A stretch of DNA of 64,000 nucleotides from Desulfosoma sp. GTDB taxonomy: Bacteria; Desulfobacterota; Syntrophobacteria; Syntrophobacterales; DSM-9756. The stretch is taken from NCBI GenBank assembly GCA_037481875.1, contig JBBFKY010000001.1, positions 310,001-374,000 of the forward strand. The letters are read 5' to 3'. Under the pieces are notes generated by a model, which saw only the letters and a list, made by a program, of their open reading frames with translations, did no database searches and had not been told where the DNA came from. Of this stretch, positions 1-64,000 are shown in pieces; position 1 is the first letter of the stretch, and the number at the start of each line of letters is the position of its first letter. A program made the position numbers and the translations under genes.

Positions 1-902
1 GGTCGGCGAGGCAGCCTTACGGTGAAACGGCTGCCGCAACCCTTTGAGGATTCCACAAAAATCAAACCACCGAGGGCGGTGACGATCTTTTGGCAAATGG
101 CCAAGCCCAAACCGGTTCCTCGAGTCGGGTCCTTGGTGCTGAAAAAAGGGTCAAAGAGATGAGGCACATGGGATGGACTGATACCGCAACCCGTGTCGGC
201 AATGGAGATATCGACCCAACCCTTGGCATCTTCCTGGGTTGTCACGATCACCGTTCCTTGAGACTCAATGGCTTGAACGGCATTGTTCAAGAGGTTCAAG
301 ACAACCTGACGGAGAAGAGGTGGATCCGTCCATAAGGGGACCATGGAGTCTTGGTAAGATCTTTGAAAGGTGATGTTTTTCTCTTTGGTGATCCGCTCCA
401 CCAATCGAACCATTTCCTCAATCAATCCGTTGACATCGACCCACTGAAGCACGGGCTGGCTTTTGCGTGCAAAATTGAGCAGCCTGTGAGTGATTTCGGC
501 GCATCGGGACACCTGTGAGGCGATGACCTGAAGAGAATCTTGGATTTCCTGGGCTGCCTCGGGGTCGGAGGGTGGATGTTCCTTGAGAAGTTCCAGAATC
601 CATTCCGCTTCTCGGCCGATGACAGCCAGAGGATTGTTCACTTCGTGGGCGATCCCCGAGGCCATTTCACCGATGGTGGCCATTTTTTGCGCCTGCAATA
701 ATTGGCGTGTGGTGAACTCATCTTTCGCCCGTTCCAGAACGAGCATGCGGACCAGAAGAAAGCTGACCCCCAAGGACAAAACCGCCCATGGAACAAGGAT
801 GGCCGTTAGGGAACACAGCCCCTGAGCCAATGCATGCCCACCAATGCCCAAAGCCCCCAAAGTTGGAAGATAGGCCCAGAAGAACCGTAGATGCTCTTTC
901 AT
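1..902 (-). CDS. Sensor histidine kinase, truncated by window start
   Basis: This is a membrane-bound sensor kinase read on the minus strand; its last residues lie outside the window. The product starts MKEHLRFFWAYLP and has two hydrophobic segments at about residues 8-27 and 30-53, so there is almost no extracellular sensor domain. The dimerisation/phosphoacceptor H-box follows (GIAHEVNNP, His86). The ATPase domain then shows the N-box (NLLNNAVQAIES), the G1 box (ADTGCGIS) and the GTGLGLAICQ G2 box near the truncated end. The start at 902 overlaps a meaningless upstream frame; a weak purine-rich stretch GGGACAGGG lies upstream. It is divergent from the regulator cluster beginning at 1310, separated by about 400 bases. 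The ligand is unknown. The kinase assignment is secure and its pairing with the nearby receivers is inferred. Confidence 0.9.
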   Translation of the reverse strand, partial: MKEHLRFFWAYLPTLGALGIGGHALAQGLCSLTAILVPWAVLSLGVSFLLVRMLVLERAKDEFTTRQLLQAQKMATIGEMASGIAHEVNNPLAVIGREAEWILELLKEHPPSDPEAAQEIQDSLQVIASQVSRCAEITHRLLNFARKSQPVLQWVDVNGLIEEMVRLVERITKEKNITFQRSYQDSMVPLWTDPPLLRQVVLNLLNNAVQAIESQGTVIVTTQEDAKGWVDISIADTGCGISPSHVPHLFDPFFSTKDPTRGTGLGLAICQKIVTALGGLIFVESSKGCGSRFTVRLPRR

Positions 903-1016
903 GAAATCATTATCCCTGTCCCTTTGAAGACGCACGCCTCCATTTCATGAAGCAAAACCCGCGCCCACAGGAGGCAAAAAGGGTCGACGGTAACAAGGCC
1001 GCCCATGGCATTCTGG

Positions 1017-1036
1017 GGCGGACACATCGGTCCGCC
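1017..1036 (-). repeat. REP-like palindrome, family A, exact copy
   Basis: The 20-base element, read on the minus strand, is GGCGGACCGATGTGTCCGCC. It is a 7-bp inverted repeat (GGCGGAC/GTCCGCC) around a CGATGT loop. It is identical to the copy at 54121-54140. At least thirteen diverged relatives occur elsewhere in this window, always between genes. Confidence 0.85.
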
Positions 1037-1191
1037 TTCACAGGGGCCGGGCAAGGTGCCGGCTGTGTTTGACGAACTGTAAAAGGTTCTGACAGCGAAA
1101 ATTCTGTCCACACCTGGCCGGGGTGCACGGTTTGGCATTCAGAACGGCTGAAGATTAGCCTTTTTCAAAGGGAAGAGGCGACCGGTTATCC

Positions 1192-1206
1192 TGGCACGTT
1201 CATTGC
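1192..1206 (+). promoter_or_regulatory. Sigma-54 (RpoN) promoter
   Basis: TGGCACGTTCATTGC matches the -24/-12 consensus TGGCAC-N5-TTGC exactly, with GG and GC separated by 10 bases as required. It faces the receiver/kinase operon starting at 1310, about 90 bases downstream of the expected transcription start. Sigma-54 dependence implies an enhancer-binding activator, which is not encoded in this window. Confidence 0.85.
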
Positions 1207-1309
1207 CCGTCCAGAAAACCGTAAGCCGAGAAACAGGATTTGTTGCGATGGCTGGTGTTCGTCAACCGGTACGAATCGCTCGTTCAAGTGGAAAAGGACC
1301 ACCGCGTTC

Positions 1310-1759
1310 ATGGACCGACCGTTTCGCATCCTGGTAACCGACCGAAACCGTCATGTGCGCGCCTTTCTTCGAAGGGAACTCACACAAGACGGATACGAGG
1401 TCATGGAAGCCGGAGACTGTCGGGAAGTGCAAAAAATTCTACGTTCTCCCGTGATCGTGGACCTTTTGGTTTTTGATCCGGACATTGCTTGGGAGAGCCA
1501 TCGCCTAATCTTGCGGAATCTTCGAGAGCGATATCCATCAATGCGCGTGGTGCTTCACAGCCTTTGGGACGATGCGTGCCTGGTCCAGCACGTGCACGCT
1601 GCGGTGTCCAAAACGGGATCCCTTAAGGAATTGAAAGAGGTGGTGTCTCGCCTGCTCGCACCTGAGGTTTTGGAAGACCCAACGAAGCCAAACTCCTGCG
1701 AAGGCTCATGGCCTCAGTCAAGGGACAAGGAAGGGGAACGGAATGATCACGGCGGATGA
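1310..1759 (+). CDS. Degenerate receiver-domain protein
   Basis: This single-domain CheY-like receiver of 149 residues has an altered acidic pocket: the usual DD pair is TDRNRH, with only Asp11. The likely phosphoacceptor is Asp56 in LLVFDPD and the conserved lysine is Lys101 in AAVSKTG. The C-terminal 30 residues after the fold look disordered. No DNA-binding output domain is present. The start ATG has only a weak upstream purine stretch (GGAAAAGGA). The 3' end overlaps the next kinase by 17 bases, which suggests translational coupling. It is the first gene downstream of the sigma-54 promoter. Whether it can be phosphorylated is uncertain because of the altered pocket. Confidence 0.75.
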   Translation: MDRPFRILVTDRNRHVRAFLRRELTQDGYEVMEAGDCREVQKILRSPVIVDLLVFDPDIAWESHRLILRNLRERYPSMRVVLHSLWDDACLVQHVHAAVSKTGSLKELKEVVSRLLAPEVLEDPTKPNSCEGSWPQSRDKEGERNDHGG

Positions 1760-3524
1760 AAGGTACTACAGCAGCCTGCGCCGTAACATCATGGCCATTA
1801 TCATCACCGTGTCCCTGATGCCTCTGCTGGCCATGATGGCCATTGCCGGCTACCAGTTTCACACGGCTTATCGGCACAAGGTGGTGGACCATCTGGCCGC
1901 TCTTGTGGAACGTCACGCGGTGCATATAGACACCTTTCTTAACGAAAAACTTGCGGATATCAGCTCCTTGGCGGCCATTAAACCTTTAGAAAAGCTTCAG
2001 GACCCTCAGGAGATGGAAAACATTCTGGCCATGTTTCAAGAAAAGCACAGGGGGGTCTTTGTGGATTTGGGCCTTGTGGATGAACAAGGGACGCAGGTGG
2101 CGTACGCCGGCCCGTTTCGGTTGATTCGTGCCCAATACAGGGACGCCTCATGGTTTCGAGAAGCCATGAACCAGCCCTTTACGATCAGCGATGTTTTCCT
2201 TGGACTGCGTGGGCTGCCGCACTTCATTGTGGCCGTGCGCATTGACAAGGGTGGGCATCAATGGGTTCTGCGATCCACCATCGATTTTGTCGCTTTTAAC
2301 CGGCTTGTGGAAGAATTGCGGGTCGGTAAAACAGGCCAGGCTTTCATCATCAATACCGAAGGGCAGTTTCAAACTCAGCCCCACACCAAGCTTGGATTGA
2401 ACCCAAAAGAGCTTCTACGTGTTGTTCGCGGGGAGCATTCGAGCAAGATGGAAATTTATCCATCGGCAGTGGAAGGACTCAATATCACGGAGAGTTTCGG
2501 CGCCGTTGCCAGAGATCCCTACGCATCAGGCGCAGCCTACTGGTTTGAATATACCGTCCCTGAAAGCCAAAGTCGGTTTCTTGTCTTCTATCAAAGTCTT
2601 AAAGGGGGTCGCTGGTACCTTTTTTATGTCCAGGAAACACAGGACGCCTTCCATGATCTCTACAAGGCCCGGGCACTCACCCTAGGGGTTCTGGCCCTCA
2701 GTGCGTTGGGGGTGGCTTTCACGGCATGGGCTCTGTCACAACGCGTGGTTCAGCGCATTATTCAGGTGGATCGTGAAAAGGAGATGATGAACGAACAGGT
2801 CATCGAGGCGGGAAAGCTGGCATCCATTGGGGAACTGGCGGCAGGGATCGCTCATGAAATCAATAATCCGGTGGCCATCATGGTGGAAGAAGCCGGATGG
2901 ATTCAAGATCTGCTGCAGGACATGGAGCGGGGAGAATCTTTGGACGTGGAGGAAGTGCGCCGTTCTCTGGCCCAAATACGGACCCAGGGGGCTCGATGCA
3001 AAGAGATTACCCACAAACTCCTAAGCTTCGCGCGTCGCACTGATCCGACCGTGCAGCAGGTTCAGATCAATAAGCTTGTGCAGGAAGTGGTGGCATTGGT
3101 GGAACAGAGGGCTCGATACGCCGGTGTGAACGTTCGAACGCATTTGACGGACAACCTTCCTTGGGTGGCCATGTCACCTTCCGAAATGCAACAGGTGCTT
3201 CTGAACCTCATTAACAATGCTTTGGACGCCATGGAAAAGACCGGAGGAACGCTGGATATCACCACACGTTACGACAACGGTCGAGTGATCGTGGACGTGG
3301 CGGACACAGGGGAAGGGATTCCTCAGGCAAACCTGCAAAGGATCTTTGACCCTTTTTTTACTACCAAACCCGTAGGCAAGGGAACCGGCCTCGGGCTCTC
3401 CATCTGTTATGGCATTGTGCGAAAGATGGGAGGTGACATCACGGTCAACAGCGCCGTCGGTGTGGGAACCACGTTTCACATTCACTTGCCTGCGGGTGAC
3501 GGGGTTGTGGAAAGGCCTTTCTGA
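1743..3524 (+). CDS. Cache-type sensor histidine kinase
   Basis: This is a membrane sensor kinase of 593 residues. TM1 lies at about residues 15-37. It is followed by an extracytoplasmic region of roughly 270 residues resembling a double-Cache sensor (GKTGQAFIINTEGQ is a typical Cache signature) and TM2 at about 310-333. The HisKA domain has its phosphoacceptor at His371 (GIAHEINNP). The ATPase domain has NLINNALDAM, DTGEGIP and GKGTGLGLSI. A Shine-Dalgarno-like GGAAGGGGAACGG precedes the ATG. It probably senses a small extracellular ligand and phosphorylates some or all of the receiver proteins encoded directly downstream. The ligand cannot be read from sequence. Confidence 0.92.
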   Translation: MITADERYYSSLRRNIMAIIITVSLMPLLAMMAIAGYQFHTAYRHKVVDHLAALVERHAVHIDTFLNEKLADISSLAAIKPLEKLQDPQEMENILAMFQEKHRGVFVDLGLVDEQGTQVAYAGPFRLIRAQYRDASWFREAMNQPFTISDVFLGLRGLPHFIVAVRIDKGGHQWVLRSTIDFVAFNRLVEELRVGKTGQAFIINTEGQFQTQPHTKLGLNPKELLRVVRGEHSSKMEIYPSAVEGLNITESFGAVARDPYASGAAYWFEYTVPESQSRFLVFYQSLKGGRWYLFYVQETQDAFHDLYKARALTLGVLALSALGVAFTAWALSQRVVQRIIQVDREKEMMNEQVIEAGKLASIGELAAGIAHEINNPVAIMVEEAGWIQDLLQDMERGESLDVEEVRRSLAQIRTQGARCKEITHKLLSFARRTDPTVQQVQINKLVQEVVALVEQRARYAGVNVRTHLTDNLPWVAMSPSEMQQVLLNLINNALDAMEKTGGTLDITTRYDNGRVIVDVADTGEGIPQANLQRIFDPFFTTKPVGKGTGLGLSICYGIVRKMGGDITVNSAVGVGTTFHIHLPAGDGVVERPF

Positions 3525-3556
3525 GGAATGGAAACTTTAAAGAAGGAGGAATGTGC

Positions 3557-3991
3557 ATGAATCGGACGGTCGTAATGCTCGTGGACGACGAAGTACCGTT
3601 TGTGGACACCATGACCCGGCGGCTGAGCAAGCGGGGACTTGAAATCCTTCAAGCTTACAGCGGCTTCGAGGCCCTGGAAAGCCTTGCCAAGAACCAAAAA
3701 GTGGACGTGGTCGTCCTGGACGTCAAGATGCCCGGCATGGATGGCATTGAAACCCTGAGGGAAATCAAAAAGGCTCATCCCTTGGTGGAAGTCATCATGC
3801 TCACAGGCCATGCCACGGTGGAAACGGCCATTGAAGGGATGCGGCTCGGCGCCTTTGACTACCTCATGAAGCCCTGTGACATCGAGGAGTTGGTGGGCAA
3901 AGTTCAGGAAGCCAAGGAAAAGAAAGCTCGCCATGAAGACAAGATCATGGAAGCCAAGGCAAAGGCGATTGCTCTTCGTCGTGGTGACTAA
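3557..3991 (+). CDS. Receiver-only response regulator 1
   Basis: This CheY-like receiver of 144 residues has a complete active site: Asp10-Asp11 acid pair (VDDE), phosphoacceptor Asp55 (VVLDVKMPGMDG), Thr83 and Lys105 (YLMKPCD). A basic, helical tail of about 25 residues follows (KEKKARHEDKIMEAKAK). No output domain is present. An upstream in-frame ATG at 3551 sits one base after the ribosome site, so the ATG at 3557 is chosen, seven bases after GGAGG (3545-3549). It is the first of three consecutive receivers in the same orientation and probably acts through protein contacts or as a phosphorelay intermediate. Confidence 0.9.
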   Translation: MNRTVVMLVDDEVPFVDTMTRRLSKRGLEILQAYSGFEALESLAKNQKVDVVVLDVKMPGMDGIETLREIKKAHPLVEVIMLTGHATVETAIEGMRLGAFDYLMKPCDIEELVGKVQEAKEKKARHEDKIMEAKAKAIALRRGD

Positions 3992-4006
3992 GGACTGGAT
4001 AGGCCC

Positions 4007-4402
4007 ATGACCAGCTCAGATACCTCCAGACCGCATGAGCTACGCGTACTCTTGGTGGACGACGAAAGAGGCTTTGTCGATGTGCTGGCCCGGCGCCTCA
4101 GTCGACGTGCCATGCGTGTGACCACGGCCTGCAGTGGCGCCGAGGGCATTCAAAAGCTTCGACATGAGAAATTCGATGTAGCGGTCCTGGATCTCAAGAT
4201 GGAGGACATGGATGGAATCGATGTTCTGAAAATTTTCAAGAAAATCGATCCCTGTATGTCGGTGATCATGTTGACGGGTCATGGCTCGGAACAGGCGGCT
4301 CGAGAAGGCTTGACCCACGGGGCTTTTGACTATCTCACCAAGCCCTGTGAATTGGAGGAATTGGTCGAAAAGATTCATCGAGCTGTGGAAGCGGTGAGGT
4401 GA
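4007..4402 (+). CDS. Receiver-only response regulator 2
   Basis: This 131-residue receiver has Asp18-Asp19, phosphoacceptor Asp62 (VLDLKMEDMDG) and Lys112 (YLTKPCE). The fold ends almost at the C-terminus and lacks the basic tail of its neighbours. It starts 15 bases after the previous stop and ends 4 bases before the next GTG start, so the three genes are surely co-transcribed. It differs most from the other two in the loop after the phosphoacceptor, consistent with a separate partner. Confidence 0.9.
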   Translation: MTSSDTSRPHELRVLLVDDERGFVDVLARRLSRRAMRVTTACSGAEGIQKLRHEKFDVAVLDLKMEDMDGIDVLKIFKKIDPCMSVIMLTGHGSEQAAREGLTHGAFDYLTKPCELEELVEKIHRAVEAVR

Positions 4403-4406
4403 TTTC

Positions 4407-4817
4407 GTGGAAACCATTCGTGTCTTGTTGGTGGACGATGAGGTGGAGTTTCTCGATACCTTGCTTAAGCGCCTGCGAAAACGGCAGGTGGAAACGGCGG
4501 GGGTTCAAAGCGGGGAGGACGCCCTGCGATACCTGGAAAACAACCCGGTGGACGTGGTGGTCCTTGATGTCAAAATGCCGGGCATGGACGGCATTCAAAC
4601 CTTAAAGGCCATCAAAGAAAATCATCCCCTTGTGGAGGTGATCATGCTCACGGGGCATGCCAACGTGGAAGTGGCCATTCAGGGTATGGAACTGGGCGCC
4701 TTTGACTACCTCATGAAACCCATGGATATCGATGAGCTCCTCTACAAGGTCCAAGATGCCTGCAAGAAGAAAAGACTTCACGAAAAAAGAATGCTGAAAA
4801 GAAGGGGGGTGGAATAA
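4407..4817 (+). CDS. Receiver-only response regulator 3
   Basis: This 136-residue receiver has Asp10-Asp11, phosphoacceptor Asp54 (VVLDVKMPGMDG) and Lys104 (YLMKPMD), followed by a short basic tail (CKKKRLHEKRMLKRR). The start is GTG at 4407, preceded by GAGGTGATTTC. Its active-site motifs are nearly identical to those of regulator 1 (3557-3991), so the pair probably arose by duplication. Confidence 0.9.
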   Translation: METIRVLLVDDEVEFLDTLLKRLRKRQVETAGVQSGEDALRYLENNPVDVVVLDVKMPGMDGIQTLKAIKENHPLVEVIMLTGHANVEVAIQGMELGAFDYLMKPMDIDELLYKVQDACKKKRLHEKRMLKRRGVE

Positions 4818-4902
4818 GAGCGAAAGCGAGGAACAGACGAACAGCGAGAGAGATTCGGGTCGGTCAAGGACATTACGAAAACTCTAGATCGAGGTTGTGG
4901 CG

Positions 4903-6201
4903 ATGAGAAAGATGCGGAAATTTTATGATATGTTGCTGAGTGCGTCCAAGGCGCATGCGCGATGGGAGTATGAAACTTCCCTTAACATTGTGCGAAGCCG
5001 AAAGCGACTTGTGATTCTCGGCTTGTTGGCGCTTCCGGCCCTTCTTTTTGCCGTGGCCTTTGCCGCGGATCCTTCTGGTGGCGGACTTCCCGGCATGTTA
5101 GGAGGCAAGGAAGCCTACACGCCGGCTTTTTACGACACCAGAATCTTTCTAATTTCCATCCTCGTCGGTTTGTGTGCCGGGCTTATCACAGGTTGTATCG
5201 GAGCCGGTGGTGGCTTCATCATCACACCGGCCCTCATGAGTGCTGGAATCAAGGGTATTCTGGCGGTGGGGACGGACCTCTTTCACATCTTTGCCAAGGC
5301 CATTATGGGCACGACCGTGCACAAGAAACTGGGCAACGTGTCCGTGCCTTTGGCCGTCTGGTTCCTAGTAGGTTCCGGGGTCGGCGTCACGGGTGGCGGC
5401 TTTATCAACAGAACCCTTTACGAGATCAATCCACTGCTCAGTGATACCTTCATAAGCGTCGTCTATGTGATCTTGCTGGGATTCCTAGGGATTTATGCGC
5501 TCACCGATTTTCTCAAGCTGCGAAAAGCCGGTGTGGATGTGGGGGCGCATCACGGCGAGAGTCCTCACGGCGCTGAAGCCACCTCAGGCAAAGTCGGTCT
5601 GCCCGCGCGCCTGCAAGCCACGAATATTCCCCCGTACATTCGGTTTGATGAAGACCTGGTGCCTGGAGGTAAAAGGATTCCTGCCATTTTCGTTATCATT
5701 TCCGGTGCCCTGGTGGGATTTGTGGCCGCCATCATGGGTGTGGGCGGCGGTTTTCTCACATTTCCAATCTTCGTTTACGTTCTTGGAGTCTCCTCTTTTA
5801 CCACGGTGGGCACGGACATTTTGCAGATCATTTTTACGGGAGCTTACGCCGCCATTTTTCAGTACGCCATCTATGGCTTCATTTTCTACACACTGGCCAT
5901 GGGCATGCTCCTAGGTTCTCTTTTGGGCGTGCAACTGGGAGCTTTGACCACCAAAGTGGTCAAGGGAATCTACATTCGAGGCTTCTACGCCGTCGCCATT
6001 ATGGCCGGCTTCGTCAACCGTCTGTTTGCTCTGCCCAAAAAGCTGGCGGAGATGAAATACATTACCCTGGCTCCTGAAACCGGAAAAATTTTGACCGTCG
6101 TGGGCAACTGGGCCTTTTTCATCGTTGTGAGCATCTTCGCGCTGTGGATCATCGGCACCTTTGTGACCCGCATTGGAGCCCTTCGTGGAACGGAGGCATA
6201 A
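4903..6201 (+). CDS. TauE/SafE-family anion permease
   Basis: This is an integral membrane protein of 432 residues of the sulfite exporter TauE/SafE superfamily, whose members export or import organosulfur compounds and sulfur oxyanions. It has an N-terminal cytoplasmic leader and one extra hydrophobic segment near residues 35-55. Two homologous halves follow, with the repeated signatures GCIGAGGGFIITPAL and AIMGVGGGFLTFPIF, each followed by VGTD. A hydrophilic His-rich loop (GAHHGESPHG) joins the halves. The family usually has about 250-270 residues, so this is a long form. ATG 4903 is chosen over GTG 4897 because GAGG at 4891-4894 is correctly spaced. Substrate is not determined; a sulfur oxyanion is an inference from the family. 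Confidence 0.87.
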   Translation: MRKMRKFYDMLLSASKAHARWEYETSLNIVRSRKRLVILGLLALPALLFAVAFAADPSGGGLPGMLGGKEAYTPAFYDTRIFLISILVGLCAGLITGCIGAGGGFIITPALMSAGIKGILAVGTDLFHIFAKAIMGTTVHKKLGNVSVPLAVWFLVGSGVGVTGGGFINRTLYEINPLLSDTFISVVYVILLGFLGIYALTDFLKLRKAGVDVGAHHGESPHGAEATSGKVGLPARLQATNIPPYIRFDEDLVPGGKRIPAIFVIISGALVGFVAAIMGVGGGFLTFPIFVYVLGVSSFTTVGTDILQIIFTGAYAAIFQYAIYGFIFYTLAMGMLLGSLLGVQLGALTTKVVKGIYIRGFYAVAIMAGFVNRLFALPKKLAEMKYITLAPETGKILTVVGNWAFFIVVSIFALWIIGTFVTRIGALRGTEA

Positions 6202-6205
6202 GATC

Positions 6206-6910
6206 ATGATTACGAACAAGAAAATGTTCACTCTTGGGATTGTTTTGACGGTTGGCTTCTTTGTTGTGCTGTGGATCATGTTCCAGCCGTACTTCGGTGG
6301 AGAGAACGCTTTCCACGCCGCGGACCGTTTGTTCAACACCATTTCCAAGGGATCGTCCTATTACATTCCGGGCTTACAGGAAAAAGCCAAGGCTTTGGAA
6401 GCAACGACCGTGGACGTGAAGCTTTCGGTCAGCCCTGAAAAAGTTCGAGACAATGTAGCCAAACTCTTGATGACCAACGGCATCATGGTGGCCAAGGAAG
6501 GAGAACAATTAAGGGTCCAGGGTTCACTCGGAGCCATTCTCTCGGCGGCCATCAAGGACAGTGACAGCATGTACCACAACCGGGGCGAAGATCTGAGCGG
6601 TCGTTATGGCATTCCCGAAAAAGAAGCCCTTTTTGCGTGGTGGAACGCCCTCAAAGCCATGGATAAGGCTTTAAAGGAGCAAAAGAAATTTAAAGAGTCC
6701 AAGGAAGTTCATGAAGTCATCGCTCGCGGTGTCGAAGTGGGCTACAATTATTACGGCATTGCTCCCGAAAAGGCGACTGCTCGAGCCGGCATCTTGACCT
6801 TTTCCCTGGTTTTTTACGTCATTTACACCATGTGGTGGGGGTTTGCCATCTTGTATCTGTGTGAAGGTCTAGGGCTTGAAATGAAAAAAGGTGTGAAGAA
6901 AGAAGTCTAA
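6206..6910 (+). CDS. Unknown two-TM protein partnered with TauE-like permease
   Basis: No family is recognised. The 234-residue product has TM1 at about residues 8-27, an extracytoplasmic segment of about 165 residues that is rich in Lys and Glu, and TM2 at about 196-220, followed by a short basic tail (MKKGVKKEV). The start at 6206 has GGAGG nine bases upstream; a longer frame from 6173 would overlap the permease without its own ribosome site. The gene begins 4 bases after the permease stop and is followed by a strong terminator at 6920-6950. It therefore closes the transcription unit, and an accessory role with the permease is inferred from position only. Confidence 0.8.
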   Translation: MITNKKMFTLGIVLTVGFFVVLWIMFQPYFGGENAFHAADRLFNTISKGSSYYIPGLQEKAKALEATTVDVKLSVSPEKVRDNVAKLLMTNGIMVAKEGEQLRVQGSLGAILSAAIKDSDSMYHNRGEDLSGRYGIPEKEALFAWWNALKAMDKALKEQKKFKESKEVHEVIARGVEVGYNYYGIAPEKATARAGILTFSLVFYVIYTMWWGFAILYLCEGLGLEMKKGVKKEV

Positions 6911-6919
6911 GATTCTTGA

Positions 6920-6956
6920 GCCTTTCCGACGGGTTCGCCGTCGGAAAGGCTCCGTC
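6920..6956 (+). terminator. Rho-independent terminator
   Basis: An 11-bp perfect stem (GCCTTTCCGAC / GTCGGAAAGGC) with a short GGGTTCGCC-type loop occupies 6920-6950 and is followed by a T-rich stretch. It ends the unit containing the permease and the two-TM protein. Confidence 0.85.
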
Positions 6957-7045
6957 TATTTTCAGAGCGTAAGCCATGGAGTTACTTTGCCGCTTGGGGA
7001 ACATGGAAAGGAACTCTGCGAGCCGGGATCGTCAAGGAGGGTCAT

Positions 7046-9697
7046 GTGGCGAGCCGTTTCACAAGAAATCTCCAAAGATGGACTCAGAAGGCTCTTGCCG
7101 GTTTAGGACTCTCCTTATCGAAAGATCCCTTGCCCGAGGAAAGTCTGGAAGATCTCCGATTGGCTTTTCAGCGCAGATATCATCACTTTAAGCTACTTCT
7201 GAACGCCAACAATCGCGCTTTGGAAATCATGACCGAAATGGAAGAGATGCTTCAAGGCACTCGCCCTTTCGGCATGACCTTCGTTCGGTCTCGATGCACC
7301 CAAGTTTCCACCAATGTTTTTCAAATCATTCAGCATTTGGACGCTTTGGCTCCAGAAAAATACAAGCAGCTCTACGACGCCTTTCGAACCATTCAGAAAC
7401 AGATCAACACCTACATTTACACCCCCGGTTCATCCGGTTCTGGACCTTTAGTGTTGTCCATGGAGGAGGTGAGCAAGGAAACCGGGGACTGGGTGGGATC
7501 CAAGATGGCAAACCTTGGAGAGATCAAACGTCAACTCGGGCTGACTACGCCCGAAGGATTTGCCATCACCACATTCGGGACGGCGCGTTTTTTTCAAGAA
7601 AACCAGCTTCAGGAAGAAATCGACCGGCGTCTTCAGGCGGTGCAGGCGGATCGCTTGGATGAGCTCTTTGCTTTAAGCGCTCAGATTCAAAATCTGGTCA
7701 TTGCAGCACCTGTGCCCGAGGAATTACGGGAGGCCGTTGCTGCGCAGGTGTCCCATCTGAAGGCAAAGCTGGGAGGAAGGCTTCGTTTTGCGGTTAGAAG
7801 CAGCTCCCTGGCGGAAGACCTTCCGGGAATGTCCTTTGCCGGACAATTTCGTTCCGAATTAAACGTGGGCGAAGAAAACATTCTGCAGGCTTTCAAGGAA
7901 GTGGTGGCGAGCAAATACGGGGTTGCCGCCATGACCTATCGGCTCCGTCGAGGTTTGAGGGACGAAGATGTGTCCATGGCCGTGGGTTGCCTTGTGATGG
8001 TGGACGCCGCGGCCAGCGGGGTCCTGTACACTCGAAATCCATTGAATATTCGAGAAGATGTCCTGGTCATCAACGGCGTGTGGGGACTCCCAAAGTCCGT
8101 GGTGGACGGCAGTGTGAGCCCTGACGTCTGGGTCGTGTCCCGCAAGGAACCTCATGGAGTGCTTGAAAGACATGTGGGGGAGAAAACGGTCAAATACGTC
8201 TGCTACCCGGATGAAGGCGTTTGTCGGCTGGAAACGGCAGGGGACGAGAGCCGGCAGCCGTGCTTAACCGATGCGCAGGTGGCGGCTTTGGCTCGGGTTG
8301 CCTTGCGTATCGAGGCCCACTACGGAGCTCCACAGGATGTGGAATGGGCTGTGGATGCTTCCGGGCATGTGGTGATCCTGCAGACGAGACCGTTTTCAGC
8401 GCATCAGGCGACGGAGACCAGCGGGTTGCAGGCCATCGACGCTGGCCGAGATGGACTTAATGTCTTGGCACAAGGCGGTGTGACGGCTTCTTCTGGAATC
8501 GCCTCGGGCCCGGTGCACGTGGTGCGTCGTGATGCAGACGCGCTTCAATGTCCACAGGGAGCCGTCCTGGTGGTGGCGCAGGCGCTGCCCCGATGGGCGC
8601 CGCTTTTGGGGCGTGTGGCGGCGGTGCTGAGTGAACAGGGAAGTGTCGCCGGGCACTTGGCCAATGTGGCCAGAGAATTTCGTGTGCCTGCCGTCTTCGG
8701 CCTTTCCGGTATTATGGAATCACTGGCTTCGGGTCAAGTGGTCACGGTGGATGCGGATCAAAGACGTGTGTATGAAGGGGATGTGCCTATCGAGGTATCG
8801 GAAACCGCCTCTCAGCCGGCTCTCATGAAAGGCACACCCGTCTACGAGGTCTTGGAAGGCGTGATCCGCTGGATCATCCCCCTTAACCTGCTGGATCCGG
8901 ATTCTCCCTCTTTTTCCCCAAAGCAGTGCACCACCTTTCATGACATCACCCGGTTCTGCCATGAAAAGGCCGTAGAGGAGATGTTTCGGTTCGGTTCGGA
9001 GCATCGTTTTCCTCAGAAATCGGCCAAGCAGCTCATGTGCCGTGTTCCCATGCAGTTCTGGATCATCAATTTGGATGATGGGTTCACAGAGGATGTTGAA
9101 GGGCCTTATGTGACATTGGATCAGATCGTGTCCCTACCGATGCTTGCCCTATGGCATGGGATGACGGCCGTTCCATGGGAAGGGCCGCCCCCTGTGGACA
9201 CCAAGGGGTTCATGTCTATTCTCATGGAAGCCACCACCAACCCGGGTCTGGATCCTTCTGTGGCTTCCCCTTACTCGGTGCGAAATTATTTCATGATTTC
9301 CAGAAACTTCTGTAGTCTTCAATCACGTTTCGGGTTTCACTTTTCCACGTTGGAAGCTCTGGTGGACGAACGCACATCGCAAAACTACGTGAGCTTTCAA
9401 TTCAAGGGTGGAGCCGCCGACCGCACGCGACGGGTGCTCAGGGCTCGGTTTGTTGCGGATTTGCTGGAGTCCTTTGATTTTAGGTGCGAAGTCAGGGAGG
9501 ATGCCGCCTTCGCACGGTTGGAAGGGCGTCCGCAAGACGTTATGTTGGATCGACTACGGACTTTGGGTTATCTCATTATTCACACGCGCCAATTAGACAT
9601 GGTCATGCATAATGCGGATTCCGTGCATCGGTACCGGACCAAGATGCTTCAAGAGATTGAAAGTGTTCGAAAGGCACAAGGCTTGACCTGTGCGTAG
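7046..9697 (+). CDS. PEP synthase/pyruvate phosphate dikinase-like protein with novel C-terminus
   Basis: This is an 883-residue multidomain protein. Residues 1-140 are a helical region of unknown type. About 145-470 is a PPDK-type ATP-grasp nucleotide-binding domain (AVRSSSLAEDLPGMSFAGQF; DVEWAVDASGHVVILQTRP). About 475-600 is the swivelling phosphohistidine domain, with the catalytic histidine retained as His537 in GSVAGHLANVAREF. The PEP/pyruvate-binding TIM barrel of true PpsA or PPDK is missing. Residues 600-883 form a domain I do not recognise. The start is GTG, 5 bases after AAGGAGG. It can plausibly transfer phosphate from ATP to His537, but the acceptor is unknown. Rifampin phosphotransferase uses the same two catalytic domains, but in a different arrangement. 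Confidence 0.82.
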   Translation: MASRFTRNLQRWTQKALAGLGLSLSKDPLPEESLEDLRLAFQRRYHHFKLLLNANNRALEIMTEMEEMLQGTRPFGMTFVRSRCTQVSTNVFQIIQHLDALAPEKYKQLYDAFRTIQKQINTYIYTPGSSGSGPLVLSMEEVSKETGDWVGSKMANLGEIKRQLGLTTPEGFAITTFGTARFFQENQLQEEIDRRLQAVQADRLDELFALSAQIQNLVIAAPVPEELREAVAAQVSHLKAKLGGRLRFAVRSSSLAEDLPGMSFAGQFRSELNVGEENILQAFKEVVASKYGVAAMTYRLRRGLRDEDVSMAVGCLVMVDAAASGVLYTRNPLNIREDVLVINGVWGLPKSVVDGSVSPDVWVVSRKEPHGVLERHVGEKTVKYVCYPDEGVCRLETAGDESRQPCLTDAQVAALARVALRIEAHYGAPQDVEWAVDASGHVVILQTRPFSAHQATETSGLQAIDAGRDGLNVLAQGGVTASSGIASGPVHVVRRDADALQCPQGAVLVVAQALPRWAPLLGRVAAVLSEQGSVAGHLANVAREFRVPAVFGLSGIMESLASGQVVTVDADQRRVYEGDVPIEVSETASQPALMKGTPVYEVLEGVIRWIIPLNLLDPDSPSFSPKQCTTFHDITRFCHEKAVEEMFRFGSEHRFPQKSAKQLMCRVPMQFWIINLDDGFTEDVEGPYVTLDQIVSLPMLALWHGMTAVPWEGPPPVDTKGFMSILMEATTNPGLDPSVASPYSVRNYFMISRNFCSLQSRFGFHFSTLEALVDERTSQNYVSFQFKGGAADRTRRVLRARFVADLLESFDFRCEVREDAAFARLEGRPQDVMLDRLRTLGYLIIHTRQLDMVMHNADSVHRYRTKMLQEIESVRKAQGLTCA

Positions 9698-9707
9698 GAG
9701 TTTATCC

Positions 9708-11042
9708 ATGGGTCCCATATCATTTCAAACTGATTTGACGACGGTGTCTTTCAGTCGTCGAAAACTCATGCACCGAAACCGAGCCCTATCCGTGCTTTTG
9801 GGCTTAAGCGAAGTGCTATCCCAATCCAAAGGCCTCAACGAACTCCTGACCCAAGCGTTGGACTACGTTCTGGAACACACAGCTTTTGATGCCGGCCGTG
9901 TCTACCTCATGGAACCGGATCGACAAAGCCTTCGACTGGCTGCCTTTCGAGGCATGGATGTCCAGGGGCTGGAGCGGGTGAACTTGGAGGAAGGGTTTAC
10001 GGGTCGAGCGGCCAAATCTTGTGCTTTTATCGCCCAGTCTGTAGATGCCTTAGGAGATGCCAAAAGGGCCGAGCTTTTGCTTTCTAAAGGGATTCACACG
10101 GTGGTCTGTGTTCCCTTTGTTGTTTTGGATCGCGTGGAAGGGGTCATGAACCTAGCGGCCAAGAGCCCCATGCAGTTGCATCAAGACGAGGTGGATCTTT
10201 TGATGATGATCGGGCATCTCATCGGGGTTGCGGCCATTCATGCGGAAACGGAAGAGATTTTACGGGAAATCGTTGAAGAACTTCAGCAGCGAAACGAGAC
10301 GATTCAGCTTTTTGTTTCCACCGTCGGCCATGATCTGAAAGGGCCCGCTGTGGCTGCCTACGGATTTGCCAAAAGACTCCATGAACGCTACGCGAAGCTG
10401 CTGGATGAGCGTGGAATGCTCTATTGTGAGCAGATACTTAAAGCCACCAGACAGATTGCATGCATGGTGGATGAACTCAATAATTTCTTGCGCACTCGAG
10501 AAATGGCCGTTCGTCTGCAGCCCTTGCCCGTGGCTTCCCTTTGGGACAGCCTGCGGCAGGAATTTGCCTCGGAGCTTGCCAAGAAATCTGTGCACTGGTC
10601 GGAACATTCTCGGGTTACTGAAGTGACGGCGGATGAGGTCCTGGTGCTTCGCGCTTTAAGAAACCTTGTCCAGAACGCCCTCAGCCATGCAGGGCCCGGA
10701 TTGCGAAGTCTTCAGGTGGGCTGTGAGGAGAGAGAAGGGTTCTATGTCTTTTGGGTGGCGGACGACGGGGAGGGCATTCCTTTTGAACACCAAAGGAAGC
10801 TGTTTGAACCCTTTGCCAGGCTCAAGCCTTCAAAGGGTGTGGAGGGTTCAGGGCTTGGCCTGGCCATTGTGCGGGAAGTGGCGCACCGGCATGGCGGAGA
10901 AGCCTGGGTGCGATCCGAGCCTGGAAAAGGGGCCGTTTTTTTCTTTAGTCTTGCCAAGGTAGCTGAGATGGCTTGCGGATGCGTGCCACCGCACAATCAT
11001 GCGGCGGAAGCTCCGCGACACGACACGAAAGACATCTCATGA
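9708..11042 (+). CDS. GAF-domain sensor histidine kinase
   Basis: This is a soluble kinase of 444 residues. A GAF domain occupies about residues 35-180 (FDAGRVYLMEPDRQSLRLAA; GVMNLAAKSP). The HisKA region has its phosphoacceptor His in FVSTVGHDLKGP, and the ATPase domain has LVQNALSHAGPG, VADDGEGIP and GSGLGLAIVREVA. No transmembrane segment is present, so it senses a cytoplasmic signal. ATG 9708 is preferred over GTG 9690 because TAGGAG lies seven bases upstream. It follows the dikinase-like gene by 10 bases and is probably co-transcribed with it. A receiver partner is not adjacent; the receivers at 3.5-4.8 kb are candidates. Confidence 0.88.
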   Translation: MGPISFQTDLTTVSFSRRKLMHRNRALSVLLGLSEVLSQSKGLNELLTQALDYVLEHTAFDAGRVYLMEPDRQSLRLAAFRGMDVQGLERVNLEEGFTGRAAKSCAFIAQSVDALGDAKRAELLLSKGIHTVVCVPFVVLDRVEGVMNLAAKSPMQLHQDEVDLLMMIGHLIGVAAIHAETEEILREIVEELQQRNETIQLFVSTVGHDLKGPAVAAYGFAKRLHERYAKLLDERGMLYCEQILKATRQIACMVDELNNFLRTREMAVRLQPLPVASLWDSLRQEFASELAKKSVHWSEHSRVTEVTADEVLVLRALRNLVQNALSHAGPGLRSLQVGCEEREGFYVFWVADDGEGIPFEHQRKLFEPFARLKPSKGVEGSGLGLAIVREVAHRHGGEAWVRSEPGKGAVFFFSLAKVAEMACGCVPPHNHAAEAPRHDTKDIS

Positions 11043-11051
11043 ACCCTGTGG

Positions 11052-11073
11052 GGGCGGCCCGATATGTGCGCCC
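11052..11073 (+). repeat. REP-like palindrome, family A, diverged
   Basis: The core reads GGCGGCCCGATATGTGCGCC, with four changes from the consensus. The inverted-repeat structure is partly preserved. It lies shortly after the stop of the GAF kinase. Confidence 0.6.
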
Positions 11074-11157
11074 TACGATGCGGTGGGCCATTGTTCATGT
11101 TAAACCCCTATGGGGGTTGTGATGAGCTCTTTGTGTGGGGTACAAGGAGCACGTTAT

Positions 11158-11182
11158 AGGGGCGGCCCGATATGTCCGTTCC
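11158..11182 (+). repeat. REP-like palindrome, family A, diverged
   Basis: The core reads GGCGGCCCGATATGTCCGTT. The left arm and loop match the copy at 11052, while the right arm is decayed. It lies 106 bases after the previous copy in the same orientation. Confidence 0.55.
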
Positions 11183-11489
11183 AAAGCCCCCAGTTTGGGG
11201 ACGGATCGAGGGTCTCGCCCATCGGTGTACCCCTGCATGGGCCCCAGAATTTGGTCACAATCATGCCTGTTGAGGGCAGGTTGGGATATTCGTCCAGAGT
11301 GAGCCGCTGCCATGGAAATTCCCGATCCTCGCCTCAATGTAGTCTTACAGCGGCCATGCTCGAAGCCACGGCAAAGGGGTCCAAGGCGCCGATTTTCATT
11401 TCAAGACTCTAAAGCAAGCAAACGGCAGTGAACGGATAACGAATCATTCATCCGGTATCGCAACATCGACCACAAACGGGAGTGTCTCC

Positions 11490-14213
11490 ATGGGACTGTT
11501 CAATCTCGACCGAATGTTCAATCCGAAGTCCATCGCTGTCATCGGTGCCAGTGAAAGGCCGGAAAGCGTAGGGGCTGCCGTCATGAGAAACCTCGTGGAA
11601 GGCGGTTTTCCAGGCCCCATTTATCCCATCAACCCTCGACATTCCGCCGTTTGGGGACTGAAAGCCTATGCGCGTGTGGAAGAATCCCCAGCTCCTGTGG
11701 ACCTGGTCGTGGTGGCCACGCCCATTGAGACCGTTCCAGGAATTATTAGGAGCTGCGGCGCCAAAGGTGTTGCCGGTGCGGTGATTCTTTCGGCGGGTGG
11801 CCGGGAGGTGGGGGAAAAGGGGCGACGGTTGGAGGAGGAGATTGCACGCGAGGCCGCCGCGAACAAGGTTCGCCTCATCGGTCCCAACTGTCTTGGGTTT
11901 ATTTGCCCCGGAGCGAAACTCAACGCCAGCTTTGCCGCCCATATGCCCAAACCCGGCCGGTTGGCCTTTATCTCTCAAAGCGGCGCTCTGTGCACGGCCA
12001 TTTTGGATCTTTCCCTGCAAGAAGGTATCGGCTTCAGCCATTTTGTCAGTATCGGCTCCATGGTGGATGTGGATTTTGCCGACCTCATCGATTACTTGGG
12101 CAACGAATTTCGTGTGACCAGCATTCTTCTTTATGTGGAAAGCATTGCCAATCTGCGGAAGTTCATGAGCGCCGCACGGGCGGTTTCCCGCGTCAAGCCC
12201 ATTGTCGTGCTGAAATCGGGAAAAAGCCCAGCCGGAGCTCGGGCCGCCTCCTCCCATACCGGAGCCATGGCCGGAGAAGATGCCTTGTATGATGCGGCTT
12301 TTCGTCGAGCGGGTGTGCTTCGAGTGAACTCCATCGGCGAACTCTTCGATTGTGCCGAACTCCTGGCGAAACAACCTCGACCTGAAGGGCCTCGGTTGGC
12401 CGTCATCACCAATGCCGGCGGTCCCGGCGTTATGGCGGCGGATGCTCTGTCGGAATACGGCCTGGAGCCGGCACCTTTGAGCGATGAGACCTTGGCGGCT
12501 TTGAATGCCGTGCTGCCGCCGTTTTGGAGTCGCAATAACCCCGTGGACATTCTCGGGGACGCCTCTCCGGAAAGATATGCCAAAACCCTTCAGATCTGCG
12601 TGGAATCCAGGGATATCGATGGGGTTCTTGTGATTCTTACACCCCAGGCTATGACGGATCCCACAGGAGTAGCCCGTCAGGTGGCCGCTATGGCTTCCAA
12701 ACGGTCATGTCCCATCCTTGCTTCATGGATGGGAGGTGTTCATGTGGAGGAAGGACGCCGGATTCTCAATCAAGCCGGCATTCCTACGTACGCGACTCCG
12801 GAACAGGCCATCGGCGCTTTCATGGAGTTGTACCAGTATGCCGTGAATCAAAAGATGCTCAAAGAAATTCCCAAGAGGTTTCGGGAAGATCTCACCTTTG
12901 ATGAGGAAAGAGCCAAAAGAATTCTCCAAAAAGGTCTTACCAGATCTCACGGCGTCCTCACCGAAGTGGAATCCAAGGATCTCCTGGAAGCCTACGGCAT
13001 TCCCACAACGGTCACCCGCCTTGCTGAAAACGAAGATCAAGCGGCGCTTCTAGCCCGTGACATGGGATTTCCTGTGGTGCTCAAGATCTGTTCGCCGGAC
13101 ATTCTGCACAAAACGGAAGCAGGAGGCATTCATCTGGATCTGCAAAACGAGGAGCAAGTGCGTACCGCCTACCGAAGCATTTTGGAAAAAGCCAGGGCCT
13201 ATAAGCCGGACGCAGACATTCATGGGGTATCGGTGCAACCCATGGTGCGCAGCGTCCAGGGATCGACGGGCGTCGAACTTATCTTAGGGGCCAAAAAAGA
13301 TAATCACTTCGGTCCCGTGATCCTTTTCGGCATGGGCGGTATCTTGGCTGAATTGCTCAAAGACCGTTCCTTGGGGCTTCCTCCGCTGAATCGAGCTTTG
13401 GCTCATCGGCTCATGGAAGACACCAAAGTTTACAAGGTGCTTCGAGGGTACCGGAATCTGCCCCCGGCCAACATGGCGGCTTTGGAGGAGCTCCTCATTC
13501 GGCTCAGTCAGTTGGTGACGGATTTTCCCGAAATTGTCGAGCTGGATATGAACCCCGTCATTTTGCAGCAAGGAAGGCCTTGGGCGGTGGATGCTCGAGT
13601 TATCGTGCAGCCCAGCTCGGTGGCGTCTCCCATGCATCTTATCATCAGCCCGTACCCGGCGCGTTATGAAAAACATGCCGTCACTTCGGCAGGTCTGCCC
13701 GTTTTTATTCGGCCCATCAAGCCAGAAGATGCGCCGCTTCTGGTGGATCTCTTTCATGTTCTTTCTCCCACAAGTATTTACTTTCGCTTCTTCAGCCCCC
13801 TCAAAGAACTCACCGAAGACATGCTGGCTCGATTTACCCAAATCGATTACGATCGTGAAATTGCGTTGGTAGCCGTGGAATCTCCTGGAACGGATCAGGA
13901 AAAACTGCTTGGTGTGGCTCGAGTCATCAGTGATCCCGACGGCAAAAAAGCCGAATTTGCCGTGTTGGTGGGGGATCCTTGGCAAGGGAAAGGCATCGGG
14001 GCCTTACTTTTGGAAAATTGCCTGCATATCGCCAAGGAACGGGGGATCGAAACCGTATGGGGCACCGTGCTCAGAGAAAATACGCAGATGCTGGCTTTGG
14101 GCCGAAAACTGGGGTTTGCGATCTGTCGTGTTCCTGAAAGCACCGATTGTGAATTGACCATCGATTTGCGCGCTGTCACTTTTGATGAAAACGGGCGAAT
14201 TCAGCCCTTTTAG
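11490..14213 (+). CDS. Acyl-CoA ligase (NDP-forming)/GNAT acetyltransferase fusion, Pat type
   Basis: This 907-residue protein has the architecture of protein lysine acetyltransferase Pat/PatZ. A CoA-binding Rossmann domain starts near residue 10 (FNPKSIAVIGASERPESVG). Succinyl-CoA-ligase-like domains follow, carrying the phospho-histidine loop ASSHTGAMAGED. An ATP-grasp domain covers about 480-700 (VLKICSPDILHKTEAGGIHL). A C-terminal GNAT domain starts at about residue 735 (acetyl-CoA loop DPWQGKGIGALLLE). In many Pat enzymes the ligase half is only regulatory; here the His loop and ATP-grasp motifs look intact, so real acetyl-CoA synthetase activity is possible. The ATG follows GGGAGTGTCTCC. 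No acetyl-CoA synthetase target gene is adjacent, and the preceding kinase locus may share regulation. Confidence 0.88.
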   Translation: MGLFNLDRMFNPKSIAVIGASERPESVGAAVMRNLVEGGFPGPIYPINPRHSAVWGLKAYARVEESPAPVDLVVVATPIETVPGIIRSCGAKGVAGAVILSAGGREVGEKGRRLEEEIAREAAANKVRLIGPNCLGFICPGAKLNASFAAHMPKPGRLAFISQSGALCTAILDLSLQEGIGFSHFVSIGSMVDVDFADLIDYLGNEFRVTSILLYVESIANLRKFMSAARAVSRVKPIVVLKSGKSPAGARAASSHTGAMAGEDALYDAAFRRAGVLRVNSIGELFDCAELLAKQPRPEGPRLAVITNAGGPGVMAADALSEYGLEPAPLSDETLAALNAVLPPFWSRNNPVDILGDASPERYAKTLQICVESRDIDGVLVILTPQAMTDPTGVARQVAAMASKRSCPILASWMGGVHVEEGRRILNQAGIPTYATPEQAIGAFMELYQYAVNQKMLKEIPKRFREDLTFDEERAKRILQKGLTRSHGVLTEVESKDLLEAYGIPTTVTRLAENEDQAALLARDMGFPVVLKICSPDILHKTEAGGIHLDLQNEEQVRTAYRSILEKARAYKPDADIHGVSVQPMVRSVQGSTGVELILGAKKDNHFGPVILFGMGGILAELLKDRSLGLPPLNRALAHRLMEDTKVYKVLRGYRNLPPANMAALEELLIRLSQLVTDFPEIVELDMNPVILQQGRPWAVDARVIVQPSSVASPMHLIISPYPARYEKHAVTSAGLPVFIRPIKPEDAPLLVDLFHVLSPTSIYFRFFSPLKELTEDMLARFTQIDYDREIALVAVESPGTDQEKLLGVARVISDPDGKKAEFAVLVGDPWQGKGIGALLLENCLHIAKERGIETVWGTVLRENTQMLALGRKLGFAICRVPESTDCELTIDLRAVTFDENGRIQPF

Positions 14214-14753
14214 GAGCTTGTCCGACAACTTGAAATGAGCCATTCGAGCCCAAGACACAGGGGCAAGGCGCGGCGTGCCCCTACACCCGAAAATCGCTGT
14301 TGTCCTGGAAGCGCCGGCGTCTCACCAGGACACATGGCGGCCTGGAGTTCCGCCGCCCTGAAGAAAAGGTCCAATTGCAGGCTTGTAGGGGTGAGGCGCC
14401 ACCTCGCCGCTCCCTTCCCATGCTATTAAAGGCTTTTGTATTGTGAGTTCTCGGCCAGGCTCCTGAAAGGAGACTGTTCGAGAACGGGTTTTTCCTTGGA
14501 AGCGCCGGCGTTTCGTCCGCACACATGGCAGAGCAAAGGTTCTCGTTTCCAGGGAAAAGCCTCCCGTTTCAGGCTTGTAGGGGCGAAGCGCCACCTCGCC
14601 GCTCCCTTCCGATGCCGTTCAAGACTCTAATATTGTGAGTTCTCGCCCAGGCTCCTGGAAGGGGTTGTGAAAACTTTCAAGTTTTGGTTGAGGCGTGCCG
14701 ATATTCTTCGATGAAACCCTGAGACCTCGAAACACTTGCTGGATGCCCTAAAG
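14214..14753. other. Non-coding region holding a tandem 192-bp repeat
   Basis: About 540 bases lie between the Pat-like gene and the DHH protein gene. Most of it is two diverged copies of a 192-bp unit. No frame shows protein-like composition, and the short open frames run through the repeats. Confidence 0.7.
14268..14652 (+). repeat. Tandem 192-bp repeat, two copies (family C)
   Basis: Matching landmarks recur 192 bases apart: GCGCCGGCGT, AGGCTTGTAGGGG (about 14379 and 14571), CGCCACCTCGCCGCTCCCTT, TATTGTGAGTTCTCG and CCAGGCTCCTG (14456 and 14648). The copies differ by scattered substitutions. The AGGCTTGTAGGGG-to-TTCAAG part of the unit recurs in diverged form near 29150-29200 and 39110-39160, so it belongs to a dispersed family. 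Confidence 0.8.
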
Positions 14754-16046
14754 ATGGAGATCATCACGACGCACAAGAACGTGGATTTCGATGCGCTGGC
14801 CTCCGTGGTGGCCGCCAAAATTCTGTATCCCGAAGCCCATATCGTTCTTCCTCGAAGCATCAACGCCAATGTAAAGGCTTTTCTTTCCATTCATAAGGAT
14901 CTCTTTCCTTTCATGAGTCCTTTGGGGGTGCCTCATGAGCGGGTGTCCCGCCTCATTGTGGTGGACGCCAACCGCTGGGAACGTTTGGATAGTATGGAGC
15001 CGCTCATGGATCGCTCGGATCTCGAAGTGCACCTTTGGGACCACCATCCCGATATCGGGGATATTCTGCCTGCTTACGGCAAGCAGAACCTAGTGGGATC
15101 CGCTGCCACCTTGTTGGTGCAAGAACTGGAGCGGCGTCGTGCAGCCCTTGACCCCATTCAGGCGACCCTCTTTTTGGCAGGCATTTACGAAGATACCGGT
15201 CATCTCAGCTTTCCGTGCACCAAGGCCGACGACGCACGAGCGGCCGCTTTTCTTCTGGAAGTGCAGGCGGACCTCAACGTGATTCAAACAGCTCTAAGAC
15301 CTGGGTATGGCCCTCAGCATAAGGAAATTCTGAGCCATCTTTTGGAAACCGCCCAGCGCATCAGCATGAACGGGCATGTGGTGTGTTTCGCCAAGGCTGA
15401 GCTGAACGGCCATGTTTCCGGCCTGGGGTCCGTGGTGACCATGCTTCGGGATGTTTTGAGCGCTGATGCCGCTTTTGGCATCTTCTGGGATGGACGACGT
15501 AAACAAAGCATTGTCATTGCCAGAAGCGGACCCGACAGTCTGGACGTGTCCGTGTTGATGAAACCCCTGGGCGGAGGAGGTCGGCCGGAAGCGGCCTCCG
15601 CTTTGGTCAAAGGCACACGTCCAGAAGGCATCGAAAATTGGCTACGGGAACTCATGGCTCAAAATGGGCATGCCTCCATTCCTATCTTTGACCTGATGTC
15701 CTTTCCGGTCTTTACCGTCGGCCCTGACGAAACGGTGGAATCGGTTCACGCGCAACTTAAGGAACGAGGACACACAGGAGCTCCGGTTACAGATGGTGAA
15801 CAATTGGTGGGGGTGATTTCTGTGCGCGACCTCATCAAGCTGGAACGCCCGACCCAGCGATCGGCTCCCGTCAAGGCCTTCATGAAAAGAGATGTGATCA
15901 CCATTGACCCGCATGCGACCATTCCTACAGCCTTGAGGCTCATGGTCAAGCATGACATCGGGCGCTTACCGGTGGTGGAAAATGGAAAATTGATTGGGAT
16001 TGTGACACGCTCGGACTTGATGCTCTACTATTACAATTTGATTTAG
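14754..16046 (+). CDS. DHH phosphoesterase with tandem CBS domains
   Basis: This 430-residue protein has a DHH phosphoesterase domain (residues about 1-170; NVDFDAL, VDANRW, WDHHPD, YEDTGH), a DHHA1 substrate domain (about 200-300; GGGGRPEAAS) and two CBS domains (about 315-430; VISVRDLIKL, IVTRSDLMLY). The same arrangement forms the N-terminal half of a long type of CCA-adding enzyme in Desulfobacterota and relatives, but here the nucleotidyltransferase half is absent and the gene ends cleanly. Likely substrates are short oligoribonucleotides, pAp or cyclic dinucleotides, with the CBS pair sensing adenine nucleotides. ATG 14754 is preferred to TTG 14736 because DHH proteins normally begin directly with the first beta strand. 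Confidence 0.85.
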   Translation: MEIITTHKNVDFDALASVVAAKILYPEAHIVLPRSINANVKAFLSIHKDLFPFMSPLGVPHERVSRLIVVDANRWERLDSMEPLMDRSDLEVHLWDHHPDIGDILPAYGKQNLVGSAATLLVQELERRRAALDPIQATLFLAGIYEDTGHLSFPCTKADDARAAAFLLEVQADLNVIQTALRPGYGPQHKEILSHLLETAQRISMNGHVVCFAKAELNGHVSGLGSVVTMLRDVLSADAAFGIFWDGRRKQSIVIARSGPDSLDVSVLMKPLGGGGRPEAASALVKGTRPEGIENWLRELMAQNGHASIPIFDLMSFPVFTVGPDETVESVHAQLKERGHTGAPVTDGEQLVGVISVRDLIKLERPTQRSAPVKAFMKRDVITIDPHATIPTALRLMVKHDIGRLPVVENGKLIGIVTRSDLMLYYYNLI

Positions 16047-16362
16047 GAGGCTGCCCACGTCGCTTCGACGCGCACTGCCGACCTTTTGTGCCCAAAAAGC
16101 TTGATTGATAACCCTACGGAAGCCGAATCGGCTCAAGGCCCGGCACGTCGTGGGCGCTAAATCCGTGGAAACAGAGCTGACAGAGAGGAAAGGCAGCCTC
16201 TTTCCTGAGAGGACGTTTCTCTGGCCCCCAAGTTCTGCGAGCTTACGACCCCGTGCTTACGAAAACCCCGTTTCAGTTTTCTAAGGGCGAGATGCCTCGC
16301 CCGCCTTATGAAATGGCATTGAATGTCACGGTCAGTGTGCATGCTCGGAAAAGTCTCTTGAA
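16047..16362. other. Intergenic region, convergent gene ends
   Basis: About 315 bases lie between the DHH-CBS stop and the nuclease stop on the opposite strand. The only structure noticed is a loose inverted match, GCCCACG near 16055 and CGTGGGC near 16148. No terminator with a T-run is evident. Confidence 0.5.
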
Positions 16363-16818
16363 TCAGAACTTTACCGTCTTGATGATGGATTCGTATTCTT
16401 TCACTTCTTCCGGAGTCAGTTCCCGACGCAAAAGCCTTTTATTGACGAGGATCGGGCATTTTTCGTGTAAAGCAAGGGCGACGGCATCACTCGGGCGACT
16501 GTCAAAGACCACCTGTTCGTCACCGATGCGTGCAATGATTCGGGCGTAATAGGTATTTTCCTTCATGGTATAAATTTCCACACGTTCAAAGCGCACGCCG
16601 GCCCGTTGCAAAATGGTGAGATAGGTGTCATGGGTCAAGGGGCGTTTGGGTTCCACGAACCCCTTTTCCTTGGCGATGGCCGTGATTTCACTATCACCGA
16701 CGAACATGAGAAAATACTGGGAAGCGTCCTCGGATTCCTTCAAAATAACCATGTTGCCTTGCTGGCGGTCCGTTTTGATAAACACCTCGTTGGCCACGAT
16801 GAAGTCCTGATTTTCCAT
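16363..16818 (-). CDS. Bifunctional nuclease-domain protein (DUF151)
   Basis: This 151-residue protein matches the bifunctional nuclease (BFN/DUF151) family, named after a plant protein with DNase and RNase activity; its bacterial role is uncertain. Typical motifs are ARIIARIGDEQVVFDSRPSDAVALAL and the acidic C-terminus with LTPEEVKEYE. The start is ATG 16818, with GGAGGTG six bases upstream; a longer frame to 16863 lacks a ribosome site. An upstream promoter has a perfect -10 (TATAAT at 16875-16880). Single-gene transcription is likely because both flanking genes point differently. Confidence 0.88.
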   Translation of the reverse strand: MENQDFIVANEVFIKTDRQQGNMVILKESEDASQYFLMFVGDSEITAIAKEKGFVEPKRPLTHDTYLTILQRAGVRFERVEIYTMKENTYYARIIARIGDEQVVFDSRPSDAVALALHEKCPILVNKRLLRRELTPEEVKEYESIIKTVKF

Positions 16819-16874
16819 GGATTCACCTCCGAACGTGTGCGATGCCGATGGCGGCGATACCATTGATTCATGTC

Positions 16875-16904
16875 ATTATAGGAAGATGCGAACCCAATTG
16901 GAAA
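16875..16904 (-). promoter_or_regulatory. Sigma-70-type promoter of the DUF151 gene
   Basis: On the minus strand the -10 is TATAAT (16875-16880). A plausible -35 TTTCCA (16899-16904) lies 18 bases upstream. Transcription would start about 50 bases before the ATG at 16818. Confidence 0.6.
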
Positions 16905-17021
16905 GAGGAAACGCACGATCCCCTCATGAAGGCTTCTGAACCCCTTTAGCCGGCCTTGAACCCCGCGTTCTTATCCTAAAAAAGATTCCAAACGGCATTA
17001 TGAAAACCTTCGGTCCTCAAG

Positions 17022-17050
17022 TTGACAACCAGGTTGAACGGTCCTATAAA
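17022..17050 (+). promoter_or_regulatory. Strong sigma-70-type promoter of the NifX-like gene
   Basis: TTGACA (17022-17027) and TATAAA (17045-17050) are separated by exactly 17 bases. The promoter lies inside the longer open frame from 17000, which supports the downstream start at 17126. Confidence 0.8.
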
Positions 17051-17125
17051 AACAACGTTTCAAAATTCCCGATCCGCAGAGAGGTGGGTGAATTTTCCAT
17101 CGGTGATTCATGGAGGAAAAAGAGC

Positions 17126-17506
17126 ATGAAGATTTGTTTCCCGGCGGCGAATTTAAGCGGTCTAGACAGCGAAGTGTTTGGGCATTTCGGATCGGCTCCG
17201 GGTTTTGTCATCGTGGATACGGAGTCTGGTGAGGTGGAAGAGGTTTCCAACGGGGATTTGCATCATGCCCATGGCATGTGCCAGCCTCTCAAAGCCTTGG
17301 GGGGGCGTTCCGTGGACGGCATTGTGGTCGGAGGCATCGGCATGGGGGCTCTGATGAAGTTGCAGGCCCAAGGCATTCAAGTTTACAGGGCCATGGAAGG
17401 ATCGGTTAAGGATAACCTAGATATGTGGCGGCAGGGAAAGCTTCCGCTCTTTTCCGCCGATTGGACGTGTGCTGGGCATCATCACGGGGGTGGATGCGCT
17501 CACTGA
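17126..17506 (+). CDS. NifB/NifX-type FeMo-cofactor domain protein
   Basis: This 126-residue protein of the dinitrogenase iron-molybdenum cofactor biosynthesis (NifX/NafY, PF02579) family begins MKICFPAANLSGLDSEVFGHFGSAPGF. The conserved VDGIVVGGIGMGAL loop is present. The C-terminus is a metal-binding-type tail, CAGHHHGGGCAH. Stand-alone members are common in strict anaerobes without nitrogenase and are thought to bind Fe-S or metal clusters. ATG 17126 is chosen because GGAGG (17112-17116) and a strong promoter (17022-17050) lie directly upstream. It is followed 21 bases later by a zinc-ribbon gene, probably in the same transcript. Confidence 0.88.
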   Translation: MKICFPAANLSGLDSEVFGHFGSAPGFVIVDTESGEVEEVSNGDLHHAHGMCQPLKALGGRSVDGIVVGGIGMGALMKLQAQGIQVYRAMEGSVKDNLDMWRQGKLPLFSADWTCAGHHHGGGCAH

Positions 17507-17527
17507 AAGGGAACGTAAAGGTGCCTT

Positions 17528-17779
17528 ATGCCCATTTATGAATACGTATGCAGCGAATGCGGTCGGGTTTCGGAGCACCTGGTTTTTGCAAAGGAAGAAA
17601 CAGTGGCATGCCCTGAATGTGGCAGCGGCGAACTTAAAAGACTTCTTTCTGTTTCTTCCACGGCTTCCGGCGTAAAAGAAGGCCATCGGCTTCCCGGTTC
17701 CCGCGATACGGGATGCTGCGGAAGCAGTCCTGGGACTCAAGGATGTGTTCCAGGCTCTTGTTGTGGAAAAGCTCCTTAG
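17528..17779 (+). CDS. FmdB-family zinc-ribbon protein
   Basis: This 83-residue protein starts MPIYEYVCSECGRVSEHL, the hallmark of the FmdB putative regulatory family, with the zinc ribbon Cys pairs CSEC and CPEC. The C-terminal half is Cys- and Gly-rich (CCGSSPGTQGC, SCCGKAP), suggesting extra metal binding. Function in the family is unproven; FmdB was linked to regulation of formamidase or amidase. It sits 21 bases after the NifX-like gene and ends 35 bases before the cysS stop on the other strand. Confidence 0.85.
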   Translation: MPIYEYVCSECGRVSEHLVFAKEETVACPECGSGELKRLLSVSSTASGVKEGHRLPGSRDTGCCGSSPGTQGCVPGSCCGKAP

Positions 17780-17813
17780 CCAGGCCAAAAGATCGGCAGC
17801 GTTTCCCTGAGCG

Positions 17814-19298
17814 CTATCGAATACGCCAACGGGTTCCTTCGGGGGTGTCTTCCAATTGCACCCCCATTTCCGCTAAACGATCACGTAGACGATCGGCTTC
17901 CTGGAAGTTTTTCTGCTTTCTTGCCGCGTTGCGTTGGGCGATAAGGGCTTCCACGTCGGCTTCAGAAACACCTTTCTGAGCGATCTTGCGCTTTTTGATT
18001 TCGTCGAAAAAAACTTCCGGGGCTCGTTCCAAAAGTCCCAGAATGGATCCGTGATTTTGAAGACATGAGCCGGCTGCGAGGGCAAGAGCGGCGGCCGGGC
18101 CTTTGAGGGTTTTTCGGCCGAAAGTGTCCATGAAGCGCTGTGTGGATCTTTGCAATTCAAAGAGCAAAGCGAGGGCTTGAGCGGTATTGAAATCGTTGTC
18201 CATGGCTTCGCGAAAAGCCTCGGGAAAATCGGTGATTTTGTGAAAGAGTTCTTTGTCTTGATCCATGAGAGCCTTTTCGCTGAACCCTTTGGCATCCAGG
18301 TCTTTGGGTGTTCGTGTGTGGATTTCTTCCAGGGTGGCATAAACGCGTTCCAGAGCCCGTTCAGCTTCCCCAAGAGCTTCGTCGGAAAAATCCACCGGGT
18401 TTCGGTAATGCTTGGAGAGAACGAAAAGCCTCAAGGCTTCCGGATGAACCACCTTGAGAATATCTCGAATGGTAAAAAAGTTACCCAGGGACTTGGACAT
18501 CTTCTCGTTGTTGATATTCACAAAGCCGTTATGAAGCCAGTAGCGGACAAAAGGCACGCCGAACGCCGCTTCGCTTTGAGCGATTTCATTTTCATGATGG
18601 GGGAAAATAAGGTCCTTTCCTCCCCCATGCATGTCAAAGGTTGGCCCTAAGTATCGACTGCCCATGGCGGAACATTCAATGTGCCAGCCGGGTCGCCCGG
18701 GTCCCCAAGGACTGTCCCAGGCCGGTTCCCCTGGCTTGCTTCCTTTCCAGAGCACGAAATCCAACGGATTACGCTTGTTGGCATCTACCTCCACGCGCGC
18801 TCCGGCCATCATGTCATCCAGACTGCGTCCTGAGAGTTTTCCATATTCGGGGAATTTTTCTACGGCAAAATAGACATCGGTGCCCGCCTTATAGGCGATG
18901 CCTTTTTCTTCGAGGCGGCGAATGATGTCGATCATTTGAGGAATATTGTCTGTGGCCAAAGGTTCCAGGTCCGGGCGCAGAACATCCAGAGCATCCATAT
19001 CCTCGTAGAAAGCCTGAATGTAACGGTCCGCAATGGTGCGGTAGTCGGTGCCTTCTTCCTGAGCCCTCTTAATGATTTTATCGTCGATGTCGGTAAAGTT
19101 ACGTACATAGATAACGCGGTACCCTAGGTGCTTCAAGTAACGGTAAATCACATCAAAGACGATCGCCGAACGGGCATGGCCCACGTGGCACAGGTCATAG
19201 ACCGTAACGCCGCAGACATAGAGCTTAACGGTGCCGGATTCCAGAGGAATAAAGGGTTCTTTTTTCTTCGTCAGGGTGTTGTAAACAACCAGGCTCAT
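17814..19298 (-). CDS. cysS: Cysteinyl-tRNA synthetase
   Basis: This 494-residue class I synthetase charges tRNA-Cys. It shows the zinc ligand Cys and HIGH-like motif in LYVCGVTVYDLCHVGHARS, the conserved YVRNFTDIDDKII, the zinc-binding WHIECSAM and the KMSKS loop (NEKMSKSLGNF). Length and start (MSLVVYNTLTKKKEPF) are typical. The start overlaps the ispF stop by 4 bases (ATGA), so it is translationally coupled to ispF in an ispD-ispF-cysS operon, an arrangement seen in several bacterial groups. Confidence 0.98.
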   Translation of the reverse strand: MSLVVYNTLTKKKEPFIPLESGTVKLYVCGVTVYDLCHVGHARSAIVFDVIYRYLKHLGYRVIYVRNFTDIDDKIIKRAQEEGTDYRTIADRYIQAFYEDMDALDVLRPDLEPLATDNIPQMIDIIRRLEEKGIAYKAGTDVYFAVEKFPEYGKLSGRSLDDMMAGARVEVDANKRNPLDFVLWKGSKPGEPAWDSPWGPGRPGWHIECSAMGSRYLGPTFDMHGGGKDLIFPHHENEIAQSEAAFGVPFVRYWLHNGFVNINNEKMSKSLGNFFTIRDILKVVHPEALRLFVLSKHYRNPVDFSDEALGEAERALERVYATLEEIHTRTPKDLDAKGFSEKALMDQDKELFHKITDFPEAFREAMDNDFNTAQALALLFELQRSTQRFMDTFGRKTLKGPAAALALAAGSCLQNHGSILGLLERAPEVFFDEIKKRKIAQKGVSEADVEALIAQRNAARKQKNFQEADRLRDRLAEMGVQLEDTPEGTRWRIR

Positions 19299-19795
19299 GA
19301 GGCGGCTCCTTGTCTTTGATGAAGAAGGGCGACCGCACAGGCGGCAATACCTTCAACGCGGCCGACAAAACCCAATCCTTCCGTTGTGGTGGCTTTGATA
19401 CTTACTGACTGAACATCCACATCCAGCGCTTGGGCCACGGTCCGACGCATTTGGGCGACATAGGGTGCCAATCGAGGCTGCTGCGCCAAGACGGTGATAT
19501 CCACATTGACAATGTCGTATCCAGCTTCATGCACCAGGCGGCACACCCTTTCCAACAGAAAGAGGCTGGAGACGTCCTTGTACTGAGGATTGGAATCGGG
19601 GAAATGGGTGCCGATGTCCCCCAAAGCGGCCGCCCCTAACAAAGCGTCACACAAGGCGTGGCATAAAACGTCCGCGTCCGAATGGCCGAGAAGACCCCGG
19701 TCATAGGGAATAGGCACGCCACCCAAGACAAGGGATCTTCCAGTGGCAAAAGCATGGACATCCCAGCCCATGCCCACTCGTAGGTTCATACCCAT
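19295..19795 (-). CDS. ispF: 2-C-methyl-D-erythritol 2,4-cyclodiphosphate synthase
   Basis: This 166-residue enzyme of the MEP isoprenoid pathway cyclises the CDP-ME phosphate intermediate and releases CMP. The metal ligands are visible in GWDVHAF and in LLGHSDADVLCHA. The signatures DIGTHFPDS and KATTTEGLGFVGR are present. The start is either MGMNLRV (19795) or MNLRV (19789); both fit. It overlaps the 3' end of ispD by 10 bases. Confidence 0.97.
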   Translation of the reverse strand: MGMNLRVGMGWDVHAFATGRSLVLGGVPIPYDRGLLGHSDADVLCHALCDALLGAAALGDIGTHFPDSNPQYKDVSSLFLLERVCRLVHEAGYDIVNVDITVLAQQPRLAPYVAQMRRTVAQALDVDVQSVSIKATTTEGLGFVGRVEGIAACAVALLHQRQGAAS

Positions 19796-20517
19796 GGGTT
19801 TTCCTTAACGTCGTTTCCGAAGGTCGCAGCTTTTTCCGATTGCTCCAGAAACCATGAGGCCCAGAGCAGATCGTCCGGAGTCGTGATCTTGATGTTGGAT
19901 TTTTCTCCGTCCACAATGGCCACACGAACCCCCAAGCGTTCCACAAGGGAGGCATCGTCGGTGGCGTCCCATCCATGGAGGGTTGCCTGCCGAAAGGCCT
20001 CTTCCAAAAGATCTCGGCGAAACACCTGAGGTGTTTGGACCAGCCAGACTCGGTCTCGAGGCACGGTGGATTGCACCCATCCATCTTCGGCCATTTTGAC
20101 GGTTTCCACGGCACGGCAGGCGCATACTGCGGCACCGTATCGGCGCGCGGCTTCGTAGGTCCGACGAAAAAGCTCTGAAGTTGCCATAGGCCGCACACCA
20201 TCATGAATGATCACCCATCGGCATGTGGGCGGCAAGGCGTGAAGACCCGCCAGCACACTGTCCTGGCGACGGGCGCCGCCGGCGATCACCTGCACGAGAG
20301 GCTTGGAGGCATTTTGGGAAAACATGCCACGGACAACCCCCACAGACTTGGCAGGGACGACGACCATAATGCCGTCTATGAAAGGCAAGGTGCACAGCCG
20401 CTCCAGGGTCCAGGCGAGAATCGGCTTACCGTGCAGGGGATGAAATTGCTTGGGATGGGCAAGCCCCATGCGGACACCGGAACCTGCAGCCGGCACCACG
20501 GCAAACGTTTCTTCCAT
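19786..20517 (-). CDS. ispD: 2-C-methyl-D-erythritol 4-phosphate cytidylyltransferase
   Basis: This 243-residue MEP-pathway enzyme transfers CMP to methylerythritol phosphate. It has the nucleotide-binding N-terminus VVPAAGSGVRMG followed by PKQF, then VIHDGVRPM and TDDASLVERLG. The frame stays open 70 codons further upstream, but that extension runs through the RNase P RNA gene and cannot be protein. The ATG at 20517 is therefore the start. It lies 79 bases after the end of rnpB and may be transcribed from the same promoter. Confidence 0.96.
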   Translation of the reverse strand: MEETFAVVPAAGSGVRMGLAHPKQFHPLHGKPILAWTLERLCTLPFIDGIMVVVPAKSVGVVRGMFSQNASKPLVQVIAGGARRQDSVLAGLHALPPTCRWVIIHDGVRPMATSELFRRTYEAARRYGAAVCACRAVETVKMAEDGWVQSTVPRDRVWLVQTPQVFRRDLLEEAFRQATLHGWDATDDASLVERLGVRVAIVDGEKSNIKITTPDDLLWASWFLEQSEKAATFGNDVKENPWV

Positions 20518-20595
20518 AGGAAAAAGTCGAGTCACGGTTCTGACATCGTTCAGCCGGTGAAAAGGGTTTCTTGCCAATGGTGCGAATGGTTCAAA

Positions 20596-20974
20596 GGGAT
20601 GTGAAGGAACCCATAAGCCGGGTTCTGTGCCTTTCCCAAAGAGAAAGGTCCCGATCATTCCTCTAGGCCCCATGTTGCCATGAGGCTCAAGCGGCCTACC
20701 CGGGAGCCTCGGGCGGGCAACCCTCAAACGCTCCTCTATTTGGCCTTGCTCCGGGTGGGGTTTACCGAGCTCCCGGTGTCACCACCGGGACTGGTGAGCT
20801 CTTACCTCACCGTTTCACCCTTACCCCGCCATGCCGGCGAGGCGGTTTGCTTTCTGTGGCACTTTCCTGCTCGTCACCGAGACTGGGTGTTACCCAGCAC
20901 CCTGCCCTGCGGAGCCCGGACTTTCCTCCCGTTCCCAAAGGGAACCGGCGATCGGGTGGATTCCTTCACATCCC
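20596..20974 (-). ncRNA. rnpB: RNase P RNA (class A)
   Basis: This is the catalytic RNA of ribonuclease P, which trims tRNA 5' ends. Read on the minus strand, helix P1 is a perfect 12-bp pair between GGGATGTGAAGG (20974-20963) and CCTTCACATCCC (20607-20596). The universally conserved GAGGAAAGTCCGGGCTCC follows the 5' domain. The conserved CACAGAA element occurs in the middle, and ACAGAACCCGGCTTATGGGT lies near the 3' end. Length of about 379 nt is normal for type A. Confidence 0.97.
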
Positions 20975-20979
20975 TTAAG

Positions 20980-21008
20980 AAAGTATCCAAAAAAGGTGTC
21001 TTGTGCAA
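20980..21008 (-). promoter_or_regulatory. Promoter of rnpB
   Basis: On the minus strand TTGCAC (-35, 21003-21008) and TACTTT (-10, 20980-20985) are separated by 17 bases. The -10 ends 5 bases before the first base of the RNA at 20974. The -10 match is modest but the placement is right. Confidence 0.65.
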
Positions 21009-21437
21009 GTTATGAGGAAGAAACTGGCCGGAGCACATGCAAAAACGTGGCGCTTTTTTTGGTCCGTTATGGTGAGCACTCTGCGCCGACTTTTGTTGCG
21101 GAAGGAGGCGCATAAGGGGGTGGAGTAAGTTCTAATCGTTTGCATCCTTATTTTGTGCCGGCAGACGCCATGATTGTCTTTTAGGGATCAGAAGTGTGGG
21201 AGTGAGTCTTCCCTTGTGAACATGCCACGCCTATAGGCACGACCACTGCCCGCATTTTGAGGAATTGGCATTCCCTCCCGTATCGGCGAGTCCTTCGGGT
21301 TCCGCCCAAAGAAGCCATCCATCATTCGACAAAAGGCTTTTCTGACGATAAGGTGACATGATGTTTTCCTGAAAATGCGGGCTTCTGTGCGGCCTGTCAT
21401 ACGGATGAAACGCCCGCGTTGCCGGGAAGAGGTCGGT
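21009..21437. other. Intergenic region without recognisable feature
   Basis: About 430 bases lie between the rnpB promoter and the stop of the B12-domain-like gene. I see no gene, tRNA or repeat of the families described here. Short open frames lack ribosome sites and protein-like composition. Confidence 0.5.
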
Positions 21438-21836
21438 TCATTCAATAGGCCGAATGTGGCTTCGTGCCCACTCAATAAGCTGCTGATGGGTGGTTCCCTT
21501 TGGAAAAAATTCTGCCACACCCAGGTTTTTCAGCTCGGGTACGAGAGCGTCGTCGAAAAAGCCTCCCGCCGTCACGCCGATGTTGTGCACGCCGTGAGCC
21601 TTGAGTTGTTCCAGCACGGAAGAGAACTGTTCCAGCCGGGCTCCCGGAAGCGTCGTAATGCCGATGTGGTCGACGGATTCCTGGAGGGCTGCGTTCACAA
21701 TGGCTTGGGGATCTTCGGATTCGGTGTAGATGACTTCAAAGCCCGCCTCACTGAAGGCGGCGGCAAGGCGCATGAGCGCCTCTTCGTAACCTCGGCCGAA
21801 TTTGGCCATGAGGATTCTCACCTTCCGTTGGCCCAT
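21438..21836 (-). CDS. B12-binding-domain-like protein lacking the cobalamin histidine
   Basis: This 132-residue protein has the fold pattern of the cobalamin-binding C-terminal domain of methylmalonyl-CoA mutase. The expected KVRxxxAKxG start is present, as are GITTLPGA in place of the SxL strand and VTAGGFFDD in place of the GGxxP loop. The C-terminus is AEFFPKGTTHQQLIEWAR. However, the DxHxxG motif that supplies the cobalt-ligand histidine is replaced by RGYEEA, and no His is present at that place. It may bind cobalamin base-on, bind another ligand, or serve a structural role. The ATG at 21836 is preceded by GGAGGAAAATCC. No mutase large subunit is nearby. Confidence 0.75.
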   Translation of the reverse strand: MGQRKVRILMAKFGRGYEEALMRLAAAFSEAGFEVIYTESEDPQAIVNAALQESVDHIGITTLPGARLEQFSSVLEQLKAHGVHNIGVTAGGFFDDALVPELKNLGVAEFFPKGTTHQQLIEWARSHIRPIE

Positions 21837-21936
21837 GGATTTTCCTCCAAACGTGCTTCATCGAAAAGAGTCACGCGGTGAAAGAACGGCGGCGGTTCAG
21901 TCCCTTTCACCTTGCATCGAGAACATGGTTTTCGAA

Positions 21937-22149
21937 TCAGCTGCCTTGGTACTTGAAGGAGATGGCCACACGGGCTCGATAAGCCACCACCTTGCCTTCC
22001 TCAAGCTTCATATCCAATTTGGTGATTTCCGCGATACGCAGATCGCGCAACGTTTTCGACGCCGTTTCCACAGCGTTCTTGGCGGCGTCTTCCCAGGAAA
22101 CCGTACTCGTTCCCACCAATTCAATGATCTTGTAGACACTTTCAGCCAT
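21937..22149 (-). CDS. Dodecin
   Basis: This 70-residue protein matches dodecin, a dodecameric flavin-binding and storage protein: MAESVYKIIELVGTS, SWEDAAKNAV, the TLRDLRIAEI strand and the VAYRARVAISFKYQ C-terminus. Normal length is 65-72 residues. ATG 22149 has AAGGAGG upstream; the longer frame to 22254 is rejected. A candidate promoter upstream on the minus strand has TATAAG (22257-22262) and TTGTCA (22278-22283), with a short 15-base spacer. It lies downstream of ruvB with a 144-base gap. Confidence 0.92.
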   Translation of the reverse strand: MAESVYKIIELVGTSTVSWEDAAKNAVETASKTLRDLRIAEITKLDMKLEEGKVVAYRARVAISFKYQGS

Positions 22150-22293
22150 GGGAACCTCCTTCGCGACCCGGCCTTTACAGGCCGACCTAAAAAGAACAGA
22201 CGGGAACCGCCGCCCCATAAAACCTCTGCCTTGCTGCTTCTTAGATTCTGACAAGTCTTATACACGCTTTTCAGGGCTGACAACAGGTCTTTG

Positions 22294-23313
22294 TTACAGG
22301 AACGAAAGTTGCCGGGACGGGCGATAGGGTAACCCCAGATGTTCAAAGGCTAAACGGGTTGCCACGCGGCCGCGCGGTGTTTTTTTGAGAAAGCCTTCTT
22401 GAATGAGGTACGGCTCGTAGACCTCCTCCAAGGTTTCTTTCTCTTCGGACACAGCCGCTGCCAAAGTCTCGATACCGACCGGTCCTCCGTCATACTTTTC
22501 GATGATGGTTGATAGAATCCGGCGGTCCATGCGGTCAAAGCCCCGTTCATCCACGTCAAGCATTTGAAGCGCCGTGTCCGCCACGTCTCGAGTGATGAAT
22601 CCTTGAGCACGCACCTGCGCAAAATCTCGAACACGACGTAGCAGTCTGTTGGCGATGCGCGGTGTGCCTCGAGAACGGCGAGCGATTTCATGGGCCCCCT
22701 CGTCATCAATAGCCAGCCCCAAGAGGCGAGCGGCCCGCAACACAATCTCTTTCAAATCCTCCACACGGTAAAATTCAAGGCGTAAGACCACCCCGAACCG
22801 GTCGCGCAAAGGGGGTGAAAGCAATCCCGCCCGTGTGGTGGCTCCTACCAGCGTAAACGGAGGAAGATCCAGTTTGATGGTACGCGCCGAAGGTCCCTGA
22901 CCGATGATGATATCCAACTGAAAATCTTCCATGGCAGGGTACAGGATCTCTTCCACGACATGGTTCAGACGATGAATCTCGTCAATGAAAAGGACCGATC
23001 TCGGTTCCAGATTTGTCAGGATGGCCGCCAAATCACCGGGCCGTTCAATGACGGGCCCTGATGTGGATCGAAAGGGCACGCCCAGTTCACGACTGATGAT
23101 GCATGCCAAAGACGTTTTTCCCAGTCCCGGATGGCCGTGAAGCAGGACATGATCCAGGGGTTCATCGCGCTGCCGGGCTGCCTGAATGAAAATGCTTAAC
23201 TTTTCCTTGAGCTCCCTCTGACCGAGATATTCATCCAAGGTTCGGGGCCTCAGGCTGGCCTCCAAGCGTAGTTCATCTTCTCGCGGCCTGGGTTCCAACA
23301 ATCGGTCCGTCAT
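22294..23313 (-). CDS. ruvB: Holliday junction helicase subunit RuvB
   Basis: This 339-residue AAA+ motor drives branch migration at Holliday junctions with RuvA. The Walker A motif [11 protein letters not shown], Walker [10 protein letters not shown], sensor GATTRAG and the C-terminal winged helix ([30 protein letters not shown] is the family signature, in part) are all present. It starts 16 bases after the ruvA stop, in the order ruvC-ruvA-ruvB. Confidence 0.98.
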
Positions 23314-23329
23314 GAGTGTTGTTCCTTAG

Positions 23330-23938
23330 TTAGGCCAGAAGTCGCAGAGCTTCCCGCAGAAGCTGTTCCAGTGTTGGTTTGTCGAAAGCGGCCAGGGAGC
23401 GCCGAGCCTTTTGCAGGGCTCTGCCGGCTTCCGCCGGACGGTAGCCCAAATTGAGCAAAGCCGAGTAGGCATCGGCATAGCCGTCATCCTCTTCCAACGG
23501 CTGCGGCAATGCCGCGGGGGAAGGTTCCGGTTGAGGGAGACGCAGACGGTCTTTGAGTTCGAGAAGAATCCGTTCCGCGGTCTTTTTGCCGATGCCCGGA
23601 ATCTTTTGCAATCGCTGCCGGTCTTGAAACAGCACCGCCTGGCGCAATTCATCGGGCTGAATGCCCGAGAGAATGCTCAAAGCCATCTTGGGTCCGACCC
23701 CGTTGACGGCGATCAGATGCAGGAACATGTCCTTTTCAGCGGATGTGCCGAAGCCGTAAAGTTGCAGGGTATCTTCACGCATATGCGTGTGCACATAAAA
23801 GCTTGCTAGGCACCCTACTTCAGGAAGGTCATAGAAGGTGCTCAACGGCACATGAACGTAGTAACCCACCCCGTGGACATCCACAATGACATGGTCCGGA
23901 GCTTTATGTCGAAGTCGGCCTTCCAGATGGGCGATCAT
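23330..23938 (-). CDS. ruvA: Holliday junction DNA-binding subunit RuvA
   Basis: This 202-residue protein tetramerises on Holliday junctions. It has an N-terminal OB fold (MIAHLEGRLRHKAPDHVIVD, GVGY), helix-hairpin-helix motifs (VNGVGPKMALSIL; IPGIGKKTAERILLEL) and the C-terminal RuvB-binding UBA-like domain (ALLNLGYRPAEAGRAL). The ATG overlaps the ruvC stop by 4 bases. Confidence 0.98.
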   Translation of the reverse strand: MIAHLEGRLRHKAPDHVIVDVHGVGYYVHVPLSTFYDLPEVGCLASFYVHTHMREDTLQLYGFGTSAEKDMFLHLIAVNGVGPKMALSILSGIQPDELRQAVLFQDRQRLQKIPGIGKKTAERILLELKDRLRLPQPEPSPAALPQPLEEDDGYADAYSALLNLGYRPAEAGRALQKARRSLAAFDKPTLEQLLREALRLLA

Positions 23939-24435
23939 GACCGATGAGCCGTAGGGTGACGGGTGACTAAAGACCGTGCATGGATATGGCAGATGGCGGC
24001 GGCCAAAGCATCGGCGGCATGAGGATCGCTGAGATCGCGTAAGCCCAAAAGGATCCGGGTCATGTGAGCCACCTGAATTTTTTCGGCTTTGCCGTAACCC
24101 ACCACGGCCTGCTTGATTTCTAATGCGCTGTACTCAAAGACCTGAAGGCCGCCATGAATGCCCGCCGCTATGGCGGCCCCTCGAGCGTGGCCCAAAATGA
24201 GAGCGCTTCGTGCGTTGCGAGCCACAAACACTTCTTCGACAGCCATCTCTTTGGGGCCTGTTTCTTCAATAATACGGCGAATTTCCTTAAAAATGGATCC
24301 CAAACGCACAGGCAGAGGCATAGAGGCCGGCAGAGGCAGAGACCCGTAATGAACGGGAATCAGGCGATTTCCGTCTTCTTCCACCACGCCGTAGCCCGTG
24401 TGTCGGGATCCTGGGTCAATGCCCAAAACGCGCAT
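23935..24435 (-). CDS. ruvC: Holliday junction resolvase RuvC
   Basis: This 166-residue endonuclease cleaves Holliday junctions. The RNase H-like acidic residues are in GIDPGSRHTGYG, AVEEVFVA and the C-terminal DPHAADALAAAICH. Length is typical. It lies 18 bases after yebC and is translationally coupled to ruvA. Confidence 0.97.
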   Translation of the reverse strand: MRVLGIDPGSRHTGYGVVEEDGNRLIPVHYGSLPLPASMPLPVRLGSIFKEIRRIIEETGPKEMAVEEVFVARNARSALILGHARGAAIAAGIHGGLQVFEYSALEIKQAVVGYGKAEKIQVAHMTRILLGLRDLSDPHAADALAAAICHIHARSLVTRHPTAHRS

Positions 24436-24453
24436 GCTCCATCCTTTTCGGTT

Positions 24454-25203
24454 TCAAGCGACCGCATTGAGAATTTCGTCGGGGATATCGAAGTTGGCGT
24501 AGGCGTTTTGCACATCGTCGTTGTCTTCCAGAGCATCCATGAGCTTCAGAAGTTGCTGTGCGGTTTTTTCATCTTCCACACGAATGGTGCTCTGGGGCAC
24601 CATGGTCACCTGGGCCATCTCGTAGACCATGGATCTTTGATCGAAAGCGGCCTTCACTTTTTCCAGATCCGCCGGTGTGGTGATCACTTCGAATTGGTCC
24701 CCCTGATCCCGCACATCTTCGGCCCCCGCTTCCAGGGCCACTTCCATAAGGGTGTCTTCCTCCACCTTGTCCTTATTGAAAACGATCAGTCCATGTTTTT
24801 CGAACATCCAGGCCACACAACCGGCTTCACCAAGGCTTCCGCCGTTTTTGCTGAAAATGTGACGGATTTCACTGGCGGCTCGATTCCGATTGTCCGTTGT
24901 CACTTCCACCAGAATGGCGACGCCTCCGGGACCATACCCTTCGTAGATGGCTTCTTCATAGGCGGTCCCTTCCAGTTCGCCGGTTCCCTTTTTGATGGCT
25001 CTTTCAATGTTTTCCTTCGGCATGTTCTCGGCCTTGGCCGCCGCAATGGCCGCCCGCAACCGAGGGTTGGCTTCCGGGTCGCCGCCTCCTAATCGAGCGG
25101 CCACCGTTAATTCCTTAATGAGTTTGGTGAAGATTTTGCCGCGTTTGGCGTCCTGAGCGGCCTTCTTGTGCTTGATGGTGCTCCATTTGGAATGTCCGGA
25201 CAT
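24454..25203 (-). CDS. yebC: YebC/PmpR-family regulator
   Basis: This 249-residue protein starts [22 protein letters not shown] in shape, the hallmark of YebC/PmpR. It carries the usual [20 protein letters not shown] and [10 protein letters not shown] motifs. Members act as DNA-binding regulators, and one branch helps ribosomes at proline stretches. It precedes ruvC, the common yebC-ruvC-ruvA-ruvB order. The ATG at 25203 has GGAGGA upstream. Confidence 0.96.
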
Positions 25204-25218
25204 GACTAAGTCCTCCGT

Positions 25219-25818
25219 TCAACCGTTTGTCCCCTTGAACTCCATGGCAAGAATATAGATTTCACGACTCTGTTTCCGTGAGGCATCCGGCTTGACCACT
25301 TTGACCCGCCGAAAAAGCCTCTTGGCTTTCAAAAGCAAAAGATGAAATTCTTCCCCTTGAAAAATCTTGGCAAGGAAATGTCCCCCAGGGCGCAAGGACT
25401 TGCAGGCAAGATGCAAGGCCCTTTCAAAGAGCAGCTCCGATCGAGCCGCATCCGCGGATTTGATGCCGGAAGTCTTGGGTGCCATATCACTCAACACCAC
25501 ATCGAAAGGGCTGTATCGATGAAGCACGTCGTTGATGGCGGCTTCATCAAAAATGTCCTGCTGCAAGGTCACGACATGGTCGGGAAAAGGGTGGGAGATG
25601 GGTTGAAGATCGATGCCCACCACCAAGCCTTTTGGTCCCACAAGGCGACTGGTGAGCTGCATCCAAGAACCCGGCGCCGCGCCCAGGTCCAAGACGCGAT
25701 CCCCGGCACGTACCAGACGATGCTTCGCTTGAATCTCCTGCAACTTGTAGACGGCACGCGCAAGGTACTGCTCTTTCTTGGCTCGATGAAAGTAATGATC
25801 CTGATAAGGATGACTCAT
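25219..25818 (-). CDS. rlmE: 23S rRNA 2'-O-methyltransferase RlmE (FtsJ)
   Basis: This 199-residue methyltransferase modifies U2552 of 23S rRNA. It has the SAM motif VLDLGAAPGSWMQ, the VVLSDMAPKTSG catalytic region and the K-D-K-E tetrad. The closing FQGEEFHLLLLKAKRLFRRVKVVKP region is typical. The frame is open to 25926, but family members start near YFHRAKKEQYLARAVYKLQEI, so ATG 25818 (MSHPYQDHYF) is preferred. It precedes yebC by 15 bases. Confidence 0.93.
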   Translation of the reverse strand: MSHPYQDHYFHRAKKEQYLARAVYKLQEIQAKHRLVRAGDRVLDLGAAPGSWMQLTSRLVGPKGLVVGIDLQPISHPFPDHVVTLQQDIFDEAAINDVLHRYSPFDVVLSDMAPKTSGIKSADAARSELLFERALHLACKSLRPGGHFLAKIFQGEEFHLLLLKAKRLFRRVKVVKPDASRKQSREIYILAMEFKGTNG

Positions 25819-26138
25819 GCCTTCAAAAAAACCTCTAATTATTCCTTTTTTCAAGTGAATGTGTTCATAGCACATCCGCCGATGGGTTGCAAACGACTCC
25901 GGCGAATCACGCCGCAGCTTCTCCATTATGGGGAAGACGCCCGCGCTCCCAGATAAAACTCCCGATTGCAGACGTAAGGCTACGACACGCCATGCCCCCG
26001 AGCTCTTCCAGACAGAGACAAAATAGCAACCGAGGATTTGTGAATCTTTGACAAGGAATCGTTAACCTTTTATGGTCCATGGGACAAGGATTAGAAAAAA
26101 GGATAGAAATGGGAAGACTGTCAGAAGGGAGGAGCGAT
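25819..26138. other. Divergent intergenic region
   Basis: About 320 bases lie between the rlmE start (minus) and the IMPase-like gene start (plus). It contains the promoter at 26048-26076. No repeat of the recognised families and no additional gene are seen. Confidence 0.55.
26048..26076 (+). promoter_or_regulatory. Sigma-70-type promoter of the IMPase-like gene
   Basis: Consensus TTGACA (26048-26053) and TATGGT (26071-26076) are separated by 17 bases. They lie 60-90 bases before the ATG at 26139. Confidence 0.7.
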
Positions 26139-26942
26139 ATGAGTCATGAGGGCGCCGGCATGGAGGAACTTCGCGAATTCGCTCTGGAAGTTATTCGGCA
26201 GGCAGGCCTGGAGGCGCTTCGCTTTTACGGTAAGGGCCGAAGGGATATAAAATTCGACGAAGACTTGGTTACGGAAGCGGAACTGCATCTTGTTGGTTTT
26301 TTTCATGACAAACTACGCACGCGTTTTCCTGAACATGAGCTTTTTGGTGATGCCCCGCCCCGCAAGGACTACGTGCATGGTCATAAAGGGTACCTCTGGG
26401 TCTATGACGCTCTGGACGGTGTAGCCAATTTCCAAGCCGGTATTCCCCTTTGGGGCACTTCCCTGGCCCTGTTTGAAAATTTCTGGCCCATTCTCGGGAT
26501 ATTTCACTTGCCTGTCACAGGTGAATGCTTTTACGCAGAACCTGACCGGGGTGCGTATCTCAACGACATGCCCATCAGCATCGCTCCAACGGGTGAAGTC
26601 AACAACGAGAGTCTCCTTTTTACCTATTCGCGCATGCATGAACATTTCCGGTCGAATTTTCCGGGAAAGATTCGAAACCTGGGATGCACGGCGGCTCACA
26701 TCAGCTATGTGGCCATGGGACGTGCCGAAGGGGCTCTGCTGCGCAGCGTCTCATACCAAGATCTTGCGGCGGCTCAAATCATTCTGCAGGCTGCAGGGGG
26801 CAACCTTCAGTTTCTGGACGGAAGACCGCTCCATCTCAATGAATATTTCGAAGCCAGGCGTGTGGATGGTCCTCTTCTGGCGGCACCGGACGGAGCTCAC
26901 GCGATGATTCGAGGCTATCTACAGGATCTGCAAAGTTCATGA
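26139..26942 (+). CDS. Inositol-monophosphatase-family protein with altered metal site
   Basis: This 267-residue protein has the IMPase/FBPase fold: GLEALRFYGKG, DEDLVTEAE, VYDALDGVANF, and SYQDLAAAQIILQAAGG near the end. Canonical enzymes have GEE and DPLDGTTNF. Here these are GDAPP and DALDGVANF, so the two aspartates of the second motif and the later Asp remain, but the first glutamate is replaced by Asp. The enzyme may have altered metal affinity or substrate. The ATG at 26139 follows GGGAGGAG; earlier in-frame ATGs lack a good ribosome site. Confidence 0.82.
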   Translation: MSHEGAGMEELREFALEVIRQAGLEALRFYGKGRRDIKFDEDLVTEAELHLVGFFHDKLRTRFPEHELFGDAPPRKDYVHGHKGYLWVYDALDGVANFQAGIPLWGTSLALFENFWPILGIFHLPVTGECFYAEPDRGAYLNDMPISIAPTGEVNNESLLFTYSRMHEHFRSNFPGKIRNLGCTAAHISYVAMGRAEGALLRSVSYQDLAAAQIILQAAGGNLQFLDGRPLHLNEYFEARRVDGPLLAAPDGAHAMIRGYLQDLQSS

Positions 26943-26994
26943 ACATAGTCAAGCGCCAGGCCGAGCGCATCTGGTTCCGGCCGGGTGTGAGATG

Positions 26995-27021
26995 AGAAAA
27001 AAAACCTTTAGGTTTTTTTGT
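26995..27021 (+). terminator. Possible weak terminator
   Basis: The hairpin AAAAAACC-TTTA-GGTTTTTT lies 55 bases after the IMPase-like stop. The stem is A/T rich with only two G-C pairs but ends in a run of T. Confidence 0.45.
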
Positions 27022-27100
27022 GTCCTGTCGATTTCCTTGAAGGACCCATAAAAGAGGTCCGAACGATGTGCCACTTCATCGAGACGGGACGTGACGCGTG

Positions 27101-27286
27101 ATGAACACCTGCCTGGATTGCGCTTGGTATAGGCTGTGCGAACCTGAAGATATCCATTGTGCGTGCTCCAATTTTGCCCGCCCGGAAGATGTGCAGTGGG
27201 GAATGGGACATATTCTTTATCAGGATTGGTGCCGCTACAAGGAGACGGCTGCCCAGGAGGAAAAAAATCGAAAAGAGCAAGACTGA
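27101..27286 (+). CDS. Small cysteine-rich protein
   Basis: This 61-residue protein of unknown family has a CxxC pair near the N-terminus (TCLDCAWYRLC), a CxC (HCACSNF) and a later Cys (DWCRYKE), spaced as in small metal-binding proteins. GTG 27098 and ATG 27101 are adjacent possible starts. It has Trp- and Tyr-rich content and a charged C-terminus (KNRKEQD), unlike the shadow frames around it. It lies beside the convergent bacterioferritin gene, but no functional link is shown. Confidence 0.6.
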   Translation: MNTCLDCAWYRLCEPEDIHCACSNFARPEDVQWGMGHILYQDWCRYKETAAQEEKNRKEQD

Positions 27287-27296
27287 GGGCATGGAT

Positions 27297-27321
27297 GGGG
27301 GCGGACCGACGTGTCCGCCCC
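27297..27321 (+). repeat. REP-like palindrome, family A
   Basis: The core reads GGCGGACCGACGTGTCCGCC, one base from the consensus, within GGGG...CCCC arms. It lies between convergent genes, 10 bases after the small Cys protein stop, and may act as a bidirectional terminator. Confidence 0.8.
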
Positions 27322-27376
27322 TTGAACCCTCGGGTTCCATCATCCCTGTCCTATGGGCTAAGGACATGCGCGGGAG

Positions 27377-27913
27377 TTAAGCTTCAGTGCCGGTTCCCAC
27401 GGCAAACCCTCGAGGTGGCAGACCCGTTTCCGACGGAGTTCCTGCAATCTTCGCAAGGAAGGTGTCGCCCAATTTTTTGATGTGGCCGTCCACATTGTCA
27501 AAATAGTTGTAGTGAATCTGTTCCTCTTTGATGATGTCTTCAAAAAGTTTCATACTGATGGCATCGCCGTTTTCCTGGCATATCAGCCGGAATTGATTGT
27601 AGGCGTCAATGGTGTCGTCTTCCAGATTGGCGTCAAACGGAAAAATCTCTCGCACATCTTGGCCTTTGATCACCTGGCCGTCATGGCCTGTTACGGGTTC
27701 TCCTCCCAGTTCCTTGACACGTTCGGCGAACATTTCAGCATGGCGCATTTCATCGATGGCAATGAGTTTCATTTTTGCAGCGAGCTCACCGTAGTCCATG
27801 TTGTCCAGGTTGTAATGCTGGTTCATGTACTGATGAATAGCCAAAAGTTCCATAGAACGGGCCTTGTTGAGGACTTCAATCACTTTCTCTCGACGTTTTT
27901 CCTTGCTCTCCAT
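27377..27913 (-). CDS. Bacterioferritin
   Basis: This 178-residue four-helix-bundle iron-storage protein has dinuclear-centre ligands visible in ARSMELLAIHQY (Glu) and AIDEMRHAEMF (Glu, His; the Met matches the haem-ligand Met of Bfr). Further ligands are in IIKEEQIHYNYFDN (Glu, His). It is about 20 residues longer than E. coli Bfr, with an extended C-terminus (GLPPRGFAVGTGTEA). ATG 27913 has GGAGG five bases upstream. In strict anaerobes Bfr helps with iron storage and oxygen tolerance. A promoter lies at 27979-28007. Confidence 0.87.
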   Translation of the reverse strand: MESKEKRREKVIEVLNKARSMELLAIHQYMNQHYNLDNMDYGELAAKMKLIAIDEMRHAEMFAERVKELGGEPVTGHDGQVIKGQDVREIFPFDANLEDDTIDAYNQFRLICQENGDAISMKLFEDIIKEEQIHYNYFDNVDGHIKKLGDTFLAKIAGTPSETGLPPRGFAVGTGTEA

Positions 27914-27978
27914 CACGACCTCCTCCAATTTTTTGCTTCAGGGCCATGTCTCACATTGGTGTATTGCGAACCTTTCGT

Positions 27979-28007
27979 ATAGTAAAATTGTCGCTCCCGT
28001 GCGGCAA
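27979..28007 (-). promoter_or_regulatory. Promoter of the bacterioferritin gene
   Basis: On the minus strand TTGCCG (28002-28007) and TACTAT (27979-27984) are separated by 17 bases, about 60 bases upstream of the ATG. Confidence 0.6.
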
Positions 28008-28080
28008 GTCTGCAGCGGTCGAAATGACGGTCATTTTCGTATTGTTCTTAGGTGTCATTCCGTATAAAGACTGTGGCACG

Positions 28081-28434
28081 TCAAAGAGCGCATTCCTGAT
28101 GACCTACTTCACAATACATCTGTAAAAGGGCAATACCTACGGCGTGTTTCTTGGCTCGGCGAGAACCCCACAGAGGCCACCGGTGCATGGAAATCAAGGT
28201 TTGCACAAGGTGCTCGTGAAAATAATGGGCTCTTTCATACTCGCTGAAGCAGCGTCCGGTCAATGGATCCCGAACCGGGTACCATACCGGAACCCAGCCT
28301 TCGATGTTTTCATCAAAAGCGTTCCAGACCATGTGGGGGTTAACGGAGAGAGGGACCGTGTCCCAGGCGATGTCGGGCATGGTGACAGATCCATCCAAGA
28401 AATCCTGCAGCAGGGGATCAGGTTTTCGGCCCAT
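28081..28434 (-). CDS. Hypothetical protein
   Basis: No family is recognised. The 117-residue product has many Trp and Pro residues (IAWDTVPLSVNPHMVWNAF, GWVPVWYPVRDPLTG) and a Cys near the C-terminus (MYCEVGHQECAL). It has no membrane segment and looks like a soluble globular domain. ATG 28434 with GGAG eight bases upstream is chosen; the longer frame to 28533 would cover the palindrome at 28476-28490. It is divergent from the VOC protein gene, with which it may share the regulatory region. Confidence 0.65.
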   Translation of the reverse strand: MGRKPDPLLQDFLDGSVTMPDIAWDTVPLSVNPHMVWNAFDENIEGWVPVWYPVRDPLTGRCFSEYERAHYFHEHLVQTLISMHRWPLWGSRRAKKHAVGIALLQMYCEVGHQECAL

Positions 28435-28475
28435 GGGTTCGTCTCCAAGGCATGCCGTTGTTTTGGGTTGTTTAA

Positions 28476-28490
28476 GGTTTAAATTAAACC
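28476..28490. promoter_or_regulatory. Operator-like palindrome between divergent genes
   Basis: GGTTTAAATTAAACC is a perfect inverted repeat of 7 bp around one base. It lies 42 bases before the start at 28434 (minus) and 94 bases before the start at 28584 (plus). The A/T-rich symmetry suggests a binding site for a dimeric repressor, which is not identified. Confidence 0.5.
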
Positions 28491-28583
28491 GAAACGAGAC
28501 CGAAAAGAAGAGGTGAAGTTGGTTTTTCGTCAACCCTTTTGAGATAGGAATCTCGGCGAATCGAAATAGGGAGGGATCGAGGC

Positions 28584-28970
28584 ATGGGACACATGGTATC
28601 CCCGGGAGAACAACTGGTGCTTGCCATTTATGTGAGGAATTTGGAAACCTCGTTGAAGTTTTTCTTGGATTTTGGTTTTCAGTTGAGCCGCCGGGACGGC
28701 CCTTTTGTGGAACTACGTTGGGAGGATTCTCTGTTGTTTCTGGTTGAGCGGCCTGATGTGACCGAGCCGCCGACTCCTGTGGGAAACCTCCGGGTGATGG
28801 TGCCCGATGTGGATGCGTATTACCATAAGGCTCAGGCCCTAGGGTATACCGTGGTGATGCCGCCGGGCGATCGGTATTATCAGCTGAGGGATTTTGTTAT
28901 TGAGGGTCCGGACGGAATCCATTTGCGATTTGCCGGCCCGGTGCGGCAGAAGAACGATCTATCAGCGTGA
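28584..28970 (+). CDS. VOC (glyoxalase/bleomycin-resistance) family protein
   Basis: This 128-residue protein has the vicinal-oxygen-chelate fold: LAIYVRNLETSLKFFLDFGFQL at the start, the paired VMVPDVDAYYHKAQALGY half, and the closing FVIEGPDGIHLRFAGP. The metal-ligand positions are only partly conserved, so the substrate cannot be assigned. The ATG follows GGGAGGG. Confidence 0.85.
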   Translation: MGHMVSPGEQLVLAIYVRNLETSLKFFLDFGFQLSRRDGPFVELRWEDSLLFLVERPDVTEPPTPVGNLRVMVPDVDAYYHKAQALGYTVVMPPGDRYYQLRDFVIEGPDGIHLRFAGPVRQKNDLSA

Positions 28971-29271
28971 AAAGAAACTGTCTTCAGAATACGGATCACG
29001 CTCCAACGCACAGGCGGATCGTGAGGACACGGTCCCTTGGAAGCTGAAAATCTGTCGGACACAGAGGACGATCCATGACTTTTTTCGGTGTGTGAGCTTC
29101 AGGTCCGCTTCTTCGGAGGGTGGCCCCGTCGCTCTTGGGAACAAAGCCGGTTTCAGGTTTGTCAGGAGAAGGCGGCGCCTCGCCCCTGCCTTGAAAGGGC
29201 AATCGACGCAATGATCGTTGGACTTTCTTAGACAGGCTTCCAGGAACCCACAATTGCAGAAAGGATGGTTT
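28971..29271. other. Intergenic region with family C repeat remnant
   Basis: About 300 bases before aconitase. A diverged piece of the 14.3-kb repeat unit lies near 29150-29200 (TTTCAGGTTTGTCAGGAGAA, then GGCGGCGCCTCGCCCCTGCC). No gene is supported. Confidence 0.55.
29150..29200 (+). repeat. Dispersed repeat, family C, partial copy
   Basis: It shares TTTCAGG(C/T)TTGT, the GGCG(C)CxCCTCGCC block and TTGAA(A)GG with the tandem unit at 14268-14652 and with 39110-39160. Length and order of blocks are the same, with several changes. Confidence 0.5.
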
Positions 29272-29277
29272 GTGTTC

Positions 29278-32028
29278 ATGAACGCGGCAAACTGGACGAA
29301 AACGATCAATGTCTTAGGCCGAACTTTTCAAGTTGTGGATCTCGACGTCCTGGCGCGACATTTCGGCGTGGATCTGCAGGGACTTCCTTTCTCTATTCGA
29401 ATCCTACTGGAAAACGTGGCGAGGAAACTGGACCAGATGACCGTCAAGGATTCTGACCTGGAAAATGTGGCCCGATGGGGTTCTTCACCAAATGGTTCCG
29501 CGGAAGTGGCTTTTTATCCGGCAAGGGTGCTCATGCAGGATTTTACCGGTGTCCCGGCCGTCGTGGATCTGGCGGCCATGCGGGATGCCATGAAGGCTTT
29601 GGGTGGTGATCCTCGCGTTATCAATCCCTTGGTCCCTGTGGACTTGGTGATCGATCATTCAATACAGGTGGATGCTTACGGCACTGAAAGAGCCCTCCAG
29701 ATCAACACGGCCAAGGAGTATGAACGAAACCGAGAACGTTACGAACTCTTGAAGTGGGCTCAAAAAACCTTTGACACTCTAAAGGTGGTCCCGCCTCGAT
29801 CCGGAATCTGTCACCAGGTGAACCTGGAATACCTCTCTCAAGTGATCATCGCCGACTCCTCTACTTCCCGCCACATACCATGGGCTTATCCGGACACTGT
29901 GGTGGGAACGGATTCTCACACCACCATGATCAACGGGATCGGTGTCCTGGGCTGGGGCGTTGGAGGCATCGAGGCGGAAGCGGTCATGCTGGGACAACCT
30001 TACTGGATGACCCTTCCGGAAGTCATCGGCGTGCGACTCGTGGGGCGTCTTCGTCCTGGAGTGACAGCGACCGACCTGGTGCTTCACGTCACAGAACGGC
30101 TTCGTGGCTACAACGTTGTGGAAAAATTTGTGGAATTTTTTGGTCCGGGGCTTGGGCATCTTTCGTTACCGGATCGAGCCACAGTGGCCAACATGGCTCC
30201 TGAATATGGTGCCACGGTGGGATTTTTCCCGGTCGATGCTGTTACTGTGGCATACCTTCGGTCCACCGGCAGAGAAACCCAAGCGACCCTGGTGGAAATC
30301 GGGGCTCGAGCGCTCCACCTTTTTGCGGACTCTGATCGTGATCCCCGCTATACAGACGTTCTCGAGTTGGACATGGCGACAGTGGAGCCATCCCTTGCCG
30401 GCCCGGCTAGGCCTCAAGACCGCATTCCTCTCTGCCGCATGAAAGAAAAATTTGCGGATGTCCTGGGCTGTCGCTACGATGCCACCGTACCTAAGACGCA
30501 GAAGTCCGTTTTCATGCAAGAATCCGGATGTCGAACGGAAAAATTGAAAGCCTGTGTGCCACTAGGGCAACGTTTTTTCCCTGTGGACATTCACGGTCGG
30601 CTTTCTCACATCGGAGATGGCAGTGTGGTCATCGCGGCGATCACGTCCTGCACCAATACATCGAATCCAACGGTCATGATGGGAGCGGGACTGCTGGCTC
30701 GAAACGCCGTGCGTCGAGGTCTGACCGTTCCACCTCATGTGAAAACATCCCTTGCACCGGGAAGCACCGTTGTTATGGATTACCTGGCCGATGCCGGTCT
30801 TTTGCCCTTTTTGGAAGCCCTTGGGTTTCACTGTGTGGGTTTCGGCTGCACTACCTGTATCGGAAACAGCGGGCCACTGCCTCCAGCCGTGGAAAAGGTC
30901 ATCGAGGAACATGGGCTTAACGTGGCTGCAGTGCTTTCAGGGAACAGAAACTTTGAGGCCCGCGTTCACCCGCGTGTTCGTTCCAATTACCTGGCATCCC
31001 CCATCCTTGTGGTGGCCTACGCCTTGGCAGGGCGCATCGATGTGGATATGGCGCGTGAACCGCTCGCTCTGGACCCCAACGGAGATCCGGTTTATCTGGA
31101 AGAATTATGGCCCACGAGCGAAGAGGTGGCCCGGTGGATAGAAAGGTCGGTCAAGAAGAAGTTTTTTCAAAAGGCCTATGCGAACGTTTATGAGGGGGAT
31201 TCCCTCTGGAAAGACCTCGAGGTTGCGGAAGGGACCACCTTCGTCTGGAAGCCCGAATCCACCTACATACGAAAGCCGCCCTATTTTGAAGCCATGCCTC
31301 CGGAACCCGAGCCGCTTCGTGACATTGAAGGGGCTCGGGTTTTGCTGCTTTTGGGCCGATCGGTCACCACGGATCACATTTCTCCGGCAGGATCCATTCC
31401 AAAAGATTACCCTGCAGGCCGCTACCTCATGGAGCATGGAGTGAATCCATCGGATTTCAACTCCTACGGAGCACGCCGCGGCAATCATGAAGTCATGATT
31501 CGTGGCACCTTCGGCAATATTCGACTGCGTAACCGGTTGGTTGATGACCGAGAAGGATCTTGGACACGCAAGTTCCCCGAAGATCGCCTCATGTTCGTTT
31601 ACGATGCGGCTATGGCCTATGCCAAAGAAGGCACACCTCTCCTTGTGCTGGCCGGAGAAGAATACGGCACCGGTTCTTCTCGGGACTGGGCCGCCAAGGG
31701 GACGGCGCTTCTAGGCGTTCGTGCTGTCATCGCCCAATCCTTTGAAAGGATTCATCGCAGTAATCTTGTCGGTATGGGAGTTTTGCCGCTGGTTTTTGAG
31801 AAGGGAGAAAGCTGGGAATCCTTAGGACTCGATGGCACGGAGGTTTTTCATGTGAAAGGGGTGAGCGGCCTGGCACCTCGAAAACGCCTTGAAGTGACGG
31901 CAGTAAAACCTGATGGCACCATCGTGAACTTCGCTGTGACCGCACGGTTGGAAACAGAGATTGAAGTGGAATACTTCCGTCACGGAGGCATTTTGCCTTA
32001 CGTGTTACGCAAACGACTCCAGGGGTGA
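29278..32028 (+). CDS. acnA: Aconitate hydratase (AcnA/IRP type)
   Basis: This enzyme of about 916 residues interconverts citrate and isocitrate using a [4Fe-4S] cluster. The cluster cysteines are in SCTNTSNPTVM and GFGCTTCIGNSGPL. Substrate-site motifs include GTDSHTTMINGIGVLGWGVGG, in parts, and the swivel domain sequence EYGTGSSRDWAAKGT. Length matches the AcnA branch. ATG 29278 is used; GTG 29272 is equally in frame and better spaced from AAGGA (29261-29265). The TCA-type enzyme may serve biosynthesis or acetyl-CoA oxidation. Fumarase lies 4.4 kb downstream in the same orientation but is not in the same operon. Confidence 0.96.
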   Translation: MNAANWTKTINVLGRTFQVVDLDVLARHFGVDLQGLPFSIRILLENVARKLDQMTVKDSDLENVARWGSSPNGSAEVAFYPARVLMQDFTGVPAVVDLAAMRDAMKALGGDPRVINPLVPVDLVIDHSIQVDAYGTERALQINTAKEYERNRERYELLKWAQKTFDTLKVVPPRSGICHQVNLEYLSQVIIADSSTSRHIPWAYPDTVVGTDSHTTMINGIGVLGWGVGGIEAEAVMLGQPYWMTLPEVIGVRLVGRLRPGVTATDLVLHVTERLRGYNVVEKFVEFFGPGLGHLSLPDRATVANMAPEYGATVGFFPVDAVTVAYLRSTGRETQATLVEIGARALHLFADSDRDPRYTDVLELDMATVEPSLAGPARPQDRIPLCRMKEKFADVLGCRYDATVPKTQKSVFMQESGCRTEKLKACVPLGQRFFPVDIHGRLSHIGDGSVVIAAITSCTNTSNPTVMMGAGLLARNAVRRGLTVPPHVKTSLAPGSTVVMDYLADAGLLPFLEALGFHCVGFGCTTCIGNSGPLPPAVEKVIEEHGLNVAAVLSGNRNFEARVHPRVRSNYLASPILVVAYALAGRIDVDMAREPLALDPNGDPVYLEELWPTSEEVARWIERSVKKKFFQKAYANVYEGDSLWKDLEVAEGTTFVWKPESTYIRKPPYFEAMPPEPEPLRDIEGARVLLLLGRSVTTDHISPAGSIPKDYPAGRYLMEHGVNPSDFNSYGARRGNHEVMIRGTFGNIRLRNRLVDDREGSWTRKFPEDRLMFVYDAAMAYAKEGTPLLVLAGEEYGTGSSRDWAAKGTALLGVRAVIAQSFERIHRSNLVGMGVLPLVFEKGESWESLGLDGTEVFHVKGVSGLAPRKRLEVTAVKPDGTIVNFAVTARLETEIEVEYFRHGGILPYVLRKRLQG

Positions 32029-32057
32029 ACCTTCTGCCTCCATGTCGGCTTCGGTCC

Positions 32058-32507
32058 CTATTTCTTGAAGAACAGGTAGGCGGCAAGGCCGACGAGAACG
32101 ACGGCAAAGATCTTCTTGAAATGGGCCGTGGATACATGTTCCACCAGTCGGGCGCCGATCTGGGCGCCCAGAATACCCCCGATTCCCAGCAAAAGACCGG
32201 CTCGGTAATCCACATTGGCCAATTTATTGTGGGCCACGAGGGCCGAAATGGAAATCACCAAAATGGCCATGAAGGATGTTCCCACGGCTCGTTGGGCGGA
32301 ATAGCCCAAATAGAGGAGCAGGGGAACCATGAGAAAGCCGCCTCCGAGTCCCGTGAAGGCGGCGCCGATTCCCACCAAAATACCGCTGGCCATCAAGATC
32401 CACCACATTCCTGTCACGTGGGCGCTCCCAGAATCTGCTCTTGTTCCAACGGATGGAGAAAAGCTTAAGTCAGTGAAAGAGGCGACCTTTTTATGACCCT
32501 TGCTCAT
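32058..32507 (-). CDS. Half-size TauE/SafE-family membrane protein
   Basis: This 149-residue protein has about four TM segments after a soluble N-terminus of about 33 residues. It carries one TauE/SafE repeat unit, FTGLGGGFLMVPLLLYLGYS followed by RAVGTSFMAI. The full-length family has two such units in 250 residues, so this half form would need to dimerise. ATG 32507 is chosen; an alternative inner start is 32408 (MWWILMASG), directly before TM1. A longer frame to 32588 runs into tRNA-Leu and is excluded. It lies 35 bases downstream of tRNA-Leu on the same strand. Confidence 0.82.
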   Translation of the reverse strand: MSKGHKKVASFTDLSFSPSVGTRADSGSAHVTGMWWILMASGILVGIGAAFTGLGGGFLMVPLLLYLGYSAQRAVGTSFMAILVISISALVAHNKLANVDYRAGLLLGIGGILGAQIGARLVEHVSTAHFKKIFAVVLVGLAAYLFFKK

Positions 32508-32542
32508 TTCGTGTCGAACATATTGAAAAAGCCCCTTCCATG

Positions 32543-32631
32543 TGGTGCCTGGGGCGGGAATCGAACCCGCACGGGCACAAAGTCCCAAGGGATTTTAAGT
32601 CCCTTGTGTCTGCCTATTCCACCACCCAGGC
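32543..32631 (-). tRNA. tRNA-Leu (anticodon TAA)
   Basis: On the minus strand the acceptor stem GCCTGGG pairs with CCCAGGC, followed by discriminator A and an encoded CCA. The D arm region is TGGTGGAATAGGCAGACAC, the anticodon loop is CTTAAAA (TAA), a long variable arm (CTTGGGACTTTGTGCCCG) marks a class II tRNA, and the T arm is GCGGGTTCGATTCCCGC. Length is 89 nt. Confidence 0.97.
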
Positions 32632-32809
32632 ACGCTATGAACGGTAGCACAGCCTGCCGCCCACTGGCAAGGGCAATGGATATGACTATGCCGTTCGGCC
32701 CCTTGTTGGCCGGCCCCAAGGGTGCGGCTCGAATAGGCAAGGCTTTTGAGCATGAGGGAGTTCAAGCGTGGTTTTCTGGGAGGACGGACCGATGTGGCCG
32801 CCATCAAAA
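32632..32809. other. Intergenic stretch upstream of pilin remnant
   Basis: This covers the start side of tRNA-Leu and unassigned sequence. A degenerate family A palindrome lies at 32781-32802 (GGACGGACCGATGTGGCCGCC minus its first base), where the pilin-like reading begins. Confidence 0.5.
32781..32802 (+). repeat. REP-like palindrome, family A, degenerate
   Basis: The core ACGGACCGATGTGGCCGCC differs from consensus in both arms. It lies at the 5' edge of a truncated pilin-like sequence. Confidence 0.55.
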
Positions 32810-32998
32810 GAAATCGGCTATTCGGCCGTTCCTGGTGTGGCAACTCATTGGGTCGGTTTTGACAATGTTCCCAGTGAGGTCTGCCAGAGTTTGGATGAGC
32901 AGTACGACGATGGTGTTTGGAATACGGGGAGTATTTGCGGTTCGGGTAATTATGGAGGCAACCCTAATACCACTTACGATCTCTATTTTAAAATGTAA
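32810..32998 (+). pseudogene. C-terminal remnant of a type IV pilin-like protein
   Basis: About 62 codons read EIGYSAVPGVATHWVGF, then NVPSEVCQSLDEQYDDGVW and end NTTYDLYFKM. This resembles the C-terminal globular part of class-B type IV pilins, with its disulfide-type cysteines (VCQSL ... SICGS). The hydrophobic N-terminal helix and leader peptide are missing. The frame begins inside a REP-like element, without a credible start. A strong terminator follows directly, so the 3' end of a former gene seems preserved. The family assignment is moderate. Confidence 0.5.
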
Positions 32999-33010
32999 AA
33001 AGCTTGTGAG

Positions 33011-33039
33011 AAAGGGCAGGTTTTGGCCCTGCCCTTTTT
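33011..33039 (+). terminator. Rho-independent terminator
   Basis: A 10-bp perfect stem (AAAGGGCAGG / CCTGCCCTTT) with a 7-base loop ends in TTTTT. It follows the pilin remnant by 12 bases and also lies just past the end of the convergent M28 peptidase gene. Confidence 0.85.
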
Positions 33040-33061
33040 CCCATGTCTACCAGCCCATTTC

Positions 33062-34144
33062 TCAGAAAGTGGAATCGCACAAAAAACCCACCAAGCTGCG
33101 AACCAATTGGGCCATAAAGCCAAAGTCCAGAGTTTCCATGGTGTCATGGATGGTGTGGTAGTAGGGATTACGATAGAAAGCGGAATCGGTGACCATGACG
33201 GCTGGGTAGCCGGCGTCCCAAAAAGGCGCGTGATCGCTTAAGCGCACGGACGGAATGAGCCAGCCGTTGAAAGGCACCGTCAGAGTGATGACAGGAAGGT
33301 CTGGGTTTTTCTTAAACGATTGTTCCATGGCACGGATCAGACTGCGTGAGCCGAAATTGCCCACAATGCCGATAAAATCCCCCGTAGATGGATAATTCCT
33401 GAAACCCAGCGGAAAAGGATAACTCTGGCAACCCGGTTTTCGGCAGGTGTAGCCCACCATTTCCAGGCAGATCATGCCGTCGATACGTTCCCTGGCCTTT
33501 TTGGCATTTTTAGCCCGCATACGGCTTCCCATAAACCGTGTTCCATACGCCGGGGGTTCTTCCAAGGCAAAGGCTACGAACTGGACACTCGCCTGAGCTG
33601 TATCGAAACAACGAAGAGCCTGCACCAGCCGGGCGGTTTCCAAAAGAACAGCGACGGCGCTGGCGTTGTCATCGGCGCCGACGGTTCTTGCTAGAGAGTC
33701 GTAATGGGCTCCCACAAGGTAGCGACGTCGAGGCTTTTCAGGGCCGGTTTCGGCCAGAATGTTGGCCACGGTGGTGTTTTCGTAAGGGTAAGGTTCTTCG
33801 CGGACATGAAGCCCCTGTGCCCGCAATGTGTCGGCGATATAACTCGCAGCTTGAGCGTGATTCTTGGGGGTCAAAACACTGCGCTCCCCAATTTCCACGG
33901 TAAGGACATGAAGATGGTCTCGCAAAGCCTTTTCCACCTCGACCATGTTCAGGGAGGGATCGACCAGGAGTGGACCAGCCATGGCAGCCCCCGTCGTGTG
34001 ACCCAAAAAAAACATGACAAAGCTTAGGCAATAACGTGCTTGTCCTGCGCCCAGGCCTTGACCGATTCTTTTTCTCAAAAGCTTCTTTGAAAACCAAACC
34101 GTCAGTGAATGGTACAGGGAATGGCCTTCTTTCGACAACGGCAT
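33062..34144 (-). CDS. M28-family zinc peptidase, exported
   Basis: This 360-residue protein is of the M28 aminopeptidase family. Metal and catalytic motifs are VGAHYDS (His), GADDNASAVAVLLE (Asp), FALEEPPAYG (catalytic Glu, metal Glu), ICLEMVGY (Glu in place of the common Asp) and YYHTIHDTMETLDF (His). A hydrophobic stretch near residues 38-56 (YCLSFVMFFLGHTTGAAMAG) looks like a signal peptide, so the first 30 or so residues may not be translated or may form a long n-region. The product is probably periplasmic or secreted. It ends at a bidirectional-looking terminator (33011-33039). Confidence 0.85.
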   Translation of the reverse strand: MPLSKEGHSLYHSLTVWFSKKLLRKRIGQGLGAGQARYCLSFVMFFLGHTTGAAMAGPLLVDPSLNMVEVEKALRDHLHVLTVEIGERSVLTPKNHAQAASYIADTLRAQGLHVREEPYPYENTTVANILAETGPEKPRRRYLVGAHYDSLARTVGADDNASAVAVLLETARLVQALRCFDTAQASVQFVAFALEEPPAYGTRFMGSRMRAKNAKKARERIDGMICLEMVGYTCRKPGCQSYPFPLGFRNYPSTGDFIGIVGNFGSRSLIRAMEQSFKKNPDLPVITLTVPFNGWLIPSVRLSDHAPFWDAGYPAVMVTDSAFYRNPYYHTIHDTMETLDFGFMAQLVRSLVGFLCDSTF

Positions 34145-34170
34145 CGTTCATCAACCTGGCTCTTATTAAA

Positions 34171-34222
34171 CCGTAGGGCGCATGGAGCGTAGGGCGCATG
34201 GAGCGAAGCGAAATGCGCCGTA
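34171..34222 (+). repeat. Dispersed palindromic repeat, family B
   Basis: GTAGGGCGCATGGAGC is duplicated and then followed by GAAGCGAAATGCGCCGTAC, giving a left arm GTAGGGCGCAT and right arm ATGCGCC around the purine-rich GGAGCGAAGCGAA. The same element occurs at 34618, 35414, 35463, 35530 and 35602. Confidence 0.75.
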
Positions 34223-34387
34223 CAAAATACACCATACAAAATACACCGCACAAACCACTCCACACAAACTACGCCATACCAACTACGCCGTACAGACTAC
34301 GCCCCACAAATTACGCCATACCAACCACGCCATACAAAAAACACCATACCAACCACGCCATACGAGATACGCCATACAACTTCCACC
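34220..34387 (+). repeat. Minisatellite of 12 units x 14 bp
   Basis: Twelve uninterrupted 14-base units with consensus ATACCAACTACGCC, where the last three bases are almost always ACC or GCC. The first unit (GTACAAAATACACC) grows out of the right arm of the family B repeat. As 14 is not a multiple of 3, the frame rotates and all units stay open in several frames. Confidence 0.85.
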
Positions 34388-34534
34388 GCAAGGAAGCACC
34401 ACCCCAACCGCCCCATCCGAATCCGTCGATTCAGCGTACGCTCATTGTATTAGGTGTCAAGGCACAAGGTGAATGGGTACCGATTGGGGGGTGGTGGGGG
34501 AGTGGTTTTGGAGGATTATGCTTCGTATTTGATG

Positions 34535-34645
34535 GTGGCGGATTACACTTAGCCTCTAAGGATGGCGGATTACGGCGTTGCGCCTAATGATAGCAGATTA
34601 CACTTAACCTCTAAGGATGGCGGATTACGGCTTCGCCTTCATCCG
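34535..34645 (+). repeat. 55-bp tandem duplication
   Basis: The block GATTACACTTAGCCTCTAAG followed by GATGGCGGATTACGGC starts at 34541 and recurs at 34596, 55 bases later, with few changes. The second copy leads directly into the family B element at 34618. Confidence 0.7.
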
Positions 34646-34652
34646 CCCTACG
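34618..34652 (-). repeat. Dispersed palindromic repeat, family B
   Basis: GGCGGATTACGGCTTCGCCT followed by TCATCCGCCCTAC: arms GGCGGAT / ATCCGCC around a GCTTCGCCTTC centre. It is in opposite orientation to the copy at 34171. Confidence 0.7.
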
Positions 34653-34767
34653 GGTTATGGGTTGGGCTTTGGGCGCTGTGGCGACGCAGCCTTTCGGCCG
34701 ATCTTGTCAGGAGCAGGCACGGCTGCTAAAGTTCTAAAAAAACACGCCGAAAGAGGGAGCTGGGCGC

Positions 34768-35295
34768 ATGAGCTTTGCCGGATCATCTCTGAGCGAAAGG
34801 GAAGTGAAGGATTGGATCGCGCAAAGCGTGGAACACCTTTTTCGAGAAAAGCTCGATGAGCTTCTCTCGGAAAGGCTTACCGCGTTTGTCAAGGAAAACG
34901 AACAGCGCGCGCGGGAACTTTCCCTGATGGAAAGGGTGGTTCGGGTCGAGGAAGAGCTGCGGGCCCTGAAAGAGATCCAGATTGTTCATTTTAAGGCTTC
35001 CGAGAAGCGCTTTGAAGCTATCGAAAAGCGTTTTGAAGCCATGGATAAACGCTTTGAGTCGCTGCAGCGTGAAATGATCGTACGGTTTGAGGCTGTCGAT
35101 AAGCGTTTTGAAGCCATGGAAAAGCGTTTTGAAGCGATGCAGCGTGAAACCAACGCCCGTTTTGAAGCCATGCAACGTGAAACCAATGCTCGTTTTGAGG
35201 CTATGGACAAGCGGTTCACCCAGCTTCAATGGACCATTGGCTTGGGTTTCGGGCTTATGGCAGCCATCATGGGGACGCTGCGATTTTTAGGGTAA
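34768..35295 (+). CDS. Coiled-coil, tail-anchored protein
   Basis: This 175-residue protein starts with a soluble helical region (residues 1-70; SLSEREVKDWIAQSVEHLF). A heptad-repeat coiled coil follows (about 75-155) made of near-identical units, such as EKRFEAMDKRF and QRETNARFEAM. One C-terminal TM segment (about 157-173; LGFGLMAAIMGTLRFLG) closes it. The coiled-coil section is repetitive at DNA level in 21-bp steps (AAGCGTTTTGAAGCCATGGA), so length variation between strains is expected. Such tail-anchored proteins recur near mobile or repeat DNA; function is unknown. It is flanked on both sides by family B repeats. Confidence 0.75.
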   Translation: MSFAGSSLSEREVKDWIAQSVEHLFREKLDELLSERLTAFVKENEQRARELSLMERVVRVEEELRALKEIQIVHFKASEKRFEAIEKRFEAMDKRFESLQREMIVRFEAVDKRFEAMEKRFEAMQRETNARFEAMQRETNARFEAMDKRFTQLQWTIGLGFGLMAAIMGTLRFLG

Positions 35296-35413
35296 GCGGC
35301 AGCGGATTCCGGTTCGTTGTGTTTGGCGGGCGTATGACGTGCGATTCTGCTTCGGTATGTATGACCGCGGATTTCATTTCGCTCCATCCGGTGCGCGTGG
35401 GTGATCGAGTGAT

Positions 35414-35493
35414 GGCGGATTTCGCTTCGCTCCATCCGCCCTACAGATGGGTTCATGGGTGGTGGCGGATTTCGCTTCGCTTCATCCGCCCTA
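35414..35493 (-). repeat. Two family B repeats in tandem
   Basis: GGCGGATTTCGCTTCGCT followed by CCATCCGCCCTAC at 35414-35444, and again with TTCATCCGCCCTAC at 35463-35493. Both share orientation and differ by one base in the centre. An eroded half copy precedes them at about 35367-35395. Confidence 0.8.
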
Positions 35494-35529
35494 CAGTATC
35501 CCCCATCATCAAACTCAACCCCATACCCC

Positions 35530-35640
35530 GTAGGGCGCATGAAGCGAAGCGTAATGCGCCACCCATGCCACCCAACCAGTTGCCAGCCATGCCACCCAAA
35601 ACGTAGGGCGCATGAAGGCGAAGCCGCAATGCCCCCTACG
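35530..35640 (+). repeat. Two family B repeats
   Basis: GTAGGGCGCATGAAGCGAAG followed by CGTAATGCGCC at 35530-35560, and a variant GTAGGGCGCATGAAGGCGAA followed by GCCGCAATGCCCCCTAC at 35602-35640. They are inverted relative to the pair at 35414. Confidence 0.75.
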
Positions 35641-35659
35641 GGTTGGGAGGATCCGGCCC

Positions 35660-35920
35660 CTACGCCACAGGAACCTCCATGGTGTCTCCTAGCAACGGAT
35701 CGTCGTTGACAAGCCACGCGGGTGTCTCTCGCAACACCTTCTATTTGGGGGCGTCCAGCGGCATTCTCAACCTGCCAGGATGGAACGCCGTCCCCAGATC
35801 CACAAACCTCTCGCCCATACCATCAATTTTTCCACGCAGACCAGGAATGGAGCTCGTGGGAAGGGACTTTGCTGTTACAACGCCCAACAGGTTCTGCAAC
35901 CTCGAACCATTATCAAAGTT
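35660..35920 (-). pseudogene. Unidentified decayed coding segment
   Basis: Read on the minus strand, 87 codons are open except for one TAG (35741-35743). They give protein-like text such as LLGVVTAKSLPTSSIPGL, GERFVDLGTAFHPGRL and ETPAWLVNDDPLLGDTMEV. No start codon with ribosome site is evident and a TAA limits it upstream (35921-35923). I do not recognise the family. It is probably the C-terminal fragment of a lost gene. Confidence 0.4.
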
Positions 35921-35925
35921 TTAAC

Positions 35926-36233
35926 CCGGTTTTGTTACGAATTCGCAAAAAAGTTGCAGGGGCTCTCCTAGTGCAAGAACGAAAGCTTTTCGCCTTGGAG
36001 TATGGCTTATGCTTGACGATCTAACCACTACCTATTTTGATGATAACCTCAGCGCTGAGGGAGCCCGGCGGGGGGCATCTAAGGAAGAAAGAAGCGATCG
36101 AGATCTTGTGACCTTAATAGGGCAGAGGATTCACATTTGGCATAGGTCGAAGCCAGAACGCATCCATGGAGAGATTGACAACGCTCTTGGGCTGCCAAAT
36201 CGCCCGCCCAGGAGTGTTATGAGCGTTGACTGA
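35926..36233 (+). pseudogene. IS1634-like transposase remnant, frameshifted
   Basis: In one frame the text RKKVAGALLVQERKLFALE appears. After a frame change near 36005-36015 it continues LDDLTTTYFDDN and RRGASKEERSDRDLVTL. This matches the IS1634-type block with ERxLFxLE, YDLTxTYFEG and RRGYSKxxRxD. The rest of the transposase and the terminal inverted repeats are missing, and the last part (RIHIWHRSKPERIHGEID) is not clearly homologous. It is an inactive relic. Confidence 0.55.
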
Positions 36234-36391
36234 AAAATCCGTGGCGGAAAAGAAAAAACACAAATTAAGCAAAAACAATAACGTACGCCAAAAAATGACA
36301 AAGTTGGGCTAGGTTCGGTTACAGGCCAATTTTCTCACAAACTGTCCCGACGAACAGCGAGCCTCGAGCAAGCTTAAGGAGGGGGGAAAGA

Positions 36392-37789
36392 ATGAAACAC
36401 GAGAATTTGAGACTGGAACGGGACACCTTGGGTGAAGTATGGGTGCCGGAGACGGCTTACTACGGGGCGCAGACGCAAAGAGCGATTGAAAATTTTGCCA
36501 TGAGCGGGCGTTCGATGCCCAGGCCCTTTCTGGAGGCTTTAGCGCTGATCAAAGAAAAAGCCGCGGAGGTCCATGCGCTTCACGGCAGGCTCGATTCCGT
36601 TTTGGCGGACGCCATTTGTCAAGCGGCTCGCGAAGTTCGAGCAGGCAAACACTGGGATCAGTTTCCCGTAGACGTGTTTCAGACAGGTTCCGGGACGTCT
36701 ACGAACATGAACATGAATGAAGTGCTGGCCGGGCGTGCCAATGAAATCCTTACGGGGCGCCGAGGGGGGAAACATCCTGTTCATCCCAACGACCACGTCA
36801 ATATGGCCCAGTCCAGCAATGATGTCATTCCGACGGCTCTGCATATTGCAGCCTGGCGCCTTCTCCAGGACAAGACCATTCCGGCTTTGGTTCGTCTCGA
36901 AGGAGCGCTTCAGGAAAAAGCCAAAGCCTTTGCCGACGTTCTCAAGATCGGCCGCACGCACCTCCAGGATGCTTTGCCGGTCACCCTAGGTCAGGAATTT
37001 TCCGGTTACGCTCGCCAAGTGTCTTTGGCGGTGGAAAGGCTGCGTTCCGTGCAGGCTCGGCTATGTGAGGTGGCCCTCGGGGGCACCGCAGTAGGAACCG
37101 GCGTGGGTGTGCCGTCGGGTTTTGTGCAGGAAGTCCTGGAGCGCATTGAAGCCGAAACAGGCTGTGTATTTCGAGAGGCTCAGAACCATTTTGAGGCCCA
37201 AAGCAGTCAGGATGCCGTGGTGGAAACGGGAGGGACTCTTAAGACGGTTGCCGTGAGCCTTTGGAAAATTGCCAATGATCTGCGCTGGCTTGCTTCGGGG
37301 CCACGCTGCGGTCTAGGAGAAATCCAGCTACCCGCCGTCCAACCGGGATCTTCCATGATGCCGGGTAAAGTCAACCCCGTGATTCTTGAGGCTGTGCTTC
37401 AGGCCGCTGCTCGAGTTATGGGAAACGACACGACGCTGACTCTGGCCGGACAAGCAGGAATTTTTGAACTCCATATGATGCTGCCGCTCCTGGCCGACAC
37501 CCTTCTAGAGTCCATTCATCTGATCACCCAAAGCGCCCTTGTGTTGGTGGAAAAATGTCTTGTGGGGCTTCAAGCCGACCGGGAACGTTGTGCTGCCATG
37601 GTGGAGCAGAGCCTGGCTCTGGCCACCTATCTCGTGCCGCTTGTGGGTTACGATCGGGCGGCCCAAGTGGCCCAAAAAGCCCACGAAGACGGAATCACGG
37701 TGCGAGAGGCGGCTCTGGCCTTGAACATCGCAGATCCCGATGTGATCGATCAGGTTTTGGCTAAAGCCCTGGGGCGCACCATTTCATGA
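36392..37789 (+). CDS. fumC: Class II fumarate hydratase
   Basis: This 465-residue enzyme interconverts fumarate and malate. It has the superfamily signatures QTGSGTSTNMNMNEV, HPNDHVNMAQSSNDV, GRTHLQDALPVTLGQEFSG and the catalytic loop GSSMMPGKVNP. Aspartase and argininosuccinate lyase are excluded by the FumC-type THLQDA and length. The ATG follows AAGGAGGGGGG. Class II fumarase is iron-free and oxygen-stable. It may act in the oxidative or reductive (methyl-malonyl) branch used by propionate-metabolising Desulfobacterota; that pathway link is inferred. Confidence 0.95.
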   Translation: MKHENLRLERDTLGEVWVPETAYYGAQTQRAIENFAMSGRSMPRPFLEALALIKEKAAEVHALHGRLDSVLADAICQAAREVRAGKHWDQFPVDVFQTGSGTSTNMNMNEVLAGRANEILTGRRGGKHPVHPNDHVNMAQSSNDVIPTALHIAAWRLLQDKTIPALVRLEGALQEKAKAFADVLKIGRTHLQDALPVTLGQEFSGYARQVSLAVERLRSVQARLCEVALGGTAVGTGVGVPSGFVQEVLERIEAETGCVFREAQNHFEAQSSQDAVVETGGTLKTVAVSLWKIANDLRWLASGPRCGLGEIQLPAVQPGSSMMPGKVNPVILEAVLQAAARVMGNDTTLTLAGQAGIFELHMMLPLLADTLLESIHLITQSALVLVEKCLVGLQADRERCAAMVEQSLALATYLVPLVGYDRAAQVAQKAHEDGITVREAALALNIADPDVIDQVLAKALGRTIS

Positions 37790-37981
37790 CATTTTATGAC
37801 AACGGTAACGTCAAAACTCTGACGATACGTCCCAGCTTCTTTGCGCCTTTTAACTCATCTTTTTCGGCTTAGATTTTGCAAGCCTCTATCTCCGGAGTCA
37901 GCACAAGGATGTGCCGTCAAGCCGGGTCAAGGGCCGATCCCGGCAGCCGTGGAAAAAGGTGCCGCACAGGAGGAAAACCAC

Positions 37982-39058
37982 GTGGGAGTGTCCTTCATTC
38001 GCAAGACGATGCCCGGCCCGACGTCGGGGTCGACGGTTTCGGCAGAGCAGGCTGCCACATTGGCTCGATCCATGGGGCAGAGGCTTTTTGAAAATGTTCT
38101 GCGAGAAGCGGAACAAGGTGAGCAAGGAACCGGTCAGCCTGCAAGCGAAGAAATGAGCCTCATGCAGGCGCCGACTCAGGGACGAGGCTTGGAACGTGTG
38201 CGAACGGAATTCCAGAATGCGGATCCATCCAGTCTGCAGGCCATGATCACGGCGGCATACATCAAGGCTTCCGCTTTGGGATCGGGATCGCCTACCTGGA
38301 AAGATCTTGGTTCCGCGGGGATTCGGTTTTCCCGTGCAGGCGTCTCGTCTTTAGGAACGCAAGATATTTCCACCTTACAAGAAGGCCCAGCAACGCAAAA
38401 ATCACCGCCATCTTCAGGTCACGACGATCTAGGTTTTTTATCCGCTCGGTTCGAATCCGGAAAAGCAGGGGTGGAAGCCATCGGGTATGATCCTGGAGGC
38501 GGAACATCTTACGGCATTTACCAGATTGCTTCCAAGCCCGGAACCATGGCGCGATTTCTCGATTTCCTGGAAGATCATGAGCCTCAATGGGCCAAGCGGC
38601 TTCGAGCGGCCGGACCCGCCGATACGGGAAGCACGCAAGGGAGGATGCCTCAAGTTTGGAAAGCCATCGCTAAAGAAAACCCGCAGCGTTTTGCAGCGCT
38701 TCAGCAGGCTTTTATTCGCGAGACCCATTACGAGCCTGCACGGCTGGCCATTGTGGAAGCCACCGGAATTGATGTGAACAGGGCCTCGCGAGCGGTTCAA
38801 GAAGTTTTGTGGAGCACGGCCGTGCAGCATGGGCCGGGACGAGCTGCTGACATGTTTATTCGGGCTTTGGGCCGTCAGGGAGGGCGTGAAGGTTCCGTGA
38901 ATGAAGCGGCCCTCATTCAGTCGGTGTATGGGGATCGAGGCCGAATGGGTCGAGCGTTTTGGGGTTCTTTACGGGAAGCTCTTCTGGGCCGTTTTCAAGA
39001 AGAAAAAGCCATAGCCCTGGCTATGCTCAAGGATGCCGGGAAAGACAACGTCGCCTAA
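37982..39058 (+). CDS. VgrG3-like C-terminal (lysozyme-type) domain protein
   Basis: This 358-residue protein has a low-complexity N-terminal half (residues 1-190) and a C-terminal half resembling the peptidoglycan-degrading C-terminal domain of type VI spike protein VgrG3 and related phage proteins. Visible motifs are SARFESGKAGVEAIGYDPGG, TSYGIYQIASKPGTM, FIRETHYEP and VLWSTAVQHGPGRAADMFIRA. It is not fused to a spike and no type VI or phage genes are nearby. GTG 37982 follows AGGAGG; a longer TTG-started frame from 37841 is less likely. No signal peptide is seen. A phage-derived or flagellum-linked muramidase is possible. Confidence 0.65.
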   Translation: MGVSFIRKTMPGPTSGSTVSAEQAATLARSMGQRLFENVLREAEQGEQGTGQPASEEMSLMQAPTQGRGLERVRTEFQNADPSSLQAMITAAYIKASALGSGSPTWKDLGSAGIRFSRAGVSSLGTQDISTLQEGPATQKSPPSSGHDDLGFLSARFESGKAGVEAIGYDPGGGTSYGIYQIASKPGTMARFLDFLEDHEPQWAKRLRAAGPADTGSTQGRMPQVWKAIAKENPQRFAALQQAFIRETHYEPARLAIVEATGIDVNRASRAVQEVLWSTAVQHGPGRAADMFIRALGRQGGREGSVNEAALIQSVYGDRGRMGRAFWGSLREALLGRFQEEKAIALAMLKDAGKDNVA

Positions 39059-39109
39059 AAGCCCGCCTGAGAATTCTTCAGACCAGTTCATGATAGATTG
39101 AATGGAGGG

Positions 39110-39160
39110 GAAGGCGCCGCCTCGCCCCGATCACCTTGAAACGGGATTCCTTAGAGCAGC
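39110..39160 (+). repeat. Dispersed repeat, family C, partial copy
   Basis: GGAGGGGAAGGCGCCGCCTC followed by GCCCC and TTGAAACGGGATT corresponds to part of the 14.3-kb unit and the 29.15-kb copy. It lies between the VgrG3-like gene and a terminator. Confidence 0.45.
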
Positions 39161-39193
39161 CCATGTTGAATTCTCAGTTAGTCCTTAAAGATA

Positions 39194-39233
39194 AAAAACC
39201 TCCAGGAGGAGGGCCGGTTTTCAGCCGGCCCTC
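39194..39233 (-). terminator. Terminator of the acetoacetyl-CoA synthetase gene
   Basis: A 9-bp stem GAGGGCCGG / CCGGCCCTC (39209-39233) is followed, on the minus strand, by TCCTCCTGGAGG and TTTTTTA. It lies 11 bases after the stop at 39244. Confidence 0.8.
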
Positions 39234-39243
39234 TGAGTCCTGA

Positions 39244-41196
<1,953 letters not shown>

Positions 41197-41412
41197 GAAA
41201 GCCTCCGTTTCCAATCAATGTGGTCCATTCCCAGTTGCCCACCAGTTCCTTCCATCCGCATGCCATCAGCTGAGAAGGCGGAGCGACATGAGATTCTGAG
41301 GCTTGATCGCGAGATCACGAGGTTTGACGGCCACGAATAGAAGCGCACCGTCATGCTACCAGGTTTTGCACGTGAACAAAAGTTAAAAATGGGCAAACAC
41401 CACCCAGGTGCC

Positions 41413-41763
41413 TTAGAGTTCCGGGGGACCTGCGGGAATGAGGCAAAGGATGCGCAAGGGTTTATCGGAAGTGTTCTTAATTTGGTGGGTTTCATTGGGA
41501 GGGATAAAGACGGCGTCTCCCTGAGTGATAGGGACCCACTGTCCTTCTTTGTAAGCCGAGCCGTGCCCTTCATGGACAAAAATTTCGTGTTCCCAGTCAT
41601 GGCTGTGCAAAGGGGTGTGTCCACCGGGGTTGATTTCAAAGAGGCGCATATAGAAACGTTGGGCGCCGTCCCGTGATCCGATGAGCACGCGGCCGGTGAC
41701 GCCTCGAGCCGCTTCGTTGTCGAAAAAGGTTCCGGGAATGTCCTTGTAGGATTGAATCTTCAT
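41413..41763 (-). CDS. Cupin-domain protein
   Basis: This 116-residue single-cupin protein has motif 1 G(X)5HXH(X)3-4E(X)6G seen as GGHTPLHSHDWEHEIFVHEG and motif 2 as GDAVFIPPNETHQIKN, with two His, one Glu and one His as metal ligands. ATG 41763 follows AGGAGT; the longer frame to 41850 is rejected. It is divergent from the TIM-barrel gene at 41887. Substrate is unknown. Confidence 0.87.
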   Translation of the reverse strand: MKIQSYKDIPGTFFDNEAARGVTGRVLIGSRDGAQRFYMRLFEINPGGHTPLHSHDWEHEIFVHEGHGSAYKEGQWVPITQGDAVFIPPNETHQIKNTSDKPLRILCLIPAGPPEL

Positions 41764-41886
41764 GGTCAAAACTCCTGGCGTTGAATTAAAGTCTTTGGGA
41801 AACTTGAATCTTACCCTTTCGCATTTAGATGTTTTGCGTGGCTGTGACAAGAACTTGTTTAGGGATCGTCGAGGGAAAGGGAAAAC

Positions 41887-42711
41887 ATGGGAGGGTTTTT
41901 CGGCCTAAGGACGCCGCGAAGTGTTCGACACGTGCATGTCAATATGCCTTGGGCCATGTTGCCCAAGTTTATGGAAGTGATTCGACAGGAGAGGTTTCAT
42001 CTGGAACTGGGTTTTACGGGGGAAGATCTGGACCGTTTGGACTGGAAAGCTTTAGAAGGGACGGTGGCCCTGCTGAAGTCTTGGGGATGCCGACTGACGG
42101 TGCACGGACCATTTTGGGATTTGTGTGCGGGAAGTTGTGACTTCCTCATCCGTCAGGTGAGCCTTCTGCGATGGCATCAAATTTTCGATGTGGCGGCTCT
42201 CATTGGCCCGGCCCACATTGTCTGCCATACAGGGTATGATCCTCGACATCATCGCGAACAGAAGAGCGGCTGGATTCAGAGAGCTCTGGCGTTATGGGAG
42301 CCTCTGGTGGAGAGAGCTCATCGGCAGCATGTGTGTTTGTGTCTGGAGAATGTGTGGGAAGAGGATCCATCGGTTCACGAAGAAATTTTTTCTCGGCTGG
42401 ATTCGCCGTATTTGGGGTTTTGTTTGGATGTGGGACATCAACACGCCTTTTCGCGAACGAGCCTGAGGGAATGGCTTGACGTTTTGAGCGGACGGCTTCT
42501 GGAAATCCATTTGCACGACAACGACGGCACTCGAGACGCCCATCTGCCCGTAGGCATGGGCACCATCAATTTTACCTTTCTTTTTGAAACACTTGTCCAA
42601 AAGGGGCGAAAACCTCTTTTGACGGTGGAACCGCATACCAGGGAGCATTTGTTAAAGACCTTGGTTAATTTAGATAAGATGCTTCCGGAAACGTGGATGC
42701 TTGAGCGCTGA
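41887..42711 (+). CDS. Sugar phosphate isomerase/epimerase-type TIM-barrel protein
   Basis: This 274-residue protein has the xylose-isomerase-like (AP endonuclease 2) fold. Metal-site text is LTVHGPFWDL, IVCHTGYD, CLCLENVWEEDP, GFCLDVGHQHAF, and LEIHLHDNDGTRDAHLPVGMG, ending in LLTVEPHTREHLL. Such proteins act on sugars, sugar phosphates or DNA. No specific substrate is visible. It heads a plus-strand series with the thiamine-binding protein and the KH protein. The stop overlaps an extended reading of the next gene, whose true start is 42725. Confidence 0.85.
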   Translation: MGGFFGLRTPRSVRHVHVNMPWAMLPKFMEVIRQERFHLELGFTGEDLDRLDWKALEGTVALLKSWGCRLTVHGPFWDLCAGSCDFLIRQVSLLRWHQIFDVAALIGPAHIVCHTGYDPRHHREQKSGWIQRALALWEPLVERAHRQHVCLCLENVWEEDPSVHEEIFSRLDSPYLGFCLDVGHQHAFSRTSLREWLDVLSGRLLEIHLHDNDGTRDAHLPVGMGTINFTFLFETLVQKGRKPLLTVEPHTREHLLKTLVNLDKMLPETWMLER

Positions 42712-42724
42712 AAAGGGGGCAAAC

Positions 42725-43036
42725 ATGGCGATTGTGGAAGTAAGTGTGGTTCCTTTAGGGACGGGCAAGACGAGCCTCAGCGATGAAGTGGCCGGTGCGG
42801 TCAAAATTTTAAGAGCCAGCGGCCTTTCTTACGAATTGACAGCCATGGGAACCATCATCTATGGAGATTTGGACAAGATCTTGGAAATCGTTCGAGCGAT
42901 GCATGAAAGCTGTTTTCACAGGGGTGTGCAAAGGGTCCTGACCCAGATCAAGATTGACGATCGACGGGATCGCGCCGGCACACCGGCGGATAAAGTACGA
43001 TCTGTTTTGGAAAAATTGAACGAGACGTCTTCATAA
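42725..43036 (+). CDS. Thiamine-binding protein, MTH1187/YkoF family
   Basis: This 103-residue protein starts MAIVEVSVVPLGTGKTSLS and has the SYELTAMGTIIYGDLDKILE core of the MTH1187/YqgV family, small ferredoxin-like-fold proteins that bind thiamine or a related metabolite. ATG 42725 is preceded by GGGGGC. It starts 14 bases after the TIM-barrel stop and is followed 21 bases later by the KH protein gene. Confidence 0.9.
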   Translation: MAIVEVSVVPLGTGKTSLSDEVAGAVKILRASGLSYELTAMGTIIYGDLDKILEIVRAMHESCFHRGVQRVLTQIKIDDRRDRAGTPADKVRSVLEKLNETSS

Positions 43037-43056
43037 GGCATTGAGGTGGGGAAGAC

Positions 43057-43287
43057 ATGCGTGAACTTGTGTCTTATCTTGCAAAAGCTTTGGTGGATCA
43101 TCCGGATAGGGTGGTCTTGGAAGAAAAAAGCAGCGGCGACACGGTACTCTTGGAATTGTCCGTGGCCCCTGAGGACATGGGCAAAGTGATCGGTAGAAGC
43201 GGCAAGACCATTGAGGCTTTAAGAACGGTGGTCCAGCTTGCGGCAAGCAGCGTAGGGAAAAAGTGCCGTTTAGAAGTTCTTGGCTGA
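43057..43287 (+). CDS. khpA: KH-domain RNA-binding protein (KhpA-like)
   Basis: This 76-residue single KH-domain protein has the GxxG loop as VIGRSGKTIEALRTVVQLAA. KhpA (YlqC) is usually encoded between rpsP and rimM. Here it sits apart, after a thiamine-binding protein and before the LonB-like protease. ATG 43057 follows a weak GAGGTGGGGAAG. The context suggests it could be a second copy or a moved gene; another copy could lie outside the window. Confidence 0.85.
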   Translation: MRELVSYLAKALVDHPDRVVLEEKSSGDTVLLELSVAPEDMGKVIGRSGKTIEALRTVVQLAASSVGKKCRLEVLG

Positions 43288-43342
43288 AGTCGTTTGGGGT
43301 GATGCGGCAACGAACCCTTTGTGAAGAGGCGGAGGATAGGGC

Positions 43343-45808
43343 ATGACCACACATTTCAGGGAACTGGCGGTGGAAGAGCTTCGAGCGATCGTGGACCCGA
43401 ATGCTTTTCCCTTTGAACACACAGGGGTTCTCACCCCTTTGGAAGAAGGTGTCGTGGGCCAGGAACGGGCCATCGACGCCATTAAGTTCGGTATGGGCAT
43501 GAAGGAGAAAGGCTACAACATCTTCATTGCCGGCCCCGCCAAAGCCGGACTCACCTACATCGCCCGCACTTTTTTGGAAGAACAGGCCAAAAAGGAACCC
43601 ACACCGCCGGATTGGTGTTACGTCTATAATTTCAAGCAACCCGATGAGCCCAAGAGTCTTCGCCTGTCACCCGGCCGTGGCAAGGAACTCAAAAAGGACA
43701 TGGAAGCCTTCATTCAGACACTTCAGGCCAAGATTCCCGAAGTGTTTGACAGTGACGATTACCGTGCCAAAGAGGCCGAAGTGCATCAGGGCTTTGAGCG
43801 AAGGCGGCGTCAGATCATCGACGAATTGTCCGAGATGGCTCGTGAGGAAGGCTTCATTTTGCAGTTTTCTCAGGTGGGCATGGTCATTATTCCGGCCAAT
43901 AAGGAAGGTCAGCCCATGAGCCAGGAGGAGCTCACCGAGCTGAGCGATGAGGAAAAGAAAGCTCTGCGCGAGAAAAGTGATGAGCTTCAGGAAAAGATGA
44001 AGGCGGCCATCAAACGCATTCGTCAGGCAGAAGCCGAATTCAAAGAAAAGCACGCCAAGCTCGATAATGAAATCGCCATGTTCGTCGTCGGTCAACTGCT
44101 GGAACATTATCTGGAAAAATATCAAGATGAACCCGGCGTTCTGGAATACTTGAAGGCCGTTCAGGAAGATATTCTTGAAAATATCGAAGAATTCAAGAAA
44201 AAACCTGAAGGCCAGCAACAGATGGGCCCCTTTCCCATGCCGCCTCGTGAAGCGGCCATGCGCCGTTACGATGTCAATGTGCTTATCGACAATTCAGAAA
44301 CCCAGGGGGCTCCAGTAGTCATCGAATCCAACCCGGCTTACCCCAACCTTTTCGGAAGCATTGAAAGACAGGCTTGGTTCGGGGCTTTGTTCACGGATTT
44401 CACCATGATCAAACCAGGAGCTTTGCACCGAGCCAACGGCGGTTACCTGGTCATGAAGGCCCTGGACCTTCTTAAATGGTACCTTTCCTGGGAAGCCATC
44501 AAGAGGGCCCTGCGCGACGGGGTGATCAAGATTGAAGATCTCGGGGAACTTTACGGTATTTTTAGCACACGTACCATTCGTCCGGAACCTATTCCCATGG
44601 ACGTGAAGATCGTACTCACCGGCGATCCGTACCTCTATTACCTCATGTATATCTACGACGACCGGTTTCAGAAACTTTTCAAAGTGAAAGCCCATCTCGA
44701 CGACCGCATGGATCACAAGGAAGATGCCGTCCTTCAGTGCGCTCGCATGATCAGTCGGTTCTGTGAGGAGAACAAGATTCGGCATCTGGATCGTACGGGA
44801 GTTGCACGCGTGCTTGAATACAGCATGGAAGTGACGGGGGATCGGGATAAACTGAGCCTGGAACTCGGGGATATCAGCGATCTGCTTCGGGAGGCCAACT
44901 ACTTTGCAGCCTTGGACAATTCCGAGTTCATCAAGCGAGAACATGTGCATCAGGCTGTGCAAAAGCGCATTTATCGAGCAAACCTCATTGAGGAACGTGT
45001 CAAGGAACTGGTCAAGAAAGACATTTTCTGGGTGGAAACCTCGGGTGCCAAAGTGGGCCAGGTCAATGGGCTTTCCGTTTTGATGACCGGGGATCACGAA
45101 TTCGGCAAACCGAACCGCATCACCGCCACGGTGTCCGTGGGGCGTGAAGGTGTGGTGGCCATCGAGCGGGAATCCAAGCTGAGCGGCAATATTCATACCA
45201 AGGGTGTGATGATCCTCACCAGTTTTCTCAAGGAGCGATTCGCCCACAACAAGCCTATATCTCTGACCGCTACATTGTGTTTTGAGCAAAGCTACGGCAT
45301 GGTGGACGGCGATAGCGCTTCGAGCACGGAGCTCTATGCTATTCTTAGTGCTTTGTCGGGCGTGCCTATTAAGCAGGGCATTGCCGTGACCGGGTCGGTG
45401 AGCCAGAAAGGTGAGATTCAGCCTGTGGGAGGCGTCACGCAAAAAATCGAGGCTTTCTTTGATATTTGTGCCCACAAGGGCTTGACCGGAGACCAAGGAG
45501 TCATCATCCCGGAAAAGAATGTCCGCAACCTCATGCTCAAACAAGAAGTGCTGGATGCCGTCAAAGAAGGGAAATTTCATATTTGGCCTGTGAGCCGTAT
45601 TGAAGAAGGGATCGAGATTTTGACGGGCGTGCCTGCCGGAGAATTGCAGCCTGACGGCACCTATCCGGAAGGGACGATCTTTCGAAAGGCCGACGACCGG
45701 TTAAAGGAAATTGCCGAGATCGTCAAAAAGTTCGGCAAAGATGAAAACGGCGGCACAAAGTCTTCGGATGAAGGGAGTGGAGGCGGTTGCCCCACCTGTG
45801 ATCGCTAA
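43343..45808 (+). CDS. Lon-related (LonB-type, AAA_32) protease
   Basis: This 821-residue protein has an N-terminal AAA-like domain (about 1-330) with a long charged coiled coil in the middle (about 170-300; ELSDEEKKALREKSDELQEK). A central ATPase-like part follows (RANGGYLVMKALDLL; VKIVLTGDPYLYY), then a C-terminal Lon protease domain (about 580-800) with the Ser in MVDGDSASSTELYAIL and the Lys in PVGGVTQKIEAFFD. The Walker A region GPAKAGLTYIAR lacks the usual GK(T/S), as often in this family, here with neither Lys nor Arg. It degrades proteins, substrate unknown. It is separated by 55 bases from khpA. Confidence 0.88.
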   Translation: MTTHFRELAVEELRAIVDPNAFPFEHTGVLTPLEEGVVGQERAIDAIKFGMGMKEKGYNIFIAGPAKAGLTYIARTFLEEQAKKEPTPPDWCYVYNFKQPDEPKSLRLSPGRGKELKKDMEAFIQTLQAKIPEVFDSDDYRAKEAEVHQGFERRRRQIIDELSEMAREEGFILQFSQVGMVIIPANKEGQPMSQEELTELSDEEKKALREKSDELQEKMKAAIKRIRQAEAEFKEKHAKLDNEIAMFVVGQLLEHYLEKYQDEPGVLEYLKAVQEDILENIEEFKKKPEGQQQMGPFPMPPREAAMRRYDVNVLIDNSETQGAPVVIESNPAYPNLFGSIERQAWFGALFTDFTMIKPGALHRANGGYLVMKALDLLKWYLSWEAIKRALRDGVIKIEDLGELYGIFSTRTIRPEPIPMDVKIVLTGDPYLYYLMYIYDDRFQKLFKVKAHLDDRMDHKEDAVLQCARMISRFCEENKIRHLDRTGVARVLEYSMEVTGDRDKLSLELGDISDLLREANYFAALDNSEFIKREHVHQAVQKRIYRANLIEERVKELVKKDIFWVETSGAKVGQVNGLSVLMTGDHEFGKPNRITATVSVGREGVVAIERESKLSGNIHTKGVMILTSFLKERFAHNKPISLTATLCFEQSYGMVDGDSASSTELYAILSALSGVPIKQGIAVTGSVSQKGEIQPVGGVTQKIEAFFDICAHKGLTGDQGVIIPEKNVRNLMLKQEVLDAVKEGKFHIWPVSRIEEGIEILTGVPAGELQPDGTYPEGTIFRKADDRLKEIAEIVKKFGKDENGGTKSSDEGSGGGCPTCDR

Positions 45809-45876
45809 GATCGTTCAAAACAGCCGTGGTGGGCGATCCTCACGGTTTGTAAGCGGGGCGCTTGGGACCAACGCGG

Positions 45877-45912
45877 CCGTTAAGGGCGGACCGATGTGTC
45901 CGCCCTTAACGG
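45877..45912. repeat. REP-like palindrome, family A, extended 15-bp stem
   Basis: CCGTTAAGGGCGGAC / GTCCGCCCTTAACGG pair perfectly over 15 bp around CGATGT. The core is the family consensus. It lies between the convergent protease and kinase genes and is a good candidate for a bidirectional terminator. Confidence 0.85.
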
Positions 45913-45989
45913 TTGTCTGACAATAAGGCACACTTGATGCTGTGGTTAGAGGTTGTGGAAGCTTGAGGTCGTTCCTTCGCCGTTACGGG

Positions 45990-47672
45990 CTAAGCGTTTG
46001 CGGCCAACCGGTTTCTGGTTTGGAGGCACTGCCGAGTGTAAAGGTCTGCCAGGAGTTGATGGAACACTTCCAGCGGATCGCCTTCGGTCTCGCACAGGAC
46101 ATGGCTGTGGAAAGGCAAACCATCCATCATAAAGTCACTTTTTTCAAGGAAATGCGAAAGGTGATGGGCTCGAGCGTCTGAGATCCCCGGTTTGTCCATG
46201 CGCTCAACTAATCGTCGTTCCAAGGTTTTCAGCGAACATCGGCACTCTGCAAAAATCACGTTGGCGTCCTGGTCTTCAGCCAATCGAACAGCTTCTTCCC
46301 GCCATTTTCTCTCGCTAAAGGTAGCGTCAAGGATCACGGAACGTCTTTGTTTAAGCTGTTCATGGGCCAGATTGAGCAGGTGACCGTACACCATGCCACG
46401 TCGATCCTTGTGGTAAAGACCGGCGCCGTACTCGGTATGCTCAGGTTTTGTGTCGGCCACATCCGGAAACAGATTCCGCCTCACAGCATCCGACTGATAA
46501 ATGGGAAGCCGAAAAGCTTCGGCCAGACGGCGTGCATGGAACGATTTTCCCGATGCCGGCAGCCCGCAAAACACATAGAGGGTGGGTCGGGTCATGGTAG
46601 CAGCGTAGATGTAAGCCGAATCCAGGTATTTGGCGGCATCATTTCGACAGCGGGAAGGTTCGAAAGCTTCAGGATGATGACCTTCGTTTTCTATCAGTTC
46701 ACGGTACCTGAGGCAGAAGACCTTGACGCGCACCATGGCACGATAGCATGCGTAAAAATCCAGAACCCGGTAAAGCGATGGGTCATCGGATCGAAACGCA
46801 TAGGCGTGAAGCACCTGAACACTTTGCGAAAAGGCGCCTCGATGATCCAGGTCCATGTGGAGGAAGGCCAGATCGGCCGCCACATCCCCACACCGAAACC
46901 GATCATTGAATTCGATGGCGTCAATAATCTGAATACGGTCATCCAAAAAATAAATATGATCCGTTCTCAGGTCGCCGTGCCCGTCACAGATGCGGTCTTC
47001 TTTCAGGCGAGATGCAAAAAGATCCCCGTGGTTTTCCAGGAAAGCGTGGTTCACGTTCCGAATAAGACGCCATTTTTCCGCATCCAACAATTCGCCCACA
47101 AAAGGGGCAGTCTGATCAAAGTTTTCCATCACATTTTGAGAAATGACGACAAGGGTGCCGAAACCGCGAATGGAATCGTCTCTATTCGCTTTTTCGTAAA
47201 TATCGGCGAGATGATATCCCAACTGACGCCAGTGCCTGGGTGACAAAGCGCTTTGGGACACAAGAACTTCCAGACTTTGGTGTGAAGGTAGTTGACGCAT
47301 CACGACGGCGCATTCCACCAAGGATCCCGGTCCATCCAGGGACAAGTTTCCTGAAATGTCCTTTCGAACCGTTGCCACTCTGTCGTAGACGCCGCGGCTG
47401 AAACGCTGGTTCAGATTGACTTCACGCTGACAATAATGGCAGCGCGATGCCAAGGTTCTGAAGTCAAGAAAGCCGAAATAGACGGGTTTTTTGAGCTTGT
47501 AGACCCAGGTGCCGGTGAGGAACACGGCCGAAATGTGGGTGTCGATTCTCTGAACCGACGTCACATCATGAGGATAAAAGCCGGGGTCGGCAAAAGCGCG
47601 GCACACCGTTTCAAAGGTGGCCATGGTGTCTTCCATGGGCGTGGCATCCTCATGGGCTGAACGGTGCCTCAC
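45990..47672 (-). CDS. Aminoglycoside-phosphotransferase-like/P-loop kinase fusion
   Basis: This 560-residue protein has an N-terminal kinase-like domain (about 1-340; YKLKKPVYFGFLDF, catalytic ICDGHGDLRTDHIYFL, metal IIDAIEFNDR) and a C-terminal P-loop kinase domain (about 350-510; VFCGLPASGKSFHARRLAE, YQSDAVRRNLF). It resembles conserved bifunctional APH/AAA-ATPase proteins of unknown substrate. The start is GTG at 47672, overlapping the folE2 stop (GTGA); ATG 47636 is an alternative. It is the third gene of cooC-folE2-kinase, suggesting a cofactor or nucleotide-linked role, although this is not proven. Confidence 0.8.
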   Translation of the reverse strand: MRHRSAHEDATPMEDTMATFETVCRAFADPGFYPHDVTSVQRIDTHISAVFLTGTWVYKLKKPVYFGFLDFRTLASRCHYCQREVNLNQRFSRGVYDRVATVRKDISGNLSLDGPGSLVECAVVMRQLPSHQSLEVLVSQSALSPRHWRQLGYHLADIYEKANRDDSIRGFGTLVVISQNVMENFDQTAPFVGELLDAEKWRLIRNVNHAFLENHGDLFASRLKEDRICDGHGDLRTDHIYFLDDRIQIIDAIEFNDRFRCGDVAADLAFLHMDLDHRGAFSQSVQVLHAYAFRSDDPSLYRVLDFYACYRAMVRVKVFCLRYRELIENEGHHPEAFEPSRCRNDAAKYLDSAYIYAATMTRPTLYVFCGLPASGKSFHARRLAEAFRLPIYQSDAVRRNLFPDVADTKPEHTEYGAGLYHKDRRGMVYGHLLNLAHEQLKQRRSVILDATFSERKWREEAVRLAEDQDANVIFAECRCSLKTLERRLVERMDKPGISDARAHHLSHFLEKSDFMMDGLPFHSHVLCETEGDPLEVFHQLLADLYTRQCLQTRNRLAANA

Positions 47673-48448
47673 AATGTGCGTTCAATGAACGCATAAGCGC
47701 TGTGGTTATGGATGGATTCAAAGTTTTCCACATCCACCTGAAACCACAGAATATTGGGATTCTTTTTCAACCGGTAAGCCACATCTCTCACCACGTCTTC
47801 CACGAATTTAGGGTTTTCATAACCTTTTTCGGTAACGAATTTCTCGTCCGGGCGTTTGAGAAGGGAATAGACTTCGCAGGAAGCCGCTTCTTCCACGATG
47901 CGAATGAGATCTTCAATCCAAATAAATTTCTTAAACCGAACGGCAAGCCGTGCCATGCCCCTCTGATTGTGGGCCCCATGTTCGGATATTTCGCGGGAAC
48001 AAGGGCAGACCGTTGTAATGGGAACATTGACTTCGACCACGAGGTCAAAACCGTTCTGGCCGTTGAGGGAACCGCTGACACGGCACAAATATTCCATAAG
48101 CCCCGATGTGGCGGTCACTGGAGAAAATTTTTCGATGAAGTAAGGAAAACTGATTTCCAAATGGGCGGATTCGGCGTTGAGGCGAGATTGCATGGCTTGA
48201 AGGATTTTGGAAAATTCTCGAATGTCCAAGTGTCCGTAAAACTCATTGAGGATTTCCACAAAACGGCTCATATGGGTGCCTTTGAATTCCCGTGGTAAGC
48301 TGACGTACATATTGATGCTGGCCACGGTATGTTGCACCCCGTTTTTCTTGTCCATGACGGTGAGGGGATAGCGGATGTTTTTCACCCCCACCTTATCCAC
48401 GTGAATATTTCTGTGGTCGAAAAGACTTTGGACGTCGATCATGGTCAC
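47669..48448 (-). CDS. folE2: GTP cyclohydrolase, FolE2 type
   Basis: This 259-residue enzyme converts GTP to 7,8-dihydroneopterin triphosphate, the first step to folate and queuosine-type precursors. The family motifs ITTVCPCSREISEHGAHNQRG and VENFESIHNHSAYAF are present; the metal ligand Cys is in CPC. FolE2 works with metals other than zinc. ATG 48448 is used. It lies 9 bases downstream of cooC and is coupled to the kinase gene by a 4-base overlap. Confidence 0.95.
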   Translation of the reverse strand: MTMIDVQSLFDHRNIHVDKVGVKNIRYPLTVMDKKNGVQHTVASINMYVSLPREFKGTHMSRFVEILNEFYGHLDIREFSKILQAMQSRLNAESAHLEISFPYFIEKFSPVTATSGLMEYLCRVSGSLNGQNGFDLVVEVNVPITTVCPCSREISEHGAHNQRGMARLAVRFKKFIWIEDLIRIVEEAASCEVYSLLKRPDEKFVTEKGYENPKFVEDVVRDVAYRLKKNPNILWFQVDVENFESIHNHSAYAFIERTL

Positions 48449-48457
48449 GTCGTCTTG

Positions 48458-49237
48458 TCAGGACATGGGTTGAAGGTGGTTAAGGTTCTCGGCGATGGCT
48501 TCCATGGCTTTTCGAGTGGTTTCGCTGATACGGTCGGCAAAAACCCCGGCGCAATCCGCTTCGATAATGGTTTCATCAAAGGGAATAAAACCCAGAAAGG
48601 AGAATCCGTTCAGGCTTTCCCGCAAAAAGGTCTGGTCTTTTTCGTGACGAATCTTGTTTCCTACCACGTAAAGATTGACGATGCCGATATCTGCGGCAAG
48701 CTGTTGCACTTTCAAGGCTGTTTCGATACTGCGTCGTCCCGGTTCTACAACAATGATCAAGGCGTTGACGGCCTTGGAAGTGCCGCGACCCAGGTGTTCG
48801 ATGCCGGCTTCCATGTCCATGATGACCACTTCATCCCGCCGAAGGATCAAATGGTGCACCAGGTTCTTCAAAAGAACACTTTCCGGACACACGCACCCTG
48901 TTCCCCCTTTTTTGACCCCACCCATGACCATCAGCCGAAGACCTGGACCACAGGGCACAGCAACCTTTTCGGGGAGATCGTCCACCTTGGGATTCATCTT
49001 AAAAAAACCACCGAAGCTTCCAGGCACCGACTCGGTGCGCTCGGCGATCAAGGCCTTCATTTGTGACAGAGGTGTGATCTTGGACGCCTCGGTGATGCCC
49101 AAAGCATGACCCAGATTGGCGTCGGGGTCGGCATCAATGGCCAGGACCGATCTTCCATGTTCGGCAAACCAACGTGCCAGAAAAGCCGATAGGGTTGTTT
49201 TTCCTACACCGCCTTTGCCGCTGACTGCAATCTTCAC
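48458..49237 (-). CDS. cooC: CooC-type nickel insertion ATPase
   Basis: This 259-residue MinD/ParA-like ATPase has the deviant Walker A GKGGVGKTT, an IDADPDANLGHALG segment and the CxC motif GCVCPES that binds metal in CooC. CooC inserts nickel into the C-cluster of carbon monoxide dehydrogenase (Wood-Ljungdahl pathway). The start is GTG 49237 with GGAGG six bases upstream. No cooS or acs genes are in the window. A candidate promoter lies at 49289-49317. Confidence 0.88.
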   Translation of the reverse strand: MKIAVSGKGGVGKTTLSAFLARWFAEHGRSVLAIDADPDANLGHALGITEASKITPLSQMKALIAERTESVPGSFGGFFKMNPKVDDLPEKVAVPCGPGLRLMVMGGVKKGGTGCVCPESVLLKNLVHHLILRRDEVVIMDMEAGIEHLGRGTSKAVNALIIVVEPGRRSIETALKVQQLAADIGIVNLYVVGNKIRHEKDQTFLRESLNGFSFLGFIPFDETIIEADCAGVFADRISETTRKAMEAIAENLNHLQPMS

Positions 49238-49288
49238 AAGTTTTCCTCCCTGCCTGGAAAAGCTGTAGCGCTTGAACCTTGCACACCC

Positions 49289-49317
49289 GTTTTAATACGT
49301 CCCAGAAAGACTGACAA
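49289..49317 (-). promoter_or_regulatory. Candidate promoter of cooC operon
   Basis: On the minus strand TTGTCA (49312-49317) and TAAAAC (49289-49294) are separated by 17 bases. The -10 match is partial. Confidence 0.4.
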
Positions 49318-49533
49318 CCTTTAATGGCGTTCTTAGGCCATGCCCGCAAAGGCGCGTTCGTGCCAAGGGGTTCCGTCCAGCAACGGGGTACACTTCGAGC
49401 TCTTTGTTCGTAAAACAACCTTGAACCCAGGGACCCGAGGAGACGTCTACGGCTTCAGGCAAGGGTGCTTGATCTTTCCTTGACGGTGCTTTGAAGGGGT
49501 CGGCGTGCATTGCTTCCGAAAGAACAGCTCTAG

Positions 49534-49701
49534 GGGCACCTGATAACGGATCGGCTGCTTGAAACCCTTGATCACGTGGAGGAACTGGGCGTCTTTGACG
49601 AATCGAACTTCCGTGTGCTGCGGCTGCATCGAGCTGTGGAGCGATGGATGGAAAAGCCTCGTTCCCACATAATGGGAAAACACTGTTTTGACGTTTTTTA
49701 G
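49534..49701 (+). pseudogene. Possible coding remnant, unidentified
   Basis: An open stretch without a start codon reads LLETLDHVEELGVFDESNF, followed by RVLRLHRAVERWMEKPRSH, with strongly protein-like, amphipathic composition. It is bounded by TAG at 49531 and TAG at 49699. I do not recognise a family. It could be a C-terminal fragment of a decayed gene, or a chance frame. Confidence 0.25.
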
Positions 49702-49788
49702 CGGTAAGGCATGAAAACCCTTTCAGGGCGACGAACTGGCGGAGCGTCTTTACAGAATGATGACTCTTGGCAAGAGATGACAGATTTT

Positions 49789-50220
49789 TCACCCCTCCTT
49801 AGCTTGGGTCGCAAAAGCGGGGTTTTCGCGATAGATCTTGTCCAGCACGCCGTTAATGAAGGCGCTGGAATCCTGCGACCCAAAGCGCTTGGCCAGTTCA
49901 ATGGCTTCATTGATAGACACACGCGGTGGAATATCATCCCGATACAGCATCTCGTAAAGAGCGATGCGTAGAATGTTTCGATCCACCGGAGACATACGGT
50001 CGAGTCGCCAGTGTTCGGAAGCGGCTGCCAAATGGCGGTCGATGTCCTTTTGATGGGCGCTCACGCCGTCCACGAGGATCCTGGCAAAAGCCCTCGGCCC
50101 CTGAGGCAGCTCAAAAGAAGCACAGGCCAGATCAAAGGCTCGATCCGGCGCCATGCGGTTGAGGTCCATCTGGTAAAGGACCTGAAGAGCCATTTCTCTG
50201 GCTTGTCGACGTGTTCCCAT
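49789..50220 (-). CDS. nusB: Transcription antitermination factor NusB
   Basis: This 143-residue all-helical RNA-binding protein acts in rRNA antitermination. It has [18 protein letters not shown] at the start in the pattern of Nus[17 protein letters not shown] in the middle, and [13 protein letters not shown] followed by FINGVLDKI near the end. It is the last gene of the ribBA-ribH-nusB unit, 9 bases after ribH. Confidence 0.97.
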
Positions 50221-50229
50221 ACCCAGCGC

Positions 50230-50691
50230 TTACATGCTTTTCAGCAAATTGGCCATTTCCACAGCCGCCATGGCGGCTTCAAAACCCTTGTTGCCGGCTT
50301 TGGATCCTGCTCTTTCGATAGCCTGTTCCAGAGTGTCGGTGGTGAGCACACCAAAGGTGACCGGCACCGAAGTCTCCAAGCTCACTGTGGCGATCCCCTT
50401 GGCCACTTCATTGGCCACGTAATCAAAATGCGGCGTGGCACCCCGAATGACCGCGCCGAGGCAAATTACGGCGTCAAAACGGCCGCTTCCGGCAAGCTTT
50501 TTGGCCGCCAGCGGAATCTCATAAGCTCCGGGAACTCGAAACACCTCAATGTTTTCCTCGCTGGCGCCCGTTCTCTTTAAAGCGTCCAGCGCACCTCCCA
50601 GGAGCCGTTCACAGATAAAGTCGTTGAAACGACTGACCACGATGCCAAAAGACAATCCTTCAGAACGCAGTTGTCCTTCATGCACTTTCAT
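50230..50691 (-). CDS. ribH: 6,7-dimethyl-8-ribityllumazine synthase
   Basis: This 153-residue enzyme condenses the two riboflavin precursors. Motifs are [46 protein letters not shown] and [20 protein letters not shown] followed by [13 protein letters not shown] 50691 follows GGGG six bases upstream. It overlaps the ribBA end by 14 bases. Confidence 0.98.
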
Positions 50692-51916
50692 TGTCGACCC
50701 CTTGTGACGTGAAGCACTGGAGCACATGTCCCATTTTTTGGCATTTGGTTTTGAGGTAATGCAGGTTGCATTCATTGGGTTCCACCTCGATGGGAACCCT
50801 GTCGGTGACCGTGATGCCGTACCCCTGAAGCCCGACGATTTTTTTCGGGTTGTTGGTCATGAGGCGCATTTTGCGTACGCCCAAGTCCACCAGAATCTGG
50901 GCGCCGATCCCGTAGTCTCGAAGATCTGCCTTGAACCCCAAAGCTTCATTGGCTTCTACAGTGTCGTAGCCCTGTTCCTGAAGGGCGTAGGCTTTGATCT
51001 TGTTCACAAGCCCGATGCCTCGCCCTTCATGGTTTCGCATGTAAAGAAGAACCCCTCGGCCTTCCCGATCGATTTGCCTCATGGCTGCCCGTAGTTGATC
51101 ACCGCAGTCGCACCGCAGCGACCCAAACACATCGCCGGTGAGGCATTCCGAGTGAACCCGCACCAAGACCTCATCCTCGGGCCCAAAGGTCCCTTTGACC
51201 AAGGCCAGGTGCGTGAATTCGTCGATGGAGTTCTTATAGGCGATGACCCGAAAATCGTGGCAGTATTTGCTGGGAAGGTGAGCTTCGGCAACCCGTTGCA
51301 CAAAGCTTTCAGTGCGCATGCGGTATTCAATGAGATCGGCGATGGTAACGATCTTGAGACCGTGTTCCGCGGAGAATTTTTCCAAATCCGGCATACGGGC
51401 CATGGTGCCGTCATCTTTCATGATTTCGCAGATGACGGCAGCCGGCTTCAAGCCTGCAAGTCGGGCTAAATCGACAGACCCTTCCGTTTGGCCCGTGCGG
51501 ACCAGAACACCACCTTTTCGCGCTCGAAGAGGGAACACATGGCCGGGACTGACCAAGTCTTCCGGGCGGGCGTCGTCGGCCACAGCTGTCAGGATCGTGT
51601 GAGCTCGGTCCGCTGCACTGATTCCTGTGGTGACCCCGGTGCGGGCTTCAATGGAAACGGTGAAAGCCGTTCCAAATGAGGATTTGTTCTGTTGCACCAT
51701 CATGGGCAGCTGCAGCCGGTCCACCCATTCCGGTGTGAGGGCGAGGCAGATGAGGCCTCGGCCGTACTTGGCCATGAAATTGATAGCTTCCGGCGTCACC
51801 TTTTCAGCGGCGATGCACAGATCGCCTTCGTTTTCACGGTCTTCGTCGTCCACCAAAATGACCATCTTGCCCTGGCGAATGTCCTCCAGAGCCTCAGGAA
51901 TTGTAGCAAGCGGCAT
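50678..51916 (-). CDS. ribBA: Bifunctional DHBP synthase/GTP cyclohydrolase II
   Basis: This 412-residue fusion makes both starting blocks of riboflavin. The N-terminal RibB domain (1-205) shows [20 protein letters not shown] and [20 protein letters not shown]. The C-terminal RibA domain (205-400) has the zinc cysteines in [22 protein letters not shown] and the [10 protein letters not shown] loop. ATG 51916 follows AGGGAG. It has its own promoter (52010-52038), although it probably also receives read-through from ribD-ribE. Confidence 0.98.
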
Positions 51917-52009
51917 GAGAAAACTCCCTTCACGCAAAAAATGCAGGGGATTTTGATTCTCCCCCTTTGCCGAGAGCGCCGTACCTCATGGGAGCGCCAA
52001 GACGCGTGA

Positions 52010-52038
52010 CCTATAACACGCCGACCGAAGAGACTCAA
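52010..52038 (-). promoter_or_regulatory. Promoter of ribBA-ribH-nusB
   Basis: On the minus strand TTGAGT (52033-52038) and TATAGG (52010-52015) are separated by 17 bases. It implies a leader of about 85 bases before the ribBA start. Confidence 0.6.
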
Positions 52039-52131
52039 GACGGGTTTCTTTTCGTGAAAGTCTCTGTGGTCCTTGAGCTGTTTGCACACCTTCGGAGAGC
52101 GAGCCTCGATTTCTCTTACCAGGAATCGAGT

Positions 52132-52156
52132 GGGGTTGGACCGATAGGTCTGCCCC
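52132..52156. repeat. REP-like palindrome, family A, diverged
   Basis: GGGGTTGGACCGATAGGTCT followed by GCCCC keeps the GGACCGAT centre and GGGG/CCCC ends, with changed arms. Confidence 0.5.
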
Positions 52157-52229
52157 AACAGGCACGGCGTTTGTCGCTTTCTTTTTCGACGGAAAAACCT
52201 GGGGATCGGACACTGGCTATCCCGAGATT

Positions 52230-52898
52230 TCAGAGAAAACCGTGTCGTTTGAGAAAAGCCGTGTCGATTCCCTTGGATTGGTCGGTGGAGTCCTTTGGGG
52301 ATGTTGTGGTCCAAGCCTGCAAAAAGTTTTGTACATACTTGGCGATGATGTCCGTTTCGATGTTCACCGGATCTCCTGGGGAGAGCAGGCCAAGCGTGGT
52401 GACTTCGGCGGTATGAGGAATAAGGTTGACATCAAACCGGCCAGGGCTGCATCCGTTTACGGTGAGGCTCACGCCATTGACGGCAATGGATCCCTTGGAC
52501 ACGATAAACGGCGAAAGATGTTCCGGGACGGTGAAATAATAACGCCACGAACGGCCTTCCATTTGTCTATGGACCAGAGTGCCCACACCGTCCACATGGC
52601 CTTGCATCAGGTGTCCTCCCAGGCGATCCCCAACCCGCAGGGACCGCTCAAGATTCACCAACATTCCAGGACTCTTTCGTCCCAGGGTGGTTTTCGCCAG
52701 GGTTTCCGCCGAAACATCCACAGAAAAAACAGCGCCGTCAAAAGAGACGACCGTGAGGCAGGCCCCATCGACGGCTACGCTTTCCCCAAGGGTCATGTCG
52801 GTAAAAACGCGTTCCGATCGAAGCACCATGCGCGCATCCACTCCGTGACGTTCCACGCGCAGCAGGGTCCCTCGACATTCCACAAGTCCTGTAAACAT
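52230..52898 (-). CDS. ribE: Riboflavin synthase, alpha subunit
   Basis: This 222-residue enzyme dismutates two lumazines to riboflavin. It starts MFTGLVECRGTLLRVE and has the two similar barrel halves, the first with VAVDGACLTVV and GGHLMQGHVDGVG, the second with IAVNGVSLTVNG and PHTAEVTTLG. The C-terminal 15 residues are longer than usual. It lies 55 bases downstream of ribD. Confidence 0.97.
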   Translation of the reverse strand: MFTGLVECRGTLLRVERHGVDARMVLRSERVFTDMTLGESVAVDGACLTVVSFDGAVFSVDVSAETLAKTTLGRKSPGMLVNLERSLRVGDRLGGHLMQGHVDGVGTLVHRQMEGRSWRYYFTVPEHLSPFIVSKGSIAVNGVSLTVNGCSPGRFDVNLIPHTAEVTTLGLLSPGDPVNIETDIIAKYVQNFLQAWTTTSPKDSTDQSKGIDTAFLKRHGFL

Positions 52899-52953
52899 CT
52901 GAAAAAACCTCTAGCGACACGGCGAACGATGGGAAACGGTCGGTTAGTACCTT

Positions 52954-54063
52954 TCAATAAAGTTCAGGCAGAAAACGTCCGCGGATCATAAAGTCCATGT
53001 CCACGCGCTGCATATGACAATCGTGTAGGGGTACAGCCTCGCGCATGAACAACCGGGATTTTCCCTGAAACATGGGCACGCTGGAGCCGTTGCCGAGGAT
53101 TTTTGGCGCAAAAAAGAAACAAAAATCGTCGGCCAGACCCTGATCAAGGAACGTTCCATGAAGGCGTGCTCCCCCTTCCACCAGAACACTGGTGATGGAA
53201 CGCCGCCCCAATTCATCCAAAAAGGCTTCCAGATCAACGCCGGTAGCGGTTGTTGGGAGCGTGACCACCTGAACTCCGTGGTCCATTAGTCGTTCCCGTG
53301 CGACCTTGGGAGCAGTCTCGCCGCAGGCCAAAAGAACGGGGACTTGTGAAGCGGTTTGAACAAGCCGGGAAGCCAAGGGCAATCGGCACTGGGTATCGAG
53401 AACGATGCGAATGGGCTGACGACAAGATTTTGAACCCAAACGGGCCGTGAGCATGGGATCGTCGGCCAGAGCCGTGCCGATACCGACCAAGACCGCGTCT
53501 AAGGTGGCTCGAAGCTGATGGACCAGTCGCCGAGATTTTTCTCCCGTGACCCATCGAGAATCGCCCGTGCGTGTAGCCATACGCCCATCCAAGGTGGCGG
53601 CGCATTTGAGTGTTACGTGCGGGCGGCCTCGAGTCACCCACTTGATGAAAGGCTGGTTCAAGGCACGGCATTCTTTTTCCAACACCCCCATGGTGACGTC
53701 AAGTCCAGCTTGCCGTAAACGCTCCGCACCACCTCCCGTTACCTTTGGATTGGGATCGGCCATACCGATGACCACTCGAGCGATCCCTGCCTTCAGAACC
53801 GCTTCCGTACAAGGAGGCGTTCGACCATGGTGGTTGCAGGGTTCCAAAGTGACGTAGAGGGTAGCTCCTTGGGCTGAAGCGCCGGCGCGACGCAGGGCAC
53901 GCACTTCAGCGTGCGGGCCGCCTAGTTTTTGATGATAGCCTTCCCCCACAATGTTTCCGTCTCGCACCACCACAGCCCCTACAAGAGGGTTGGGGCTTGT
54001 GCGTCCGTGACCCTTCCAGGCTAAACGAAGGGCTCGCCGCATAAAATGCTCGTCTTGAACCAT
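52954..54063 (-). CDS. ribD: Bifunctional pyrimidine deaminase/reductase RibD
   Basis: This 369-residue protein performs the deaminase and reductase steps of riboflavin synthesis. The deaminase zinc site is GGPHAEVRALRRAG and YVTLEPCNHHGRTPPC; the reductase domain (about 150-360) has TLKCAATLDGRMAT, SRWVTGEKSRRLVHQLRA and SVLVEGGARLHGTFL. ATG 54063 is preceded by GGAAGG; the frame extends to 54153 through repeat DNA, which is rejected. Confidence 0.96.
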   Translation of the reverse strand: MVQDEHFMRRALRLAWKGHGRTSPNPLVGAVVVRDGNIVGEGYHQKLGGPHAEVRALRRAGASAQGATLYVTLEPCNHHGRTPPCTEAVLKAGIARVVIGMADPNPKVTGGGAERLRQAGLDVTMGVLEKECRALNQPFIKWVTRGRPHVTLKCAATLDGRMATRTGDSRWVTGEKSRRLVHQLRATLDAVLVGIGTALADDPMLTARLGSKSCRQPIRIVLDTQCRLPLASRLVQTASQVPVLLACGETAPKVARERLMDHGVQVVTLPTTATGVDLEAFLDELGRRSITSVLVEGGARLHGTFLDQGLADDFCFFFAPKILGNGSSVPMFQGKSRLFMREAVPLHDCHMQRVDMDFMIRGRFLPELY

Positions 54064-54120
54064 GCTGCCTTCCATGAGCAACGTACCCCAGGGTCGAACT
54101 GCCATGTTGGCCCACGCAGA

Positions 54121-54172
54121 GGCGGACCGATGTGTCCGCCGTCGAGCAGGCACGAACCGATGTGTCCGCCCC
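54121..54172 (+). repeat. Tandem pair of family A palindromes
   Basis: GGCGGACCGATGTGTCCGCC at 54121-54140 (exact consensus) is followed by a spacer GTCGAGCAGGCACGA and a second, half-eroded copy ACCGATGTGTCCGCCCCT ending at 54172. The two centres are 30 bases apart. Confidence 0.85.
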
Positions 54173-54388
54173 TAAACACTTCACCGGGGCAGGTTTTCGG
54201 GGCACACACCCGTGCGTCCTTACAGTGCTTTACCGCGCAGCCTGCATCCACACCGCCGGGGCAAACCCTTATACCCATACATGCGCCGATATGCCACAAA
54301 CCGTCGGCATGGACCCATGTATCGGCCCATCATTTCTCCCCTCGCACGTGACGGCCCCATAGGCCAAGGGTCATCGCAGCCCCCTGTA

Positions 54389-54443
54389 GGGCCGGACCGA
54401 TGTGTCACCCCTCGAGCAGGAATGGGCCGATATGTCCGCGCCA
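54389..54443 (+). repeat. Second tandem pair of family A palindromes
   Basis: GGGCCGGACCGATGTGTCAC is followed by the spacer CCCTCGAGCAGGAATG and GGCCGATATGTCCGCGCC. The TCGAGCAGG spacer and 30-base period match the pair at 54121, so the composite unit was duplicated. Confidence 0.8.
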
Positions 54444-54500
54444 GAATGCATTTACGGGACGGCGTCTTGACCGTCAGGTTTCACACCTAAAGGCTGTCAG

Positions 54501-55820
54501 CTAAAGCAGGGCTCCCGCCTTTTGAGCCACACCCGATGCCGACACCGAGACCCAGGGTTCAGAGAAATTTTCCGACCATGCATGCAGCGGAAACTGGGAA
54601 CAAAAAGCAGCCACATCCCGTTTGAGTTCAGCCAGGCGCTTCTCATCACCGACGGCATTCAGAGCCTGGTCAATGAACCGAGCGATATCAAGCATGTGGG
54701 AAGGTTCCATGCCCCGCGTCGTCACAGCCGCAGTGCCGATTCGAATGCCGCTGGCGATGTTCGGCTTTTGTGGATCAAACGGGATGGAATTCTTGTTGAC
54801 GGTGATTCCCGCATGATCCAAAGTCTCTTCGGCGACTTTTCCCGTGATGCCCTTATTTCTTAAATCCACGAGCATGAGATGGTTATCGGTGCCGCCGGAA
54901 ACCAAACGGTAGCCCAGCTTGAGCAATTCATCGGCCAAAGTTTTGCAATTGAGCACAATACGTCGCTGGTATTCTTTAAAGGACGGTTGTAAAGCTTCTT
55001 GAAAGGCTACGGCCTTGGCGGCGATGACATGCATCAGCGGCCCGCCTTGAATGCCGGGAAAGATTTGACTGTCCAGTTTTTTTCCCAGGTCCATATCGTT
55101 GGAAAGAATAAGACCGCCTCGGGGCCCTCTCAGGGTTTTGTGAGTGGTGGAAGTAACCGCATGGGCATAGGGAACAGGGGTGGGGTGCAAGCCGGCGGCG
55201 ACCAAGCCGGCGATGTGCGCCATATCCACCATCAAAAAGGCTCCAACCTCGTCACAGACTTCTCGAAACCGGGCAAAATCGATGAGGCGTGGATAGGCAC
55301 TGGCGCCGGCCACGATCAGTTTGGGACGGTGTTCTCGAGCCAGCCGAATCATCTGGTCAAAGTCGATGGTTTCTGTTTCCGGATGGACACCGTAGGAGAC
55401 CACTCGAAACAATCGTCCGGAAAAGCTAACAGGACTGCCGTGGGTCAGGTGTCCTCCTTGGCGCAAATCCATGCCCATGATGGTATCCCCCGGTTCCAGC
55501 AGCGCGAAATAGACCGCCATGTTGGCCTGGGATCCCGAATGAGGCTGCACGTTGGCGTAAAGACATTGAAAAAGGGCTTTCGCACGTTCCTGAGCCAAAG
55601 ATTCGGCCACATCCACATGCTCGCAACCACCGTAGTAACGCCGTCCTGGATATCCTTCGGCATACTTGTTGGTCAGGACCGATCCTTGTGCGATTCGCAC
55701 AGCGTCACTGACAAAGTTTTCGGACGCGATCAGTTCCAGCTTGCTTTTCTGACGGGTCTCTTCATCACGAAGGACCTTTGCTATGGCCGGGTCCGTTTTT
55801 TCCAAGGCTTTCATGTTCAT
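54501..55820 (-). CDS. glyA: Serine hydroxymethyltransferase
   Basis: This 439-residue PLP enzyme interconverts serine and glycine with tetrahydrofolate. Motifs are [52 protein letters not shown] and the PLP-lysine loop [19 protein letters not shown] 55820 follows GGAG nine bases upstream. The ATG is coupled to rpiB by a 4-base overlap. It is the last gene before the REP-rich gap. Confidence 0.98.
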
Positions 55821-56269
55821 TGACGGTGACTCCACGAGGAAGGATTGTCCAAAAGATCCAAACGTCGGCAGTGGCGACCTCCTTCAAAAGGTTCGGCCAG
55901 CCACACATCAACGATTTCCAAAGCCAGATCCAAGCCGAGGAAACGTCCGCCGAGGCACAGAACATTGCTGTCATTATGACGCCGACTCATCTTGGCCGCA
56001 TAAGGTTCCGAGGCCAGGACCGCTCGCACTCCGGGCACTCGGTTGGCGGCCATGGACATACCGATACCGCTCCCGCACAGAAGAATACCTCGATCTACTG
56101 TTCCCCGTGAAACGGCTCGGGCCACCGTAAAAGCGTAATCCGGATAGTCCACGGAATCCAGACTAAAGGTTCCGATATCGTGCACATCATGACCTTCACG
56201 GCGCAGATGTTCAGCAATCTTTTCTTTGAGTTCAAAGCCGGCGTGATCGGCACCGATCATGATTTTCAT
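55817..56269 (-). CDS. rpiB: Ribose 5-phosphate isomerase B
   Basis: This 150-residue enzyme interconverts ribose 5-phosphate and ribulose 5-phosphate. It shows [33 protein letters not shown], the catalytic Cys in [20 protein letters not shown] and [15 protein letters not shown]. Between fabF and glyA this position is common in Desulfobacterota. Confidence 0.97.
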
Positions 56270-56307
56270 GGGAAAAACTCACGGAGTCTTTTAAGGGTTT
56301 CTTGTTC

Positions 56308-57561
56308 TTATTCCGTCCATTTTCTGAAGACGACCGTGCCATTGGTTCCACCAAACCCGAAGGAGTTGGACAAGGCCACACGAACTGGGGCTTTACGGGC
56401 TACGTTAGGCACATAGTCCAGATCGCAGTCTGGATCCGGGGTTTCGTAGTTGATGGTCGGGGGCATGATGTCATGATAAATGGCGAGCACCGTGTAGGCC
56501 CCTTCCACACCTCCGGCGGCTCCCAACAAGTGCCCCGTCATGGACTTGGTGGAACTCACGGCCAGCTTTTTGGCATGGTCCCCGAAAACGGTCTTGATGG
56601 CCAGGGTTTCCAACCGGTCGTTCAGATCCGTGGAGGTTCCATGGGCGTTGATGTAATCGACGTCACAAGGGGAAATGCCGGCGTCGGCCAGAGCCGCCCG
56701 CATACACAGAACGGCGCCTTCGCCGTCGGGAGCCGGCGCCGTCATGTGGTAAGCGTCTCCGGAAGCGCCGAAACCGATGACTTCCGCGTATATTCGCGCT
56801 CCACGACTCTTGGCCCGTTCCGCCTCTTCCAAAATCAACACCGCGCTGCCTTCTCCCAGAACAAAGCCGTCCCGATCCTTGTCAAAGGGGCGGGACGCTT
56901 TTTCAGGTTCGTCATTTCGTGTGGATAGAGCGCGCATGGCATTAAAGCCGCCCACACAAAGGGGTGTGATAGTGGATTCCACCCCGCCGGTGATCATAAT
57001 GTCGGCGGCTCCATCTCGAATGAGGTGAAAGGCGTGTCCGATGGCATGCGTGCCTGCGGCACAGGCTGTCTGAATGGAAAGGTTGGGCCCTTTGGCACGG
57101 TGTTGGATGGAGATGAGTCCCGGAGCCATATTGCCGATGAGCATGGGAATAAAGAACGGGCTGATTTTGCGCGGTCCTGATTGCAAAAGGGTTTTGTGGC
57201 ATTCTTCGATGGTGGTGAGTCCTCCTAAACCGCACCCCATGACCACGCCCGCTCGAGGGCTTTCCGAGGCTTCAATGGTCAAAGACGCGTCTTGAACCGC
57301 CAATTGCGCGGCAGCGATGGCGTAGGTGAGAAAAATATCCATCTTGCGCAAGTCTTTTTTGGGAATGAAGTCTTCCGGCTGAAACCCTTTGACCTCACCG
57401 GCGATACGTGTGGCGTATCCTTCTGTGTCAAATCGTGTGATGAGTCCGATGCCCGAAACACCACGGATCACATTGGTCCAGTTCTGTTCGACGCCGACCC
57501 CCAAGGGCGTGACCATGCCCAATCCTGTCACCACCACTCGTCGCTTTCCGCCTTGTGCCAT
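56308..57561 (-). CDS. fabF: Beta-ketoacyl-ACP synthase II
   Basis: This 417-residue condensing enzyme elongates acyl-ACP. The catalytic Cys is in [17 protein letters not shown], and the two active-site histidines are in [11 protein letters not shown] and [16 protein letters not shown]. It starts [15 protein letters not shown] after a short leader; ATG 57561 has AGGG upstream. Unusually, no acyl-carrier-protein gene lies between it and fabG (only 51 bases). Confidence 0.97.
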
Positions 57562-57612
57562 GATTCCCTCGTTGTTCTTTCCCAAGAATCTCTATTGAGT
57601 CGCTTCGTGCGA

Positions 57613-58356
57613 CTATCCCATGAACATGCCGCCGTTCACGTGCAGCACCTGTCCCGTGATATAGCCCGCTTCATCAGAAGCCAAGAACCGTACGGCCGCA
57701 GCCACCTCCTCTGGGGTTCCCGTGCGTCCTGCGGGAATCTGGGCCAAAAGGGCTTGTCGAGCCTCGTCGCCGAGAGCCTGGGTCATTTCCGTTTCGATAT
57801 AACCCGGAGCCACGGCGTTGACGGTGATGTTTCGGGAAATGACTTCTCGAGCAAGCGAACGCGTCAGACCCAGAATACCGGCCTTGGCGGCAGCATAATT
57901 GCACTGGCCGGCGTTTCCTGTAAAGCCCACAACGGAGGTGATGTTGATGATGCGACCGTAGCGTTGTTTGAGCATGGGGCGCATGGCGGCTTGGCAGCAC
58001 AAAAACACACCCCTGAGGTTCACGGCCAGAACCTCGTCCCAGTCTGATTCTTTGAGGCGTGGCAAGATGTTGTCCCGAGTGATACCGGCATTGTTCACCA
58101 AGACGTCCAGGCGTCCCCAAGAGTCCGAGATCTCCTTGAAGGCCGCTTTCACCGCTTCGGCGTGGGCCACGTCAAAAGGGCTGAGAACCGCCTGGGCGCC
58201 GCGTTCTTTGACGATGCGCGCCGTTTCTTCCGCGGCTTCACGCCCTGATTGATAATTGACCACCACGGTGGTGCCCGGTTCCGCAAAGGCCACCGCGACA
58301 GCTCGGCCGATACCACGGCTGGCTCCTGTCACCATAACCACTCTGGTTTCCGCCAT
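57613..58356 (-). CDS. fabG: 3-oxoacyl-ACP reductase
   Basis: This 247-residue short-chain dehydrogenase reduces 3-oxoacyl-ACP. It has the cofactor motif VTGASRGIGRAVAVAF, NNAGITRD, the catalytic Ser and the YxxxK motif (YAAAKAGILGLTRSLA). The C-terminus GQVLHVNGGMFMG is typical of FabG. ATG 58356 follows GGGAGGA. Confidence 0.95.
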   Translation of the reverse strand: MAETRVVMVTGASRGIGRAVAVAFAEPGTTVVVNYQSGREAAEETARIVKERGAQAVLSPFDVAHAEAVKAAFKEISDSWGRLDVLVNNAGITRDNILPRLKESDWDEVLAVNLRGVFLCCQAAMRPMLKQRYGRIINITSVVGFTGNAGQCNYAAAKAGILGLTRSLAREVISRNITVNAVAPGYIETEMTQALGDEARQALLAQIPAGRTGTPEEVAAAVRFLASDEAGYITGQVLHVNGGMFMG

Positions 58357-58442
58357 GGATTCCTCCCTGTGTTATGCCGCACGCCCAAATGATCAAAATA
58401 TCGTTTAAACCTTGTCTGTAAAAATCCTTCAGCGGTTCAGGA

Positions 58443-59639
58443 TCATGGAGTGTCTGAAGTCCCACCCCGCTTGATGCGGTCGATGAAAGCCGGCACGAAT
58501 TCAAAAAGATCCGCCACCACGCCGCAGGAGGCCACATCAAAGATGGGAGCTTCAGGGTCCTTGTTGACGGCAACGATGATTTTGGATCCTTGCATCCCAA
58601 CGATGTGTTGAATAGCCCCCGAGATACCGATGGCCATATAAAGGGTCGGGGACACCGTCTGTCCCGTTTGTCCTACTTGATGGGATACCGGAGCCCAGCC
58701 TTCTTCCACGGCACTGCGGGAAGCCCCCACGGCTCCTTTTAGAAGCCGCGCCAGTTCTTCCACCATTTTGAAATTTTCCGCTTTTTGCAGTCCCCGTCCA
58801 CCGGAAATGATCACTTCGGCTTCGGAAAGTTTTGCCGTGGTGTCTTCTTCAGGAGTCACCTTAAGGACCTGCACGCGCGTACGAAAAACATCCTCGGACA
58901 TCGTGACCCGTTCGACTCGACCGTTGCGTGGATCCACAACCGGACGCATGACTCGAGGGCGTACCGTGGCCATTTGAGGGCGCCCGTGGGGACAGATGAT
59001 GGTGGCCATGACGTTGCCGCCAAAGGCTGGGCGGGTTTGCAAAAGGAGACCTTCTTCACTGATGTCCAAATCGGTGCAATCGGCCGTGAGGCCCGTTCGT
59101 AGCATGGCTGCGACTCGAGGGATAAAGGACCGGCCCATGGATGTGGCTCCGGCAAGGAGGATTTCCGGTTTCTTGCTTCGCACCAGTTCCACAAGGCACC
59201 GGCTGTAGGCTTCATCCGTAAAATGCTTTAAAGCCGAATGGTCCACCACGTAAACCACATCGGCCCCGTAACGAAGCAGGTGCTCCGCCTCATCGTCGAG
59301 GTTTTCTCCCAAAAGCACGGCGGCGCATTCAACCCCTTTCTTGTCCGCAAGGCGGCGAGCGGCACTCAAAAGCTCATAACTGACCGAATGCACCGCTCCA
59401 TGGCGCCATTCCGCGAAAGCCCACACCCCTTTGTAAGCCGCCGCATCGATCGCGACGCCGGAGCCTACATCGGGAAGTTTTATGGCCTGAAACTCGCAAG
59501 TATCCACGCACATCCCGCACAGGGTGCAGTCGTCGGAAACCTGAGCGTGAGTTTCCAAAACCGTAATCGCACCTACGGGACAGACATCTTGGCATACGCC
59601 GCAGGCTGTACATTTTTCCAGATCGATGAGTGCTTTCAT
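58443..59639 (-). CDS. etfA: Electron transfer flavoprotein alpha subunit with N-terminal ferredoxin domain
   Basis: This 398-residue EtfA has a fused two-[4Fe-4S] ferredoxin domain at residues 1-65 (CTACGVCQDVCPVG; CTLCGMCVDTCEFQ). The ETF alpha domain follows (AAVLLGENLDDEAEHLLRYG), then the C-terminal FAD domain (SRSAVEEGWAPVSHQVGQTG; YMAIGISGAIQHIVGM; KDPEAPIFDVASCGVVADL). The ferredoxin fusion is seen in anaerobes, where ETF connects acyl-CoA dehydrogenases to Fe-S carriers. ATG 59639 overlaps the etfB stop by 4 bases. It sits directly between the fatty-acid synthesis genes and acyl-CoA dehydrogenase. Confidence 0.95.
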   Translation of the reverse strand: MKALIDLEKCTACGVCQDVCPVGAITVLETHAQVSDDCTLCGMCVDTCEFQAIKLPDVGSGVAIDAAAYKGVWAFAEWRHGAVHSVSYELLSAARRLADKKGVECAAVLLGENLDDEAEHLLRYGADVVYVVDHSALKHFTDEAYSRCLVELVRSKKPEILLAGATSMGRSFIPRVAAMLRTGLTADCTDLDISEEGLLLQTRPAFGGNVMATIICPHGRPQMATVRPRVMRPVVDPRNGRVERVTMSEDVFRTRVQVLKVTPEEDTTAKLSEAEVIISGGRGLQKAENFKMVEELARLLKGAVGASRSAVEEGWAPVSHQVGQTGQTVSPTLYMAIGISGAIQHIVGMQGSKIIVAVNKDPEAPIFDVASCGVVADLFEFVPAFIDRIKRGGTSDTP

Positions 59640-60427
59640 AAACCGGGAACCTTGGCTTCTTTGAGGTATTGGTAAAGTTTTTCCACCTGTTCGGCAACGG
59701 AGCCTTCCAGCATCCATCGGTCCGAACGTTTAGGCGGGCTAAAGACGCGCACCACCTGGGTGAAGGAGCCTCTAAGACCGACTTGGTCTTCCGAAAGTCC
59801 CACATCCTTAAGGCCCCACACGGGAATGTCGGCTTTTTTGGCGCGCATTTTGTGCTTCAGGGATGGAAGCCGAGGATCACCCACATCACGAAGAACGGTT
59901 ACCAAAGCGGGCAAAGGCAAAAGCCATTCCTCGGTGCCTTCATCCGTTTTGCGTACCACACGAAGGTGGTGCTTGTCTTGAAGTTCCAAGTGCTTGACAA
60001 AAGTGGCATAGGGAATATTCAGCAAAGTGGCCAGTTCGGGGCCTACCTGAGCCGTGTCTCCGTCGATGGCTTGTTTACCGCAAAAGATGAGCGACACATT
60101 CTGAAGTTTTTGAATGGCCGCGGCCAACGCCGTGGCTGTCGCCCAGGTGTCCGCACCGGCAAAGGCCCGGTCACTCAACAAGACCGCATCGTCGACACCT
60201 CGGGAGAGGACTTCCCGTAAAGCCTCTTCCGCTTGCGGTGGTCCCATGGTGAGTGCCGTCACATGGGCATCGTGGGAGTCCTTAAGGCGAAGAGCGGCTT
60301 CCACGGCGAAAAGATCAAAAGGATTGATGATGGATTCCACGCCCTGACGCACCAAGGTATGGGTGTGAGGATCGATGCGGACGTTTTTGGCGTCTGGCAC
60401 CTGTTTGATACAGACGACGATTTTCAT
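59636..60427 (-). CDS. etfB: Electron transfer flavoprotein beta subunit
   Basis: This 263-residue partner of EtfA has MKIVVCIKQVPDAKNVRID at the start, NPFDLFAVEAALRLKD, the AMP/FAD loop LIFCGKQAIDGDTAQVGP and SLKHKMRAKK. ATG 60427 is chosen; the frame extends 22 codons upstream without a ribosome site. It passes electrons from the acyl-CoA dehydrogenase encoded upstream. Confidence 0.96.
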   Translation of the reverse strand: MKIVVCIKQVPDAKNVRIDPHTHTLVRQGVESIINPFDLFAVEAALRLKDSHDAHVTALTMGPPQAEEALREVLSRGVDDAVLLSDRAFAGADTWATATALAAAIQKLQNVSLIFCGKQAIDGDTAQVGPELATLLNIPYATFVKHLELQDKHHLRVVRKTDEGTEEWLLPLPALVTVLRDVGDPRLPSLKHKMRAKKADIPVWGLKDVGLSEDQVGLRGSFTQVVRVFSPPKRSDRWMLEGSVAEQVEKLYQYLKEAKVPGL

Positions 60428-60481
60428 GGTTTTCGGCGACCTTCTATGGCTGAATCTAAGTTTTAAAACTCCCGTTCGCTT

Positions 60482-60503
60482 GAGCCGACACATTGGTCCG
60501 CCC
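60482..60503 (-). repeat. REP-like palindrome, family A, diverged
   Basis: On the minus strand the core reads GGCGGACCAATGTGTCGGCT, three bases from consensus. It lies in the 139-base gap between the acyl-CoA dehydrogenase gene and etfB. Confidence 0.65.
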
Positions 60504-60566
60504 TGGCAGTGCGAACGGGCTCATGGACGGCCCTGTCCGATAACATCGGCGCATTTCAAACGGGCG

Positions 60567-61736
60567 CTAAAAAAACGTTTCCTTCATACGGCCATATTCC
60601 TTGTTAAGTTCCTGACCGATGATGTTTCTTTGAATTTCGTTGGTGCCTTCGTAAATTTGAAGAATCTTGGCGTCTCGGAACATCTTTTCCACGGGATAGT
60701 CGCGCATGTATCCATAACCGCCCAGGATTTGCACGGCTTCGGTGGTCACTTCCATGGCCGCGTCACTGGCGAACACTTTGCACATGGCAGCCACTTTACC
60801 GGCATCGGGCGGGTCTGTGTCCAGGTGCCGAGCGGCGCAATAGACCAGAGCACGAGCCGCTTCGGTTTTGATGGCCATGTCCGCCAGCTTGTGTTGGATG
60901 GCCTGAAACGTAATGATGGGCTTGCCGAACTGGATGCGTTTTCGCGCGTATTCGACGGCGATGTCTAAAGCGCCTTGAGCCAGTCCCACCCCTAAGGCTC
61001 CGATACCCGGTCTGGATTTGTCAAAGGTTTTCATGGCGATGATGAAACCCATGCCTTCCCGGCTGATCAAGCGGTCCTTGGGAATACGGCAATCCTGAAA
61101 CACCAATTCCCTCGTGGCCGAGGCACGAATTCCCAGCTTTTTTTCCTTTTTTCCGAAAGTAAAACCCGGGTCTCCCTTTTCCACAATGAAAAAGCTGGCG
61201 CCTCGAGGACCTTTGGTTTTGTCGGTCACGGCCAAGACACTGTAAATGTCCGCTTCACCCCCGTTCGTAATCCACTGCTTGGTGCCGTTGAGGACATAAA
61301 AATCACCGTCTTTGACGGCCGTTGTGCGAACGGCCGTGACATCGCTTCCGGCTCCTGATTCCGTCACCGCAAAGGCCGCAAGCCGTTTCCCGGACGCGAT
61401 GTCCGGAAGATAAGCGGCTTTTTGGGCTTCCGATCCATAGAGCAAAATGGGATAAGCACCCAAACCGCTTGCGGCAAAGGAAGTGGCTACCCCGATACAG
61501 GCTCGAGCCAGTTGCTCCACGGCCAGACAGTTTTCCAAAATACCTCCTCCTAAACCACCGTATTCCTCGGGAATACACACCCCGAAAAGATCCGACTGGG
61601 CCAAGACTTTTAAAATCTCCGTGGGGAATTCTTCGGCCTCGTCCAACTGCGCTCGCACAGGCCGAATCTTTTCTCGAGCGATTTGTGCGGCCAATTCTTG
61701 AATCATCTTTTGTTCGTCGGTCAAAAAGTAATTCAA
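60567..61736 (-). CDS. Acyl-CoA dehydrogenase
   Basis: This 389-residue flavoenzyme oxidises acyl-CoA to enoyl-CoA. The family signatures [20 protein letters not shown] and the C-terminal [22 protein letters not shown] are present, with the catalytic Glu in [13 protein letters not shown]. It starts with TTG at 61736, six bases after AAGGAGG, and overlaps plsX by 4 bases. Short-chain (butyryl-type) specificity is likely but not certain. With etfBA it forms a beta-oxidation/electron transfer module inside the lipid gene cluster. Confidence 0.95.
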
Positions 61737-62824
61737 GGCTGTCCTCCTTTATCGGTTTCCGGCTTCTTCGTGCCGAAGCGCCATGGTCCCTTGAGACCCG
61801 AAAGCATCCATCTCGTGTAATGGCCCCGAACGGCCGTGAGATGCTCCAGAAGTTCCCCATCCTTTTCCATGCTGGGGTAGAGCCCTTGCTCCACCAACTT
61901 TTCGGCTTCCAGAATTGCATTGGCGATTTCGTGAGCTTGAGAACGGCCATGGGCGATCAGTACAGGTTTACGCACCCCGAGAAGGGGAGCTGCCCCCATT
62001 TCTCTGAAAGCCAGTCGATGAAGCCATTGTGCAGGTGGAGGCGCTTTGGCATCGCCTCTTTGCTTGAGCTCGGGGTCTGAGAATGCTTTGAGGCATTGAC
62101 GGGCGGCATCGGAGACTCCCTCCAGAAGCTTGAGCAGGGCGTTGCCCACAAACCCGTTGCACACCACCGCGTCTACGGTGCCGTGAAAAAGCGTGTGCGG
62201 TTCAACATAACGCACGGGATGGGCGGAGGTTTCTGCAAGAAGTTTCACGGCGCCTTGAATGGCGCGTGGGCCCTTGGTCGGTTCATGTCCAATATTGAGG
62301 ATGCCGATGCTGGGATCGGGACGACCGCAGGAATGTTTCAGAAAAGAAACCGCCAAAAAGACTGTTTGCGCCAAATGAATGCTGCCGGATTCGCTGTGAG
62401 CGCCGGCATCGGCCAAAAGCACGTCAGGGCCAAAGGATGGTAGAAGCACACCTAGAGCCGGCCGTTTGAGTCCAGGAATCAGGCCCAGATGATGCGTTGC
62501 CGTGGCCACAATGGCCGAACTGTTGCCGGCGCTGACCACCGCGTCGACGGTAGCGCGTTGCAATTGATCCATGGCCACATAGAGAGAAGAGAGCTTTTTT
62601 TTTCGAAGGGCCAGAGGACCGATGTCCCCCATGTCCACAGTTTCCGGAGCATGGAGAATATCGACGGGCGGCGAATGCCGTTCGGAGGCCAAGCATCGAT
62701 GAAGGCGCTTCTCGTCCCCGACGAGAAGGATTCGCGCATGGGTGCGAGACGACGCCAAGAGCGCACCCTGCACAACCACATCGGGGGCCGTGTCCCCCCC
62801 CATGGCATCTACGGCGATGACCAT
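61733..62824 (-). CDS. plsX: Phosphate acyltransferase PlsX
   Basis: This 363-residue enzyme makes acyl-phosphate from acyl-ACP for phospholipid synthesis. It has [43 protein letters not shown] and [20 protein letters not shown]. It is normally followed by fabH, fabD, fabG and acpP. Here acyl-CoA dehydrogenase and etfBA come next. Confidence 0.96.
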
Positions 62825-62857
62825 CGGCCCAGCCCTTCAAAGGTCAACGCCCCCGTC

Positions 62858-63040
62858 TTAGACTTCTTCCGTGACCAAAACCGGCTTGCCTTTGTAATAC
62901 CCGCACGACGGGCAGATGCGATGCGGCATGCAGGGCTCATGGCATTGGGGGCAGGTGGAAAGGGATGGAGCCGTCAAGTGCAGATGGCTTCGACGTTTGT
63001 CTCTTCGCGATTTGGAAGTTCTTCTTTTAGGTACGGCCAT
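62858..63040 (-). CDS. rpmF: Ribosomal protein L32
   Basis: This 60-residue protein starts [19 protein letters not shown] and has the zinc-type Cys pairs CPQC and [12 protein letters not shown] 63040 follows AAGGAG. The frame to 63079 is rejected because the family starts MAVPK. The yceD-rpmF-plsX order is common in bacteria. Confidence 0.97.
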
Positions 63041-63075
63041 GGTTTGGATCTCCTTGTCTATGAGCGTCGAGGCAT

Positions 63076-63606
63076 TCACGGTTTGAGACTTCTGAGGACT
63101 TCAAAAGCCGAAAAGGCCTTGGTTTTGGAACACGAACACGTTTCTCTGTTGAGGTTGGCGCCGCAGCCTGGACACAGACCTCGACATGCTTCGGAACATA
63201 AGCACCGAATGGGGAGCTCCAAAAACACTTCTTCGGCGATCATTCGGTCCACCTCGATGATCTCCCCATCAAAAAACTCGTATTCCATTTCATCAGGCTC
63301 CAGTTCCACCTCTTCCATGCCGGGACCGTGGATTTCATGGAAAAGGAGCACTCGCACGGCGCGCTGCATGGTCGAAGTGTATTCATCGAGGCAGCGATCG
63401 CACCTCAGAGCCAAATCCCCCGCAATGGTTCCCGTGACTTCGATGTGGTCGGATTTCTTGTGAATTTCCAGATCCACGTTGAGAGGCCGGGCCAAAGCAA
63501 AACCTTTGGGATCGTTGGGGGGCAGCATCCGTTCCAAACGATCCTGGGTCCAATGGACATGAAGCAGGCGCCCTGAATCTGGAATTTCATCCACACGTAT
63601 CTTCAT
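63076..63606 (-). CDS. YceD/DUF177-family protein
   Basis: This 176-residue protein of the DUF177 (YceD) family, which accompanies rpmF and is linked to 23S rRNA maturation in plants and bacteria, has the conserved [12 protein letters not shown] and C-terminal zinc-type [19 protein letters not shown] motif. The middle is acidic ([22 protein letters not shown]). ATG 63606 follows GAGAGG. A strong promoter lies just upstream. Confidence 0.93.
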
Positions 63607-63638
63607 GCATACCTCTCACGGTCACGAGTAAAGCGTTG

Positions 63639-63666
63639 AGTATAGGCAGGAACGTCCTTCTGTCAA
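63639..63666 (-). promoter_or_regulatory. Strong promoter of the yceD-rpmF-plsX operon
   Basis: On the minus strand consensus TTGACA (63661-63666) and TATACT (63639-63644) are separated by 16 bases. The ATG of the yceD gene lies about 33 bases downstream of the -10. It probably drives the tight series down to rpiB-glyA. Confidence 0.8.
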
Positions 63667-63931
63667 GCACACTTTGCACGTTTTGAAACCCATGCGTGCT
63701 GGAAGTCGGCACATAGGCACGTGGGAAATCCCATAAGCGAACACGGTGCCTCCAGAGGGTAGACAGGGTCGCCTCATGGGCCCGTGGCGCCGCAACGGGG
63801 CGCACACGCCGGGGCGCCCCTCCGCGAGGCATCCGTAGGGACGCCCCTAAGTGTCCGTCATGGGAGGTGCGGTGTGGAGCCTGCAAGGAGCACACCCTGG
63901 CGCGTGGCCGCACAAAAGGCATGGGCCTGTC

Positions 63932-63954
63932 GAGGGACACCGATGTGTTCGCCC
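63932..63954 (+). repeat. REP-like palindrome, family A, diverged
   Basis: GAGGGACACCGATGTGTTCG followed by CCCC keeps the CCGATGTGT centre but has lost most of the left arm. Confidence 0.5.
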
Positions 63955-64000
63955 CAAGACACCCGGCTGCAACGGACACAAGGCTAAAGACCGTGCGGCT

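Follow-up and report, generated by a model that had tools for sequence, protein, structure and literature searches.

A barrel-less dikinase family of Desulfobacterota with a previously undescribed C-terminal domain and recurrent two-component and TauE/SafE gene neighbours

Introduction

Among the dikinases, glucan, water dikinase (GWD) shows the reverse domain order and carries carbohydrate-binding modules. Dikinases with a swivelling histidine that phosphorylate small-molecule acceptors also exist (PMC12167813, PMC4844700). In Desulfovibrio vulgaris, a dikinase gene is part of a nitrate cluster, which begins with genes for TauE (DVU0251), a hypothetical protein (DVU0250) and PtxB (DVU0249) and continues with a histidine kinase (HK; DVU0248), a receiver (REC; DVU0247), the dikinase (DVU0246) and a dual-specificity phosphatase (DVU0245; Korte et al., 2014, PMC4001038). 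Insertion mutants in DVU0246, DVU0247, DVU0250 and DVU0251 grew equally with and without 100 mM nitrate, and a leaky thiosulfate transporter was suggested by these authors (PMC4001038). The phosphatase mutant (DVU0245) was inhibited by nitrate and had low fitness in D. vulgaris, opposite to the high fitness found for its homologue in strain G20 (PMC4001038). The literature searched contained nothing further on DVU0246 and its neighbours beyond that study. Nitrate resistance of Desulfovibrio matters for souring control.

Here, we describe a dikinase-like gene in a 64,000-nucleotide stretch of Desulfosoma sp. DNA (the window, G000:C1:310001-374000), which belongs to a host genome of 3.4 Mb. The closest named relative in a genome contig scan was an uncultured Desulfosoma MAG (80%).

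Domain architecture and catalytic half

The gene, here called DIK for barrel-less dikinase, is closely preceded by a Shine-Dalgarno-like AGGAGG, and its stop codon ends at 9697. Its features, in window coordinates, are:

7046..9697, + strand: DIK, barrel-less dikinase, 883 aa, GTG start at 7046
7133..7435, + strand: N-terminal helical domain (residues ~30-130)
7490..8416, + strand: PPDK_N ATP-grasp domain (residues 149-457; Pfam E 3e-95)
8552..8761, + strand: swivelling phosphohistidine domain, PEP-utilizers mobile domain (residues 503-572; Pfam E 2e-16)
8654-8656, + strand: His537 codon
8807..9673, + strand: previously undescribed C-terminal domain (residues ~588-876)

At E ≤ 1, Pfam recognised nothing beyond PPDK_N and the mobile domain, which are separated by only ~45 residues. 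In PDB alignments with PEP synthase and rifampin phosphotransferase (RPH), the catalytic residues K153, R251, E433, Q446, R448 and His537 fell on positions that are conserved in these enzymes, and His537 coincided with the catalytic histidine of PEP synthase. All six residues were intact in 105 of the 112 family members. The closest structural match of the ATP-grasp part in Foldseek was HpeI (9goj, E 8e-21), with PEP synthase and RPH also recovered. The initial annotation of this gene had considered the ATP-grasp and phosphohistidine domains, including His537, to be intact, in agreement with the Pfam domains, the aligned histidine and the retention of His537 in 108 of the 112 members. DIK has the features of the dikinase superfamily, namely the PPDK_N ATP-grasp domain and a mobile domain with the catalytic histidine; it is a member of that superfamily by the sequence and structure features tested, and it is not a PEP synthase, PPDK or RPH. 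ATP-dependent phosphorylation of His537, with release of AMP, would be expected by analogy.

Absence of the PEP barrel

The absence of the PEP/pyruvate TIM barrel, also claimed in the initial annotation, was borne out by two comparisons with positive controls. Pfam PEP-utilizers_C (PF02896) had no match in residues 573-883 of DIK, and the real PPDK of the host genome matched this family at E 2.3e-84. When 70 C-terminal domains were aligned with PEP synthase barrels using hhalign, the probability was 0.2% (E 0.39), vs. 98.7% (E 2e-16) for the host PPDK barrel against the same PEP synthase profile. No profile search placed residues 600-883 in the TIM barrel family, and a barrel hidden within residues 588-883 was rejected on the same grounds. 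The NCBIfam scores of DIK were 337.6 bits for PEP synthase (TIGR01418) and 239.7 bits for RPH, below the cut-offs of 739.75 (equivalog) and 999, respectively. It is extremely unlikely that DIK is an ordinary PEP synthase whose barrel diverged beyond recognition: curated PEP synthase models are the best matches of its first 600 residues, but the profile comparison excluded a barrel with a working control, the host genome already has a real PPDK with a barrel, and the predicted C-terminal fold is not a (beta/alpha)8 series.

C-terminal and N-terminal domains

The region that had been annotated as an unrecognised C-terminal domain had no sequence match in Pfam, NCBIfam, PHROGs or the PDB, and a PDB profile search returned nothing credible. 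Its most conserved positions (101 to 112 members compared) were the motif C628-x3-H632-D633-x5-H639-E640, together with F623, G705, H765, N780, G788-G789, R799, D819 and D851. Among 101 members, F623, H632, H639, G705, H765, N780, G788, G789, R799, D819 and D851 were invariant, and C628, D633 and E640 were each kept in all but one. The C-x3-H-D-x5-H-E motif is predicted to lie on a helix, and we can only guess from the sequence that its Cys-His-Asp-His residues may form a metal or acceptor site.

The comparison with known folds proposed in the initial annotation was made with an AlphaFold model of the C-terminal domain (pLDDT 72, pTM 0.68), for which the alignment was shallow (7 sequences, drawn from the related loci retrieved) and the first 80 residues were of low confidence. 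The model was mixed alpha/beta, with strand pairs, C-terminal helices and no beta/alpha alternation. It had no clear PDB match: Foldseek found none at E ≤ 0.001, and the best VIA-align match (Z 6.4 over 89 residues) was at the level of unrelated matches. A missing PDB match is no proof that the fold is new. As modelling of the whole protein gave a poor result (pLDDT 64), we make no claim on how the DIK domains are arranged.

The N-terminal region, which had likewise been reported as unrecognised, gave no Pfam match, and against the PDB only generic helical bundles and no credible sequence relative were found. Three long helices were predicted, with no invariant histidine. An assignment as an HPt domain was rejected since the conserved histidine is absent.

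Distribution of the family

Using a profile of the C-terminal domain, the DIK family was found in 146 of 395 sampled Desulfobacterota genomes, often with several and up to six scored copies. PPDK-like relatives, counting any match, were present in 53 of 59 close genomes, and a contig scan, which reaches close relatives only, gave matches solely in Desulfobacterota. No relatives with the DIK C-terminal domain were found on plasmids, and none on viral contigs with the paralogue as query. A defence role was considered and rejected, as PADLOC gave no match. In many sulfate reducers, with up to 14 matches per genome, these genes are annotated only as 'PEP/pyruvate-binding'.

The host genome carries a second DIK, 38% identical, ~10 kb upstream and just 5' of the window (L003:10700-13312; G000:C1:306700-309312), which adjoins a sigma-54 activator gene and its own TauE, HK and REC genes. 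Three more barrel-less PPDK_N proteins of the same genome (L173:571-2907, L174:2-3865 and L175:1085-4066) are unrelated to the DIK C-terminal domain, one of them with a phosphohistidine domain near its C-terminus. In one DIK clade (L046:7156-10338, L047, L048 and L049:741-3824), the C-terminus carries an addition with weak similarity to lectins, and neither REC nor HK genes were seen nearby.

ATP-grasp residues (K153, E433, Q446) have been lost from seven members, four of which also have Arg in place of His537. All seven keep C628, H632, H639, H765, N780 and D819, and one has Glu for D633. The seven fall into two separate clades, with each copy in tandem with an intact DIK. The degenerate copies of a Desulfovibrio-like clade of four genomes showed identities of 47-58% in the catalytic core, 76-84% in the C-terminal and 67-83% in the N-terminal domain; for the intact partners from the same four genomes the values were 70-80%, 70-79% and 60-76%, respectively. 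The second degenerate clade showed the same trend more weakly. Conservation of the outer domains while the kinase core drifts indicates that these domains serve a purpose independent of phosphotransfer, which may be the binding of a partner or ligand. The C-terminal domain is a strongly conserved module that outlasts kinase loss. Separately, proteins with the DIK C-terminal domain and no kinase were observed in two further genomes (L176:6399-7532; L177, 10217-11314, minus strand). They share an operon with REC, DIK and HK genes, and the L176 protein has lost H632.

Gene neighbourhood

The genes and elements around DIK in the window are:

1310..1759, + strand: degenerate receiver-like protein, 149 aa, kept in orthologous operons
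1743..3524, + strand: histidine kinase with dCache sensor domain
3551..3991, + strand: single-domain response regulator
4007..4402, + strand: single-domain response regulator
4407..4817, + strand: single-domain response regulator
4897..6201, + strand: TauE/SafE family permease (PF01925, E 1e-34), present in 17 of the loci examined
6173..6910, + strand: 245-aa protein with no Pfam family and a hydrophobic stretch near each end
6918..6952, + strand: terminator-like hairpin (15 bp stem; consensus match only) between the 245-aa gene and DIK
9690..11042, + strand: histidine kinase with GAF domain, 8-base overlap at the DIK stop codon

The receiver-like protein heads the operon and lacks the usual phospho-acceptor context. 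The 245-aa protein is conserved beside TauE in 17 loci. Judged from its sequence, the hairpin may cause DIK to be transcribed separately from the TauE gene. Orthologous operons have the order receiver-like protein, dCache histidine kinase, two to three single-domain response regulators, TauE/SafE permease, 245-aa protein and DIK, and are often extended after DIK by genes for the histidine kinase with GAF domain and for an acyl-CoA synthetase/GNAT protein. In the window the latter (11490-14213), which had initially been called a Pat-type acetyltransferase, is a fusion of an ADP-forming acyl-CoA synthetase with a GNAT domain according to Pfam. Only a subset of the genomes has this gene near DIK, and it is improbable as the key partner.

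Neighbourhoods of homologues were counted with profiles for 66 non-redundant members flanked by 4 kb at either end, and the counts are uncorrected for shared ancestry. The recurrent partners were single-domain RECs (within 4 kb in 57 members and within 400 bp in 37), histidine kinases (within 4 kb in 50) and TauE (within 4 kb in 42, and absent there in about a third). There are five TauE matches in the whole host genome, and ~0.02 would be expected per neighbourhood-sized stretch. Other neighbours differed from clade to clade: one has universal stress proteins and PF09608, another a sigma-54 activator. Since the arrangement varies in this way, the link of DIK with its neighbours is not one inherited block. 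The domain reading of the initial annotation stands, and its suggestion of a different substrate is probably right, but its picture was incomplete in that DIK belongs to a large Desulfobacterota family with signalling and transport neighbours.

Phosphatase domains were fused to DIK in three loci. Dual-specificity phosphatases either fused to or directly adjoining DIK were observed at L043:9013-12789, L044, L045, L055:7411-8544 and L057:5370-6410, and one DIK-linked phosphatase has a cysteine-rich tail resembling CxxCxxCC.

Proposed function

Because the PEP-making part has been exchanged for an undescribed domain and the neighbours are signalling and TauE genes, it is probable that DIK acts as a phosphotransfer switch in signalling or transport and not as an enzyme of sugar synthesis. 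With moderate confidence, we propose an ATP-to-His~P dikinase that is tied to two-component signalling and has a non-PEP acceptor linked to TauE-type transport. In this mechanism, His537 would receive a phosphate that the ATP-grasp domain takes from ATP, and would be swung by its mobile domain to the C-terminal domain, which, in place of the PEP barrel, would hold or bind a different acceptor. The HK and the single-domain response regulators, which lack a DNA-binding output, would probably set DIK activity, and as a result a TauE/SafE-type oxyanion transporter, or its membrane partner, would be controlled or would work together with DIK. Loading of His537 would follow from membership of the superfamily; gene order and the mutants of a related clade suggest the connection with signalling and transport; and the identity of the acceptor, the dependence on response regulators and the direction of control are as we infer them. 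A more detailed version is tentative: HK and REC would switch DIK, which would phosphorylate the TauE-type transporter or its partner, with the pseudo-dikinases and the proteins of N- and C-terminal domains as regulatory subunits. If true, a dikinase as direct two-component output would represent a new class of two-component effector.

A possible but rather unlikely alternative is a metabolic dikinase of the RPH or HpeHI kind, with the C-terminal domain as a small-molecule site and the two-component genes regulating only expression or uptake. The structural proximity of the ATP-grasp part to HpeI, PEP synthase and RPH, the known small-molecule dikinases with a swivelling histidine and the invariant polar cluster, which could be an active site for a small molecule, are consistent with this. 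However, the constant neighbours were single-domain REC and HK and never a metabolic enzyme, and the 76-84% C-terminal identity of degenerate copies despite the drift of their cores would be odd for a mere substrate site. It is improbable that DIK is instead a phosphorelay donor, passing the phosphate of His537 to the aspartate of the neighbouring receivers and so supplying the two-component pathway with phosphate that originates from ATP. These have the canonical Asp and Lys residues and no output domain, and over half of the members counted have a REC within 400 bp, but most loci encode histidine kinases already able to serve them, phosphorylation of a receiver by a dikinase has no known precedent, and the C-terminal domain would be left unexplained.

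A role like that of plant GWD, in which DIK would phosphorylate a polysaccharide and the dual-specificity phosphatase would reverse this, is very unlikely. The fused or adjacent phosphatases of some members and the lectin-like additions of one clade (E 1.7e-5 to 1e-4, under the Pfam cut-off) point in this direction, but these sub-threshold matches concern four members only, the DIK of the window has neither a lectin-like addition nor a phosphatase domain, and glucan genes were never constant neighbours.

Comparison with known systems

Several Desulfovibrio-like genomes contain operons with TauE, a 202-aa protein, a phosphonate-binding protein, HK, REC, DIK and dual-specificity phosphatase, which is the order of the nitrate cluster; Pfam confirmed the phosphonate-binding, HK and phosphatase genes. 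At least nine genomes with this gene order have a dikinase with the DIK C-terminal domain, and the catalytic residues of the dikinase in these operons are complete (six of six). As operons of identical order carry DIKs with the same C-terminal domain, DVU0246 and Dde_0604 (PMC4001038) resemble DIK, and DVU0246 would belong to the family judging by gene order rather than by its own sequence. The DVU0246-type clade is separate from the DIK of the window, and its operons have a phosphonate-binding-type protein and a phosphatase, whereas that of the window lacks both. Since this clade is only 31-34% identical to the DIK of the window, the nitrate phenotype is transferred with care. The insertions may be polar, and a phenotype common to the mutants does not establish that the transporter is acted on directly. 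Because DVU0245 and its homologue in G20 gave opposite results, antagonism between kinase and phosphatase is not established. The DIK family bears directly on why loss of the dikinase, response regulator or TauE permease confers nitrate resistance on Desulfovibrio.

PEP synthase shares with DIK an ATP-grasp domain followed by a phosphohistidine domain with the same catalytic residues (~30% identity over residues 136-590). DIK differs in lacking the PEP/pyruvate barrel, in its C-terminal domain, in the added N-terminal helical domain and in its two-component and TauE gene context. RPH and HpeHI also combine ATP-grasp with a swivelling histidine and have a non-pyruvate acceptor, but the acceptor domain lies between ATP-grasp and histidine in RPH and on the separate subunit HpeH in HpeHI, unlike in DIK, and the DIK C-terminal domain matched no PDB sequence, those of RPH and HpeHI included. 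GWD is likewise barrel-less, and a DSP-type phosphatase is paired with some DIK members as well, but no glucan link was seen at DIK loci. The superfamily is known, and as far as the literature was searched, the architecture and context of DIK are undescribed. Genes of many sulfate reducers can now be assigned to a family with a testable mechanism.
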